From positions 1-49,058 of the forward strand of contig JAQTWO010000001.1 of assembly GCA_028689245.1 (NCBI GenBank): a stretch of 49,058 bases of DNA, written 5' to 3'. The translations under genes and the position numbers were made by a program. The DNA is from Candidatus Altimarinota bacterium (GTDB lineage Bacteria; Patescibacteriota; Gracilibacteria; BD1-5; UBA2023). Below are positions 1 through 49,058 of this stretch, in pieces. The notes beneath the pieces are model-generated. The model made no database searches, was not told the origin of the DNA, and saw only the letters and a list, made by a program, of their open reading frames with translations. The number at the start of each line of letters is the position of its first letter. Position 1 is the first letter of the stretch.

Positions 1-243
1 GCTCGATCTCCGACTCAAGGAATTCCTCGAATCCAAGAGCGACCGTATCGAGAAACTCGTATTCGTAGAGCAGAACTATTCCGGGCAACTCGAAACCCAT
101 CTCTCGCCTCGCCTCGGACTTAATCGAATAACCTCTGAGGATTTTTATTTCACAGAACCAGGAATCTCCTGAAAAATGATGAAGTTCGTATGAAAATCGA
201 GTACTGAAGCGAACCGTACGACTTGTACGGAGAAGCTATTTAG
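1..243 (+). CDS. 2-oxoacid:ferredoxin oxidoreductase, alpha subunit (3' end only)
   Basis: The C-terminal end of a KorA/PorA-type alpha subunit enters the window in frame 2. The stretch VEQNYSGQLE (about 85-115) is the hallmark near the end of this subunit, which with the beta subunit oxidatively decarboxylates a 2-oxoacid to acyl-CoA and reduces ferredoxin. The last part is uncertain. Frame 2 runs on through two TGA codons to a TAA at 374-376 with an unfamiliar tail, whereas a one-base shift in the A run at 172-176 gives a short tail ending at TAG 241-243 that looks like the usual family end (Y-x-x-x-P-Y then E-x-I). I chose the shifted end. Its partner gene follows directly. Confidence 0.65.
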
Positions 244-360
244 CTCCCCTCGTGGGTCGCAGGAACGGGAGATTTGAATGCGAAATTCGCATTTTGCAGA
301 GATTCCTAAGATATCGAATATTAGATCCACTAGTCTCTATCCTATTTTCGAAGAAAGCAT

Positions 361-966
361 ATGCGAAAAGGTTTAAATCTCATACAGTGGTGTCCCGGAT
401 GCGGAGATTTCCTCATCCTCGGAGCCATCCGGAAAGCCTTGCAGGAACTCGAAATCCCGAAGGAGGATATTGTTATCGTGAGCGGTATTGGGTGTTCTGG
501 GAAAATCTCCCAATACATCGACGGGTATGCAGCGGAAACCCTCCATGGAAGGTCGATACCGTTCGCTCTCGGGGTCAAGCTCGCAAATCCGAAAACCCAC
601 GTGATCTGCATCGGATGAGACGGTGATGGTTACGGAATCGGTCTCGGACATTTTCTCCATGCCTGCCGGCGCAACAATCCTATCACCTATCTCGTGCTCG
701 ACAACGAGAACTACGCCCTGACGACCGGACAAGCGTCCGCGACCACTCCACTCTCTGTCAAAACCAGAACCACGACCGAAGGAAATACCACCGCTCCGTT
801 CAATCCTGTCGAGCTCGCTCGCTCCGCCGGATGTCGATTCTCCCGGGAAGCGACCGATTCGAATATAACGGAACTGAAAGAACTCATCAAAGAAGCGATC
901 CTCTTCGACGGATTCGCTCATATCAATATCAAGCAAAAGTGTCCGAGCTGGAAGAAGTGGGAGTAA
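361..966 (+). CDS. 2-oxoacid:ferredoxin oxidoreductase, beta subunit
   Basis: This is the thiamine-diphosphate-binding beta subunit (KorB/PorB family). WCPGCGDF near residue 14 is the usual N-terminal signature, and the ThDP/Mg motif GGDGDG at about residues 85-90 is completed by an in-frame TGA at 616-618, which must be glycine. LDNENYALTTGQ follows, as expected. The protein is 201 residues, whereas the family is usually about 270-300: it stops soon after the conserved CP near the end (KCPSWKKWE), so the C-terminal lobe is missing. The last 35 bases recur at 2233 after the neighbouring ATPase gene. Function in ferredoxin-linked carbon metabolism is inferred from the family. Confidence 0.9.
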
Positions 967-1015
967 TAAGTTGCATTCTCTAAAAAAACTATATACTATT
1001 AAAAATATTCAGTAT
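932..1015 (+). repeat. Direct repeat, left copy, flanking ATPase 1
   Basis: Contains the end of the beta-subunit gene followed by a promoter-like TTGCAT (971-976), 15-nt spacer, TATACT (992-997). The same order of blocks recurs at 2233-2331 on the other side of the ATPase gene: an 18-nt identical block, then AAGAAGTGGGAGTA, then TTGC...TATACT. The right copy has about 14 extra bases in the middle. Confidence 0.75.
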
Positions 1016-1049
1016 ATCAAGTATCATACTACTAAAAATATTAAGTATG
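971..1049 (+). promoter_or_regulatory. Promoter and dyad repeats in front of ATPase 1
   Basis: TTGCAT and TATACT with a short 15-nt spacer are followed by two imperfect copies of a 25-nt dyad. The first (992-1016) begins TATACT and ends AGTATA; the second (1025-1049) begins CATACT and ends AGTATG and overlaps the start codon at 1047. The placement suggests an operator for autoregulation, but no binding protein can be named. No Shine-Dalgarno sequence is present. Confidence 0.45.
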
Positions 1050-2234
1050 TTTAAAAGAGTAATCCTCTCAAAAATAAATATCTTTCTCGAAACGAATGAT
1101 ATTCTACTGCTCTATGGAGCAAGACAAGTTGGAAAAACCAGTCTCATGAAGATGATCCAGAGTGATTATATCAAAGTAAAGTCCTATTTTTTTGATTTAG
1201 AAAATCCCGACTATCTGAATCTCTTGAACCAAAATCCCGATATCTTTGTACAATATTTAAAATCCTATAATAACTGGAATGAAAGCGAAAAAATAGTTAT
1301 CTTTATCGACGAAATCCAGTACCTAGAAAATCCCACTAATTTTTTGAAATACATATATGATAAATACGCCAACATAAAACTCATCGTTTCAGGATCCTCC
1401 ACTTTGGAGATACGATGAAAACTTTGAGACAGTCTGGTTGGCAGACTTATGAAATTCGATATCTATCCTCTCAGCTTCGAAGAATTCCTGGTATTTAAAG
1501 GAAAAGATAATCTTGCGAGTCTCGTATGAAAAGAAACCAAACTCGAAATTATAAACAATGAACTCCATTTTTTCTATGAAGAATACCTGAAATTTGGATG
1601 ATATCCCAAAGTGGTTCTCGCAAACGATATGCAAATCAAGAAAGAATACCTGAAACAGATTTATAATACCTATATTGAGAAAGATATAAAAGATATCGGG
1701 AAGATAAAAGAAGTAGAGAAATTCAATAGGCTTATCAAGCTCCTCGCCAATCAGAGCTCGAATCTTCTGAATATATCAGAGATTTCAAATACGGTTTGAG
1801 TTACTATGAAGACGACAAATGAATGGTTATTTTTGCTCGAAAACACATTTGTGATAAAGCTTATTACTCCATTTTCTACCAATCTTCGATGAGAGCTCAC
1901 CAAGATGCCAAAGATATTTTTCATAGATAATGGGATTCGAAATTTTATAGATAATGATTTTGAACTCACAGGAAATAGTTTTGAGAACAGCTTTTTCAAC
2001 TATCTGAATAACTCTTACAAGTACGAGAAGATTCACTTCTATAGAACACAGGACAAAAAAGAAATCGATTTTATCTTGAATAAGAATCCCTATGAACTCA
2101 AGCTTTCCTATAACGGAAAGCCTCTCACAGCACTCAACTATTTTAAAGAAAAGTACGATAAAACTTGAAATGTAGTAACTTTACATAAAAAAGAGAACGA
2201 TAGGTATCGCATACTGTATCCATGGGAAGCGTAG
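1047..2234 (+). CDS. AAA-family ATPase with DUF4143 C-terminal domain (copy 1)
   Basis: A 395-residue protein read through seven in-frame TGAs. The N-terminal P-loop domain (AAA_14 type) has Walker A GARQVGKT near residue 28 and Walker B IFIDEIQ near residue 90, then the sensor-like VSGSS. The second half carries FEEFL, the EKDI helix, IFFIDNGIRN and the nuclease-like EIDFI plus ELK characteristic of DUF4143. Such proteins are multiplied in many archaea and bacteria, and their role is not established. The gene carries its own promoter and sits between two imperfect copies of the korB-end/promoter sequence, as if inserted upstream of the polysaccharide operon. It is similar in kind, but not in close sequence, to the genes at 9683 and 11471. 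Confidence 0.9.
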
Positions 2235-2331
2235 CAAAAGTGTCCGAGCTCTCAAGAAGTGGGAGTATATATTTCAGGAATAAAATTTGCCTTGTGGGGA
2301 AAATATATATACTACTGGAAATATTTAATAT
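2233..2331 (+). repeat. Direct repeat, right copy, with promoter of the polysaccharide operon
   Basis: Repeats the end of korB (18 identical bases, then AAGAAGTGGGAGTA) and the promoter block: TTGCCT at 2287-2292, 15-nt spacer, TATACT at 2308-2313. This copy presumably drives the operon that starts at 2350. It overlaps the stop of ATPase 1 by two bases. Confidence 0.7.
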
Positions 2332-2349
2332 TTTAACCTTAAAATAAAT

Positions 2350-3444
2350 ATGGAGCAATCTTTTAAAAACAAAGTTATTTTTATATCAGGAGGTACCGGC
2401 TCATGGGGACAAGAACTTACTCAGCAACTATTAGCATCCTCCCCTTCAAAAATAATTATTTATTCAAGATGAGAACATAAACAAGTGGATATGAAAAGAA
2501 AATTCCACGAGCATAAAAATATTCATTATGTAATCTGAGATGTACGAGATAAAGAACGATTACTATCAATTACAAAATGAGTTGATATTATTTTTCACTT
2601 GGCAGCACTAAAGCACGTCCCTGTATGTGAAGAAAATCCAAATGAATCTGTCCTAACAAACATTCTTGGTACACAAAATATAATTGACGTAGCTCTTGCA
2701 AATAACGTAGAGCGTGTTATTGATGTCTCTACAGATAAAGCTGTTGATCCATTTAATATCTATGGAACATGTAAGGCTGTATGAGAAAAGCTTATAATTG
2801 CAGCCAATATGCAATCAAAGAGTACTACATTTGTTTGTATACGAGGGGGTAATGTTCTGGGGACTAACGGCAGTGTGGTTCCATTATTCATAGAGCAAAT
2901 AAAGAAAGCTGATCTTGTAACAATTACAGATCCTGACATGACAAGATATATCATGCGCCTCGCAGAAGCAGTTTGATTATTAATAACCGCTTCAGTTCAT
3001 GCAAAATGAGGGGAAGTATTTGTAATGAAGATGCCCTGAATTACCGTTCAAACAATTGCGGATTCACTTATTCAGGTATTCGGAAGCGAGAACACAAAAC
3101 AAAAGATTGTTGGAAGCCGACCAGGAGAGAAAAAACACGAGCTTCTCGTATCTCAATACGAATCAGAGAGATGTCACATTCTCAATGAAAGCTATTTCGT
3201 TATCCTTCCTATGATTGATACTGGGAAAGATTATACAGAATATACAAAGCTACCTAAGATTGAGCAGTCTTTTTTTGCATCAAACAACACAAATATGCTT
3301 TCAGCTCAAGAATTCGTAGAAACTCTTAGAAAGGATTGATGGTTTAACCACATTGAACAAACAAAGACTGCCATACAAGAACTGGAACAACTCAGCAAAG
3401 ATGAGATTATTAAATACTTTCTACACCAACAATGGGCAAAATAA
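2350..3444 (+). CDS. Polysaccharide-biosynthesis SDR (UDP-HexNAc dehydratase/epimerase, WbjB/CapD-like)
   Basis: An extended short-chain dehydrogenase of 364 residues with NAD-binding GGTGSWGQ at about 14-21, [10 protein letters not shown], the family signature STDKAVDP, and a YxxxK pair in YGTCKA. This matches the CapD/WbjB/FnlA group, which converts UDP-N-acetylhexosamines to 4-keto-6-deoxy sugars during cell-surface glycan synthesis. Eight TGAs are in frame, several on conserved glycines (IGDVRD, VGEK). The ATG at 2350 follows AATAAAT with no Shine-Dalgarno. It is the first gene of the operon and overlaps the next by 13 bases, which fits a WbjB-WbjC pair. The exact sugar product cannot be told from sequence alone. 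Confidence 0.88.
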
Positions 3445-4292
3445 GAAAGATTCTTGTGCTATGAGCAGGATGAATGCTATGAAATGCTGTTTATAAAACA
3501 CTCCTAGAAAATTCCAATTTTAAAGTAATTGGAACGTTTTCAGGTGCTCCAAAAAAAGAAACTGACCTGATATTTAGAATAACTAAAGATAATATAACTG
3601 GAGACCTAGAAAGACTTCTATCGGAGCGATATGATTATATCATCAATTGCATTGGAATGATTCGTCCTGAAGATACCACGGAGTCTGTTGCTTCATCATT
3701 CCTAATTAATTCTTATTTTCCACAAATTCTTCGAGAAATTGCCAGTAAAAATAATTCTCGGGTAATTCACGTAAGTACTGACTGTGTATTTTCCTGAAAA
3801 AAGTGATGCTATACAGAGAATGATATTCCCGATGAAACTGGAGTATACGGGGTATCTAAATTCCTTTGAGAAAATAAATATCCCCCACATATAACACTTC
3901 GTACTTCAATAATTTGAAGAGAGACGAGCGGTACAAAGCGTAACTTATTAGATTGGTTTTTGCAGACCAATGAAACGCAAGTCAAATGATATGATCATGT
4001 TTACTGGAACGGGATAACTACAGTGTGTTTGTCAAAGATAATAAGACGCATTATTGAATGAGATATGTTGCAGGACGTATGATTCCTGCAGATTTGAGGT
4101 GAAGAAATATCAAAATATAACCTCTTAAAATTAATCAGTAAAATTTTCCAAAAAAATATCGAAATTATACCTGATTCGACGATAGTCTCTGATAAAACAA
4201 TAATCTGATCTGCCTCACAAACATTATTCCAAGATCTTATCTCAGATTATGAAACACAACTTAACGAATTAAAAAATTTTTATGAGCAATAG
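3432..4292 (+). CDS. dTDP-4-dehydrorhamnose reductase-like SDR (RmlD/WbjC family)
   Basis: A 286-residue reductase. The Rossmann signature LGAGGMLGNAV at residues 10-20 depends on three in-frame TGAs, and HVSTDCVFSG, VYGVSK and LRTSIIG follow in the usual order (active site S/T, YxxxK). Twelve TGAs occur, making this one of the densest demonstrations of UGA = Gly here. In the UDP-FucNAc type pathway a WbjB-like enzyme is followed by such a reductase. Here the order is the same and the reading frames overlap by 13 bases, so I infer joint action on one nucleotide sugar. No WbjD-type 2-epimerase was found in the window. Confidence 0.85.
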
Positions 4293-5529
4293 AGCATGTC
4301 TGATAGTTCCAACATTTTCTCAAAATTCTTCGTCAATCATTGACGGACTCATTAACGAAACAAATAATCAAACTTTAGCCAACTTTGATTTAATTATCGT
4401 CAATAATAATACCTACCCCCTTGATATAACAAACCAGTTTAAAAAAGGGGAAGTTTTTATACTGAATGGAAAGAAAAATCTTGGTAGTGCATGAGGTTTT
4501 TATCTTGGCATGAAGTATGCTCACAATAAAGGGTATGATTTTTACATTCTTGGTGATGATGATGCAAAATTAATTGACAAGGATCTCTTCAGTGAGCTCG
4601 TATCCGCAACATCTCACGATAAAAATAGTGTATTTAGACCTTTTTGGAAAGAAAGGTCTACGGAGGAGGATATTGAGGCATCAATATCCTGTTTCTGATG
4701 CCTCTCAAATCAAACATTGAATGAATGCTGATATTATGACCCATTATTCTTTTATGGGTGAGAGGATGGTGCTTATGGTATTTGTCTTCAATTAAAGAAA
4801 ATTCAAATAAAATCAATAAAACACTATTTTTCACATCCAGTAAAACCTTGGCTAACGTATAGTCGCGGCAGTTCTTGATTGTCTGTTTTTCGTCATAACT
4901 CTATCCTTCAACATTATTGGACGATTTTCCATTCACATTCTTTTCGAGAAATTATAACTTCGCTATTATTAAATACAATGTATATTATGTCTATTTTTTA
5001 TGGTCTAATATTATTTACTCCTTACTTTAAAAGTCAATTACTTTTTAACATAAGAAATATATTTCTATATATCCCTCCAATCTTATTCTTCCAAGATTCA
5101 TATTTTTTTTATCCAAAATATAAAGATGCATCCAGTGATGCCAAATGTGAACGAATTTTAAAAAATCAAACTGATATTATATCAACTAATTATAAAAAGA
5201 ACTATTTTGTCGGCTCCAAGGTTTTATGTATTGATTCGTGGTTTCCATTTGCTTGAAAAAATAAAATTTTCTTGCTACAGAGTCTTTTCCAATACCACTG
5301 CATAGGATTGATCCACTCAGAAACAGAGCATGAATATGAATATAAGACTTTAATAAAATTTAAAAACACATTTACTAAGTTTATAACAATATTGATTTGT
5401 ATATTTATTACTCCAATATTTCTAAATATATCAGTACTCCTGCTTATTTTATTTTTAATAAAATATGGACTCATTAATTTTTTATTAAAATTTCAGGAAA
5501 GAAAATATTTTGAATATTTTACAACTTAG
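4282..5529 (+). CDS. Family 2-like glycosyltransferase with C-terminal membrane segment
   Basis: A 415-residue protein. The N-terminus (CLIVPTFSQ, then FDLIIVNNN) is a GT-A fold start; ILGDDDAKL at about 92-100 supplies the metal-binding DxD, and YGGEDGAYG at about 153-161 resembles the ED acceptor-site motif of GT2 enzymes. Six TGAs are in frame. Hydrophobic stretches around residues 225-245, 255-275 and 370-395 suggest membrane association. It starts inside the preceding gene (11-base overlap). It likely adds a sugar to a lipid-linked glycan on the cytoplasmic face; donor and acceptor are unknown. AT content is higher than in the neighbours, suggesting separate acquisition. Confidence 0.8.
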
Positions 5530-5579
5530 ATGTTGTCTATCTTAGTTAATTTAGTTAAAAATCCAATAATCTATATTAT

Positions 5580-6053
5580 ATGTCTGTACAACAAAAACAG
5601 CTCCCAAAAATCATTCTAGGATTAATGGCAATGAGATGGCCGCTTGCTTTTTGAATAATCAGACAGGCAATTAAACGCTGTTTACCACAATTAAAAAATT
5701 CAGATTTTACCTTTGGCTTTGAATGTCAATTTGGAAATATTTACGCCGAAAATGTATGGCTATGAGACACTATTTTCATAGACCACGTTCCAGTACATAT
5801 AGGGTCATGAACACAGTTTTCCCGAGGAAATATGGTAATTACATGAACTCATGATCCTTGCGATTTCAATAAAGCGATTTTCAAAGAAGTAAACATCGGT
5901 AAAAACTGTTGGATTACCTCCCGTGTTACTATTTTGCCTTGAGTTAATATAGGGGATAATACTATAATTGGAGCAGGAAGTGTTGTTACGGAAAACATCC
6001 CTGCGAATTGTATCGCTGTTGGAGTACCATGCAAGGTCTTGAGATATTTATAA
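5580..6053 (+). CDS. Hexapeptide-repeat acyltransferase (LbetaH, CatB/NodL-like)
   Basis: A 157-residue left-handed beta-helix protein: tandem hexapeptide-like turns (VHIGSG, VNIGKN, VNIGDNTIIGAGSVV) and the closing motif VGVPCKVLR typical of sugar O- or N-acetyltransferases. The THD at about residues 95-97 would hold the catalytic histidine. Five in-frame TGAs fall on turn glycines (for example IGSG, PGVNIG). It stands 50 bases after the previous gene. It probably decorates a sugar of the polysaccharide made by this operon; the substrate cannot be read from the sequence. Confidence 0.87.
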
Positions 6054-6064
6054 AATCAATAAAT

Positions 6065-7009
6065 ATGAATTTCACTATCCTCACCCAACCACTCTCCTGA
6101 AAAGAAAAACTGATATATCAGTTCAAGAAATATATAAAATACGTTCTTGGAAAGAATACTTATTGACCAAACTCAGTAATCCAAAGTATTATATGATGAC
6201 TTTCTGATATTCAAGATGAAGGCGAAACAAATGGATACAATATTAACCCCGAGGAACGTGGCGTATATCCGATTGTCTTTGTACCAAACGGAATTGAAAC
6301 CCTGAGATATGCGCTGAATCTCAAAAAACAATGAAAAATCAAACATCTGATTGCATGACCAAATATCAGTGTACCAAAAGATAAAAATGATATTTGCTTC
6401 CACCCTGAAATTGATACTATTATTGCCCCTTCAAGATGGACAGAAAATTATTTTCTCTCACTAAATCCTTGAGAAACCAGAATACAAATATGGGCTTCTT
6501 GAGTCGATGATCGAGGTCAATCTAATAAAAAAGAGTGCAGCATACTTATTTATAAAAAAAATTGCCCCGAAGAATTATTTGAATATATAACACGTTTTTT
6601 GACAATACGAAATATGCCGTATACTCTCATCGGATATGGTGATTTCAAAAAGGAGGATTATCTTGAAGAACTGAACTCCTGTCAGGCAATGATCTACCTA
6701 CAAGAATCAGAAAGTCAATGACTTGCACTCCATGAGGCATGGATGGCAGATATTCCTACCCTCATATGGAACAGATGATATTGGGAATATCAAGTCATGG
6801 AATGGAAAGATGAGAAAATTTCCGCACCCTATCTAACGGCAGAATGCGGACTGTTTTTCCAAGGATTGGACGAATTTGACGCCAAATTCGCTGAATTTAC
6901 TTCTCAATTAACAAACTATTCTCCAAGGAAATATTCACTAGAACATTTCACAAATGAGATAGCTACAAGAAAACTATTACACATAATCCAAACCACATGA
7001 ACAAAATAG
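6065..7009 (+). CDS. Glycosyltransferase, GT4/GT-B-like
   Basis: A 314-residue protein with eleven in-frame TGAs. The second half contains ILIYKKN (start of the nucleotide-sugar domain), YTLIGYG, and ESESQGLALHEAWM followed by IPTLIWN, which is the E-x7-E-type nucleotide-binding region of GT-B enzymes. The N-terminal acceptor half includes VFVPNGIETL and IAPSRWTENY. At 314 residues it is on the short side for GT4. It ends inside the next gene (13-base overlap), as elsewhere in the operon. Confidence 0.75.
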
Positions 7010-7872
7010 AAAGATCTTGCCCCATATGTTCCAGTACTTCCAAAACCCTTGTTTTTACTGACTACAATCGCCGAGAAGGATACACGGAGCTCATCGCAGA
7101 TTATGTGACATGCGATGATTGTTCCATGCAATATCTGACAAATATTCCAGATTTTCAGAGCTTTGCTGAAACATATGAAGATATCTATGTGAATCCAGAT
7201 ATAGAGAAGCTGAAAGCTCGATTGGCTCCATCTCCTAAAAAGAATGGGAAAAAGGTTCTCGATATCGGATGTAATCATGGAACCCAGCTCATCCCTTTCT
7301 ATAATAAAGGGTATGAAATATACGGGATCGATCTCAATAAAAAAGCCATAGAGGATTGTAAAAAATATCTTCCATCTGACCATTTTTTTCATTCAACAGT
7401 CGAAGGACTTGATTTCGAAGATGATTCTTTCGATGTCATCACCACTTCTCACGTACTGGAACACGTGTACGATTTGGATACTTTTCTGAGCTCAGTATAC
7501 CGACTCTTAAAGCGATGAGGTACATTTACCATAAAAGTGCCTCATGGAAGGAGTCTGGAAATGCTTGTATGGGGGAAATATTCATCTCAAAGCTGGGTGC
7601 CGTTTCATATAAATATGTTTGATCAAAAAAGCATCACTCATATCCTAAAAAAACATGGATTCGAATCCATAAAAACCAGCACGAATCCATACCCATGGTG
7701 GTGGATTCTCTCCTATCGACAATGGGCAGGAACCATCAATGCCCAAAGATGAGTTACAAATTTTCACCAAAATATTTTTCATAAAGCCCTTCAAGTTCTC
7801 ATATTTCCAATCCTCTTTATAATCGCGAAGATGTGATACGGCGAAGAGTTGGAGGTTACCTGCAACAAATAG
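6997..7872 (+). CDS. SAM-dependent methyltransferase with N-terminal zinc-binding motif
   Basis: A 291-residue class I methyltransferase. Residues 8-46 carry CPIC and CDDC, a zinc-binding arrangement found in sugar C-methyltransferase-like proteins. VLDIGCNHG (about residues 87-95) is motif I, YGIDLN the acidic residue for SAM ribose, and HVLEHV the Methyltransf_23 signature. Three TGAs occur; the one at 7516-7518 gives the expected glycine in LKRGGTFTIKVP. The C-terminal 60 residues are basic and partly hydrophobic. It may methylate a sugar or a polysaccharide terminus, inferred from position in the glycan operon. Confidence 0.85.
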
Positions 7873-7876
7873 TCCT

Positions 7877-8749
7877 ATGCCCACCGTCAAGCTTCAATGA
7901 GGACTCTGAAACCAGATGTTCGAATATGCACTCGCATACAGTCTCTCTCAAAAATATGGTGAAGAGATTATTTTCGATGGGCTTTTTTTGGAGAGTCGCT
8001 ATGTATTGGCATCTTGGACTTTTCGCCACTATGAATTGGATGTGTTTGGGATAAACAAAAACTATGCAGACACCTCACCTTGGATCAGTCGCTACATTCA
8101 TCCCGGATTCATAGAAATCCTCAATCGTCTCAGGTTTCATGGGAGATATATGAAGGAAGAAGGCGGTGCACGTATCGAAAACTTTCCAAAAAATGCGTAT
8201 CTGGATGGCTGGTTTCAATCGTATAAATATTTTCAGGAATACACAAGAGAGTTGCAGGATATATTCACGGTACAAACTCCCCTCTCGAAAGCAAATCAGG
8301 ATACCCTGGATACTATCCAAAAAGCAGGAGACAATGCCGTTTCTCTGCATGTGAGACGTGGTGATTATATCACGCTCCAAGGTGCGAATAAGTGGCACGG
8401 AGTCTGCTCGATCGGTTACTACGAAGAAGCCATACAACGCATGAAATCCAAGCTCTGAGATCCTGTATTTTTCGTATTTTCCGACGAAATAGAGTGGTGT
8501 CGAGAAAATATCCTCTTCCCAGAATGAATCGTCGCACACTATGTGGACCATAATGGGAATCAGGGGCACGAGGACCTCCGTCTCATGTACTCATGTGCCC
8601 ACCACATCATCGCCAATAGCAGTTTCTCCTGGTGGTGAGCATGGCTCGGGCGAAACCCCGAAAAGATCGTACTCGCCCCAAAAAAATGGCTTCAGACAAA
8701 CAGTTTTAATACTCAAAACCTCATTCCTCCCACATGGATACTCCTCTAA
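7877..8749 (+). CDS. Alpha-1,2-fucosyltransferase family protein (GT11)
   Basis: A 290-residue GT11 enzyme. LQGGLGNQMFEYA at residues 6-18 (two glycines written TGA), HVRRGDY at about 157-163 (GDP-fucose binding, peptide motif I), and NSSFSWWGAWL near residue 251 (with a TGA glycine) are the three family motifs in order. The length is typical. It transfers fucose from GDP-fucose to a galactose-type residue of the surface glycan. GDP-fucose synthesis genes are not in the window. It follows the methyltransferase by 4 bases and overlaps the next gene by 16 bases. Confidence 0.94.
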
Positions 8750-9534
8750 TCTCCATCATCCTCCCAACTTATAACGGATCAAAATATATCACATCCGCGA
8801 TTACATCCGTGCTTTCTCAGAGCTATGACAACATCGAGCTTATCATAATAAACGATGCTTCTACTGATCAAGAAACAGAAAGGATTATCCTCAAGCTCCA
8901 AAAAAAAGACACTCGCATCCGGTATTTAAAAAATGAGAAAAACCGAGAACGTTCTGCATCGAAGAACCGCTGAGTAGCCGAAGCAAAAGGGGAATTTATA
9001 GCCTTCATAGATGATGACGACATCTGGAGCGATCAAGAAAAACTCCAAAAACAAATGCTCATCATGTATAATAATTCAAATATTGGTATGGTCGGCACTC
9101 AGGCGATCACGATCGATGAAGTGGGAAGTGAAAATGGGAAAATCATACTCCGTACTGATGATACGGATATTCGTGCAAATCTCCTCCTCACAAACCAATT
9201 CATTCAATCATCTATGCTTCTAAAAAAGAATATATTTGAATGAGTCGGAGGTTTCAATGAATGAATGAATCTTTGTGAGGATTATGATCTCTGGCTTCGA
9301 ATAGCCTCAATCACATGTTGTGCTAATATTCCGGATTACTCAATCCGATATATGGCACGTACAAATAATACAACTGCGAAAAATATGCTACGAATGAAGA
9401 ATGTCTCGCTTCAACTCGCATGGAAATACAGGGAAGACTTTCCCGGGATATACAAAGCCCTCTTGGTACGATTGATTACCTTTTTTATCCCCCTCAAACT
9501 GATTGTACAACTACAAAAAATTCTCTCACACTAG
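8734..9534 (+). CDS. Family 2 glycosyltransferase
   Basis: A 266-residue GT2 enzyme: [10 protein letters not shown] at residues 6-15, IIINDASTD, FIDDDDIW (DxD) near residue 92, SSMLLKK, and CEDYDLWLRI near residue 180 as the acceptor-side ED motif. Three TGAs are in frame (for example GVGGFNEG). A hydrophobic C-terminus (FFIPLKLIV) may associate with the membrane. It is the last gene of the plus-strand operon; its 3' end forms the left arm of the terminator at 9513 and converges on the minus-strand GT fragment. Confidence 0.9.
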
Positions 9535-9551
9535 CTGAGAGAATTTTTTGT
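9513..9551. terminator. Bidirectional intrinsic terminator
   Basis: A perfect 16-bp inverted repeat (ACAAAAAATTCTCTCA and its complement) with a 7-nt loop lies between the convergent units. The A run on one side and T run on the other let it act in both directions. Its arms are also coding: the left for the GT2 C-terminus, the right for the tail of the GT4 fragment. Confidence 0.88.
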
Positions 9552-9655
9552 AATCAAGAGTTCCTCATACACCTCATATATCCTCTCCATATTCCTCCTC
9601 GAATCAAACTTCTCCCGAACCGAGTCATAGGAAGTTCCGGAGATTTCTAGGAGCT
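9531..9655 (-). pseudogene. GT4 glycosyltransferase C-terminal remnant (copy 1)
   Basis: The minus strand encodes only the last 37 or so residues of a GT4 protein (ISGTSYDSVREKFDSR through to NSLS and TAG at 9531-9533), closely matching the ends of the copies at 10967 and 12825. Similarity stops abruptly at about 9648, where ATPase 2 sequence begins. It has no start codon. This is probably the original 3' end of the gene, since it alone retains the terminator-coupled tail. Positions 9567-9648 match 10973-11054 with three mismatches in 82 bases. Confidence 0.8.
9567..9648. repeat. 82-bp direct repeat flanking ATPase 2 (left copy)
   Basis: Matches 10973-11054 in direct orientation with three substitutions. 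The two copies bracket ATPase 2 with its promoter (unique part 9649-10972), the structure expected when an insertion duplicates its target. Confidence 0.85.
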
Positions 9656-9682
9656 TCCTTGATATACATAATAGGAACTTTC

Positions 9683-10900
9683 TTATCTTAAGCTCAGATA
9701 ATCCATCAAATTATAGTGCTTTACTCCCATATAATCTCCAGAAATAAAATCATCCATACTTAGAACTATTTTCTCATAATTATCTGGTATCTCGAGGAGA
9801 TTTCAGAACTCTCTTTGTTTTGTAGCATCATCGATCATCAGATAACAGACCTGGATATACTTTATATCGGCTCATTTTTGGACGATAAAATCCACCTCCT
9901 TCGTTTTATTCTTTCCGATATGAATCTGGTACCCGAGAGATTTAAAATGAAGGAACACGATATTTTCAATAATCTTTGCCATATCGACTTGTTTGTATCA
10001 ACCCAGAATAGCATTTCTCATTCAGATATCTGAAAAATAGAATTTATCATTGATCTCAAAGATTTTTTTCCCGATTATTTCCTGTCTTTTTACCTTGTTT
10101 ACAAGGAAAACACTGGCTATATAATGAAGATATTCCAATACAACATTCGTTCCAATGTCCACCTTCTGAGACTTCAGATACTTCGAGATATTATTTGCCG
10201 TAAAAAGACTTCCTATATTGTCCCCAAGGTAGAAAATAAGCTTGTCGAGGAAATCTATATTCCTCACACTATACCTTTGTACTATATCCTTCAAGAGAAT
10301 CGTACTATAGACATTTTTGATGTAATCATACACAATATCGTCTTCAAATGTAAGATTTTTCAGATATGGAAGTCATCAGTATTTCATGTACTTAAGGAAG
10401 CTCTCTTTTGTATTCTCCAATATATGAAAATTCAAAAATTCAAGATAATTGAGTGGAAATATCTCGAACTCTATATATCTCCCTGTAAGATATGTGGCGA
10501 TTTCTGAGGAAAGCATATTTGCATTACTTCCGCTTATATAGATATCATAATTTCACAAGGCCTGCAAATCCCTTAATGCTTTTTCAAAATTGGAAATATC
10601 CTGTATCTCATCTACAAAAATATATCTCTTATGGTCTTGCAAAGTCTGAGAGTCTGATCGTTTGATATATCCGAGAAGATCATTGTAATCTTTTATACTA
10701 TCGAATTCATTCAGTTCTTTATTTATATAGATAATATCTTCATTACTCACTCAAATATGCCTGAGTTCATCCATTATTTGAAACAGAATATAGCTCTTTC
10801 CTACTCGTCTTTGTCAGATAAGTACCTTTATAATATCCTTCCCTATAAAAGGCCTGATTTTATCAAGATATACAGGTCTAACATTATATGTTTTCAGCAT
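9683..10900 (-). CDS. AAA-family ATPase with DUF4143 C-terminal domain (copy 2)
   Basis: A 405-residue protein with nine in-frame TGAs. The Walker A loop GQRRVGKS (about residues 28-35) has its first glycine from TGA; IFVDEIQD is Walker B, and YISGSNA follows. The C-terminal part has MKYGGLPYL, LKDIVQRY, FYFSDIGMRN and the nuclease-like EVDFIVQ, which define the AAA_14 plus DUF4143 architecture. It carries its own promoter (10935-10961). Direct repeats of a GT4 gene lie on both sides. It differs from copies 1 and 3 enough that they are separate lineages rather than recent duplicates. Biochemical function is unknown for the family. Confidence 0.9.
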
Positions 10901-10934
10901 ACTGAAATATTATATAAATAACTACAATAGTTTC

Positions 10935-10961
10935 ATTATACCGAAAAGTTATTCAAATCAA
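10935..10961 (-). promoter_or_regulatory. Promoter of ATPase 2
   Basis: On the minus strand TTGATT (10956-10961), 15-nt spacer, TATAAT (10935-10940). It lies inside the inserted segment, so the ATPase unit brings its own promoter. The transcript would have a leader of roughly 30 nt without a Shine-Dalgarno. Confidence 0.6.
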
Positions 10962-10966
10962 AATTT

Positions 10967-11415
10967 TTATTTATACACCTCATATATCCTCTCTACATTC
11001 CTCCTCGAATCAAACTTCTCCCGAACCGACTCATAGGAAGTTCCGGAGATTTCTTCGTATCTGAGAATTGCTTCTTTCATCGCATCAAAGAGGGGAACTG
11101 AATCCCCCGGAGGCACGATGATCAAATCTTCTTTTTGAGAGATTTCACGAGTTCCTCCGACATCGGTCGCAACCACTGTGCACCGTGACAGGAGTGCCTC
11201 AATAACGGTCGTTGGGAGCCCCTCCTGCAGGCTCGGATTCACGAAGATATCCGTCTCTGGAAGTACCTGGGCCAGCACTTCGTTTTTACCCATGAATCCG
11301 AGAAAAGCAACTTCATTCTGGAGCTCGTTCTCCCGGACGAATGTCTCAAGCTCAGCCCGTTCCGCCCCACCGCCCTCACGCGAGTTTACGAGAAAGTATA
11401 TTTTTTACGCACCAT
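10967..11415 (-). pseudogene. GT4 glycosyltransferase remnant (copy 2), probably chimeric
   Basis: Minus strand. From 11340 down to 10967 it encodes the C-terminal third of a GT4 enzyme (ELETFVRENELQ, then NPSLQEGLPTT as the E-x7-E region), about 88% identical in DNA to 12860-13245. It ends ...IYEVYK because the ATPase 2 unit supplies a TAA. Just upstream the frame reads KIYFLVNSREGGGAER, which resembles the extreme N-terminus of a GT4 protein, not the middle. One extra A in the six-base run at 11401-11406 would join it to an ATG at 11413-11415. I infer an internal deletion that fused the start of a second GT4 gene to its end. An alternative is a short live ORF from the ATG at 11291-11293. 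Confidence 0.65.
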
Positions 11416-11470
11416 AGATTTTACCGAGATAGATGATAGAAGTCTCCCTGTTCACAAATACTACGCAATT

Positions 11471-12754
11471 TTATATCATATAATATGGGATAAAATAATA
11501 ATTTTTTCCATCATATTCGTGTATATCAAGGAGGTCTTTTGTTATAACAATAGAATACATTATCTCATCACCGTAAAGCTCATTGAATTTTTTCATCCCC
11601 GTTGTAAGCTCTGGTTTTTTGAGATTTTGGTATTTTATCTCTATGGGAATGAGCTTATCATGTACTTTTACAATAAAATCAACCTCATTCCCACTCTTAT
11701 CTCTCCAATAATTGAGAGAGAGATACGACTCTTTGAGCGTATTGAGTCTGAGAAATACATAATTCTCTATGAGATGTCAGACATCGGGTCTGATATCTAG
11801 ATTATTAAAGTTTTTTATCAGGTAGTTTCTGATGCCTGGGTCATAAAAATACTCTATTTTTTGTTTTTTTATCTCACTCAGACTATTTTTATGATACGGA
11901 TTTATGAGTGTATTTATAAATGTATTGTTCAGATAATTCAAGTACTCATTGAGTGTGACGATATTTATTCATAAATCATTGGAGAGATTCTCGACAACGA
12001 TTTGTTGTCAGATTATAATCGATAGAGTAAGCATGAGATTTGAGAACTTGTCTATATTTCTCACTTTCAGGAGGGTTACTATATCTTTATTTATATAGTT
12101 TTGAGTAAAGTTACTGAGGACCATACTCCTTTCCTCCGTGCTATCCGCTTTCACGATCGCGGGCATTCACCCCCAGATGATATATTCATCCACTATTTGC
12201 CTTATCTGTGGGAGAAATGGAATCTCTCGGAGCCTCAGAAAATCGTCTTTTCCTATTCTTAGATGAAGAATATCTACGTTTTCAATGAGCTGAGTCTTGG
12301 TATTAAAAAAGGCGGTATTTTTATATTTTAAGATTTCATCTATACTGAGTCATTGCATCTCGAAACTGAACATCCTTCCGGTCATTTTGGCTCATATCTC
12401 TTTCAGATGAAGACTCGAAGAGCCAGTAATAATAATCTTGATAGTATCCTCAAAAGTATCGAAGATGAGTTTTAAGACATTCCCCGCATCTTTTACATAC
12501 TGAAATTCATCAAAAAATAATATTGTTTTACCCTCTTCTTTTAGATGATTTCTCACAAAATCAACAGGATTCTTTTCAAATTCTCACTTAATAGTAAAAT
12601 CCTCAAAATTATAGTAAAAACTATTTTTATACTCCTCTTTTAGTCTCTTTATAAAAGTTGTTTTTCCTACTTGCCTCGGTCATATAATGGCGATATATTC
12701 CTTACGATCCATGTATTTCATGATATCTTTCTCTATAAATCTTTCTATATACAT
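11471..12754 (-). CDS. AAA-family ATPase with DUF4143 C-terminal domain (copy 3)
   Basis: A 427-residue protein with eight in-frame TGAs. Walker A is GPRQVGKT near residue 25, Walker B LFFDEFQ near residue 86, followed by ITGSSSL. The DUF4143 half shows YIIWGGMPA, NKDIV, YFYDPGIRN and the nuclease-like NEVDFIVKV with EIKYQ. The gene lies between the 3' end of the intact GT4 gene (12825) and the damaged GT4 copy. It has an upstream AT-rich palindrome and no Shine-Dalgarno. As with the other two copies, it interrupts or borders duplicated host sequence. Confidence 0.9.
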
Positions 12755-12758
12755 ACGA

Positions 12759-12806
12759 TTTTAGTTAAACTAAAAGTAAATTACTAATTTCAGTTTAGTT
12801 ATATTT
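12759..12806 (-). promoter_or_regulatory. Palindromic operator-like region of ATPase 3
   Basis: TTTTAGTT-A-AACTAAAA (12759-12775) is a perfect 8-bp palindrome four bases upstream of the start codon (complement of 12752-12754). A related half-site array (ACTAATTTCAGTTTAGT) sits at about 12783-12799. The location suits a repressor site or autoregulation, comparable to the dyads before ATPase 1. Confidence 0.45.
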
Positions 12807-12824
12807 TAGGAAAAATCAAATTTT

Positions 12825-13988
12825 TTAACCCCCAGATATTTTCCCTATAGTATTTGTATATATTTCGAATATCTTCCCGATATTCCCTCTCGAATCAAAC
12901 TTCTCCCGAACCGACTCATAGGAAGTTCCGGAGATTTCTTCGTAACTGAGAATTGCTTCTTTCATCGCATTACAGAGAGCAAATGACTCACCCGGATGGA
13001 TGATAATCACATCTTCTTTCTGGGAGATTTCCCGAGTCCCCCCGACATCCGTCGCGACGACCGTGCACCGTGACAAGAGCGCTTCTATGACGGTCGTCGG
13101 GAGTCACTCCTGCAGGCTCGGGTTCACGAAAATATCCGTCTCTGGGAGTATCTGGGTCAGCACTTCGTTTTTACCCATGAATCCGAGAAAAGCGACTTCG
13201 TTCTGGAGCTCGTTCTCTCGAACAAATGTCTCAAGCTCGCCCCGTTCCTCGCCGTCTCCGACGATCCGACAGGAGATATTTGCCATCCCCTCTTCTTTGA
13301 GCATGTTTATAGCTTCCAGAAGATACCGAACACCCTTCAAATGCACCAGCCGCCCCACGAATGTGATGCGAATTTTTCCATCCACCGAAGGAACCCGAGG
13401 AATATCTGGGATATCCATCCCGCGGTACACAACCGATACTTCCCTCTCCATGAACTCAGTCTCTATGAACTGCTTACAAGCCTCACTGATGGCGATGACA
13501 GAATCGGCACGAGAGAGGATCCAACGTCCGACGGTGCGATCGAAGAGCTTCGAGAAAAAAGCCACAATCCATTTGTCCGAAATCACATATCCGCTTCCGT
13601 GCTCGATATGTACCCACTTCGTACGACTAAGCTTCGCGTAGAGCCCGCCGATAAAGCTCGAGAGAAAGAATCGGGTATGTGTCTGGATAATATCTACCTT
13701 ATGCTTCCGGATTTCCCGAAACGCTTGCCAAAACTCTTTTCTCCAGAAAGCGGGGAACGGGAAATTCTTCACAAGATCAAAAGCCGGGAGGATTATGACT
13801 CTGTATCCGTTTTTTTCATAAGAACCATATTCTTGATCTTGTCCGACAGAAAAAATCACATTCAGTACCTTTCCGTATCCGGCCTGCACGTATGAAGAGC
13901 TCATCCATTCCGCGACATCTTCCAGTCCCCCTTTATGAGGCGGAAAATAGGGAAGAAACTGGATGATATTGATTTTTCTCTCGGTCAT
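12825..13988 (-). CDS. Glycosyltransferase family 4 (intact copy)
   Basis: A 387-residue GT-B enzyme. The N-terminus QFLPYFPPHKGGLEDVAEW is a typical GT4 acceptor-domain start; IRITFVGRL opens the donor domain; IVGDGEER and NPSLQEGLPTTVIEAL (the second glycine is a TGA at 13101-13103) form the nucleotide-sugar site. The last residues after IFEIY differ from those of the other copies, showing that the original tail was replaced at the junction with the ATPase 3 segment. It is two bases downstream of galE's stop, so it is the last gene of the galE operon. It likely acts in the same surface-glycan pathway. Confidence 0.92.
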
Positions 13989-13990
13989 AA

Positions 13991-15064
13991 TTACCTATTA
14001 TCATGTACAAACTTCCATGAACTTCCGACCGCTTCCCTCACGCTTCTTTTTACCTCCCATCCGAGAAGCTCGCGGGCGAGCGACGGGTCAGCATAGACAG
14101 ACCCAAGATCACCGGGTCGTCTCGCAAGGATCGCATAAGGAATGCTCTTCCCGCTTGCGAGGCGAACATTTTCGATCATCTCAAGAACGCTCGTTCCCTG
14201 TCCGGTCCCGATATTGATGGCCTGAAAACTACTTTTTGCTCCCATCTCCTCCGAAAGGAGAGGGGCTGGGGGTGAGGGAGAAAACACTGGAAGCGGGGTC
14301 GTGGGTGAAGCAAGGAGCTTCTGGATCGCTGCCAAATGGGCTTCTGCGAGATCATTCACATCGATATAGTCACGAACTCCAGTTCCATCGACCGTATCAT
14401 AATCATCCCCATATACTCCGACCCGTTCCCGCTTTCCGATCGCGACATCGAGGATATATGGGAGGAGATTATTCGGAACCCCCTTCGGCCGTTCTCCGAT
14501 ATACCCGGACGCGTGCGCCCCGATGGGATTAAAGTACCGGAGTGCGATCGCGTTCCATGCCTTGGCAGAAACGAGATCTCGGAGCACGAACTCAAGCGTG
14601 AGTTTGGAGGTCCCATATGAATTCGTCGTCCCGAGCTTGGAGGCTTCCGTGAGTGGAAGGGTATTGTCTGCCGCGTACACGGTCGCACTGGAGGAAAATA
14701 CGATATTCCGGAGACCCGTTCGTTCCATCTCCTCGAAGAATACGAATGACCCCTGAATATTGTTGTTATAGTATTCAAAAGGCGATTCGACACTTTCTCC
14801 CACTGCTTTGAGTCCTGCGAAATGAATGACTCCGGCGAAATCATTGGATTTCAGTAGAGATGCCATTGCTCCTCTATCGCGAATATCCGCATCATAAAAA
14901 ACCGGTCTATAGCCAAGAATACGTTCTATCCCATCGAGCGATGAGAGGCTCGAATTCGAGAGATTATCGAGGAGCACCGTACGGAATCCCGCCTGTTCGA
15001 GGACGACACAGGTATGCGACCCGATATATCCAAGCCCCCCGGTGAGAAGAATAGTTTTTTTCAT
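13991..15064 (-). CDS. galE: UDP-glucose 4-epimerase
   Basis: A 357-residue GalE: NAD motif TGGLGYIGSH at residues 7-16, SSSATVY and the YGTSK catalytic Y/K pair, and RYFNPIGAH are diagnostic. It interconverts UDP-glucose and UDP-galactose (or the GlcNAc forms) for glycan synthesis. The family is usually about 330-340 residues. The excess is a 20-25 residue proline/serine-rich segment (SPSPPAPLLSEEMG) encoded by a GC-rich palindromic repeat at 14240-14280 inserted in frame before the conserved NIGTG. No TGA is used as a codon. It is 5 bases downstream of the GT2 gene, in an operon. Confidence 0.95.
   Translation of the reverse strand: MKKTILLTGGLGYIGSHTCVVLEQAGFRTVLLDNLSNSSLSSLDGIERILGYRPVFYDADIRDRGAMASLLKSNDFAGVIHFAGLKAVGESVESPFEYYNNNIQGSFVFFEEMERTGLRNIVFSSSATVYAADNTLPLTEASKLGTTNSYGTSKLTLEFVLRDLVSAKAWNAIALRYFNPIGAHASGYIGERPKGVPNNLLPYILDVAIGKRERVGVYGDDYDTVDGTGVRDYIDVNDLAEAHLAAIQKLLASPTTPLPVFSPSPPAPLLSEEMGAKSSFQAINIGTGQGTSVLEMIENVRLASGKSIPYAILARRPGDLGSVYADPSLARELLGWEVKRSVREAVGSSWKFVHDNR
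14240..14280. repeat. GC-rich palindromic repeat translated within galE
   Basis: The plus strand reads CTCCTCCGAAAGGAG followed by AGGGGCTGGGGGTGAGGG, the half-palindrome seen in fuller form at 17777-17940 and 26239-26326. It adds in-frame residues to GalE without a stop. Confidence 0.75.
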
Positions 15065-15069
15065 GGATG

Positions 15070-15780
15070 TTAATTAAAAAATTTCTTCCAAAGCATCTTC
15101 GTAACAATCCGCCAGATACCTCCGAGATGTTGACCCTTGGCAAGCGTATCTTCCGTGTAAGTTACATTCACAGGCACCTCTATGAAGCGACATTTTTGAT
15201 GTCGCATCTCGTCAACAAATTCAGAGCCGTACTCCATCCCATCCATGGTCAGGTGGATTTTTTTCACAGTATCGAGTTTCATCATACGATAGCCGTTATG
15301 TGCATCCGTAAGCCATACTCCGCTGATGAAGAAGGTGAAGAACTGTCCTCCGAGGAGGGTCAATCGGCGGAAAAATGGGACATTTGTCCGGGTCTTCACG
15401 ATGAACCGGGAACCAAGTACGAGATCGAGCAAAGGATCTTTCTGAAACGCTGCCACAAAAGCCGCGATATCCTCGACATGATGCTGTCCATCCGCATCAA
15501 AAGTTACAACATATTTAATACCAAGCTCCTCGCCATTTCGGCGGATGTACTCGAATCCAGTCTCGAGTGCCGCACCTCCACCGCGATTAAACGGATGATG
15601 GACGATATGTAACCCCAGAAACAATGACAATACCTCAAGAGTATTATCCTTTGAACCATCATCCACGACGAGAACATGCGTAAACCCTGCATCCAAGATC
15701 GACTGTATGACCGGAGTTATGCGACTCGCTTCATCATAGGCTCGGATAAGGAAAATGATTTCGTCTTTATTTATTTTCAT
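15070..15780 (-). CDS. Family 2 glycosyltransferase, dolichyl-phosphate mannose synthase-like
   Basis: A 236-residue GT2 enzyme: VLVVDDGSKDNT near residue 35, FDADGQH (DxD) near residue 95, LGSRF, and DAHNGYRMM, all typical of polyprenyl-phosphate glycosyltransferases of the DPM1/ArnC group. It has no membrane domain of its own. The upstream overlapping gene encodes a small DUF2304 membrane protein, a pairing commonly seen with this GT2 type, and probably anchors it. It likely transfers a sugar from a nucleotide donor to a polyprenyl phosphate. Confidence 0.92.
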   Translation of the reverse strand: MKINKDEIIFLIRAYDEASRITPVIQSILDAGFTHVLVVDDGSKDNTLEVLSLFLGLHIVHHPFNRGGGAALETGFEYIRRNGEELGIKYVVTFDADGQHHVEDIAAFVAAFQKDPLLDLVLGSRFIVKTRTNVPFFRRLTLLGGQFFTFFISGVWLTDAHNGYRMMKLDTVKKIHLTMDGMEYGSEFVDEMRHQKCRFIEVPVNVTYTEDTLAKGQHLGGIWRIVTKMLWKKFFN

Positions 15781-16115
15781 TGTTGAGAGAGCTTATCTTC
15801 TAAAACACCTATTTCCCGGACCAATCGAGTAATGTCTTCGCGATTCTTTTCGGATTTATTCAATAACAAAAGTACGAAATACAAAAGAAATATGATACTC
15901 ACGTACACGAGCACGTCGGCTCCACGCTGGACACCGAAGAGATGACCCATGCTATTGAGAGCATTCGGGAAAACCGTAAATATAAAAAGTCCGATGCCGA
16001 TGCCGATGAAAACGAGAAAATGGAGCGCATTAAATTTCTGTCGTTTTGCGATATCGAAGGCGATGATGAAGATAATGAAGCCGGAAACGATGAAAAATGC
16101 CTGGAGAAGATTCAT
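15777..16115 (-). CDS. DUF2304 family membrane protein
   Basis: A 112-residue protein with three predicted membrane helices (residues about 5-25, 32-52 and 70-88) and a charged, possibly coiled C-terminus (KNREDITRLVREIG). Composition and context match DUF2304 proteins, which are usually adjacent to DPM-like GT2 genes. It overlaps the GT2 start by four bases and is the first gene of the galE operon, preceded by a promoter at 16137-16165. Confidence 0.82.
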   Translation of the reverse strand: MNLLQAFFIVSGFIIFIIAFDIAKRQKFNALHFLVFIGIGIGLFIFTVFPNALNSMGHLFGVQRGADVLVYVSIIFLLYFVLLLLNKSEKNREDITRLVREIGVLEDKLSQQ

Positions 16116-16136
16116 AAAATATATGAGTTAGTGAGC

Positions 16137-16165
16137 TCAATACGATCAAATAGAGTCAAGTGCAA
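16137..16165 (-). promoter_or_regulatory. Promoter of the DUF2304-GT2-galE-GT4 operon
   Basis: On the minus strand TTGCAC (16160-16165), 17-nt spacer, TATTGA (16137-16142), about 20 bases before the start codon. It is divergent from the pbpC promoter. Confidence 0.5.
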
Positions 16166-16207
16166 GAATAGTACGGAAAAGAAGGAAAAAGTAAAATTTT
16201 TCTTTTC

Positions 16208-16235
16208 TTTACGAAAAGGCATTTCTTCATATACT
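16208..16235 (+). promoter_or_regulatory. Promoter of pbpC, probably giving a leaderless transcript
   Basis: TTTACG (16208-16213), 16-nt spacer, TATACT (16230-16235). The ATG is only 7 bases beyond the -10 box, so transcription would begin at or next to the start codon. No ribosome-binding site is present. Confidence 0.5.
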
Positions 16236-16242
16236 CACGACT

Positions 16243-18552
16243 ATGAAAAAAGCACTTTTCATCCTGATGGCTTCCATATTCCTCACGGTAAGTGGGTATT
16301 GTTTTGTTGTTTTTTTACTTCCGCTCCCTATTCAGCGACTCCCATCTTCCACTGTTTTTCTCGATACTCAAGGACAAGAGATAGGCGAAATCATTTATTC
16401 TGGCAGCGTTCGACATCAAGAGATCACGAGCGAGGAGATTCCAGATTTCTACAAAAAAAGTCTCGTCGCACTCGAAGACAAAACTTTTTGGGACAATAAC
16501 GGTGTGAGTCTTTCTGCACTCGTACGAAGCACCCTTCACAACATCCAAGCAGGAAGAGTGGTAGAAGGAGGAACGACTCTTTCATCCGGACTCATCCGTA
16601 ATGTATTCTGGATCTGAGAAAATCGAACAATCGGGAAAAAGATTGCCGAATTCCTGTATGCCATACGGCTGAATCATCTCTATTCGAAAGAACAAATCCT
16701 CACGGAGTATATAAACCGTGTAGATTATGGGTATATGAACTACGGTCTCAAGTCATGAGCGAAATACTATTTCGATAAAACTCCGAAAGATCTCACAAAG
16801 GCTGAACAAATTGCTCTTCTTGTACTCCCAAAGGATTCACGGAAATACAACCCTTACGAGAAACCAAAAAGCTTCCGATCACGATTTGAATCTGTGGTCA
16901 ATATTCTTCATACCGATGAAACCATCACGGATATGGAACGATCCGATATCCTCTCAGAAAAATTCATATGGAATCAAGAGCACGGGAATTCGCTCCCCTA
17001 TGTTGTGGATTTTTTGAATACAATCCCTCGCTCCCCGAGAGGACGGTCATTCGGGGAGACGAATCATCTCCTCGGGAGAGAGGAGGGAATTGATGGTTTT
17101 TCGGGAGAGGGACTCATCCAAACCACTTTCGATCGCGAGCTCACCGAGAAAGTTGATGCTCTGGCAAAAAACACACTCAGCGAGCTCGCTTGGAAGAACG
17201 TGAACGATTACGGGATAATCGTAGCAGAGAGAGGAAATCTCACCACCACCCCTTCTCCTTCAAAAGGAGAAGTCGTTAGTGGATGAGGGAATGAAACTAG
17301 TCCTCTTTTGCGAGTCATGATCTGATGATCCGACTATTCCGAATCCATAGCCTGACAAGTCAATACCACACTCGCGCTTCGCCAGCCGGGATCCGCTATC
17401 AAGCCATTCACGTATGCACTCGCATTTGAGAAGTTCTGATTCACTCCAGAGAGTACCATCCTCGATCTCCCTGTGGCGTACAAAACACAGGAAGATTACG
17501 CTTATGAGCCAAAGAATTACACCCAAAATTACAAAGGCGAAATATCCCTTCGACAGGCACTTTCGGAGAGCGTAAATGTTCCCGCTATCAAACTTGCAGA
17601 ACAAATCGGAGTCCCGGTACTTTTAGAGTTTCTCCGATGACTCGGGATTACCTCGCTCACCGATACCGCTGATCATTATGGTCTCGGACTCACGCTCGGA
17701 AACGGGGAAGTCTCGCTCTTTGAACTCCTACAAGCCTACACCATCTTCACGAACGATGGGAATTATTGTCCGTTTTCCCTCACCCCCAGCCCCTCTCCTT
17801 CGGAGGAGAGGGGGGCAAATTCCCCTTCGGATTGAAGGGGTGCCGAGGAACGAGGCGGGGTAGCAATCCCCCCCACCCCCCTTTATCAAGGGGGTAATAA
17901 TATCTCCCCTCTCCTTCCAGGAGATGGGTCGGGGGTGAGGTGAATGGATTGTACTCAAATCATCGACCCAAAGTACACCAACATGGTAACTTCTATCCTC
18001 TCCGATCGGTACGCGAAGATTGGAGATTTTCCCATCAATTCCGCTCTTGATTTCGGGGACAGGAATGTAGCAGTCAAGACCGGAACGTCGAGGAATTTTC
18101 GCGACAACTGGGCGATCGGTTTCACAGATCATTATATGATCGGGGTATGGACCGGGAACAAAAGTGGTGAAAATATGAAAGGGGTGACCGGTGCGACTGG
18201 AGCCGGAGAGATTTTCCGACGTATCGTATACGTACTGGAACAAAAAGATCGATGACAATCGCCGAAAAAGTTCACCACAAAGACACAACCCTATCTCACC
18301 ATAACAAATCCCCTTTTGGATTCCCTCTACCAAAAAACTCTGGGAAAAGATTCTCAGAAACAAAAAATCAATCTCCGCTTCGAGACCAATATCCCGTACG
18401 ATACCGCTTCCTGGATACTCGATGGGAGAAAGATGCATAACGATTTTATAGATGCTATCGTCGGAAATCATACGATTCAAATCACTCTCATGAAAGATGG
18501 AGAAATAGTCTGAGCAGAAAAAAACACCTTCCGCGTGGAAGGTGTGGAGTAA
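16243..18552 (+). CDS. pbpC: Penicillin-binding protein 1C-type bifunctional transglycosylase/transpeptidase
   Basis: A 769-residue protein read through twelve TGAs. An N-terminal membrane anchor (residues 4-26) is followed by a GT51 transglycosylase domain (LEDKTFWDN, EGGTTLSSGL, NRVDYG), then a transpeptidase domain with SAIK at 384-387, SVN at 443-445 and KTG at 612-614, and a C-terminal BiPBP_C-like domain. RQPGSAIKPF is characteristic of PBP1C. It polymerises and cross-links peptidoglycan on the outer face of the membrane. Two GC-rich palindromic repeats are translated inside it (about residues 333-349 and 511-566); the second inserts about 55 residues into the transpeptidase domain between SxN and KTG. 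Transcribed alone. Confidence 0.93.
17239..17287. repeat. Palindromic repeat translated within pbpC (first)
   Basis: CTCACCACCACCCC, CTTCTCCTT/AAGGAGAAG and GTTAGTGGATGAG form an imperfect long palindrome between the transglycosylase and transpeptidase domains. Related to the repeats in galE and leuS. Confidence 0.6.
17777..17940. repeat. Compound palindromic repeat translated within pbpC (second)
   Basis: About 164 bp. It opens with CCTCACCCCCAGCCCCTCTCC, contains nested hairpins (CCCCTTCGG...GAAGGGG; CCCCCCTTTATCAAGGGGG) and closes with GGGTCGGGGGTGAGG, complementary to the opening. It is fully translated in frame, including two TGA codons, and adds about 55 residues to the transpeptidase domain. 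Confidence 0.8.
18524..18545. terminator. Intrinsic terminator between pbpC and the minus-strand coiled-coil gene
   Basis: Perfect 9-bp stem ACACCTTCC/GGAAGGTGT with a 4-nt loop inside the last codons of pbpC. Minus-strand transcripts meet a run of seven T after the stem; plus-strand transcripts meet GGAG then an A-rich tail, so it serves mainly the minus strand. Confidence 0.75.
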
Positions 18553-18558
18553 AAAATA

Positions 18559-18993
18559 TTATTTTCCTGTACCGGTAACTGCCCCGCTTCCCTTGGTACT
18601 TCCCGAAAGGCTCGTCAGATTGGTGATATTATTCTGTACTTCATTGATCGCTTCCCCTGCTTTTTTGATAGAATCAGCGGTTTTTTGAACTTGCTCGATT
18701 TTCTGTTCACCCACTTGCCGTATCGTGTTGATAGTTTCAGTGGTTTGATTGATTTTTTCATTTGCCTGATCGACGATTCCGCGGACTCCATTCAGAGCAC
18801 CCGATGCATCCTTGATCTGCAACAGTGTGTCAGAAGTGGAATCTACACCGTTCTTAAGCTGACGTATGGTAGTATTGACCGATAATATGCCGAGTCGTTC
18901 AGCCACGCTATCACTGAGGTTTGGGGCGAAAAATACACCAAACACATACAGCACCAAGATCAGAATCAAACTTGCGAACATCTTCCCGATCAT
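18559..18993 (-). CDS. Membrane-anchored coiled-coil protein
   Basis: A 144-residue protein with one N-terminal membrane segment (LILILVLYVFGVFFA, residues 8-23) and a long amphipathic helical region (residues about 45-125) rich in I/L/V heptads with N, Q, T and K, as in DUF948-like or methyl-accepting-type coiled coils. The tail is Gly/Ser/Thr-rich. No enzymatic motif is visible. It lies 11 bases downstream of the zinc-ribbon gene and probably shares its transcript. Family not recognised with certainty. Confidence 0.7.
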   Translation of the reverse strand: MIGKMFASLILILVLYVFGVFFAPNLSDSVAERLGILSVNTTIRQLKNGVDSTSDTLLQIKDASGALNGVRGIVDQANEKINQTTETINTIRQVGEQKIEQVQKTADSIKKAGEAINEVQNNITNLTSLSGSTKGSGAVTGTGK

Positions 18994-19004
18994 AGATACG
19001 ATGA

Positions 19005-19346
19005 TTACATATTAAAAAGATCGCTGACAGATTTGGTATTCTTAAGTCCTTCTCGAACTTTTGAGATATCCGCATCTTTTATGGCTTCATTTTTCCGAGT
19101 ATTCTCTACCGTTTTCTTCAGCTGTTCGACAAACTGAGTCGGCGGAGTATTGATCCCCATAATGTTCATCTCTGCTTTGATGACTCAGGAAGCCTGACAT
19201 TGGGGACAGATAACCTCCATATTGAGACTATTTCCCGCCGTTCCGAGAATATGGATATTTTGTTCGGTCGCTTTGGATCCGCATTCTTTGCAGGCAAAGT
19301 GGGTAAGGGTCGTTTCGACGATATTTTTTATGATGAAGTAGTTCAT
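19005..19346 (-). CDS. Small zinc-ribbon protein
   Basis: A 113-residue protein. CKEC near residue 19 and CPQC near residue 50 form a plausible four-cysteine zinc ribbon; the rest is a helical, charged C-terminus. A single in-frame TGA follows the second pair (ASGVIK). Because the ORF is split by that TGA it would be missed with the standard code. Upstream lies a CIRCE-like operator (19453-19479), which would place this gene and the following coiled-coil gene under HrcA-type heat-shock control. Function unknown. Confidence 0.75.
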
Positions 19347-19452
19347 ATTGATATGATTGAAGAAGTAGAAAGCATTTTACTCTGTTTTCTGGATTTATAC
19401 AATTTTCTCGAGATTTTTCCCTTGACAATCCGTTGTATGCTTACATTGATTA

Positions 19453-19479
19453 TTAGCACACAATACGTGCATGTGCTAA
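19453..19479. promoter_or_regulatory. CIRCE-like inverted repeat (HrcA operator)
   Basis: TTAGCACAC-N9-ATGTGCTAA, 27 bp, compared with the established HrcA operator TTAGCACTC-N9-GAGTGCTAA: three mismatches out of 18 and identical spacing. The surrounding dyad extends to 12 bp per arm (19449-19483). Confidence 0.65.
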
Positions 19480-19505
19480 TAATATGGAATCTATAAAAAA
19501 GTCAA
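19479..19505 (-). promoter_or_regulatory. Promoter of the zinc-ribbon gene, abutting the CIRCE-like site
   Basis: On the minus strand TTGACT (19500-19505), 15-nt spacer, TATTAT (19479-19484). The -10 box touches the CIRCE-like repeat, the usual geometry for HrcA repression. The leader to the start codon is about 125 nt. Confidence 0.5.
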
Positions 19506-19601
19506 ATAAAAAAATCGAAAGTATGGAGTTTTAAAGTGTTCGATTCCTCTCTCATCACAGATACACGCACTCATTTTTTACCCAAATCATACAGGAAATT
19601 T

Positions 19602-20048
19602 CTATAAAAATTGGTACATACAAATACCGCCAGCAGTTGCCACATTGAGGGATTGTTTCTGTCCGAGCATTGGGATTTCGACACAATAGTCGGCAATATC
19701 TATGATTTCTCTCTGAACACCCCCGATTTCATTTCCGAGAACCAGGCAGATATTCTCATGTCTCCATTCGCTCATCCGATGAAAATCGATACTCTTGGGG
19801 GTCTGCTCCAGGACGAAAATCTTGTACCCCAAACTCTGGAGATTTTTTAGGCAAAAAATAGGATCCTTAAAATATTCCCAAGCTACAAAATTCTCAGCTC
19901 CGATGGCAGTCTTGCTTATCTCCTTCCGAGGAGGAGTCGGAGTGAATCCCGTAAGGATAATCTTCTCGAATCCTGCTCCGTCACAGGTTCGGAAAAGAGC
20001 TCCTACATTGAGGACGGAACGGATATTGTCAAGCATGAGTATTTTCAT
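19602..20048 (-). CDS. SpoU/TrmH-family RNA 2'-O-methyltransferase
   Basis: A 148-residue SPOUT methyltransferase: LDNIRSVLNVGALFRTCDG (motif 1), LVLGNEIGGV (motif 2) and IPMLGQKQSLNVATAGGI (motif 3, the knotted SAM site). It is small, with no N-terminal substrate-binding domain, like TrmL/YibK-type tRNA methyltransferases. The ATG at 20046-20048 fits motif 1 placed at residue 6; a longer upstream reading overlaps dnaJ and is a shadow. It lies 14 bases after dnaJ. The target, tRNA or rRNA, is not determinable here. Confidence 0.9.
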   Translation of the reverse strand: MKILMLDNIRSVLNVGALFRTCDGAGFEKIILTGFTPTPPRKEISKTAIGAENFVAWEYFKDPIFCLKNLQSLGYKIFVLEQTPKSIDFHRMSEWRHENICLVLGNEIGGVQREIIDIADYCVEIPMLGQKQSLNVATAGGICMYQFL

Positions 20049-20062
20049 TTGAACGAGAGGAG

Positions 20063-20770
20063 TTATATTTGATCTTTGATGCTCTCCAAAAGTTTTCGGA
20101 TATTCTCTGGGATATCTTTTGGCATCTTCCCTTCGACGATCACATACATATCTCCTATCTCTCCAGCACTCTGTCGTCCTTTTCATTTGATGCGGAACTT
20201 GGTTCCGGACTTGGTTCCGGTGGGAACTGTGAGAGTCAGATGTTTACTATAGACCGTTTCCACATCGAGCTTGGTTCCGAGAATCAGGTCGAAAATAGGT
20301 ACTTCCACGGTTTTCGTCACATCGAGCGATGGTTTCTCCGGTTCTTTTTCCTGAGCTCGTCCAAAATCCTCTCTCTGGGATGTTCTCCCCTTCTGTCTCG
20401 CACCCCCTCACATCCCGCCACCGAAAAGGTCTCCGAGGTCAAACTCGAAGTTTTGTGAACCTCCGCCACGTGCCCCTCCTCCGAACTGGGAGAAAATATC
20501 CTCAAATCCGCCGAATCATTGTCCACCGCCTCCAGCACCGCCGAATCATCCGGCAGTAGAACCGAATGTATCGTACTCTTTACGTTTTTTTGCGTCTCAG
20601 AGTACCTCGTAGGCTGCACCTATCTCTTTGAACTTGTCTTCTGCTTTTTTATCTCCTTTATTCTTGTCAGGATGATACTGCATCGCAAGTTTGCGATATG
20701 CTTTCTTGATCTCATCCTGGGTCGCGGATTTCGCAACTCCGAGAATGGAATACGGGTCTTTGTGTGACAT
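20063..20770 (-). CDS. dnaJ: DnaJ-family co-chaperone (CbpA-like, no zinc finger)
   Basis: A 235-residue J-domain protein. [21 protein letters not shown] (HPD) and KEYDTFG make up the J domain (residues 1-70); a Gly/Phe-rich linker (residues about 70-130) contains three TGA glycines (five TGAs in the gene); then a single C-terminal substrate-binding domain. The cysteine-rich zinc finger of true DnaJ is absent and the C-terminal region is about half the usual length. It would stimulate DnaK. It sits between the recombinase and SpoU genes, and a CIRCE-like site lies downstream, not upstream. Confidence 0.92.
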
Positions 20771-20787
20771 GGTATAAAGATAAAAGA

Positions 20788-21633
20788 TTATAAAGGACTC
20801 TTGATCTGTATGAGAGTATTTTTCATGACTTTTGTATAAATTTGTGTCGTACGGATATTTGCATGCCCGAGAAGTTCCTGGATATATCGGATATCCGTGC
20901 CGTTTTCGAGCAAATGGGTCGCGAAACTATGCCTGAGACTGTGAAACGTTGCCTCCTTTTTGATACCTGATCGTTTGAGTGCACTTGCGAAAATGATTTG
21001 AGCGGTACGGGTCGTGAGCCCACCGCCACGTTCACTTTCGAAGAAGTAATCATCCCCATTTTTGAATGTGATAATCTGACCGATATCCGAGCGAAGTTTG
21101 TCGGAAAAAAGAGTGATGCGATCTTTTTGTCACTTGGCTCATTGGAGATGGATCGTGAGACTCTCCAAGTCAAAATTCTTCACTCGCAAATGGACTACTT
21201 CACTCACGCGGAGTCACGAACCATAGGAAAGAGCGAGCAAGAGTCGGTGTTTTTTATTGTCTACGACAGAGAGTATCTGTTCTATCTCTTGTCTCGAAAG
21301 TACACTCGGAAGTTTATTCGGCGCTTTGGAGAGTTTGATGTCGAACATGCCCCTGTCCTGACCTTTCCCATCTGAAGAGATATGGACAATATTGTTTACA
21401 AAAAACTTTATCGCCTCTTTGTACAGATTGACCGTTTTCGGAGCTTTTCCTTGCTTCTGGAGCAAGAGGACATAATCGATAATCTTCTCTCGATTAATGA
21501 TAGAGATATCACCCCCGATGTACTCCAGAAAATAACGAACGCAGGTCACATACGCTCTGAGGGTTTTCGGGCTGTAGTTTCTCTGTCTCAACTCTCGTTC
21601 CAGAGAGAGGAGATAATTTTGCATTTGCACCAT
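20788..21633 (-). CDS. Tyrosine recombinase (XerC/XerD-like; possible cassette integrase)
   Basis: A 281-residue integrase. The N-terminal SAM-like domain ([20 protein letters not shown]) is followed by the catalytic domain with GSGLRVSE (Arg I), a GQKDR lysine hairpin, HSLRH and [14 protein letters not shown] (His/Trp position and nucleophile Tyr). Three TGAs are glycines, one within GSGLR. It lacks the roughly 50-residue extra segment that marks integron IntI proteins, so by length it is Xer-like. However, it is divergent from an attC-bearing cassette array and its start lies 88 bp from the first GTTAGGC core, exactly where IntI would be. It could be the chromosomal Xer, the cassette integrase, or both. 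Confidence 0.92.
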
Positions 21634-21669
21634 ATTTTCGTATACTCAAGGTACTACTCAACTGTTCGT

Positions 21670-21697
21670 ATAATATACAGATTTCGTATGAAATCAA
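21670..21697 (-). promoter_or_regulatory. Promoter of the recombinase-dnaJ-spoU operon
   Basis: On the minus strand TTGATT (21692-21697), 16-nt spacer, TATTAT (21670-21675), about 37 bases before the recombinase ATG. Confidence 0.55.
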
Positions 21698-21720
21698 GTT
21701 TATTTCTCGGATAAAGGAGA

Positions 21721-21727
21721 GTTAGGC
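21721..21727 (+). other. attI-like recombination core
   Basis: GTTAGGC matches the integron core GTTRRRY. It is the first base set of the cassette block: the following gene's attC begins with the complementary GCCTAAC (22939), as expected if cassette 1 runs from 21722 to 23030. No second core was found to its left. Confidence 0.55.
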
Positions 21728-21852
21728 GACATATTTCCAAGTCTCTTTTGAAAATAAGGAACGAGTGAAAAATTTTCTTAATTTTAATGAGGGGAAATAA
21801 GGAGTTTTCTCCGCTGTCGCTCCGAAAACGATTTTATTTAAAAAAAATAATT

Positions 21853-22788
21853 ATGAATAATCAAAATATAAACAAAGTTTGTGAAATTGTCTTTAAAAAA
21901 GAACCTTTAAGAATTACTAAAAAAACAGTTGGTATTTGTAATGAAGTTTGTGAAATAGAATTTGAAAATGAGAGTTATATTTTAAGAATGAACGAAGAAA
22001 AAAAATATCTATACGGAACACATAAGTTTCTTCCGATTTTTCAAAAATTACAAATTACAACCCCAAAAATTATCGCAGATGATTATTCAAAAACACAATT
22101 TTCTTTTTGCTATCAAATTTTAAGTAAAATAGAAGGACAAGATCTAGGAGTAGTTATTCATGATATAAATGAAAATAATTTAAAATCAATTGCCTCAGAA
22201 ATATCTGCTATTTTTGATAAATTCAAATCTCTTCCCCTAGAAAATACTTTTGGAGAAATAACAGGCTTAGATGAAGAAAAATATAATAGCCTGACGGAAA
22301 TAATTGATAATCAGAAAAAAACAATTTTGGAAAGAAATGAAAAAACAAAAGTTATAGATCAAGAAACAATTGATATAATGAATAATTTAATCAACACCTA
22401 TCAAAATTATTTTTTGCAAGTAAAACCAAGATTATATTATGACGATATTTGTTCAAAAAATGTAATGATTCATGATGGTAAATTTAGCGGACTTGTAGAT
22501 TTAGATTTCCTTATGAAAGGTGATTATCTTGAGGCAATTGGAAGAATAATCGCAAGTTGGTATGGAAAAAAACATGAAGAGATTTATATTAACGAAATTA
22601 TAAAATTGCAAAAACTAGATGAATATGATCAGAAAATTGTTAAAATGTATGCAATACTAAATTTGATTTACTGGACTAGCGAGGAAGGTATAAAATTCAA
22701 CAGTAATTCGACTGGAGTAATAAACTGGGAAAATGTAGAAAACAAAAAAAAGCAAATTGTCGGATTGTATAATGAAATAAAAGAATAA
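21853..22788 (+). CDS. Aminoglycoside phosphotransferase/choline-kinase-like protein (cassette 1)
   Basis: A 311-residue kinase-fold protein. YYDDICSKNVMIHDGKF near residue 197 resembles the catalytic loop of APH-family enzymes (usually HGDxxxxN; here YDDICSKN keeps the Asp and Asn), and GLVDLDF is the metal-binding DxD segment. VCEIEFENESYILRMN near the start fits the nucleotide loop and the lysine/arginine strand. No TGA occurs in 312 codons and the gene is far more AT-rich than the recombinase beside it, indicating an origin outside the host gene pool. The substrate is unknown; antibiotic resistance should not be assumed. It is the only gene between the attI-like core and attC 1. Confidence 0.75.
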   Translation: MNNQNINKVCEIVFKKEPLRITKKTVGICNEVCEIEFENESYILRMNEEKKYLYGTHKFLPIFQKLQITTPKIIADDYSKTQFSFCYQILSKIEGQDLGVVIHDINENNLKSIASEISAIFDKFKSLPLENTFGEITGLDEEKYNSLTEIIDNQKKTILERNEKTKVIDQETIDIMNNLINTYQNYFLQVKPRLYYDDICSKNVMIHDGKFSGLVDLDFLMKGDYLEAIGRIIASWYGKKHEEIYINEIIKLQKLDEYDQKIVKMYAILNLIYWTSEEGIKFNSNSTGVINWENVENKKKQIVGLYNEIKE

Positions 22789-22791
22789 GGT

Positions 22792-22846
22792 GTTTTGGGC
22801 TACGGGCATTCACCCCTTTAATTCCCCTCTGCCCTTCGCCCAAAAC
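22792..22846. terminator. Inverted repeat after cassette 1 gene
   Basis: GTTTTGGGC (22792-22800) and GCCCAAAAC (22838-22846) are perfect complements 37 bases apart, directly after the stop codon. Could terminate or protect the transcript; no T run follows. Confidence 0.4.
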
Positions 22847-22938
22847 GAAAATTTTTCACTCGGACAAATGATAAAAGAGACTTGGAAATACGCTAAAGCC
22901 ACATTGCATTCTCACTCCGCTATCGCTTCGTTCGGGTC

Positions 22939-23036
22939 GCCTAACACAGTATATCTGGCTCGCTCCTGCCGTCGCTCGACCCATATTTGCCTCCGTTATC
23001 GCTACGGCAAACATCAGATATACTGAAACGTTGTGC
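22939..23036 (+). other. attC-like site 1 (98 bp)
   Basis: GCCTAAC, one spacer base A, CAGTATATCTG, a 57-base loop region containing a further TGCCGT/ACGGCA stem, CAGATATACTG, spacer AAAC, GTTGTGC. The 11-bp inner arms are perfectly complementary and the outer cores fit RYYYAAC and GTTRRRY-like sequences. This is the imperfect-palindrome layout of integron attC sites with an unpaired spacer. Strand exchange would fall between 23030 and 23031. Confidence 0.75.
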
Positions 23037-23121
23037 AATATATTTAAAAGCTCTTTTTTAGGATTTTTATAAAAGGGGGTAAAAAAATAAGGTAAAAATT
23101 TATAATTTAATCACATTATAT

Positions 23122-23475
23122 ATGATTCAAGAAGTTATTATAATTTTGCAAAAACTAAAAATAGGAAGAATATTCATTATTTCATTAATTCTACCAATTA
23201 TACTAATAGTTGTTTCCTTTTTTGATTATAAAAGTAAGCCTGGTATGTGTGGCAGTTGGAATGAAATTAAATCTGGCATATCACATCCTTGTAGTAGCTA
23301 CTACGAATTCATGACTAATAATGGATTAAATTTACAACTTGGATTAATAATAGTTACTTTTATATCGGTTTTATTAATTTCTTTAACAATATCTTGTTTT
23401 TACAATAAAATGTATAAAGCAGGTTCCTTTATTTTGATAAGTATTTTGGTGCGAGTATTATCACTATTTTTCTAA
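23122..23475 (+). CDS. Small membrane protein (cassette 2)
   Basis: A 117-residue protein with three hydrophobic segments (residues about 15-33, 73-92, 98-116) and an extracytoplasmic-type loop holding CGSW and HPCSSYY (two cysteines that could pair). There are no TGA codons. I do not recognise the family. It is the sole gene of cassette 2 (23031-23715), bounded by attC-like sites, and resembles the short membrane proteins common in cassette arrays. A hairpin terminator follows. Confidence 0.7.
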   Translation: MIQEVIIILQKLKIGRIFIISLILPIILIVVSFFDYKSKPGMCGSWNEIKSGISHPCSSYYEFMTNNGLNLQLGLIIVTFISVLLISLTISCFYNKMYKAGSFILISILVRVLSLFF

Positions 23476-23488
23476 GCACAGAGTTTTC

Positions 23489-23509
23489 AGTGCTTTTTCC
23501 AAAAGCACT
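23489..23509 (+). terminator. Terminator of cassette 2 gene
   Basis: AGTGCTTTT-TCC-AAAAGCACT, a perfect 9-bp stem followed by TTTACCCCCTTTT, starting 13 bases after the stop codon. Confidence 0.65.
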
Positions 23510-23627
23510 TTTACCCCCTTTTATAAAAATAAGGAATAATGACAATTTTATAAAAAAGAGTTTTTCAATACACTCTCCGCTATCGCTACGATCCATATTG
23601 CATTTTGCTCCCTATTGTCGCAAGGTC

Positions 23628-23721
23628 GCACAACAGCTTCTATGAGGTTCGCTCGTTGCACTTCGTTCTCCCATATTTTGCTCATACTTCGCAAAACATC
23701 TCATAGAAGCAAACGTTAGGC
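23628..23721 (+). other. attC-like site 2 (94 bp)
   Basis: GCACAAC, spacer A, GCTTCTATGAG, loop of 53 bases, CTCATAGAAGC, spacer AAAC, GTTAGGC. The inner arms are perfect 11-bp complements; spacers are identical to those of attC 1. Its left core GCACAAC is complementary to GTTGTGC at the end of attC 1, which is what excision of cassette 2 (23031-23715) as a circle requires. Confidence 0.78.
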
Positions 23722-23813
23722 GAAATGTTTTACAACCTATCTTTAAGATTTTTAAAATGATGAAACAATATTCATAATCTTAACAGTTTTTATAATTTTA
23801 CTTTCTCAGTATC

Positions 23814-24446
23814 ATGGTACTATCAATTCTTAAAGAAAAAGAATCAACTTTTTTCAGTCCTGAAGAAAAATTTTGGACATGGTTTCTTCAGAACGATGAA
23901 AATCTTTTTAATTTTGAGAGAAACCAAGAAAAAGTATTTGATATGCTGGCATATGAATTATCTCAAGTTCATCCAGATCTTACTTTTGAATTTGGACCAG
24001 TTCTTGAAAATACCAAAAGAGAATTTGTAATAAGTGCTGGGGGGATTAAAAAGGCATTTCCTGCAGTAGAGAATTTATATAATAGCTCACCAAAGATAGA
24101 AAAATGGATTATTACCAAATTCAGACCAAGAAGAGAACCTCTGCATTCAGAAATGAGTTTTTGAAACAGAACCTTCAAAATGGAAGATATATTCTTTAAA
24201 CTTTATGAGGACAATCAAAAAGTAGGTATACAAATTTTCATAAAAGATTTTACTCAAGATGAATACGAAATTTTTGCTCAAATCGGATATCTATATCTTG
24301 ATTCTGCCCTTGGTGAATATGATCTTGAAACAAAAGTTGGTTTTGTAGAATTTCTTGGAATAGATTCTGAATATTTTTTGAAAGCAAGAAAAATAGACAA
24401 TCTTTCATCTGACTTCAATGAAGTTTATAAGAAAGTACAGAAATAA
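23814..24446 (+). CDS. Conserved hypothetical protein (cassette 3)
   Basis: A 210-residue protein if the TGA at 24162-24164 is read as glycine (MSFGNRTF); otherwise a 116-residue ORF followed by an 88-residue one. The two halves form one continuous protein: TFEFGPV, REFVISAGGIKKAFPAV and KFRPRR in the first half, then KMEDIFFKLY and VGIQIFIKDF in the second. These belong, as far as I recall, to one family of uncharacterised bacterial proteins, which favours read-through. If so, this cassette has already adapted to code 25, whereas the genes of cassettes 1 and 2 show no TGA. Function unknown. Confidence 0.7.
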
Positions 24447-24607
24447 CCAATATAAGACACGCCACTCAAACCCCAAATAGTCATCTAACGGAGACCTCTG
24501 GCTTTTCTTCAATTCTTATGATTATCACGAAATATCAGATACATTGCAAACGATAAATTCCTGTTGCACTCTTGCTCCGATTGTGCCTCGGGCCCCCTCG
24601 GTTTTAG
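24447..24607. other. Right edge of the cassette block, no gene seen
   Basis: 160 bases without a convincing ORF. A complete third attC was expected here; only a lone ATCTAAC (about 24482-24488) and a later AAACG were found, without complementary arms. The edge of the array may therefore be deleted or decayed. Confidence 0.4.
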
Positions 24608-25033
24608 CTAGACTATTTCCCAATCTTCAATTTCCCCTTCTATAAGGGAAAAACTCGGGTGGAGTCGAATCGGAGAAGATTCAAGCAATGGAATCCTCTC
24701 CGGATTACGAACCAAAAGTTTTCGTCGTAAATGACTCTTCTCGTATGAGATCTGTCCCGTAGTTACTGCGATGTCCTGAACTGGATAACATTTTTCAATT
24801 TTGGAAGCATCGAATACATATCATCGTTTCGTGGCCTCTGTCACAATCTCCGAAAGATAGTAACCAATCGCCCCAATAGGATTGGGATGAGCACGAAAAC
24901 GGATAAGTTGTGGATGATTTTTATATCCTTTTGTCCGATTCTGGAGGACTTTTTGAGCTAAAAGACCCTCTCTCCAAACAGCGAGCAGTCATTGTCTATC
25001 AAGATATGAGGGGTGAAGTGACCAGAGTCGCAT
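24608..25033 (-). CDS. Pyrimidine dimer DNA glycosylase family protein
   Basis: A 141-residue protein whose start MRLWSLHPSYLDRQGLLA and following WREGLLAQKV and GYKNHPQL are the signature of the Pyr_excise family (T4 endonuclease V-like domain; many bacterial members are uncharacterised). RFRAHPNPIGAIGYYL continues the family pattern. Two TGAs are glycines, one in the signature (RQGLL). If active, it would excise UV dimers. It ends a minus-strand series with dcd and leuS and lies 13 bases from the acidic protein gene. Confidence 0.85.
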
Positions 25034-25046
25034 ACGTTATGATATT

Positions 25047-25256
25047 TTATTCATCGAAATAAGCTCCGCTCGCATAGATATCGTCATCCGCATTCGGGTC
25101 GAATGTTTGGAGTTTGTGTCCAGCATTCTCTTCTTCTTCCAATTCTTCAACGTCATCCAAAGTGACCTCTAAATCAAGCTCATTATCCATTACTCATTCA
25201 TCATCAAGAAGAAGTTCGTCTTCTTCTTTTTCGTCTTTCTGAAACGGTGGAGTCAT
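25047..25256 (-). CDS. Small acidic protein
   Basis: A 69-residue protein, very rich in Asp and Glu (KEEDELLLDDE, EELEEEEN), split by one TGA at codon 22. No known domain. The ATG is 33 bases downstream of dcd and the stop is 13 bases before the glycosylase gene, so it is probably cotranscribed. An acidic tail-like protein could be a binding partner or regulator, which is speculation. Confidence 0.6.
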
Positions 25257-25289
25257 AGGTATTAAAAATGAGAAACTAAATACAGATAA

Positions 25290-25835
25290 TTAACCAACTT
25301 TTTTTTCAACGAAACTATTCCAATTATTTTCATGATATCTGCCGACTTTATCGTAGGTTTTTGATGAGGGAGAGGAAAGCATAGAAAAGGTTAACTGAGC
25401 TATCTCCATCTTTGGTCTCAATATAATTGGTATATTATTGAGATTACTGAGTTCAAATGCGATATTGAGAAAATGTCCCGGATTGATAAGTCCTGCGGTA
25501 TTATGCACTACAAGTCCTATTCTTGCAAGGCTCGATTTTCCAGAAAGTTGTATGAGATAATGATTCGATCCAAAATAATCCCATGAAAAACCGAGAATAC
25601 TCACTCCAGGATGGAGGACGAATTCCTCCCCGTCCTCTATATGTACCTCTCTCATCTGAGGAAGTATTTTTCGAGCCGGATCAATGATGGGAGTTAAATG
25701 AGAATCCGTAATCAAAAATTTATTACCAAGCAATATATCATATGATGCCGCCTGAAGTCTTTTTTCGTCGAAACCTTTCAGAACAATCTCTCAAGACTCC
25801 ACCCCTTTTTTTATATCGATATCGGAAAGATACAT
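25290..25835 (-). CDS. dcd: dCTP deaminase / dUTPase-like
   Basis: A 181-residue protein of the Dcd/dUTPase superfamily. MYLSDIDI and LQAASYDILLG match the Dcd N-terminus; GKSSLARIGLVVHNTAGLI corresponds to the SSxxR triphosphate-binding motif, and NIAFELSN to the strand with the catalytic Glu. The start at 25833-25835 is needed for the N-terminal motif and includes one TGA (VESGEIV). It supplies dUTP, and so dTMP, in pyrimidine metabolism. It lies between leuS and the acidic protein gene. Confidence 0.88.
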
Positions 25836-25849
25836 ATAAAATATGATAG

Positions 25850-25969
25850 TTAAAAATTAGAAAACGGTCTGCTCAAATGAGATTTGATATTCGATATTCA
25901 TTCCCCATAGATCTTTTGTTTGAGTATGTCCTTCATATCTTGGATACCCCCTCGTGGCGAAGCGAACAT
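25850..25969 (-). CDS. Candidate small ORF between leuS and dcd
   Basis: 39 residues from the ATG at 25967-25969 (28 from an internal ATG, MKDILKQKIYGEG), containing one TGA as glycine and ending in TAA. It is basic, with no recognised domain. Supported only by its position, with 26 bases to leuS and 14 to dcd, and by reasonable codon use. Confidence 0.35.
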
Positions 25970-25995
25970 CGATCAATATATGTTTTGATATATTC

Positions 25996-28900
25996 TTATT
26001 TCGCCACGATTCCATAGAGTTTATTTGGAACAAATATCTCTCGAACTATCGTGAGTCCATCCAGCCATTTGTTGATATCTGGGTCTTCCATGACTCGTGC
26101 TGCAACTTCTTCTTGAGAAACTCCATTGAGGAAGGTATGCGTTCCTCGAAGCTTCCCATTGATCTGAATAGCAATCGTCACTTCGTCATCGACGAGCATG
26201 AAATCCTGATATTCTGGCCAAGTAGCGTTGAAGACAGACCTCACCCCCTGCCCCTCTCCATCCATAGAGAGGGGGGTTTGATGTATTTTTCCTCCCTCTC
26301 CACACGTGGAGAGGGTTGGGGTGAGGTAAGACCAAAGCTCTTCCGCCAAATGCGGAGCAAATGGATGAAGCATTATAGCGAAATTCTCTTTCCATTCTTG
26401 TGCGCTTTCCGCATCTTTCGGAAGTCCTTCATTTACAAGGATCATGAGAGCAGCGATGGCAGTATTGAACTTGAATGCCTCGATGTCTTCACCGACCTTT
26501 TTGATGGTCTTGTGCATAAGCTTCATGGCTTTCATGTCATCCGTCGCAAAGCGTGGAGTTTCGAAGATGGCATACGCCTTATCAAGGAATCTTCGAACCC
26601 CGATGATAGCCTCTGTGTTCCATGGAGCAGAGTCTCGAAAATCCGCCATATACATCTCATAGAGACGGAATGTATCCGTCCCGTGTTCCTCGATGATAGA
26701 ATCTGGATTCACCACATTTTTCAGGCTTTTGCTCATCTTTGCGACGATTCTCTTTACTTCTTTTCCGGTAGCGGTTTCATAGAATTTTCCTTCCCGCTCT
26801 TCCACGAGATCGATGGCAACCAATCATCCATTTTCCCGTTCGTACGCATAGGAAAGAATCATCCCCTGATTATGGAGTTGTTGAAATGGCTCACTCGTCG
26901 GAACCACTCCTATATCGAAAAGGAATTTGTGCCAGAATCGTGCATAGAGCAGATGAAGAACGGCGTGTTCCGCTCCACCGACATAGCTATCCACATTCTG
27001 CCAGTATTTCAATAATTCTGGATCGACGATATATTCTGTATTGGCAGGGTCCATGAATCGGAGATAGTACCAACAAGAACCTGCCCATTGTGGCATAGTA
27101 TTGGTCTCACGCTTTCCTGTAAGATTGCTCGCAAGTTGTATATTTACAAAATCTGGAACCAATGCGAGTGGACTATTTCCGTCACCTGCTGGCTCAAAAT
27201 TCTCCACTTCTGGGAGCTCCAGCGGGAGGTGGTAATCGCAGATGATTTTCCCATAGAGTCCGTCGTAGATTTTGGAAACGACTTTTCCTCCAATTACGAG
27301 CTCACGAACTTTTCCACCGCAAGTCGCTCATACGGAACATTCGTCAGTAATCTCGTCTCGTTTGAGAATATAAGCAAGATTCACATCGGTTGCCTCAGAA
27401 ATATCGGAAATATGCGGAAGTTTTTTAAGGTCTTCGATTTCGAGGTGGATAAGCGGAATCGGTTCCCCCCAATATCGCTGACGAGAGAAAAGCCAATCAC
27501 GAAGTTTGTAATTGGTTTTCTTCTTTCCAAAGCCTTCGGATTCTGCTTTTTCGGCAAGTTTTTCGCGAGCTTCGGCAGAAGTGAGCCCAGTGAATTCGGC
27601 AGAATTTACGAGGATTCCATCTTCAGTAGTTATCTTCTTTATGTCTCTAATCATTCTTTCAATAGCATTGGCTTGGTCTTGTTTATTATTTTCCTCAAAA
27701 TCTTTTATAAGTTCATCGACTGGTACCCAAACTAATTCTACATTGTCATCATAATTATAGTCACTGATTTTCTCAATGTCTACATCTACAGAAAATATAT
27801 AATGAAGCATTGTTCTATCTGCTTGTTTTGGCTTCGAAAACCAATTCATTTGATAGACTCATAATTGATTCATTGCCTTTACAGAAACTCTAAGCTCTTC
27901 TATAATTTCCCTTGATAGACTTTCTTCTGGCTCTTCTCCCTCCTCGATTCCACCACCGATAAGTAAATATTGTCCATTAAATTTTGTCGAATCAGCCTTT
28001 GAAGATAGTTTTTCGCATAAAATTTTTCCATCTTTCATAATCACTGCACCAACCCTATCTCTTTTTTCAGAATTTTCTTTAAATACTCCGAAGGTTAGAG
28101 CAATACTCTGTTTTATCGGCAACCCCATCTTCTTCGCGAACTCAAAATCTCGTTCATCATGAGCTGGAACTGCCATAACCGCTCCCGTTCCGTAGGAACC
28201 GAGCACATAATCCCCTATCCAAACCGGGATTTGTTCTCCGTTAAAAGGATTCACAACATAGGAACCAGTAAAAACTCCCGTTTTCTCTTTTCCTTCGTTC
28301 GTTCGTTCGAGATCGGATTTTGCCTTGGATTCAGCGATATATTTTTCACAAGCAACTCGCTGCTCTGGAGTTATCCAGTTGTTCACATCTTTATGATCGG
28401 CTGCGAGCACGACATACGTCATCCCGTAAACCGTGTCTATTCGGGTGGTATAGACAGAAATAATATCTTCTGTACGAGAGTTTGTTTTTTCCTTGATATA
28501 TTTCATAAAGACCGTCTTCTTTAGGATTGCCGATTCATCACAAGGTTTGTTATACATAGCATAAATTCCTCGAATTTTTTCCATCTGAAAATCTTTTGGC
28601 GTATCGAGTTTTATGAATCAAAAATCATGATAATATTCCTCCAATTCTTTATCGCAGTCAATATAGAATTCGGTATTATTTGAGTGGTGGATGAGATGGG
28701 CAAATAATTTATATCAGAGTTTTCTTCCTCGAAACTCAGGATATATATACAGTCATCCGATATCAACAGCATCGTTTGTTCCATGTATTCTTGCAAAACC
28801 AACCATCTTTCCTTCTTTCTTCGCAACGATAAATTGCTCTTTTGCAAATTTATACGTATTTGCTTGATCCGCATTTTTTACCCGAAGAATTTCCTGAAAA

Positions 28901-29655
28901 TCTTCATCTGTCGCACCACTATAGGAAAAATCCTCTGCTCTTTTCAAAAAGAACTCCACCCCTTCGCTCTTCCCTATCCAGTTTCGTTGCATATCCTTAA
29001 TTCCTTCTGGCCAATCCAGTGCATCCACATCGGTCAAGAGTCGCTCTGCATAGGCAGTGATTTTCAGTACCCACTGGCGAATCTTACGTCGTTCCACACG
29101 AGTCCCACATCGATCACAGTTATTGTCTCCAACTACCTCTTCGTTAGCAAGTCCTGTCTTGCAACTGGGACAATAGTTGATTGGTAAATCTTGTTCGTAC
29201 GCAAGTCCTGCCTCAAAAAGCTTCAGAAATATCCACTGAGTCCATTTGTAGTACTCTGGATCTGTTGTTGCAATCTCACGACTCCAGTCATAGGAAAAAC
29301 CGAGTGAGAGAAGCTGACGTTTGTAATTGGCGATATTTTCATCGGTAATCTTTCTCGGGTGTATCCCTGTTTTGATCGCATAGTTTTCCGTCGGGAGACC
29401 GAAACTGTCCCACCCCATGGTGTGAAGCGTGCGAAATCCCTTATTGTGTTTGTAACGCGAAACGATATCGCTCGCTATATACCCTTTAGGGTGACCAACA
29501 TGCAGTCCTGCCCCCGACGGATATGGGAAAAAATCAAGCGTATAATATTTTGGAGTATCGAAATCCGAAGGCGTAACCGGATTGGGGGTTGCAAATACTT
29601 TGGTATCTTCCCAAAATTTCTGCCATTTTGATTCGATAGATTTTGGATTATACAT
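25996..29655 (-). CDS. leuS: Leucyl-tRNA synthetase with embedded GNAT-like and Nudix-like domains
   Basis: A 1219-residue protein; bacterial LeuRS is usually about 800-880. Canonical parts are in order: HVGH at 52-55, zinc-type [13 protein letters not shown], editing-domain TTRIDTVYG near 403 and [18 protein letters not shown] near 490, VNSAEF near 683, KMSKS near 974, and the C-terminal domain. Between SEGVEFF and TTR lies a GNAT-like segment (about 240-350: [15 protein letters not shown] is motif A). Between GLPIKQ and the VNSAEF element lies a Nudix-like domain (about 528-675: [13 protein letters not shown] then REIIEELRV, with Arg for the last Gly of the box). Six TGAs, three inside or at the edge of the GNAT segment. 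A palindromic repeat adds about 30 residues near the end. The start is the ATG at 29653-29655. First gene of the dcd series. Confidence 0.93.
26239..26326. repeat. GC-rich palindromic repeat translated within leuS
   Basis: CCTCACCCCCTGCCCCTCTCC at the left and GGAGAGGGTTGGGGTGAGG at the right are complementary, with two small hairpins (CTCTCC...GAGAGG; CCACACGTGG) between. It is translated into about 30 residues ([11 protein letters not shown] and STCGEGG) in the C-terminal part of LeuRS. Confidence 0.8.
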
Positions 29656-29754
29656 AAGAGTTCTCAAGTTATAAGGTTTTAATGTTCTCAAGTTCCATGC
29701 GGAAGATTCTTTAGAACTTTCCGCTTTAGAACTTTTGACTGTGTTTATATTATA
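29656..29754 (-). promoter_or_regulatory. leuS leader region and -10 box
   Basis: Minus-strand TATAAT at 29749-29754 without a good -35. The leader of about 85 nt holds two AGTTCTAAAG copies, a GCGGAA/TTCCGC stem, two AACTTGAGAAC copies, and a 9-codon ORF (M-E-L-E-N-I-K-T-L) ending just before the leuS start. It could be an attenuation-type leader, unproven. Confidence 0.4.
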
Positions 29755-29791
29755 GAAAACCTCTCATTTGTCCACTTTTTGTCCACAAAAA

Positions 29792-29817
29792 AATCCCTTC
29801 GTTCTCACGAAGGGATT
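29792..29817 (-). terminator. Terminator of the pilin-like gene
   Basis: AATCCCTTCGT-TCTC-ACGAAGGGATT, perfect 11-bp stem. On the minus strand it is followed by seven T, 15 bases after the stop of the pilin-like gene and before the leuS promoter. Confidence 0.85.
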
Positions 29818-29831
29818 CCATATCATGAACA

Positions 29832-30176
29832 TTATTTAACAAGTGACTCGATAACGAACTTGATGATAGAAGAAGCGATGAAGATAACAAAGAGTCCGAG
29901 AACAGCATTTACGAGAATCTTCTTCCCTCATTTTACTTTGTCGTCATTTCCACCGGCAGTGAGTATCTGGAACCCTCCGTAAAGAGCGAATGCAACCGCT
30001 ATCAGGTAGAGAAAATTCGTTGCAAATGACATGAGTGACTGAGCGGCAGTCGGGAAATCATCAGTACGTCCTTGTAATCGTGAATCCACTCCTCCTGGAC
30101 TAATGGCCGCAAAAGACTGTTCAAGAGAAGCAAGAGTTGCAACGGAGATAAAACCAACTTTTTTGAGTATCTGCAT
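29832..30176 (-). CDS. TrbC/VirB2 pilin-like membrane protein
   Basis: A 114-residue protein: signal peptide (about residues 1-24, ending SFA), a short exposed segment, then two membrane helices around a conserved turn (GGFQILTAGGNDDKVK, followed by a TGA glycine). This two-helix pattern with the GG-N-D-D-K-V turn is typical of pilin-like proteins common in CPR genomes, grouped with conjugal TrbC/VirB2 pilins. The N-terminal part of the giant protein at 36896-42355 is a paralogue of it. No secretion genes lie beside it. It has its own promoter (30210-30238) and terminator. Confidence 0.78.
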
Positions 30177-30209
30177 ATTTATAAAGTTATGGATATAAGT
30201 AACTTCGGT

Positions 30210-30238
30210 AGTATATAGAAGCAATGCCAAAAAGTCAA
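30210..30238 (-). promoter_or_regulatory. Promoter of the pilin-like gene
   Basis: TTGACT (30233-30238), 17-nt spacer, TATACT (30210-30215) on the minus strand. The best sigma-70-like match in the window, giving a leader of about 27 nt without a Shine-Dalgarno. Confidence 0.75.
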
Positions 30239-30239
30239 A

Positions 30240-30265
30240 AAAAAAGAGCGATAAATCACTCTTTT
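30240..30265 (-). terminator. Terminator of the rpsF-ssb-rpsR operon
   Basis: AAAAAGAG/CTCTTTTT stem with a 10-nt loop, followed on the minus strand by T residues that merge into the next gene's -35 box. Confidence 0.7.
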
Positions 30266-30271
30266 TCTTTT

Positions 30272-30559
30272 TTAAATGAGTTCGTCTTCTGTTTTCTCGA
30301 TCACGGAAGCTGGAGTACTCACGAGAGTCTTTACTGGTGCTGTCGTAGCACGAGGATTGAGAACATAGGGGAGAAGCGCCATGTATCGAGCTCGTTTGAT
30401 TGCCTGAGCGAGCTTTCGCTGATTCTTGAGAGCGACATCAGAATAGTATCGTGGAACGATCTTGTTAAATTTCGTAATATATTGACGGAGAAATGCAACA
30501 TCTTTGTAATCGATGTGCTTCATACCAAGTGCCTCAATAGGGCAAAGAGTCTTTGACAT
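30272..30559 (-). CDS. rpsR: Ribosomal protein bS18
   Basis: A 95-residue S18: [19 protein letters not shown] and the core [36 protein letters not shown] are unmistakable. S18 binds 16S rRNA with S6 in the 30S platform. The C-terminus is extended by about 20 residues of mixed Thr/Val/Glu. No TGA codons. It is last in the conserved order rpsF-ssb-rpsR. Confidence 0.97.
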
Positions 30560-30576
30560 AAAATGAAAGGTAAAAT

Positions 30577-30651
30577 GTAGAGATATACCGTGGTATATCT
30601 ATACGAAAATAAATGGTAAAATGTACAGATAAAGCAATGCTTTATCTGTAC
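30577..30651 (-). repeat. Tandem hairpins between ssb and rpsR
   Basis: Two adjacent stems: GTAGAGATATACC...GGTATATCTATAC (30577-30604, one mismatch) and GTACAGATAAAGCA...TGCTTTATCTGTAC (30623-30651, perfect). Each is preceded by a GGTAAAAT repeat. The stems differ in sequence but keep pairing, so structure appears to matter. Possibly an RNA processing or translational control site. Confidence 0.65.
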
Positions 30652-30660
30652 GAAATAATA

Positions 30661-31074
30661 TTAAAATTTATCGTCTGCGAGATCATCAAAGTGATCAAGT
30701 ACTGTCTCATCGAGGATTTCCCCCTCATCTTCCGCGAAATCTTCACGCTTGTTGAGGAATATGAGATTTGAAACAACCACTTCCGTTTTATGAAGTTTTG
30801 TTCCATCCTCTTTGTCCAGAACACGAGTTTTAAGTCGTCCTTCTATATAGATGAGTTTTCCCTTTACAAGAAATTGTTCACTTCGCTCAGCAAGAGGACC
30901 CCATGCTACACAATTTGTATATTCTGCCTCGCTTTGATTTATTCCTGCCGCATCGCGATAATAACGATTGGTGGCAACAGTGAAAAGTGCGATTTTTTTG
31001 TCGCCTGCCGTGGATTTAATATACGGATCCTTGGTAACATTACCGATGAGGATAACTTTATTAACGGTTCTCAT
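30661..31074 (-). CDS. ssb: Single-stranded DNA-binding protein
   Basis: A 137-residue SSB with an OB fold: MRTVNKVILIGNVTKDP, FTVATNR, CVAWGPLAER and GKLIYIEGRLKTR in the usual order. The acidic C-terminal tail ends in LADDKF; the canonical DDDxPF tip that recruits partner proteins is modified. I chose the second ATG (31072-31074), which puts NKVILIGN at the usual position. Second gene of the rpsF operon. Confidence 0.95.
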   Translation of the reverse strand: MRTVNKVILIGNVTKDPYIKSTAGDKKIALFTVATNRYYRDAAGINQSEAEYTNCVAWGPLAERSEQFLVKGKLIYIEGRLKTRVLDKEDGTKLHKTEVVVSNLIFLNKREDFAEDEGEILDETVLDHFDDLADDKF

Positions 31075-31127
31075 AATCAAATTAAATGAAAGGGGTAAAA
31101 ACAGGGATCAACGTAATGTAGGATAGA

Positions 31128-31421
31128 TTATTCGGCGTCTTCCAATCGAACGAACATATGTCTCCAGATGTCCTTTTTCAGATTAAAATCCTTGGTTGCA
31201 GCAAAGAAATCCCCACTTGAGAGCGTGAGAGTAAAGAGAACATAGTATCCAGTTTTTGAGTTTCGGATCTTGTAGGCAAGATCTTTCACTCCCCAGATAT
31301 CTTCTTTGTCAATGGTGGCACCAATATTGGTAAGTTCGGCTTTTACTTCGCCAAGAAGTGTTGCAGCACCCGCATCTCCAAGTTCTGGATTGAGGATGAG
31401 CATAAGTTCATATTTTCTCAT
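31128..31421 (-). CDS. rpsF: Ribosomal protein bS6
   Basis: A 97-residue S6: MRKYELMLILNPEL and the core DIWGVKDLAYKIRNSKTGYYVLF are typical; the partner of S18 in the 30S platform. No TGA codons. First gene of the rpsF-ssb-rpsR operon. Its promoter is at 31551-31578, leaving a leader of about 120 nt containing a hairpin (about 31432-31469). Confidence 0.95.
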   Translation of the reverse strand: MRKYELMLILNPELGDAGAATLLGEVKAELTNIGATIDKEDIWGVKDLAYKIRNSKTGYYVLFTLTLSSGDFFAATKDFNLKKDIWRHMFVRLEDAE

Positions 31422-31431
31422 AGAGCTTATG

Positions 31432-31469
31432 GATTATATCTTCGATGTAGAAATCGAAGAAAGATATAA
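31432..31469 (-). promoter_or_regulatory. Leader hairpin upstream of rpsF
   Basis: TTATATCTT-CTTCGAT and its near-complement ATCGAAG-ATATAA form a stem about 11 bases before rpsF. In other bacteria an S6:S18-binding leader regulates this operon; the known consensus is not evident here, so only the location supports that role. Confidence 0.4.
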
Positions 31470-31550
31470 ATAAAAATGAAGCTTATAACAGGAGATGAAG
31501 AGAAGTCTTTAAAGGTATTCTCTACCATTTTCCCGAAAAAGTTCCGCCGG

Positions 31551-31578
31551 ATTATAGACGAAAGTGACAAAAAAGCAA
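31551..31578 (-). promoter_or_regulatory. Promoter of the rpsF operon
   Basis: TTGCTT (31573-31578), 16-nt spacer, TATAAT (31551-31556) on the minus strand. Its -35 overlaps the T tract of the topA terminator. Confidence 0.7.
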
Positions 31579-31614
31579 AAGATTTTTACAGCTCTTGTGC
31601 GTCCAATCTTTTGC
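31575..31614 (-). terminator. Terminator of topA
   Basis: GCAAAAGATT/AATCTTTTGC, 10-bp stem with a 20-nt loop, followed on the minus strand by six T. It ends the topA transcript directly at the rpsF promoter. Confidence 0.65.
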
Positions 31615-31728
31615 CCGTATTCACGATAACAGATTCCATGATTCGAGCATATAATGAGAGTATCTCAGTATGTATCTTTTTAAAACAATCCCCGAGTGAG
31701 ATAAAAAGAGACTACGTGAGAATCCTTA

Positions 31729-33936
31729 TTATTCCTCTACCGGTTCTTCTTTCGGAAGATTCTTGGCATTCTTACACTCTGGGTAGGCACTACAGGCAAG
31801 GAACGGTCCGCGTTTGGAGTTCTTGACATGCATGATTCCCTCTCCGCACTTGTCGCAGGTTCCTCCTCCGTGTTTCTCTTCGAGTCCAGCGAGTTTCTTA
31901 TCCGGGATTTTCCCGATCCATTTAATTTCTGGGTAGAGCGAGCTCGCAAGGAATGGTCCGAATCGACCGGTTTTCACGACGATGGTTCCTCCGGCTGGAC
32001 ACTCTTTCCCTTCATACTCTGCTCGAAGCTCCGCAAGTTGTTCTTCTTGTCCGGGAACCACGATATTTTCGAGGTAATCACAGGTCGGATAGTTGGAACA
32101 TCCGATGAATCGTCCGTTCTTTGAGAATTTATAGACCAGTTCGGAGTCACACTTTGGGCAGGCTTTTCCGACTTTTTCTTGAACTTTTCCTTTTTCTTCC
32201 ATGGCTGCTATGAGGTAAGTGCTAAATTTCTTGTAGAATATATCGAGCATCTCGGTCCATTCGAGCTCTCATCGGGATACGATATCGAACTCTTCTTCGA
32301 CCTTCGCCGTGAACTTGTAGTCCATAAGCTCTGGGAATCGAGTCTCGAGGAAGTCATTTACCGTGAAGGCGATATCGGTCGGAGCGAGCTTCTTGTCGAT
32401 TTTTTCGACATATCCACGTTCTACAATGGTTCCGATGGTCGGAGCATAGGTTGCTGGACGTCCAATCTCTTCGGATTCGAGTTTCTTGACGAGCATGGCT
32501 TCCGTATAACGGGAAGGTGGTCGGGAGAATGCCTGTGAACCGAAGAGCTTATGCGCAATCGCAGTTTCTCCGACTTTGAGGTCGGGAAGTGTGCTTGGTC
32601 CAGCTCCATCTTCTGTTTCTTCGTCGTCGTTTCCTTCGACATAGAGCTTCATAAAACCTGGGAACTTGATGACTTCTCCCTTGGAAATCCAATCCTGGTC
32701 AGGTGCAACGGTTGGAGCGAAAGTGAAAGTGGTAGTCTCAATCTTGGCTTCTTGCATCTGTGATGCGACGGTTCGTTCCCAGATGAGTCGGTAGAGTCGG
32801 AGATCTCCGCCCTCGAGTCCGATGGTTTCTGGAGTCTTGTCGATGTAGGCTGGTCGAATCGCCTCGTGCGCCTCTTGGGCATTGGCTTGTTTGGTCTTGT
32901 ATTTTCGTCCTCCGGCAATAGAATACTCTTTTCCAAATGTCGAGTCGATATAACTTCGACAGGCATCCATGGCGAGCGTCGAAAGATTCACGGAATCGGT
33001 ACGCATATAGGTAATGAGCCCATTCTGGTACAGATTCTGTGCCACGGTCATGGTCTGAGCGAGCGAGAATCCAAGCTTACGGGATGCTTCTTGTTGGAGT
33101 GTGGAAGTGGTGAATGGAGCTCCGGGAAGTCGAGTTGTGTTTTTTTTATCAGCATCTGCGAGCGTGAATTCGAGAGTGGTTTCTGCTTCGTAGAATTTGT
33201 TTCCCTTCTTGTCGGTTTTTTCTACGAGAGAATCGACTGCGAATCCGAGAACCGCGAGTATCTTCTGGATATCTTCGGTATTCTTGAGTTTCTTCGCTTT
33301 TCCAGAGAGTTTGGCGAAATCTATTCCAAATTTGACTCCTTTCGCCTCAGCCTCGACTCGAAGCTTCCAACTTTCCTCGGGTTTGAAATTCTGGATTTCC
33401 CGTTCCCGCTCGACGATGAGTTTCACGGCGATGGATTGTACTCGTCCTGCGGAGAGTCCGGTACGGATTTTCTGCCAGAGAACAGGCGATACTTTAAACC
33501 CCACGAGTCTGTCAAGGATGCGTCGGGATTGTTGCGCATTCACCAGATCCATGTCGATGGTTCTCGGTTCAGCAAATGACTTTTGAATTGCTTCCTTTGT
33601 AACTTCGTTGTAGGTAACGCGGGCAACAGTTTTTGGATCAAGATTGAGAGTCTCTGCCAGGTGCCAGGCAATCGCCTCTCCTTCACGGTCCGGATCGGTT
33701 GCGAGTATGACATTATCCGCTTCCTTTACGAGCTTCTTGAGCTCAGCTACAACTTTCTTTTTTTCATCGGAGACGATATAGGTTGGGGCAAATTTGTTTG
33801 CGATATCAATCCCAAGGTCTTTCTTGACGAGGTCGCGGATATGTCCGAAGGATGCTTTTACAACGTAATCTTTTCCGAGGTATTTTTCGATGGTTTTTCC
33901 TTTTGTAGGAGACTCGACGATGACGAGATTTTTCAT
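31729..33936 (-). CDS. topA: DNA topoisomerase I
   Basis: A 735-residue type IA topoisomerase. The Toprim domain starts KNLVIVESPTKGKTIEKYLG; TDPDREGEAIAWHL carries the acidic metal triad; GLITYMRTDS holds the active-site Tyr; HEAIRP follows. The C-terminus has zinc-ribbon modules: first and third with CxxC pairs (CPKC, CDKC), the middle one degenerate (CPAGG, no second pair). One TGA at 32266-32268 joins the two conventional ORFs (VSRGELEWTEM). It relaxes negative supercoils. The start at 33934-33936 places VIVESPTK near residue 4 as usual. Confidence 0.97.
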
Positions 33937-33968
33937 TGAGATGAGTGAAATGGGATAATTTAGATGAC

Positions 33969-33996
33969 AGGATAGATACGAAGAGATGAAAGTCAA
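33969..33996 (-). promoter_or_regulatory. Promoter of topA
   Basis: TTGACT (33991-33996), 16-nt spacer, TATCCT (33969-33974) on the minus strand. Confidence 0.5.
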
Positions 33997-34004
33997 AAGA
34001 TTTT

Positions 34005-34032
34005 TTGATTTATGAAGGGAAAACCCTATACT
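34005..34032 (+). promoter_or_regulatory. Promoter of the lipoprotein gene
   Basis: TTGATT (34005-34010), 16-nt spacer, TATACT (34027-34032), about 32 bases before the ATG and divergent from the topA promoter. Confidence 0.6.
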
Positions 34033-34064
34033 TCGTACTGTTTATATGATTAATCCCTATTACT

Positions 34065-34418
34065 ATGAAATATATCGTCTGTTCGCTCGTGTTTCTCAAC
34101 CTCACCGGTTGCTCTCTTTTAAATAATGGGGGAGAGAGTACCCCTTCGCCTATCGTGTCCGAATCGGGAAGAGTTTCCCAAGAAACGACCGCTCTCAGCG
34201 GATCGAATGCTCTCTCTTCAACAGGGGACGTTCTCTCCACATCGGGAGGGACGAGTATTTCATCCGGTACCACACAAACTCTTGTTTCTCCAAAACCTCC
34301 TCTCGTGACCGCGACCGGAACAAAAACTTGAACCAGTGGAGATACTGACCCCGAGGTAGAAAGCATAACCAATGATATTAACAAGATATTTGACGATATC
34401 GCAAAAGAAGGGAAGTAA
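34065..34418 (+). CDS. Small Ser/Thr-rich lipoprotein
   Basis: A 117-residue protein with a lipoprotein signal peptide (LVFLNLTGCS; lipobox LTGC, cysteine at residue 16). The mature part is a low-complexity Ser/Thr/Gly linker, a TGA glycine in KTGTSGD, and an acidic helical end (DINKIFDDIAKEGK). It would be membrane-tethered and exposed outside the cell. No family recognised. A strong terminator follows. Confidence 0.75.
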
Positions 34419-34443
34419 TCATCCCCCCCCCCCGAAATTGGTC

Positions 34444-34484
34444 AAAATCCCCTTCTCTTAATTCTCTGCAAGGAAGGGGATTTT
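34444..34484. terminator. Bidirectional terminator
   Basis: AAAATCCCCTTC/GAAGGGGATTTT, 12-bp stem with a 17-nt loop, between the convergent lipoprotein gene and the PKD protein gene. A run of about ten C lies just upstream (34424-34433). Confidence 0.85.
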
Positions 34485-34525
34485 GCATTCTAAGAATGAG
34501 ACGGGGGGCGTTGAACTCCGAGGTG

Positions 34526-36877
34526 TTATTCTTGAATAACTATCTCACGATCTGTGGATCTGACCGTTCTGTCTGAATAGGTCACGGTAATCTTGATTTT
34601 AAATTTTCATGCGGATTCATACGTATGGGTTGGGGTAGCTTCTTCAGAGATTATACCATCCCCAAAATCCCACTTGTACGCCTCTATCTGCCCAATAGTG
34701 CCATCGGTATCAAAATCGATCGGTTTTCCAACTATACCAGACGATACGCTCGTATGAAGCATGATACGTTTTGGGGTATCTTTTATAACTATTTTTCTGG
34801 AGGATTGGTCCCGGGCTCCGTCATCACGGACAACCGTGAACGTAAGGGTATATTCTCCCGGATTAACATATTTGTAATCCTGAACGGCATCTCCTTCAAC
34901 AACTCAATGACCATCTCAAAAATCATATATGAATTTCGTGATCGTACCCTGTTTCGGACTACTTGCGGATCAGTCCACATGAATGGTGGCAGGAGCGTAT
35001 TCCGAGTCTTGCGTAAGATTGAGAGACAGTGATATGTTTTTCTTTTCTGGTTCGAAGATAACCTTTTCTTCCAAAAAAGCCGTAATGTTTTTATCTTTGT
35101 ATTCAAAAGTATAGCGTACTCGGAATGTGTAACGTTTTTCCTCGATGAGCTCATATTTCATAAGTGCTCCTGACCCCTCAAATATGCCATCCCCATTAGA
35201 ATCCCACTCTACTTTCGCGAGATGATATCAATAATTTTCTACTTTTACATCCGTAGCATCAAATTGTATGGAGAGGGGTAATGAAATAGCTATGTCTTTG
35301 ATATAGTAGGCTTCAAGTGCTCAATTATACGAGTTGTCTATAAGGGATTTTCCCGACACATCGCTGACTTTCAAAAGAGACATGGTATGAGGTCATTTTG
35401 AGAGCATGAGCGGTGGATACGTAACAAAAGTATCGGTCAATTCGGTGGTATTTCCAGCTGAATCGGTCAATGTAAGAAGTACTTTTACGTCTCCATAGGT
35501 GGGAAAACGATATATAAAAGACTCACTCATAGAAACGGACATATTGTTAATCTTCCATTCATAACGGACGATCTCTCCGTTTTTTATCGTCCTATCGGTA
35601 AGATGAAAGGAATATGCGAGCGGGTCCGCCTTGTCTTGGTCATGGATAATTTTTCCATCGACGTGTGAATCTGAGATTTGTGGGACTATGAAAAGTTTAT
35701 CACAATTGGTTCCATCAAAGACGCTCAAGCAGAGTATCTGTCAAACATCTTTCATGCTCATGGAAAAAGTATCATCACTGCTGATAACCGAGAGATTATC
35801 GTCTTTTTCCGTAAGCCAATGGATTTTACCGAAATTTTTGAGTTTCGATGCATTGTAATTGACAATTTTATCATTGCCGGTTTTTGGGGACTGAATATCT
35901 ACCACTCCGATAATCTGGATGGTTTGAAAATTGATGGGAAGCGAGAGTGTCTTATGTGTCAATCTATCCACTCCATCGTATCTCCCCGTTGGTTTAAAGA
36001 CTTTTGCTTGATCAAACGTACAAATAATACTCTGATCGTTCTGAGGGTTTACTCCTGTGACACGAGAGGAAATTCATCATTGACACTTTGCACCGTCAAA
36101 GTCGATTTCATAGCTATCTATATCCATTATCTTCGCTGCAAGTCCCGCATCTGCTTTGAGGTCGAATTTGAGTACCAGCGGACCGATGAGGTTTTCAAAA
36201 TTCATCATCCTCGCTTCATTTTTGAATCGCTCGGAAGTGAGTTTCTCGTTATCATACACGAGGACTCATCCGTTTGGATTCTCATAGTCCGTTGCGCTAA
36301 TTTGTTTTTCAAGAAATGCCCAAAGAGTAATCTCAGAGAAAAACAATACCCCAATAAATCCTGCAAGGATAATAGAAATCGTCTTTTTTTTCTTGTATTC
36401 TTTTTTCGTGAGGATGGCCTTGAAAAGATAAATAATCCAAACAACTGCCAGAATGAAAGTAGCGATCCCAAATATCGCTCGGACCAATTGTTGAAGCCAA
36501 ATGGTAATATCTCCCGGATTGATACCGAGAGACAGAAAAAAGCTTGCCTGTCCTGGATTGAATACGATATATGCGAGAAATGCCCCAAAGAAGATGAGAG
36601 TCACCAGCAACATTGCTCAAACCAACCGGAGAAACGTCCCGGTATTTATCGACTTCTTCGGTATTTTTTTCGTGGATTCTGATGGCGGAGCATCTGGCGA
36701 AATTACGGATGTTTCCAATGTCGTGTCAGTGGATGAGACAACTTCTTCGATAAATGATTCCGATAATAAATCTACCTGAGAGGGGGAAGTATTTTCAGAT
36801 GCCAAAATATCACCGAGAAGACTCCCCGATGTATTAGGAGAGTCTTCTTTGAGAAGGTTTTCATTATTTTGAGACAT
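34526..36877 (-). CDS. Large membrane protein with PKD domains
   Basis: A 783-residue protein read through twelve TGAs. The first ~86 residues are acidic and cytoplasmic; three membrane helices follow (AMLLVTLIFFGAFLAYIVF, then two more, to about residue 195); the rest is an exposed region with PKD-type Ig folds. The last two are clear: FIYDFGDGHG (both motif glycines written TGA) and YKWDFGDGII followed by THTYESAGKF. A segment VEWDSNGDGIFEG resembles a calcium-binding loop. It starts 18 bases after the stop of the 1819-residue protein, so they form an operon. Probable role: cell-surface adhesion or attachment apparatus, inferred from PKD content. Confidence 0.85.
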
Positions 36878-36895
36878 AGAATTGGTGAGTTACTG

Positions 36896-39800
36896 CTATT
36901 TAAGCCAATCAGGGAGTTCCTCGGAATCAACCGGGATAACTGGTCATTCTGATACGATCGGCTCGAGTTTCGGCTTTTTGACACGGAGCTTAGGGGCAGG
37001 CATTTCAGAATCCGATGATGGACTCTGTTCTGGTTCCGATTTTTGTTTCCGTTCCGATTTTTGTTTTCAGGCAGTTTTTATGTGCGTCTTTGACGGGGTT
37101 GATTCTCATTCTGATTCCTTGATTATCGTTTCCTCGGATTTGATCTCCTTGGACACTTGAGGCAGAGAAATTTCTTCTGCAGGGGGAAGAACCTCCTCCT
37201 GTGTGACGGACGGTTGAGTCACTCCCTTGAGCCAATCCGGAATGTCTTCATAGGAAGTATCTTCTCTTTTCGGAGAGAATGGTGGTGATTCCAGCTCTTT
37301 CTGTACTTCCTGTTCCAAAGAAGCGGAATCTATTCCCTGCATCCATGCAGGCATTTCAGAGATATCATTGGTTGTAGTAGCCGTATCTCACTCCGTTGCA
37401 ACGGTTTCTGTGGAAAGTGGCATATCGACCACAGAGGAGACTTCTGCTCACTTGAGCCAATCAGGAAGCTCGGAAGCAATGGGAGTTTCTTCGTTCGTTT
37501 GCTGTAGATCCGGTATCGTTTGCAAAGGTTCTTCTTCAGGAGTGGCAAGTGCCGAGACTGGGGCTATTGTCATACTGGGAGTGGGAGTCTCTGCCTTTGT
37601 CTCATCTCCATGCACATGTGCAGAACTGAGACTCGTGGATTCTTTGAGCCAATCAGGAATGACAGCGTCTTTGATTTCTGTGGATTCTCCAGAAGGAACA
37701 GAGGCAAGTATATCGGTGTTCGACGGAGGAACGACTGGATTTGTGACGGGAATATTTGCAAGTATATCTTTTTGCATACTCTCCTCTTTTTTTACCGGTG
37801 ATGTCTCCACGACAATCGATGCACTATAATCTGCAGTCTTCGGCGGATGTTTCCCCGACAATTTATCGATGATGAAATCCTGAAACCCGATATTGTCATC
37901 TTTATTGGATACCTTAAAATAGATAAAAACAAGCAGGATAAACCCGGATAGCGCCAGAAGTACGTATCCAAAAATCTTTCCGAACGTGAGGACCCAATCC
38001 AGGATGCCTGAAGAGCTATTTGTATCGGGAGGAACAACGGTTGCCGGAATATTATTCTGACCTCCGTAGATGATAGTCTGGAGTTGTGACTTGATGGTAT
38101 TTTTATCTTTTAATTCAATAGCGTTGTCATCTTTGATAGCATTCAGGATAAATGTACCGAGTTCTTTATTGAGAGTGGTATTTGTTGGATGAGAGATAAT
38201 ATCATCGATATTCTTGATAATTTGGTCATAGGAAGGATTGGTTTTCGGTATGAGGGATTTGAGCACCTTGGTCGCGAGTCCAACATCGCCTTTCGTCTGA
38301 GTATCCGAGAGGATAAATCCATCGAGAAGAGAATAAAATTTATCCTTTGTTGCCGCATCGAGTGCGGAGTTCGTACCGAGGTATGCTTCAAAATCGACGA
38401 TAGTTCTTGTCTTTTCACGAGCGTCGAACCAATTCTCTTGAAGGCTTGCAAAAAATTGCATCATCTTCAATCGATCCTGTTCTTTTGCACTCTTGATAAG
38501 ATCTTTGAGCGTTTCAAGATTCGTCTTATCAATACTGGAAATGTCTTTCGGAAGTTCTGATCCTGTTCCGGAAAGATTTTCCGGAACGATTCCTGTAATA
38601 AAATCGTAGATTATCTTGATATCTTTTGTGGCGATAACCGTATTGTTTGCATCATAGAGACTTAAACGCATGGTCTTTTCTTTGGCGGTCACATCAGAGC
38701 TTTTGATCGTGAATACACTGCCGTTAATGGAGGAATCCGTTCCTTTATTGTCTATGTCATCCGTTGGATCACCATTGAGATTGGAATCAACAAGGATATC
38801 CGTATCGATTCCATATTTGGCAATACTTGCATTTTTTGATTCTCCGAGATAGATGGAGAGCGAGTCGGCACTATTGGTAATATGTATCGTATCTTGATCC
38901 GCGGAAGGGTAGGTGAAGAAGATAAGTTTATCCGTTGACTTTTTGACTTTCATCGCATTGACAACATCTCGTCTCAAGGTTGCACTCGTACTCTTGGTTA
39001 CGGTTCCATCGGATACTTCCAATGTAATATCTCCCGTCACACTCTCGTTTCCGAAATTGTACAGAAAAGAATCGGAGCTATCGGATGTTACATCCGCAAT
39101 CGACCACTTCGCCTTGGTGTAAAGTCCTTTGGTAGTATTGAGGAAGATAAATTTATTACCGATAGCGATATATTCGATATTGGGTTCGATTTCGTTCTTG
39201 ACGGTAATGGCTTGGTATTTCGTATTGGAGATACCCTTATACGTTACCTTTATCTTGAAATTGAAATTCCCTGGCTTATCATACACATGGCTCGCAGTAG
39301 GAGTACTGGTAGTTTCCTCATAGAATCCATCACCATTGTAATCCCATTTGTATTCCGCTTTGGACGCAAGATCAGCACCGAGAATGTTTTTGGCACCCAC
39401 CGTGAAATCTATTTTTTGACCGACCGATACGCTATTTGCAGAAGTCTTGAGGGAGATGATCGGGGTATTGATATTATCGGAGGCAAGTGTCAGAGCATAC
39501 CGCTCAGTACTCATATCATCGCTATTTACCTTGAGTCCGTTAGAATCTTCCAATATAACCGCAAAATAATACTTTGCACCTACGCGGGGGAGGACAAATA
39601 CGGTCTTTGGTGTTCTAGTGATACGGAAGTCCTGTGGCTCCGGATCTTCTTCCGTGTAATAATACCATATGTATGATGCGATAGCCCCATCGTCATCCAC
39701 GGCATTATTGGCAGTAACCGTAACAACTACCGGATCAGCATCGAGTTTATCGGTCGTCACCGTGAGAGATGAGAGCTTCGGAGCAAGATTTTCAACCTTC

Positions 39801-42355
39801 ACGTATGCTCTGGTAGTATCCTGGGCTCCGGTCTTTTGACTACGAACCGTGAGACTTACAGGAAAACATCCGAGTTCGTCGAATTTATAACTGAAATCCT
39901 TTTGAGAAGAATTTCGTGTCCCATATTTCCAAGTATACGCTATCCCCTGATTGGTTCCATCGGTATTGACACTATTTTCAGCACTCATAGTTACCGCTTT
40001 GGATCGGTCGATAACAAAAGCCTCTTTGCCATCGCATGCATCAGGTGATGGGATAATCTCTTCGTTGTCCCATTTGAGAGCGATAATCGCGAATGGATTG
40101 GTACTATCCATGACGTATACCTTCCGGGTGATGGAGTTACTATCCGATCCACGTCCGCGAACGGTGAGATTCACGGAATACGTTCCGGCCTTTTTATAAA
40201 CGTGATTGACTCTTCCTGTCGTACTTGTATCGGTCTCTCCATCTCCGAACTGCCATTCAAATACTTGAGCTTCTTTGGAATCTGCAATCAGAGAGATGAC
40301 AGATCCGACTTTTCCTATCTTTGGGGAAGTGATGAGCTTAACGGAGAGGAGTGAGTCAATGTTTACATCTTTGTTATAAGAAACCGTTTTCCCATCTTTG
40401 TTGGATCATTCCAGTGTTATTTTGTGAGTTCCAACCGTATCGAATGTATATCGTCCAATTGCACCATTTCGTGCAGGATTCGCAAGATCCGTACGTACAC
40501 CGTCAATTATCCAAGAAAAGTTGAGATTGGCAGAGTCCATATTATCAGGATCATAACTTCTGGTTCCATCGAGAATGAGAACATTGGGAGATTCGGAACT
40601 CACGGATTTGGCATCAAAGGATACGACGGGATCGTGACCCTGTATGTTGATACTAATGGTATCTATATCCTCTTTGCCATTCGATGCGAGGGTTCTGAGT
40701 TTTACTGAATATCTTCCGGTTCGTGGGAATTTGTACGTGATATTTTGAAGATCAGATGTAAATACTACTTTCTCCCCCTCCGATTCCACAATCTGCCATG
40801 TATATCCCAGATTGGATATCATCGCCGAACGAGAGGCGCTGAATCGAAATTCGTCACGAGGAAATCCCTCGATCTTGTCGGCTTGGATGCTGGAAATTGG
40901 ATCTCGTATTTCGATATTGAGCTCCTTTGTGACTTTGTGGTTTTCATTGGTGATGAGTTCCATTTTGAATCGGTAGTTTCCTTCATTGTAGTAAATCTGT
41001 CGATCCAATGTTGGTGCACCGTTATATTGGGCAACATTCCCGTTTCCATACTCGAAACGAGTAGAAACAAATTTCGTACCGGCAGCAGATGTGGAACCTG
41101 TCGGATCGATCATGAGCCCTTGTCTTCCTTGTGCAGGAGTAAATTTAATAGTATCCAGGTTGGAAACATAAACTCCATTGATAGCAAGGGAGATATTTCC
41201 AAGCTTCGGGAGCACGTTTACATTTATGAAACCATCAAACGGAAGTACATCCGTTTTTCAGAGCTTATTACGACTCGCAGAAATGATATTCAGAAATACC
41301 GTATAGGTACGCTCTTCCGTAAAAGTATGGTTAATAGACGGCCCAGTTCCGAGAACAGACATCTGTCCATTGGAAGCACGAATCCACCATTTATAGTTGT
41401 CTTTCGGTACGGTAACTCCGGATGGATCGATTACTTCAGCCGCTCGGAGAGTCACGGTAAATGGGGCATTCCCCGATTCCGGTGATGCGATGATCTTCCC
41501 TTTGATACGGTTTACTTTCACTTTTGTGAGATAGGCACTCAGATTCTGTGCGAGGTTTGCGATAGCCGTATCGGAATCTGGGTTCTTTTTCACTACTTCG
41601 ATAGCGGTGATAAGAGAATTGGCAAGATTCATATTAAAAACAACGTTGTCGGAATCGGGAAACGTCTCCATGGAAGATTTCACGAGCGTGGTAAGGGTTC
41701 CAAGCGTTTTTGTAGTAATCTTATTATTTACCTGATATTCACGATCCAGTGTCGAACTCAGGAGCTCAATCTGTTTTTTGTAATTATCAAAAGTATTGAG
41801 ATCATATTCCGTGTAGGCATAGGTTGTTTGTATAAAGGAAGGAAATTCAAACAGTGTGGCACCGGAATTTCCCGTATTCAATACGCCTCAGCCATTTTTT
41901 CCTCCAATAAAAAATGTGACGATGGAATACGCGAGGAATATAAGGAAGAATCCGATAATAACATGGAAAATAATAGATTTCGATTTCTTAACCTTGTCAT
42001 CGTTTCCTGCCGCGGTCAGAATCTGGAATCCTGCATAGATAATATACGCTACTCCTACCACCGAGAGAAATACCAGAAGATATGCGATGATATCCTGTAC
42101 ATACTGAGAAAATTTCCTATTCTTTTCAATATCATTTATATGGGCACTTACCACCTGGGTCCCTCGATCGATAGAACAGTACGTTGCAGAAGCGGGATCA
42201 TTGCTATTGCAGTAATCTATCTGTGAAGAACTTGAGCAATCCGTTCCAAATATGCTACATACAGCAGAGACCGGAGTGAAAAAGGAAGAGAGAAGGATTC
42301 CGAGTGTCGCAAGAAGGATAGGAAAGTGTATTTTTGATTGTGAAAATATACGCAT
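36896..42355 (-). CDS. Giant surface protein: pilin-like N-terminus, PKD repeats, transmembrane segment, cytoplasmic PDWLK-repeat tail
   Basis: An 1819-residue protein assembled across eight TGAs, all in one frame with no TAA or TAG. A signal peptide (about 1-31), a Cys-rich stretch, and a two-helix pilin-like module (IYAGFQILTAAGNDDKVKK, paralogous to the 114-residue protein at 29832) come first. A TGA at 41888-41890 leads into about 1,300 residues with several PKD-like domains (FEWQFGDGE, YKWDYNGDGFYEE, FSWIIDG). A membrane helix lies near 1453-1480 (GYVLLALSGFILLVFIYF). The acidic tail carries recurring PDWLK/PAWMQ motifs, ending in PDWLK. Likely a surface filament or attachment protein; the tail motif may bind a cytoplasmic partner. 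With the standard code it would appear as several proteins. Confidence 0.82.
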
Positions 42356-42386
42356 CTGAAGTACATTTAATAAATAATATGCTTTG

Positions 42387-42415
42387 ATTCTAGCACATAT
42401 GAGAATAAAAAGCAA
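42387..42415 (-). promoter_or_regulatory. Promoter of the giant surface-protein operon
   Basis: TTGCTT (42410-42415), 17-nt spacer, TAGAAT (42387-42392) on the minus strand; leader of about 25 nt. Supports the start at 42355 over longer readings. Confidence 0.7.
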
Positions 42416-42581
42416 AAAAATACCATATGTGAAATTGATTACAAAGAAAAATCTCATATCCCACGACAACGTATGTCCAGAACCGAACTGATCGACGTTC
42501 GATATCGAGTCGGAACATTTCTCAAGCAAAAGATGATGGAAAAGACCACATCAATTTCATTTGAGTATATATGAAAAATCA

Positions 42582-42637
42582 CAATAGACAAAAAAGACGA
42601 TCGCCAAAAAATGGAAAATCGTCTTTTTTGTCTATTG
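42582..42637. terminator. Long perfect hairpin terminator after rnj
   Basis: A 20-bp perfect stem (CAATAGACAAAAAAGACGAT and complement) with a 16-nt loop, internally A6/T6, about 100 bases after the rnj stop. The stretch 42416-42738 holds no gene I can support; a short plus-strand ORF at 42470 (MSRTELIDVRYRVG) has plausible codons but runs through the hairpin. Confidence 0.8.
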
Positions 42638-42738
42638 TTGAGAATTATGAGAACCTCTTGCCTCGTATTGACAATGCCCCCCTGAGTATATCGAATCAAA
42701 TCGTATTCATCCGATACAACCGCGATTCATCTGCAAGA

Positions 42739-44778
42739 TTAGTGAGCAAGCACCATAACAAGCGGTTCTTTGGCGATTTCATCAAATACCGTATCTCCAA
42801 TCTTTTTGGCGATATGTTTCTTGAGAGCTTCTACATCCTTAAATTTCGTGATATCTCCATGAAGAATCATATCAAGTAATTGAACCAGTTTCTTTTCGAG
42901 ATGCGGAAATTCAGATATTTTTGGAAGTCCCACATTATCGAACTGGTAGAGGTATTCTCCATTTTTCTTGGCGATACTTACCACCATCGCACCTCCTGTT
43001 GAGAGTTGGAATCGATCGTGGAGAGAATCTTCCTTGGTATATCCGATCATATTTCCATCTACTGTCACGAGTCGGTGCGGAGCGTACACGTTCGTCAGTT
43101 TGTAGGAATCCTTGGTAAATTCGAAAATCTGCCCATTTTTCCCGATAAGGACATGGTTTTCATCATATCCGAGCTCATACGCATTCTTGGCATTTCCATG
43201 GAGCATGAAAGGGAATCCATAAATCGGAACGTATACTTCTGGTCGGATAAGTGTAATCATCTTCTTGGTATCCTCTTCCTGTGCATGTCCTCCTGCATGG
43301 ATTCGAGATTCCTTGTATTGGCATATTCGAGGCCCCTGAGCCATGATGATATCGAAGAGACCCTGAACAGAGCGTTCATTTCCTGGGATTACGGAAGAAC
43401 TGAATACGACTGTATCGGTCGGTTTGAGGGAAGTATCAAAAGATTCTCCGGTCGCGATTCGCATCAGAGCTGCATAACGCTCTCCTTGTGCCCCCGTACA
43501 ACAGATGGTTACTTGATCGTCAGGAAGTTTATCCGCTTCCGCCATAGTGATAAGAGTTCCTGGCTTTGGTCGAGCATATCCGAGCTTGAGAGCGATATCC
43601 ATGTAATTGTTCATTCCACGTCCGAGGAGGACTACCTTTCGTCCAAACTTCTCAGAGGTCGCGATGATGAGGATGATTCGATCGATGATGGAAGAAAATG
43701 TTGCCGTGATGACACGTGCTTTTGCATCTTTGAATATATCATCGATCGATCCGATAACCTCCGATTCGGAGATAGATGAACCCGAGAGATGAGCATTGGT
43801 CGAGTCTGACAAAAGTGCTCGTACTCCGCGGTCTCCAAAATTCTCAAGGAGAGCATAGTCGGTAGACGGACGGTGCGGAAGTGGCTGCTTATCAAACTTC
43901 CAGTCCCCAGTATGGATGAATCGTCCGACTGGAGTATCGATACAAAGTCCGACACTGTCTGGAATAGAATGGTCTACAGTAAATGGAGTCACGGTGAAAT
44001 TCTCGCTCAAAACCACGGATTTGTTTCGGTGGTATTCGTGCATATTGGTGAGCTCGTAGTCGATCTCAGATTGTTTCATCTTGATGAGCTCATACGCCAT
44101 AGGAGTCGCATAGAGCGGAACATTTTTCCCAATCTGACGCATAACAAAGGGAATCGCTCCAATATGATCGATATGTCCGTGGGTTATGAGCACTGCTACG
44201 ATTTTCTTGTTGTGGACATAGGACAGGTCTGGTACGCTCGAAGACACCCCGTGCTGATACTGATCCGGAAACTGGAGCCCCATATCGACGATGATAATCT
44301 CGTTTCCGTATTCGAATCCCATACAGTTGAGACCGACCTGTTCGAGTCCTCCGAACGGGATGATACGAAGTGTATCTTTCTCGATCGGTTTCGGTCGAAG
44401 TTCGATAATATTGGTTTTCTTACGGATCGCCTGTTTCGGAGTCGAAAACGGGAATGATTTTTTGTTTCTTTTATTGATAGGGGAAAGATAGCTCGATCCG
44501 GGAAGAAGTTTCTCATCCGCTTGATTTTGTTTCATTCCTCAGAAAAATTTTTTCGGAGGAATGCCCGATCCTGAGTGTGGGGATTTACGTCCGTCGACGG
44601 ATGTTACATGACCTGAAGCATGCTTTGAATGATGTGGTTTATGGTGTTCGGATGCGTGCGGGGTATGAGATTTTCCATATCCTGAGTGTGTTTGTTCGCG
44701 ACGTTTATCAAAGTGCGAAACCTGACGTCCTTCGTTTGGTTTTTGACCCCCGTCTTGTGGAGCTTGAATGTCTGACAT
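42739..44778 (-). CDS. rnj: Ribonuclease J with His-rich N-terminal extension
   Basis: A 679-residue protein. From about residue 135 it is a standard RNase J: FGGLEQVGLNCM, THGHIDHIG (zinc-binding metallo-beta-lactamase motif), HTGDWKFD, LLSDSTNA, then the beta-CASP motifs (SSSVIPGNE, HAGGHAQ). RNase J is an exo/endoribonuclease for mRNA decay and RNA maturation. A single TGA at 44539-44541 links it to an 80-residue basic, disordered extension rich in His (HTPHASEHHKPHHSKHASGH), followed by GSGIPPKKFF. With the standard code the extension would look like a separate 79-residue gene. The start fits the promoter at 44809-44837. Confidence 0.95.
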
Positions 44779-44808
44779 AGGTATTATTTTTGGTTAATGA
44801 CAATATAA

Positions 44809-44837
44809 AATAAAGCATGTTCTTGCTTGTAGTGCAA
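44809..44837 (-). promoter_or_regulatory. Promoter of rnj
   Basis: TTGCAC (44832-44837), 17-nt spacer, TTTATT (44809-44814) on the minus strand; leader of about 24 nt to the extended start. Confidence 0.5.
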
Positions 44838-45123
44838 CAAAAATCCTGCAAGAGATTTTTTTGAAATCGTAGAGAAGTCTGCCCCGGAAAATCCTTCTAT
44901 TTTCGGCAACAGAAAAAAGAGAGGATTGAGCTCGCTTCACGAAATTGAGAGTCGTCACAAAAAGTGAGATTCTCATAGAAAACTAATGAACAGCTGATAG
45001 GGCAAATACGCACTACAAAGCTACTAACTAGCTGGCAAGACTCCTATTTCTGCAAAAATGGGAGATATAACAAGAGAAAGTATTATATGAAAAAAATGGG
45101 AAAACACAAATTATTTGTTGTAT
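44838..45123. other. Intergenic region with small hairpins, no gene identified
   Basis: About 285 bases between divergent rnj and the alkyltransferase gene. No ORF of note. Local stems include AGCTA/TAGCT (45019-45033) and CTCCTATTT/AAATGGGAG (45041-45064). A small RNA is possible but I cannot match it to a known family. Confidence 0.3.
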
Positions 45124-45151
45124 TTGATTTTCGCTCGTCATAGAATATACT
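45124..45151 (+). promoter_or_regulatory. Promoter of the alkyltransferase gene
   Basis: TTGATT (45124-45129), 16-nt spacer, TATACT (45146-45151), followed by a leader of about 27 nt without Shine-Dalgarno. Confidence 0.6.
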
Positions 45152-45184
45152 GATGTATCATATATATCACCAACCCCACACCCT

Positions 45185-45484
45185 ATGTCCCCTCTCGCAC
45201 TCCAGCTCTATAAGACTATTCAAAAGATTCCCCGAGGAAAGGTTACAACTTATGGCACACTCGCAAAATATCTGAAAACTTCGCCACGTGCTATCGCAAG
45301 TATGCTTGCTGCAAACACTCTCCCCGACGTATACCCCTGTTACAAGATAGTTCATACCGATGGACGCCTCGGCGGATACAGCTACGGAGAAGGAGTTCCC
45401 GAGAAAATCCGACGACTCAAATCCGATGGGATTGAAATACTGGATGGGAAGGTGGATTTGGAGAGGTTTGGGATGGGGTTTTAG
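45185..45484 (+). CDS. 6-O-methylguanine DNA methyltransferase family protein (MGMT/Ogt)
   Basis: A 99-residue protein equal to the DNA-binding/active-site domain alone. IPRGKVTTYGTLAKYL is the helix-turn-helix region and YPCYKIVHTDGRLGGY the active site: the alkyl-accepting Cys is present (PCYKIV for the usual PCHRV, with Tyr replacing His). The N-terminal domain of full-length Ogt is missing, as in several compact homologues. It would repair O6-alkylguanine by transfer to Cys. No TGA codons. Convergent with the AIPR gene, 16 bases apart. Confidence 0.9.
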   Translation: MSPLALQLYKTIQKIPRGKVTTYGTLAKYLKTSPRAIASMLAANTLPDVYPCYKIVHTDGRLGGYSYGEGVPEKIRRLKSDGIEILDGKVDLERFGMGF

Positions 45485-45500
45485 AGGAAGTAAAAAATAG

Positions 45501-47372
45501 TTACATTCAAAATAACTCCTTTAATTCCTTTGTAGATTCCAGACTTTTAAAATATTTTGTTAAAGTAAATCAGGGATTTTCGTATTTTTCAGGAATAAGA
45601 TAATCCTTCATTCTAGATATTATTTCATCGTATATCTTATCTAATTCAGCTAACATTTTTTTATCATCTCCCCAATATCACTGTGCAAGTTTTCATCAAT
45701 AATCACCTCCTTTAACATCAAGAAAACTTTTATAAATCATCAGTATATGATATGAAGAATGAAATACGAATGCTTTATCAAGCTCCATAATCTCATCTTG
45801 TGAAGGTCACGAATTTCAAACTTCTGGCATCAAGTCAATTACATCTTCATATCATTCAATTTTTTTTAGTTTTTTTATGATATGATTGTATTTTTTCTTA
45901 TATTCTCTCTCCTTACCGGAAATAAACTCGTAAATTGAACATGCGATAAATAAGTCGGTATATTTTGTATCTTTATTAAATATATCTTCATAAAAACCAT
46001 TGTCTGTCTTTGAAAAAAAGATTTTTCCGACTTGGGATTTTGCCTTTTCTGGAGATTGGAGATAAAAAGCAAGATATACCTGTGCAAAAAATGTATTTTC
46101 TATTTTATAAATTCACTCTGGAGTCCTCTTTGTAAATTCACCTCGCCTTGTTTCATACCATATATTGGTATATTTAAAAAAGTCTTTTTGGAGTCTTTGT
46201 TGCTCTATGTCATTTGAATAAAAATCCCTTGGAGTAACGGTATTTTGTGAATTTGTATATTTAGTAATATTCTTATCAAAAATATCCCCAGGACTATTAA
46301 TGATCCTAAATGTTATCTTGACATTATCATCCAGTATATCTCGATCGCTTGAAGTTAAATTAGAATAATAATCACTTATTGTTTTGAACGTTTGTGCTCA
46401 ATTTATTATTTGAAGTCATTTTATTTTTATTGTAACATCTGGACTCTCAAGGTTTGGTTTTTCTATTCTTTTAGCAATTCAAGTTATTCAATTATTGTAG
46501 TACCAGAAATTTTGTGGCTCATCTTTGAGGGTATCGGCTATTTTTTTATTAAATCCAGATTGTTCTAGAGGATTTCTTATATTGTCCTGAAAAATAGAAT
46601 ACTCATATTTTTTGAATAAGTCATATATTTCCTTTGGTTTAATAAAGAACATATAGGACTCATAGGGTGTCGGGAATTTAATAATCTTATGATTTCATTC
46701 ATTTAAGGATACTGGGTTTAGTTCAATATATTCCTGAGGTTTCCTTGGTGAAATTAAAGGATTTTTTACTTTAAATCACTTATATTGTTCATCAATATAA
46801 TCTATTTTTAGTTTATTAATATCAAAGATGAGTAGTTCTACAAAATCTTTATCCTGATTAAATAAGTCAATTCGTTTTTTGTCTTTTGTATCCAAATCAA
46901 TATTTTTAAAGGTCAGGATTATAAAATTTATTTTTCCTCAAATTCTTACATGATTTAATAGTTGCTGATATTTTAGTCTAAATGACTCGTTTCTTGTATC
47001 AAATAAGTCTTTTTTTGATTGTTTAATTTCATTAAATTCAGTAATAATTCAATTAAAAGTTTTAGCATCTATATTTTCTTCACATCTCTGTATAGTATTC
47101 CATTTTGATTGCAATATATAAAATTCTGTTTTTCAATCATAATTCTCTAGGGTAAATATTGAATCTGCTGAATTATCTCAAGATCATTCAGTAATACTTG
47201 ATAGAATATCACCATCAAGAACCCCAGCCTTCTTTAAAAACCATATATTAAATGCAAAAGATTTTTTTCGTTCATCTGTATTAATATTATTTTGTACGAG
47301 ATATGCATTATATTGCTCAATAATGAAATGCAGTTCGCTATCAATCATCTTATAGAAGAATTTATTTTTCAT
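45501..47372 (-). CDS. AIPR-family (abortive infection phage resistance) protein
   Basis: A 623-residue protein that is invisible with the standard code: about 20 in-frame TGAs. The AIPR signature is clear in the middle: DNIRNPLEQSG, then FWYYNNGITGIAKR and LQIINGAQTFKTI, where the glycines of NNGIT and INGAQT are TGA. The N-terminal region (residues about 1-110) includes KTEFYILQSKW, similar to the nuclease-like start of such proteins. AIPR proteins occur in abortive-infection and restriction-linked defence; the mechanism is not firmly established. It begins two bases after the DpnI-like fragment, suggesting translational coupling. AT-rich, like other defence or transferred genes. Confidence 0.88.
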
Positions 47373-47374
47373 AA

Positions 47375-47515
47375 TTAAAAATACTTTAAAAGATAATTTT
47401 CATAAAAAAGACACGTCTCATTATATATAAAGCCTGTCCAGAACTCAGTCATCACTCTTGCTCTTTGTGAGTTACTCGTGTATCCGAGTGCTTTGTTTGT
47501 ATCCAGAAAAGGCAT
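47375..47515 (-). pseudogene. DpnI-like restriction enzyme N-terminal fragment
   Basis: A 46-residue ORF, MPFLDTNKALGYTSNSQRAR then VMTEFW, resembles the start of DpnI-type endonucleases (YKSNSQKARILTEDW in DpnI, from memory), but stops where the zinc-binding CPxC part should begin. Either a truncated remnant or a small protein made from that module. Its stop lies two bases before the AIPR start. Confidence 0.5.
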
Positions 47516-47643
47516 ATTTGAAATTAACAATATTTTATTTTCCAAAAGACATCTTTTGATGGGTGTATTCTATGCAAAAAGCCCATAATGTCATATGTTT
47601 TTCATAGATTACAGATGATATAATCTTCTTGTGTCAGAAATCT

Positions 47644-47672
47644 TTGCTTTTCCTCTCCATTTTTGCTATAAT
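47644..47672 (+). promoter_or_regulatory. Promoter of the patatin-like gene
   Basis: TTGCTT (47644-47649), 17-nt spacer, TATAAT (47667-47672), about 31 bases before the ATG; strong sigma-70-like match. The preceding stretch 47516-47643 holds no gene I can support. Confidence 0.75.
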
Positions 47673-47703
47673 AAAACCTATTATATTTCAATCTACTCAA
47701 AAC

Positions 47704-48756
47704 ATGCGTTCCGTATACGACCGCCTAGATGCCAATGCATCTGCGCACACACAGATTATCGAATCTCAGGAAAGTTTTCAGAAAGCGGTGAATGAATTGA
47801 AAACATCCAAACAGGATATCTCTCTCGCTATCGGCGGTGGTGGTGCCTACGGAGAGGCTTCTTATAGAATCGCACTCAAACTCCTCTCGGAGTGAATACA
47901 TCCGACAGAATACGTAGGAAATAGTGCCGGGGCTATTATCGCGACCCTGCTCGCACTGGGATATGAAGATCCTCAGTATGTGGAGCATTTCCTTTCAGGA
48001 CTCGACAAAAATATCAAATTCAAAGACATTCCCCTCGCACTTATCACCAAACTCATACCCTTTGTCTATGAATTTCCAGAGGAATATAAACTTCTGCAAA
48101 CAAGGCTTTTTCAGGAAAACGATGCCTTTTTCGGACACATAAAAAGTAAGTCATTGAGCGAGTTTTTCATAAATGGTGAACTCTCAACACATGCTATCGA
48201 GAAAGTTATATGTGATTTTTTTGGTATGACAAAACAGGATATTTCTCTCCATAAAATCACATTCAATGATGTAAAAAGAGGAGGTTTCGGGAGAAAAAAA
48301 ACAGGAGAATGAGTGGGTCTCCGTATACTTGCAGGGGCTATTACCGATATAGATACCGCAATCAAGAGATGAGTACGAAGACATACAAAGGAAAATAACG
48401 GCATCATGCGTGCTATTCAGTTTCGCGGAACATATCCTGTATTTGACGCCATATTTGCTTCTGCCTGTCCAGGATTTCCCAAGAAAACCAATATCAAAGG
48501 GGGCACTTTCCGTGTCACAGATGGATATATGGCATGACAGAATTTCCCTTCATACTCGCAGTATTTTACAGAGAAAAATACACGAGTTCTTATCCATACG
48601 GATGACGACTTCTTCTTAACAAAACTCGTCTTGCCCGACTATGGAGACATGGATTATGTTTTTCGTCCCGACATGCGAGGCTGAGATGCCTTCGGAACAT
48701 CACCCGAGGCACGTACACGGGTACAAGATGCGACCATGAAGATTATCGGAGCCTAG
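47704..48756 (+). CDS. Patatin-like phospholipase
   Basis: A 350-residue protein with five TGAs. IGGGGAYGEASY near residue 41 is the oxyanion-hole motif, YVGNSAGAI near residue 70 the GxSxG nucleophile, and VTDGYMAG near residue 273 supplies the catalytic Asp (DG-type dyad), so all elements of a patatin Ser-Asp hydrolase are present. It would hydrolyse acyl esters of membrane lipids. It may serve lipid scavenging in a host-dependent cell or act as an effector; neither can be decided here. A small downstream ORF begins on its stop codon. Confidence 0.9.
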
Positions 48757-48938
48757 TGAATGATATTCAGAAGCTGTGCGACTATGTGCACGCCTCAAGA
48801 AAATCCCCAGTAGATACCACCGAATATCACATATCCGGCCACAATGTCCATGAGGACAAAGACGACCAGATTCATCCTATGAACTCAGGCAAGAAAAGAG
48901 ATGGTCCAAGGGATAAAAGGGATGAATTTTGGAGTTAA
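48756..48938 (+). CDS. Small hydrophilic protein
   Basis: A 60-residue ORF starting with GTG at 48756-48758, sharing one base with the stop of the patatin gene, and ending in TAA. Charged, with an HxHxH-like SGHNVHEDKDDQIHP stretch and a basic end. No family recognised. The coupling to the upstream gene is the main support. Confidence 0.45.
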   Translation: MNDIQKLCDYVHASRKSPVDTTEYHISGHNVHEDKDDQIHPMNSGKKRDGPRDKRDEFWS

Positions 48939-48957
48939 TAGTCAAAACGTGTTGCTA

Positions 48958-49001
48958 AAATAACGAATAAATGGCATTATAGTGCTGTTTATTCGTTATT
49001 T
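48958..49001 (+). terminator. Terminator of the patatin transcription unit
   Basis: AAATAACGAATAAA/TTTATTCGTTATTT, perfect 14-bp stem with a 16-nt loop, followed by T4ATTTTC. Confidence 0.85.
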
Positions 49002-49011
49002 TTTATTTTCT

Positions 49012-49058
49012 ATGATTAAAAAGTGTCCGCAATGTCAAGGTTATCGGACGAAAAAATT
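49012..49058 (+). CDS. Start of a zinc-ribbon protein (truncated by window end)
   Basis: Fifteen residues are visible, MIKKCPQCQGYRTKK. The CxxC and basic residues resemble the N-terminal zinc ribbon of some transposases (IS1/IS1595 types) or of small zinc-ribbon proteins. Too short to decide. The ATG follows the terminator by 10 bases without a Shine-Dalgarno. Confidence 0.5.
   Translation, partial: MIKKCPQCQGYRTKK

Follow-up and report, generated by a model that had tools for sequence, protein, structure and literature searches.

How does a leucyl-tRNA synthetase (LeuRS) come to hold two further enzyme domains in the joints of its editing domain, and is the synthetase guarded by these guests, or does it simply carry them along? 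The question is raised by a gene of Candidatus Altimarinota bacterium (Gracilibacteria, BD1-5, UBA2023; GCA_028689245.1), located on a stretch of 49,058 nt of contig JAQTWO010000001.1 (positions 1 to 49,058), which as a whole is called the window here. Synthetases with extra domains are known. The gene on the window encodes a LeuRS that is complete and has, in the hinges around the editing domain, two enzyme domains that look intact, one of the GNAT and one of the Nudix type. It is probably a normal LeuRS with tethered and probably active guests, lodged in two permissive hinges of fast turnover.

The host gene and its inserts

The gene is composed of the following parts:

25996..29655, minus strand: LeuRS gene in genetic code 25, with 1219 codons and a stop
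28939..29655, minus strand: N-terminal catalytic half with the HVGH motif, and the zinc region as far as NWIGKSEG, residues 1–239
28570..28938, minus strand: GNAT guest at site A, the N-terminal hinge of the editing domain, residues 240–362, according to Pfam, AlphaFold2, and Foldseek
28714..28731, minus strand: acetyl-CoA loop RGRKLG of the GNAT, residues 309–314, the last Gly being a TGA codon
28618..28620, minus strand: TGA codon encoding Gly346, a position where 34 of 35 aligned rows have Gly
28096..28473, minus strand: editing domain, with TTRIDT, residues 395–520, PF13603 with E 1.4e-54
27676..28062, minus strand: Nudix guest at site B, the C-terminal hinge of the editing domain, residues 532–660, according to PF00293 and the model
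27889..27957, minus strand: Nudix box of 23 residues (567–589), the last box Gly changed to Arg
26725..26739, minus strand: KMSKS motif of LeuRS, residue 973
26238..26327, minus strand: palindromic repeat element of about 90 bp, in frame (site D), near residues 1110–1140

The frame read in code 25 runs from ATG at 29655 to the stop at 25996 and has no other stop in its 1219 residues. Six TGA codons stand for Gly within it, and the plus strand of the same interval contains stops. A preliminary description of the sequence had given this uninterrupted frame with the right coordinates, and its strand is the minus one. A further in-frame ATG is located upstream at 29832, but Thermus LeuRS aligns with the 1219-aa form from its residue 2 onward. 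A reassignment of CGG is reported for some Gracilibacteria (PMC8629427), and if applicable here, it would alter just three codons of the gene. The NCBIfam profile of bacterial LeuRS, TIGR00396, matched with 961.8 bits against a cut-off of 548.4, and this is the one match above the cut-off in the window's genome, no second LeuRS having been found there. The LeuRS motifs named HIGH-type and KMSKS and the CP1 editing domain with GTG and HDERD are all present. VGFARIHG is found at residue 285, SVYTTR at 400, a 16-residue block of the editing domain at 489, GGGIEEGEE at 567, and VNSAEF at 683.

Thermus LeuRS was aligned with the protein in four stretches, and two of the three breaks are the two inserts: residues 236 to 398 correspond to 233 to 242 of the Thermus chain, and residues 518 to 672 to 362 to 373. 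The third break, at residues 741 to 808, is in a group-specific stretch. The first AlphaFold2 model covers residues 189–734 with mean pLDDT of 73.0 and pTM of 0.63, and the editing and Nudix parts have block pLDDT of 69–96 (Nudix blocks 69–95). The modelled editing part was aligned in VIA with Thermus LeuRS 1obc over 228 residues (Z 26.9, 2.7 A). All of the best 50 VIA rows were LeuRS, so the Nudix fold is taken from Pfam and the model. Alignment, Pfam, and model agree with the earlier statement that the inserts sit at junctions of CP1 with the catalytic and editing cores preserved. No intein splicing (Hint) domain was matched by Pfam in either insert at E up to 1.

When the two segments were cut out and searched in Pfam, as the preliminary description had proposed, the GNAT segment matched PF13673 (E 6.5e-12, 46.0 bits, cut-off 23.6) and also PF00583 (7.1e-11), and the Nudix segment matched PF00293 (E 3.5e-14, 53.4 bits, cut-off 21.1). 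Both of the likenesses first read from the letters thus exceed Pfam cut-offs, and AlphaFold2 folds both segments.

The GNAT guest and its relatives

The GNAT was of low confidence in the model of residues 189–734, as no other row of that alignment had a GNAT. A separate AlphaFold2 model, computed with 34 relatives, has mean pLDDT of 82.7, and Foldseek recognised ElaA (E 4.0e-8, TM 0.53), N-acetylglutamate synthases of the ArgA type, and many other GNATs as similar to it. The acetyl-CoA loop of GNATs has the pattern R/Q-x-x-G-x-G/A, and many GNATs have Gly where the RGRKLG loop of the window has Lys at the first Gly position; most aligned relatives have Lys there too. The two most conserved glycines of the GNAT (34 of 35 rows) are both encoded by TGA in the window, so the guest evolved under code 25 and has persisted under it for some time.

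In a search of 286 Patescibacteria genomes, GNAT matches were obtained in 17, the window's own included, in frames of 634–1029 residues. The eleven other translated loci from this search all read as UvrC. Pfam placed the GNAT between two parts of the RNase H-like domain in four UvrC loci, and two GNAT-bearing UvrC were above the UvrC cut-off in NCBIfam. With a GNAT profile, 127 of 242 genomes from the class gave matches, and all 29 loci returned besides the window's were UvrC by motif; some come from genomes of the earlier search, and the hosts of the weaker rows were checked in part. Further kin are free proteins of about 150–175 residues and one GNAT that a genome from the window's order carries within RecG, the RecG being a partial stretch below the full-length NCBIfam cut-off. 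No relatives of the segment were found among viral contigs.

In the GNAT tree, the window groups with the UvrC GNAT of L075, from a distant family, with support of 83/67, and both fall within a group with the RecG guest and free GNATs (88/84), all on long branches. The UvrD-like helicase L272 also contains a GNAT (7.4e-12), but the tree places it outside this group. Another GNAT of the same genome was considered as the source; none similar at E<=1 was found there, though less similar GNATs exist. The mixed alignment A4, in which UvrC GNATs were misplaced on the editing domain, was not used. Among the LeuRS compared, no GNAT was found besides that of the window, which is known from one draft genome.

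The Nudix guest and its family

The full Nudix box has the pattern GX5EX7REUXEEXGU. In the window's box the acidic residues and RE are present and the last Gly is Arg. A profile of Nudix guests finds enzymes of the MutT type, with 2azw as the best match (1.8e-14) and Ap4A hydrolase (2.6e-9) among others; the substrate is not readable from this likeness. The Nudix domains at site B form a family of their own with extra conserved K and N residues, of which the window's copy is a divergent member. These residues may point to a job linked to LeuRS rather than mere parking, and the family may have a tighter link to LeuRS than other guests have. The nearest sequence to the window's Nudix is the LeuRS Nudix of L010 (31% identity, E 6e-16). 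An origin from a free Nudix of the same genome is less likely, the own free Nudix giving 3.5e-5. In the Nudix tree the window joins L010 weakly (SH-aLRT 68), with one long branch of an own-genome Nudix beside them.

Insert sites in LeuRS of the order

LeuRS of the window's order were compared from 55 of 59 genomes, with the window's own and the fragments of G002, G006, and G030 included. G017, G023, G025, and G052 were left out, two being without a fetched LeuRS and two having fragments only. The order alignment contains 53 sequences, and the open frames, fragments aside, are from 842 to over 1500 residues long. Four insert sites were recognised: A and B are the N and C hinges of the editing domain, C is after the catalytic WGEPIP, and D is near the C-terminal domain. 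Profiles built from the inserts identified guests in 27 of the 55 LeuRS, the window's included (Nudix in 21, HAM1-like in 7, serine-hydrolase-like in 6, and GNAT in the window's one), and no recognised guest in the other 28. In relatives, site A holds six serine-hydrolase-like guests and two domains of unassigned family, site B holds 20 Nudix besides the window's and one insert of 138 residues of unassigned family, and site D holds a HAM1-like domain in seven. Pfam on representatives agrees with the guest names, except for L066, where the serine-hydrolase-like guest is just below the cut-off and the serine is lost. Short loops of 17–84 residues are found at site B instead of a guest in 32 of the 53 aligned LeuRS, and palindromic repeats occupy the same sites as the guests. 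No guest was recognised in the six other genomes of the window's own genus (two of these LeuRS are fragments); site B of five readable congeners has 17–55 residues, mutually dissimilar. Within the order, a census of the hosts of Nudix and GNAT could not serve for host counts, its frames apparently being cut at TGA.

Both guests of the window are in hinges connecting the editing domain, and they could be regulatory sensors that bind acetyl-CoA or a nucleotide and so shift the hinge. Such a role is very unlikely, as relatives have different folds in the same hinge and the kept residues are catalytic, beyond what concerns binding alone.

Guests in Patescibacteria and in other hosts

A profile extending from the last part of the editing domain through the Nudix to the following LeuRS motif, matched over most of its length, revealed Nudix at site B in at least 38 of 286 Patescibacteria genomes, the window's own included, among the score-ordered matches listed. 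In the named collection, 24 of the 80 kept loci are LeuRS with a Nudix guest, which in L139 is at another site. The genomes are labelled Gracilibacteria, Taylorbacteria, Paceibacter, Saccharibacteria, Magasanikbacteria, and others, and a few drafts are labelled Clostridia, Bacilli, or Pacearchaeota. The preliminary description knew of no LeuRS with such an arrangement and asked whether related LeuRS share the insertions. The Nudix is not confined to this LeuRS and occupies the same hinge in relatives and in many LeuRS of Patescibacteria; the GNAT was found in none of them, and the GNAT-bearing LeuRS is seen here alone.

Some hosts carry more guests. A LeuRS of 1735 aa (Taylorbacteria) contains three Nudix, a hydrolase, and a HAD domain, and another of 1795 aa contains HAD, two HAM1, Nudix, and a nucleotidyltransferase-like domain. 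An IleRS has a serine hydrolase, a Nudix, and a histidine phosphatase, and a ValRS has a Nudix; each of these hosts is above its NCBIfam cut-off. Other guests of LeuRS are HAD, methyltransferase, ASCH, DUF559, and nucleotidyltransferase-like domains. A serine-hydrolase search of 192 genomes gave 11 matches in frames of at least 900 residues, of which ten are LeuRS and the eleventh looks like a glycosyltransferase by eye, with a weak family match. The queries started from LeuRS, GNAT, or hydrolase, which biases the host range.

The guests could be coupled to LeuRS and destroy leucyl-adenylate-like inhibitors or faulty intermediates, as an antidote or extra quality control, the GNAT acetylating the amino group and the Nudix cleaving the phosphate link. 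Many guests are indeed in class Ia synthetases around the editing domain, though the queries favoured such hosts, and the GNAT structurally resembles ElaA and the ArgA-type amino-acid acetyltransferases, among many other GNATs. According to one report (PMC4964394), the GNATs MccE and RimL are active on microcin-type aminoacyl nucleotides, MccE acetylating inhibitors of the aminoacyl-nucleotide type and RimL having the same activity, and this precedent keeps the coupling alive. However, the same GNAT group is present in UvrC and RecG, enzymes in which there are no aminoacyl-adenylates to watch over; HAM1, HAD, methyltransferase, DUF559, and ASCH guests are unfit for one chemistry; and 28 of the order's 55 LeuRS lack a recognised guest. 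The varied guests in the same hinge, together with a GNAT common to DNA-repair enzymes, argue against a single chemistry of aminoacyl-adenylate care, and coupling is judged quite improbable. The earlier proposal that the domains act on aminoacyl-adenylates, misacylated products, or by-products, or serve in sensing, has lost ground for the GNAT, whose kin are in UvrC and RecG.

Retained residues, turnover, and codon usage

Of 81 Nudix guests, 78 retain the catalytic helix [RK]ExxE[EK]. The full Nudix box is matched by 64 of 82 guests and nearly matched by seven, the window's among them, and is missed by 11. Among 31 serine hydrolase guests, 30 have the active serine (24 by pattern and six read from exceptions). 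On a rough FastTree of 187 LeuRS rows, which includes other phyla and rows partly chosen for having Nudix, there were at least 37 changes in the Nudix state and 18 in that of the serine hydrolase; a few genomes entered the turnover, guest, and residue counts by two routes.

In the window, GC3 is 0.28 in the GNAT and 0.23 in the Nudix versus 0.44 in the core, and guest GC3 is below that of every core stretch of equal length in this LeuRS. TGA encodes four of 17 guest glycines versus two of 67 core glycines (p 0.014). Site-B inserts of at least 100 residues have GC3 below that of the host in 21 of 21 LeuRS, the window's included (Wilcoxon p 9.5e-7, the rows being related), and use TGA at 156 of 274 glycines versus 350 of 1209. 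Lower GC3 was also found in seven of seven site-D guests (p 0.016) and in seven of nine site-A guests, the latter not significant (p 0.13). Most short site-B loops are likewise low in GC3, so the low GC3 of guests may reflect weak constraint rather than import.

The domains could also be passive insertions in tolerant loops, that is, decaying passengers or spacers. This fits with the patchy presence of guests, the short loops in the place of the site-B guest, the palindromic repeats in the same sites, the L066 guest without its serine and under the Pfam cut-off, and the 11 Nudix guests that miss the full box. Most guests nevertheless keep the catalytic helix or serine, one broad Nudix guest family is held across distant families of the phylum, and the two conserved GNAT glycines are kept via TGA codons. 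Passive insertion, allowed for in the preliminary description, is weakened by the mostly retained catalytic residues and is regarded as unlikely.

The source genome is one draft, 92% complete and with 5.6% contamination; the GNAT-bearing LeuRS was found in no other assembly, and GC3 differs between guests and core, as could be expected from an assembly or binning chimera. On the other hand, one open code-25 frame passes through all borders, the same hinges are used in independent assemblies, and the TGA-glycine codons inside the guests fit the code of the host. Misassembly at the GNAT and Nudix borders is unlikely, and a chimera can hardly be credited.

Proposed role of the guests

In the favoured reading, that of tethered guests in permissive hinges, the host LeuRS would charge and proofread as usual, as its core motifs and editing domain indicate by sequence and model. 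The GNAT and the Nudix are predicted by the models to fold as separate modules within the two hinges. Judged by the kept residues, the GNAT probably still acetylates an amine with acetyl-CoA, and the Nudix probably still hydrolyses a bond of the nucleoside-diphosphate type with Mg2+. As tethered enzymes, the guests would each have their own substrates. They would come from pools of domains repeatedly captured in frame, exchanged, and lost in Patescibacteria, in permissive loops of essential enzymes, among them LeuRS, IleRS, ValRS, UvrC, and RecG. The pattern of capture, exchange, and loss is seen in the genomes compared, and we infer a mechanism of capture behind it. Residence in an essential gene would fix the dosage of a guest and protect it from deletion in a small genome.

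More tentatively, and with a lower probability, essential enzymes of Patescibacteria could be general housing for roaming enzyme genes (Nudix, GNAT, HAM1, serine hydrolase, HAD, and others). These would spread in frame into a few permissive loops, remain active while tethered, and be protected since imprecise deletion kills the host gene, like inteins but without splicing. If true, catalytic domains of many unrelated families, nested at the hinges of an editing module, would represent a new way in which very small genomes carry genes, with the GNAT as one guest family common to a synthetase and DNA-repair enzymes. The hinges also point to natural insertion sites in LeuRS.

Comparison with known systems

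No description of Nudix or GNAT inside LeuRS or UvrC was found in the titles and abstract beginnings of an open-licence literature subset, and lodging guests in the joints of an essential enzyme may be a way, not described before, of keeping one gene within another. The host resembles bacterial LeuRS (TIGR00396; Thermus 1h3n/1obc) in having all core domains, the CP1 editing domain, and KMSKS, and its modelled part is 48% identical to Thermus 1obc over the 228 aligned residues. It differs in the two hinges, where Thermus has 8 and 10 residues and the window's LeuRS has 161 and 153, composed of the GNAT, the Nudix, and linkers. The NCBIfam entry NF040702 (isoleucine--tRNA ligase with N-acetyltransferase domain) is by its name also a class Ia synthetase with a GNAT; it is an IleRS, and the window's LeuRS scored 53.1 bits against its cut-off of 1999.

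The Nudix-bearing LeuRS of Patescibacteria, such as L116 (Gracilibacteria), L121 (Paceibacter), and L126 (Saccharibacteria), use the same hinge and in many cases a similar linker. In contrast to the window's LeuRS, no GNAT was found in them, and the window's Nudix is divergent. UvrC with an inserted GNAT (L075–L085 and others) shares a related GNAT inside a housekeeping enzyme, there in the RNase H-like domain, but this host is a DNA-repair nuclease and those loci read through in the standard code. The Rickettsia palindromic elements, as presented in PMC10969869, are short palindromic DNA in frame in protein genes, like the repeat at 26238–26327; unlike the guests, they add short peptides, not folded enzymes.

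Repeats and inserts in LeuRS

The LeuRS (leucyl-tRNA synthetase) gene carries a palindromic repeat element in frame, with ends CCTCACCCC...GTGAGG and two hairpins.

26238-26327, minus strand, palindromic repeat element within LeuRS

With up to two mismatches allowed, its end motif has 33 matches genome-wide, compared with two for the reversed control. Similar repeat-like peptides of the PHPNPLPEGEGE type were also seen by eye at LeuRS sites A, C (after WGEPIP), and D (near the C-terminal domain) in other genomes (loci L041, L017, L014, L010, L031, L028, and L040).

L067:2430-3362, DUF559 endonuclease-like guest at site C (3e-29)

Peptides resembling these repeats lie on the flanks of the L067 guest, and DUF559 might be a mover of the repeats.

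Further guest-sized inserts are at site A, the N hinge of the editing domain (L044 and L048), site C (L044), and site B, its C hinge (L055, L232, and L234-L236). Pfam gave no convincing family for those of L044, L048, and L055, and neither did reading by eye alone for those of L232 and L234-L236. Several of the site B inserts look like one small family.

Neighbourhood of the gene

24608-25835, 29832-30230, and 34526-36877, minus strand, neighbours of LeuRS
36896-42607, minus strand, very long open frame
38882-42370, plus strand, very long open frame

Products of the neighbours are a pyrimidine-dimer glycosylase, a dCTP deaminase-like protein, an upstream type IV secretion pilin, and a PKD-repeat protein. 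The two long frames overlap on opposite strands, and no Pfam match at E<=0.001 was found for the plus frame.

Nudix domains

Nudix-LeuRS is also present in draft genomes that carry the label Bacilli, Clostridia, or Pacearchaeota (L130-L132, L123, L125, and L129). The Nudix domains of L123 and L125 cluster with those of Patescibacteria, and these two may be misbinned.

L291:165-725, free-looking Nudix frame

The L291 domain retains the LeuRS-type linker and is placed among Nudix domains of LeuRS; perhaps it is an escapee from LeuRS.

Guests in other hosts

L217:1208-4183, serine-hydrolase guest flanked by two apparent glycosyltransferase domains (by eye)
L075-L085, L237-L264, and L266, UvrC with inserted GNAT
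L272:370-3861, UvrD-like helicase/nuclease with GNAT guest within the C-terminal helicase domain

The only NCBIfam match of the L217 host is to a glycosyltransferase, under the cut-off. UvrC carrying an inserted GNAT is common among families of the window's class, and a search of an open-licence subset of the literature gave no description of it. The L272 guest is a GNAT of a different kind from the UvrC-type one.

What the first reader, a model, noticed from the sequence alone, without database searches (positions are those of the whole stretch)
36896..42355. 1819-residue pilin-PKD-PDWLK fusion protein revealed by recoding
Under code 25 a pilin-like two-helix module, an ectodomain of about 1,300 residues with PKD domains, a further membrane helix and an acidic tail with repeated PDWLK motifs form a single chain. 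A free-standing paralogue of the pilin module exists at 29832-30176. The second PKD protein at 34526-36877 is its operon partner. CPR cells are often episymbionts, so a surface attachment machine is a reasonable guess.
Basis: partly seen in the sequence, partly recalled or inferred. Interest (0 to 1): 0.65.

Follow-up and report, generated by a model that had tools for sequence, protein, structure and literature searches.

The report
Pilin-headed PKD envelope protein in Gracilibacteria
A giant membrane protein of tiny, probably host-dependent bacteria joins a secretion-type pilin, a long stack of PKD domains and a cytoplasmic tail of repeated PDWLK peptides in one chain; its close relatives tie it to the type IV pilus machinery, so it is probably a core part of that cell-surface machine rather than a stray adhesin.

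Summary
On the minus strand, 36896-42355 encodes one 1,819-residue chain under code 25: signal peptide, VirB2-type T4SS_pilin hairpin, PKD-rich ectodomain, transmembrane helix, and an acidic tail with four PDWLK motifs plus one PAWM variant. It is not an artefact of recoding: a relative without any in-frame TGA (G014) and 23 Peregrinibacteria/Peribacteria-type proteins, nearly all read with the standard code, carry the same pilin-PKD fusion. Homologues of the main body occur in nearly all genomes of the order; outside the class none was found (E <= 1e-40).

The reading goes beyond 'attachment'. In a sister family the pilin module is a separate gene, and in 19 of 23 loci it heads a type IV pilus operon (PilN-like, PilO-like, PilC, prepilins). 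In the window's family that operon lacks the pilin, which is fused to the PKD gene instead. Some relatives place the gene beside a prepilin peptidase, a prepilin, an M23 peptidase and a solute-binding protein. P0002 is a partner with its own pilin-like hairpin.

Best explanation: a doubly anchored stalk/scaffold of a type-IV-pilus-linked envelope machine. Adhesion is possible but untested. The PDWLK tail is an undescribed multivalent motif; its partner is unknown.

The parts
36896..42355 (-). P0001: whole gene, 1,819-residue pilin-PKD-TM-PDWLK protein (code 25)
   Evidence: homologues
42263..42355 (-). signal peptide, about residues 1-31 (inferred by eye)
   Evidence: sequence
41906..42112 (-). 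VirB2/T4SS_pilin hairpin, residues about 82-150, with a basic loop DDKVKKSK
   Evidence: Pfam PF18895 28.5 bits; helices in the AlphaFold model
41888..41890 (-). UGA codon 156 (Gly), just after the pilin module; would be a stop under table 11
41501..41833 (-). N-terminal helical domain of the ectodomain, about residues 175-285
   Evidence: AlphaFold helices 130-219 of the model = 189-278 of P0001
38606..41500 (-). beta-sandwich/PKD part of the ectodomain, about residues 286-1250; best PKD domain at 668-750
   Evidence: Pfam PKD_4/PKD; ColG PKD Z 13.0, 1.3 A
38066..38539 (-). juxtamembrane all-helical domain, about residues 1273-1430
   Evidence: AlphaFold, pLDDT mostly about 90; no significant PDB match
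37907..38008 (-). membrane helix, about residues 1450-1483
   Evidence: AlphaFold, sequence
36899..37903 (-). acidic, probably disordered cytoplasmic tail, residues 1485-1819
   Evidence: only its first part (to residue 1560) was modelled, mostly at low pLDDT
37643..37657 (-). PDWLK motif 1 (1567-1571)
37451..37465 (-). PDWLK motif 2 (1631-1635)
37337..37351 (-). variant motif PAWMQ (1669-1673)
37226..37240 (-). PDWLK motif 3 (1706-1710)
36899..36913 (-). PDWLK motif 4 (1815-1819), the exact C-terminus
   Evidence: column K1819 nearly invariant
34526..36877 (-). P0002: partner with a cytoplasmic N-tail, 3 membrane helices (the last two a pilin-like hairpin) and a PKD ectodomain
   Evidence: present in 18 of 18 genomes searched; adjacent downstream in 14 loci of the window's family
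29832..30176 (-). P0003: free-standing T4SS_pilin (35.8 bits), a more distant paralogue without the cysteine pair

Best explanation
P0001 is a conserved, doubly membrane-anchored stalk/scaffold subunit of a type-IV-pilus-linked envelope machine of the Gracilibacteria class. SHOWN from sequence and models: Sec-type N-terminus, VirB2-type pilin hairpin, about 1,290-residue ectodomain of helical and PKD/beta-sandwich domains, a second membrane anchor, and a tail with repeated PDWLK peptides; a conserved partner, P0002, with its own pilin-like hairpin and PKD arm. INFERRED: the hairpin lies with its basic loop in the cytoplasm, so the ectodomain is outside and the tail inside. Because the chain re-enters the membrane it cannot leave as an ordinary pilus subunit; instead its hairpin would pack with other pilin hairpins (P0002's, free pilins) around the PilN/PilO/PilC platform, the PKD arms would cross or brace the cell wall and surface layer where the pilus emerges, and the multivalent tail would recruit a cytoplasmic assembly or positioning factor. 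Help in gripping a host cell would follow from this role but is not shown.
For: Pilin-PKD fusion in one frame without recoding: G014 has no in-frame TGA; standard-code relatives. Near-universal in the order; P0002 in 18 of 18 genomes searched. In the sister family the body lacks the pilin (match starts near residue 180), and a separate pilin, the genome's next-best match to P0001 (up to 51% identity), heads PilN-PilO-PilC-prepilin operons in 19 of 23 loci (PilC = T2SSF 1e-47). In the window's family 0 of 11 T4P clusters carry a pilin there, including the own genome's. A cysteine pair before the hairpin is shared by most fused and operon pilins but absent from P0003-type pilins. Where the context is intact, P0001-P0002 follows PilD, a prepilin, an M23 peptidase and a solute-binding protein (L077 by Pfam, similar order in L068 and L073 by sequence); the solute-binding gene is directly upstream in 13 loci. 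PDWLK array conserved.
Against: No interaction, localisation or expression data. The own window has lost the T4P-like neighbours: RNase J and TopA flank the pair. The pilin tree is poorly resolved, so orthology of the fused and operon pilins rests on best matches, the cysteine pair and complementarity, not on a supported clade. PilN and PilO were named by position and size; Pfam has no model match for them. AlphaFold inter-domain geometry is unreliable (pTM 0.43). The same hairpin family also occurs beside VirD4-like genes in these genomes, which would equally fit a T4SS role.
Confidence: 0.5

Rival explanations
1. Host-attachment adhesin: the PKD stalk is a grappling or binding arm, and the pilin hairpin and C-terminal helix are just membrane anchors.
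For: PKD/Ig stacks are typical of adhesins; the top Foldseek match of the ectodomain is the grappling-hook protein GhpA of the bacterium Aureispira; giant membrane proteins with PKD domains are proposed host-recognition proteins in Vampirococcus (PMC8080830).
Against: The GhpA match is a generic domain-array match with low TM-scores, and the re-alignment ranks plain PKD domains first. The gene is near-universal in the order, usually single-copy, with about 100 invariant columns among 24 relatives. Two anchors plus a conserved docking tail are not needed for a simple adhesin. It does evolve faster than RNase J (67-69% against 88-92% identity within the genus), so a variable-contact role is not excluded.
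Confidence: 0.22
2. Subunit of the Patescibacteria type IV secretion system rather than of T4P: the VirB2-type hairpin joins the T4SS translocon and the PKD arms act as its trans-envelope conduit.
For: The module is of T4SS_pilin type. Triple-hairpin pilin proteins lie directly beside a VirD4/T4SS-DNA_transf ATPase in both families. In Peregrinibacteria-type loci such triple-hairpin genes are immediately upstream of the pilin-PKD gene, a direct link. PMC12102498 reports a widespread, divergent T4SS with VirB2-like pilins in this phylum.
Against: In the window's order the fused or separate module sits with T4P genes, not with the ATPase/triple-pilin genes. The two machines may share parts.
Confidence: 0.2
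3. Envelope-cytoskeleton tether: the PDWLK tail mimics the FtsZ C-terminal peptide and docks on FtsA or a PilM/FtsA-like actin homologue, placing the complex at a site or pole.
For: The motif consensus [ED]x[ILV]PDWLK resembles the FtsZ C-termini of the same genomes (LDVPAFLR and similar). In every FtsZ tested that C-terminal peptide is the protein's best match to the motif profile. A PilM/FtsA-like gene exists in the own genome (below Pfam's cut-off).
Against: About 1-2% of unrelated protein C-termini score as well; FtsZ has F, not W, and A/S/T, not D.
Confidence: 0.08

Closest known systems
T4SS_pilin / VirB2-TrbC (PF18895, PF04956), VirB2-like pilins of Patescibacteria (PMC12102498)
   Same: signal peptide, two-helix hairpin with a basic loop; above the Pfam cut-off
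   Different: fused to about 1,670 further residues with a second membrane anchor and a tail; cannot be released as a small subunit; the passages of that paper returned by a term search mention no pilin fusion
PKD-domain surface proteins (e.g. giant membrane proteins of Vampirococcus lugosii, PMC8080830; ColG PKD)
   Same: tandem PKD/Ig-like domains; residues 668-750 match ColG PKD with Z 13
   Different: pilin head, cytoplasmic PDWLK tail, near-universal and usually single-copy in the order, linked to T4P genes
Type IV pilus inner-membrane platform (PilM/N/O/C)
   Same: in the sister family the pilin module's separate counterpart is the first gene of the PilN-O-C operon
   Different: P0001 itself has no prepilin motif and shows no similarity to PilM, N, O or C in the searches made
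FtsZ C-terminal conserved peptide
   Same: acidic-x-[ILV]-P-x-aromatic-L-[KR] pattern
   Different: W and D at key positions, 3-7 copies, carried by a membrane protein

Membership tests
T4SS_pilin (PF18895) | profile score above the gathering cut-off | tested here: met
   28.5 bits against 26.6, residues 91-149
T4SS_pilin (PF18895) | two-helix hairpin after a signal peptide | tested here: met
   AlphaFold helices 82-114 and 119-150; the signal peptide is judged by eye
T4SS_pilin (PF18895) | small free subunit that can polymerise into a pilus | tested here: not met
   hairpin continues into about 1,670 further residues with a second membrane helix; P0001 is therefore a pilin-domain protein, not filed as a pilin
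PKD domain | PF18911/PF00801 match and beta-sandwich fold | tested here: met
   4-5 stretches, E about 1e-31; ColG PKD Z 13.0, rmsd 1.3
Type IV prepilin | N-terminal methylation motif (GFTLIE-like) | tested here: not met
   no N_methyl match among the P0001 Pfam hits; no such motif in the N-terminus
Type IV pilus system component | encoded with PilN/O/C, PilD or prepilins | tested here: inconclusive
   met in relatives: separate module heads PilN-O-C in 19 of 23 loci, P0001 homologue near PilD/prepilin in L077; not met in the window itself
Type IV pilus system component | physical association with, or requirement for, pilus assembly | not testable with these tools
   no protein data
Genetic code 25 (Gracilibacteria/SR1) | UGA read as glycine | tested here: met
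   Gly 25.5% against 4.5% background in TGA columns; column 366 Gly in 21 of 23
FtsZ-type C-terminal peptide | significantly closer to FtsZ C-termini than to other protein C-termini | tested here: inconclusive
   FtsZ within the top 1-2% of C-termini

The most novel reading that the evidence does not exclude
P0001 and P0002 form a so far undescribed hybrid machine in which VirB2-type pilin hairpins serve as fixed membrane building blocks of a type IV pilus base, with PKD arms outside and a multivalent PDWLK array inside that docks an actin-like FtsA/PilM-type protein, coupling the pilus or host-contact site to the division or positioning machinery.
Probability: 0.1. Interest if true: 0.85.

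Novelty: new variant of a known kind. Interest (0 to 1): 0.6.

Why it matters
Type IV pili and a relaxase-less T4SS are two systems implicated in how Patescibacteria reach and exploit their hosts (PMC12206443, PMC12102498). A near-universal protein that carries a T4SS-type pilin domain, but whose separate form belongs to a type IV pilus operon, suggests that the two systems share parts, or that a VirB2 hairpin has been recruited into the T4P base. It also names a concrete gene pair and a peptide motif to test, and gives a candidate explanation for how long surface arms are anchored in these cells.

Tried and rejected
Recoding or assembly artefact: rejected (G014 without TGA, standard-code relatives). 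PDWLK as a general docking motif of many proteins: rejected, whole-genome scans of five genomes find the extended motif only in P0001 homologues plus one isolated hit in G043. PDWLK in the literature: seven papers contain the letters, those listed all unrelated. GhpA as a specific relative: not supported, generic Ig array. Fold of the juxtamembrane helical domain: no PDB match at E <= 0.001. Clean clade of fused plus operon pilins: tree too poorly resolved. A shared INDIEKxR signature of fused and operon pilins: only a minority carry it, so the cysteine pair is used instead. PilM as reader of the tail: PilM is not clearly detectable in most genomes (several weak hits are FtsA next to FtsZ). 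PamR (CPR_pilus_PamR, NCBIfam): 13.4 bits against a cut-off of 300, confined to a PKD region; no paper found under that name. A2 could not be used for the phylum scan (column limit); A1 was used.
Full report
WHAT IS THERE. The gene is on the minus strand. Under table 25 window:36896-42355:- is one 1,819-residue chain with eight in-frame UGA codons; under table 11 it would break after residue 155, just behind the pilin module. UGA as glycine is supported by the relatives: in alignment columns that contain a TGA the sense residues are 25.5% glycine against 4.5% overall, and column 366 is glycine (sense or TGA) in 21 of 23 relatives. Several other UGA codons, mostly in the tail, fall in columns that are not glycine in relatives and carry no information either way. 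The nearest records found by name are Candidatus Gracilibacteria.

ANATOMY. Residues 1-31 look like a signal peptide (by eye). Residues 91-149 match T4SS_pilin above its cut-off; AlphaFold gives two helices, about 82-114 and 119-150, with a basic loop that by the positive-inside rule should be cytoplasmic (inference). The ectodomain has a helical part (about 175-285) and a long row of beta-sandwiches (286-1250), of which 668-750 is a bona fide PKD domain (ColG PKD, Z 13.0, 1.3 A). A helical domain (1273-1430) follows, without a significant PDB match, then a membrane helix (1450-1483) and a 335-residue acidic tail (64 D+E, 31 K+R) with PDWLK at 1567, 1631, 1706, 1815 and PAWM at 1669. Topology is self-consistent: hairpin loop in, ectodomain out, tail in. 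Inter-domain geometry is not reliable (pTM 0.43).

THE TAIL MOTIF. Over 214 instances the consensus is acidic-x-[ILV]-P-D-W-L-K-G, 3-7 copies in nearly every full-length relative, with the last one at or near the C-terminus. In the own genome the exact motif occurs only in this protein; in five genomes the extended pattern finds P0001 homologues and one isolated hit in G043. Some standard-code relatives have a single C-terminal copy (L078, L084). The motif resembles the FtsZ C-terminal peptide of the same genomes (LDVPAFLR), but about 1-2% of unrelated C-termini score as high, so this is a lead, not a result.

RELATIVES. All 59 genomes searched in the order match P0001 at E <= 1e-5, but in three less complete ones (G020, G021, G025; 70-80% complete) the listed matches cover only the pilin; in the others the main body is found, sometimes cut by contig ends. 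A phylum-wide sample of 240 genomes gave matches at E <= 1e-40 only in the same class. Peregrinibacteria/Peribacteria-type relatives, nearly all of which read with the standard code, have the pilin and PKD parts in one frame (23 proteins; L107 needs TGA read through). In several of these the PDWLK-bearing membrane protein is a separate next gene (L079, L080, L092, L095, L143), so the window's protein looks like a pilin-PKD protein joined to that second protein; the direct similarity of the juxtamembrane region is weak (E about 1e-4).

THE PILIN MODULE MOVES. In sister family f2 the body starts near residue 180 and a separate pilin is the genome's next-best match to P0001. In 19 of 23 f2 loci that pilin is the first gene of an operon PilN-like, PilO-like, PilC, prepilins; PilC is confirmed by Pfam (T2SSF, 1e-47), whereas PilN and PilO are named by size, membrane helix and place, with no Pfam match. 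In f1, the window's family, none of 11 T4P clusters examined has a pilin there. Most fused and operon pilins share a cysteine pair before the hairpin that P0003-type pilins lack. A tree of 107 modules is too poorly resolved to prove a single clade. The complementarity is Rosetta-stone-like evidence that the PKD protein works with the T4P platform.

NEIGHBOURS. P0002 follows P0001 in 14 f1 loci and was found in 18 of 18 genomes searched. Its last two membrane helices align in register with the pilin hairpin (hhalign E 1e-4, probability 56%; one relative, L084, matches the pilin model at 2e-6), so P0002 is probably a paralogue built on the same plan. A solute-binding protein gene is directly upstream in 13 f1 loci; in L077 the run is PilD, unknown, Glucodextran_B-domain protein, prepilin, M23 peptidase, solute-binding protein, P0001, P0002, with a similar order in L068 and L073 by sequence. 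The window has lost this context. In Peregrinibacteria-type loci one or two genes with three hairpins each lie upstream; in both Gracilibacteria families such triple-hairpin genes lie next to a VirD4/T4SS-DNA_transf ATPase. The hairpin family is therefore shared between T4P-linked and T4SS-linked genes.

CONSERVATION. Within the genus P0001 is 67-69% identical over full-length copies, against 88-92% for RNase J; it evolves faster than a housekeeping protein but keeps about 100 invariant columns across 24 relatives. That fits a core envelope machine with exposed parts; it does not exclude contact with hosts.

MECHANISM. Because both ends are anchored, P0001 cannot be a released pilus subunit. 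The best-supported picture is a stalk or scaffold whose hairpin packs with other hairpins near the PilN/O/C platform, whose PKD arms brace or cross the wall, and whose tail recruits a cytoplasmic factor several times over. Membership of the T4P system is inferred from gene order, not shown biochemically; T4SS and adhesin roles remain live rivals.

LITERATURE. The Patescibacteria T4SS survey (PMC12102498) describes VirB2-like pilins and arrays, and VirB6 as scarce or absent in Microgenomatia and Gracilibacteria respectively; in the passages returned by a term search no pilin fusion is mentioned. Vampirococcus work mentions PKD domains in giant membrane proteins (PMC8080830). The motif was not found described. 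The library holds only open-licence papers, so priority cannot be excluded.

Noticed in passing
L218, L219, L225, L226, L227 (G004, G005, G050, G043, G049); own genome copy of the triple-hairpin gene at L144:5339-6292: A protein with three T4SS_pilin hairpins (6 helices) lies directly beside a VirD4/T4SS-DNA_transf ATPase in both families; it could be the VirB6-like platform that PMC12102498 reports as absent in Gracilibacteria.
   Followed up: partly
window 25996-29832 (-): Leucyl-tRNA synthetase with a GNAT acetyltransferase domain (about 300-413) and a NUDIX domain (about 591-718) inserted around its editing domain.
   Followed up: partly
window 45501-47414 (-): AIPR-family protein (PF10592, 6e-46; an abortive-infection phage-resistance family by name) with 21 in-frame TGA, far more than its neighbours.
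   Followed up: no
G000 contigs C74 and C45 (L173, L174): Clusters of further T4SS_pilin modules; about 16 module matches in the own genome, several below the family cut-off.
   Followed up: no
L223:4348-5787, L227:3028-4116: Multi-hairpin pilin proteins next to the VirD4-like ATPase carry TSP3-like repeats (DxDGVxDxxDxCP) at their N-terminus.
   Followed up: no
P0001 homologues across the order: In-frame TGA count per homologue runs from 0 (G014, G022) to 94 (G048), so the use of the reassigned codon varies widely between lineages.
   Followed up: no
P0001 residues about 1004-1010 and 1184-1203: Strongly conserved acidic motifs (WDxDGDGFY, DSDLNGxxDDDxDNK) that look like calcium-binding loops.
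   Followed up: no
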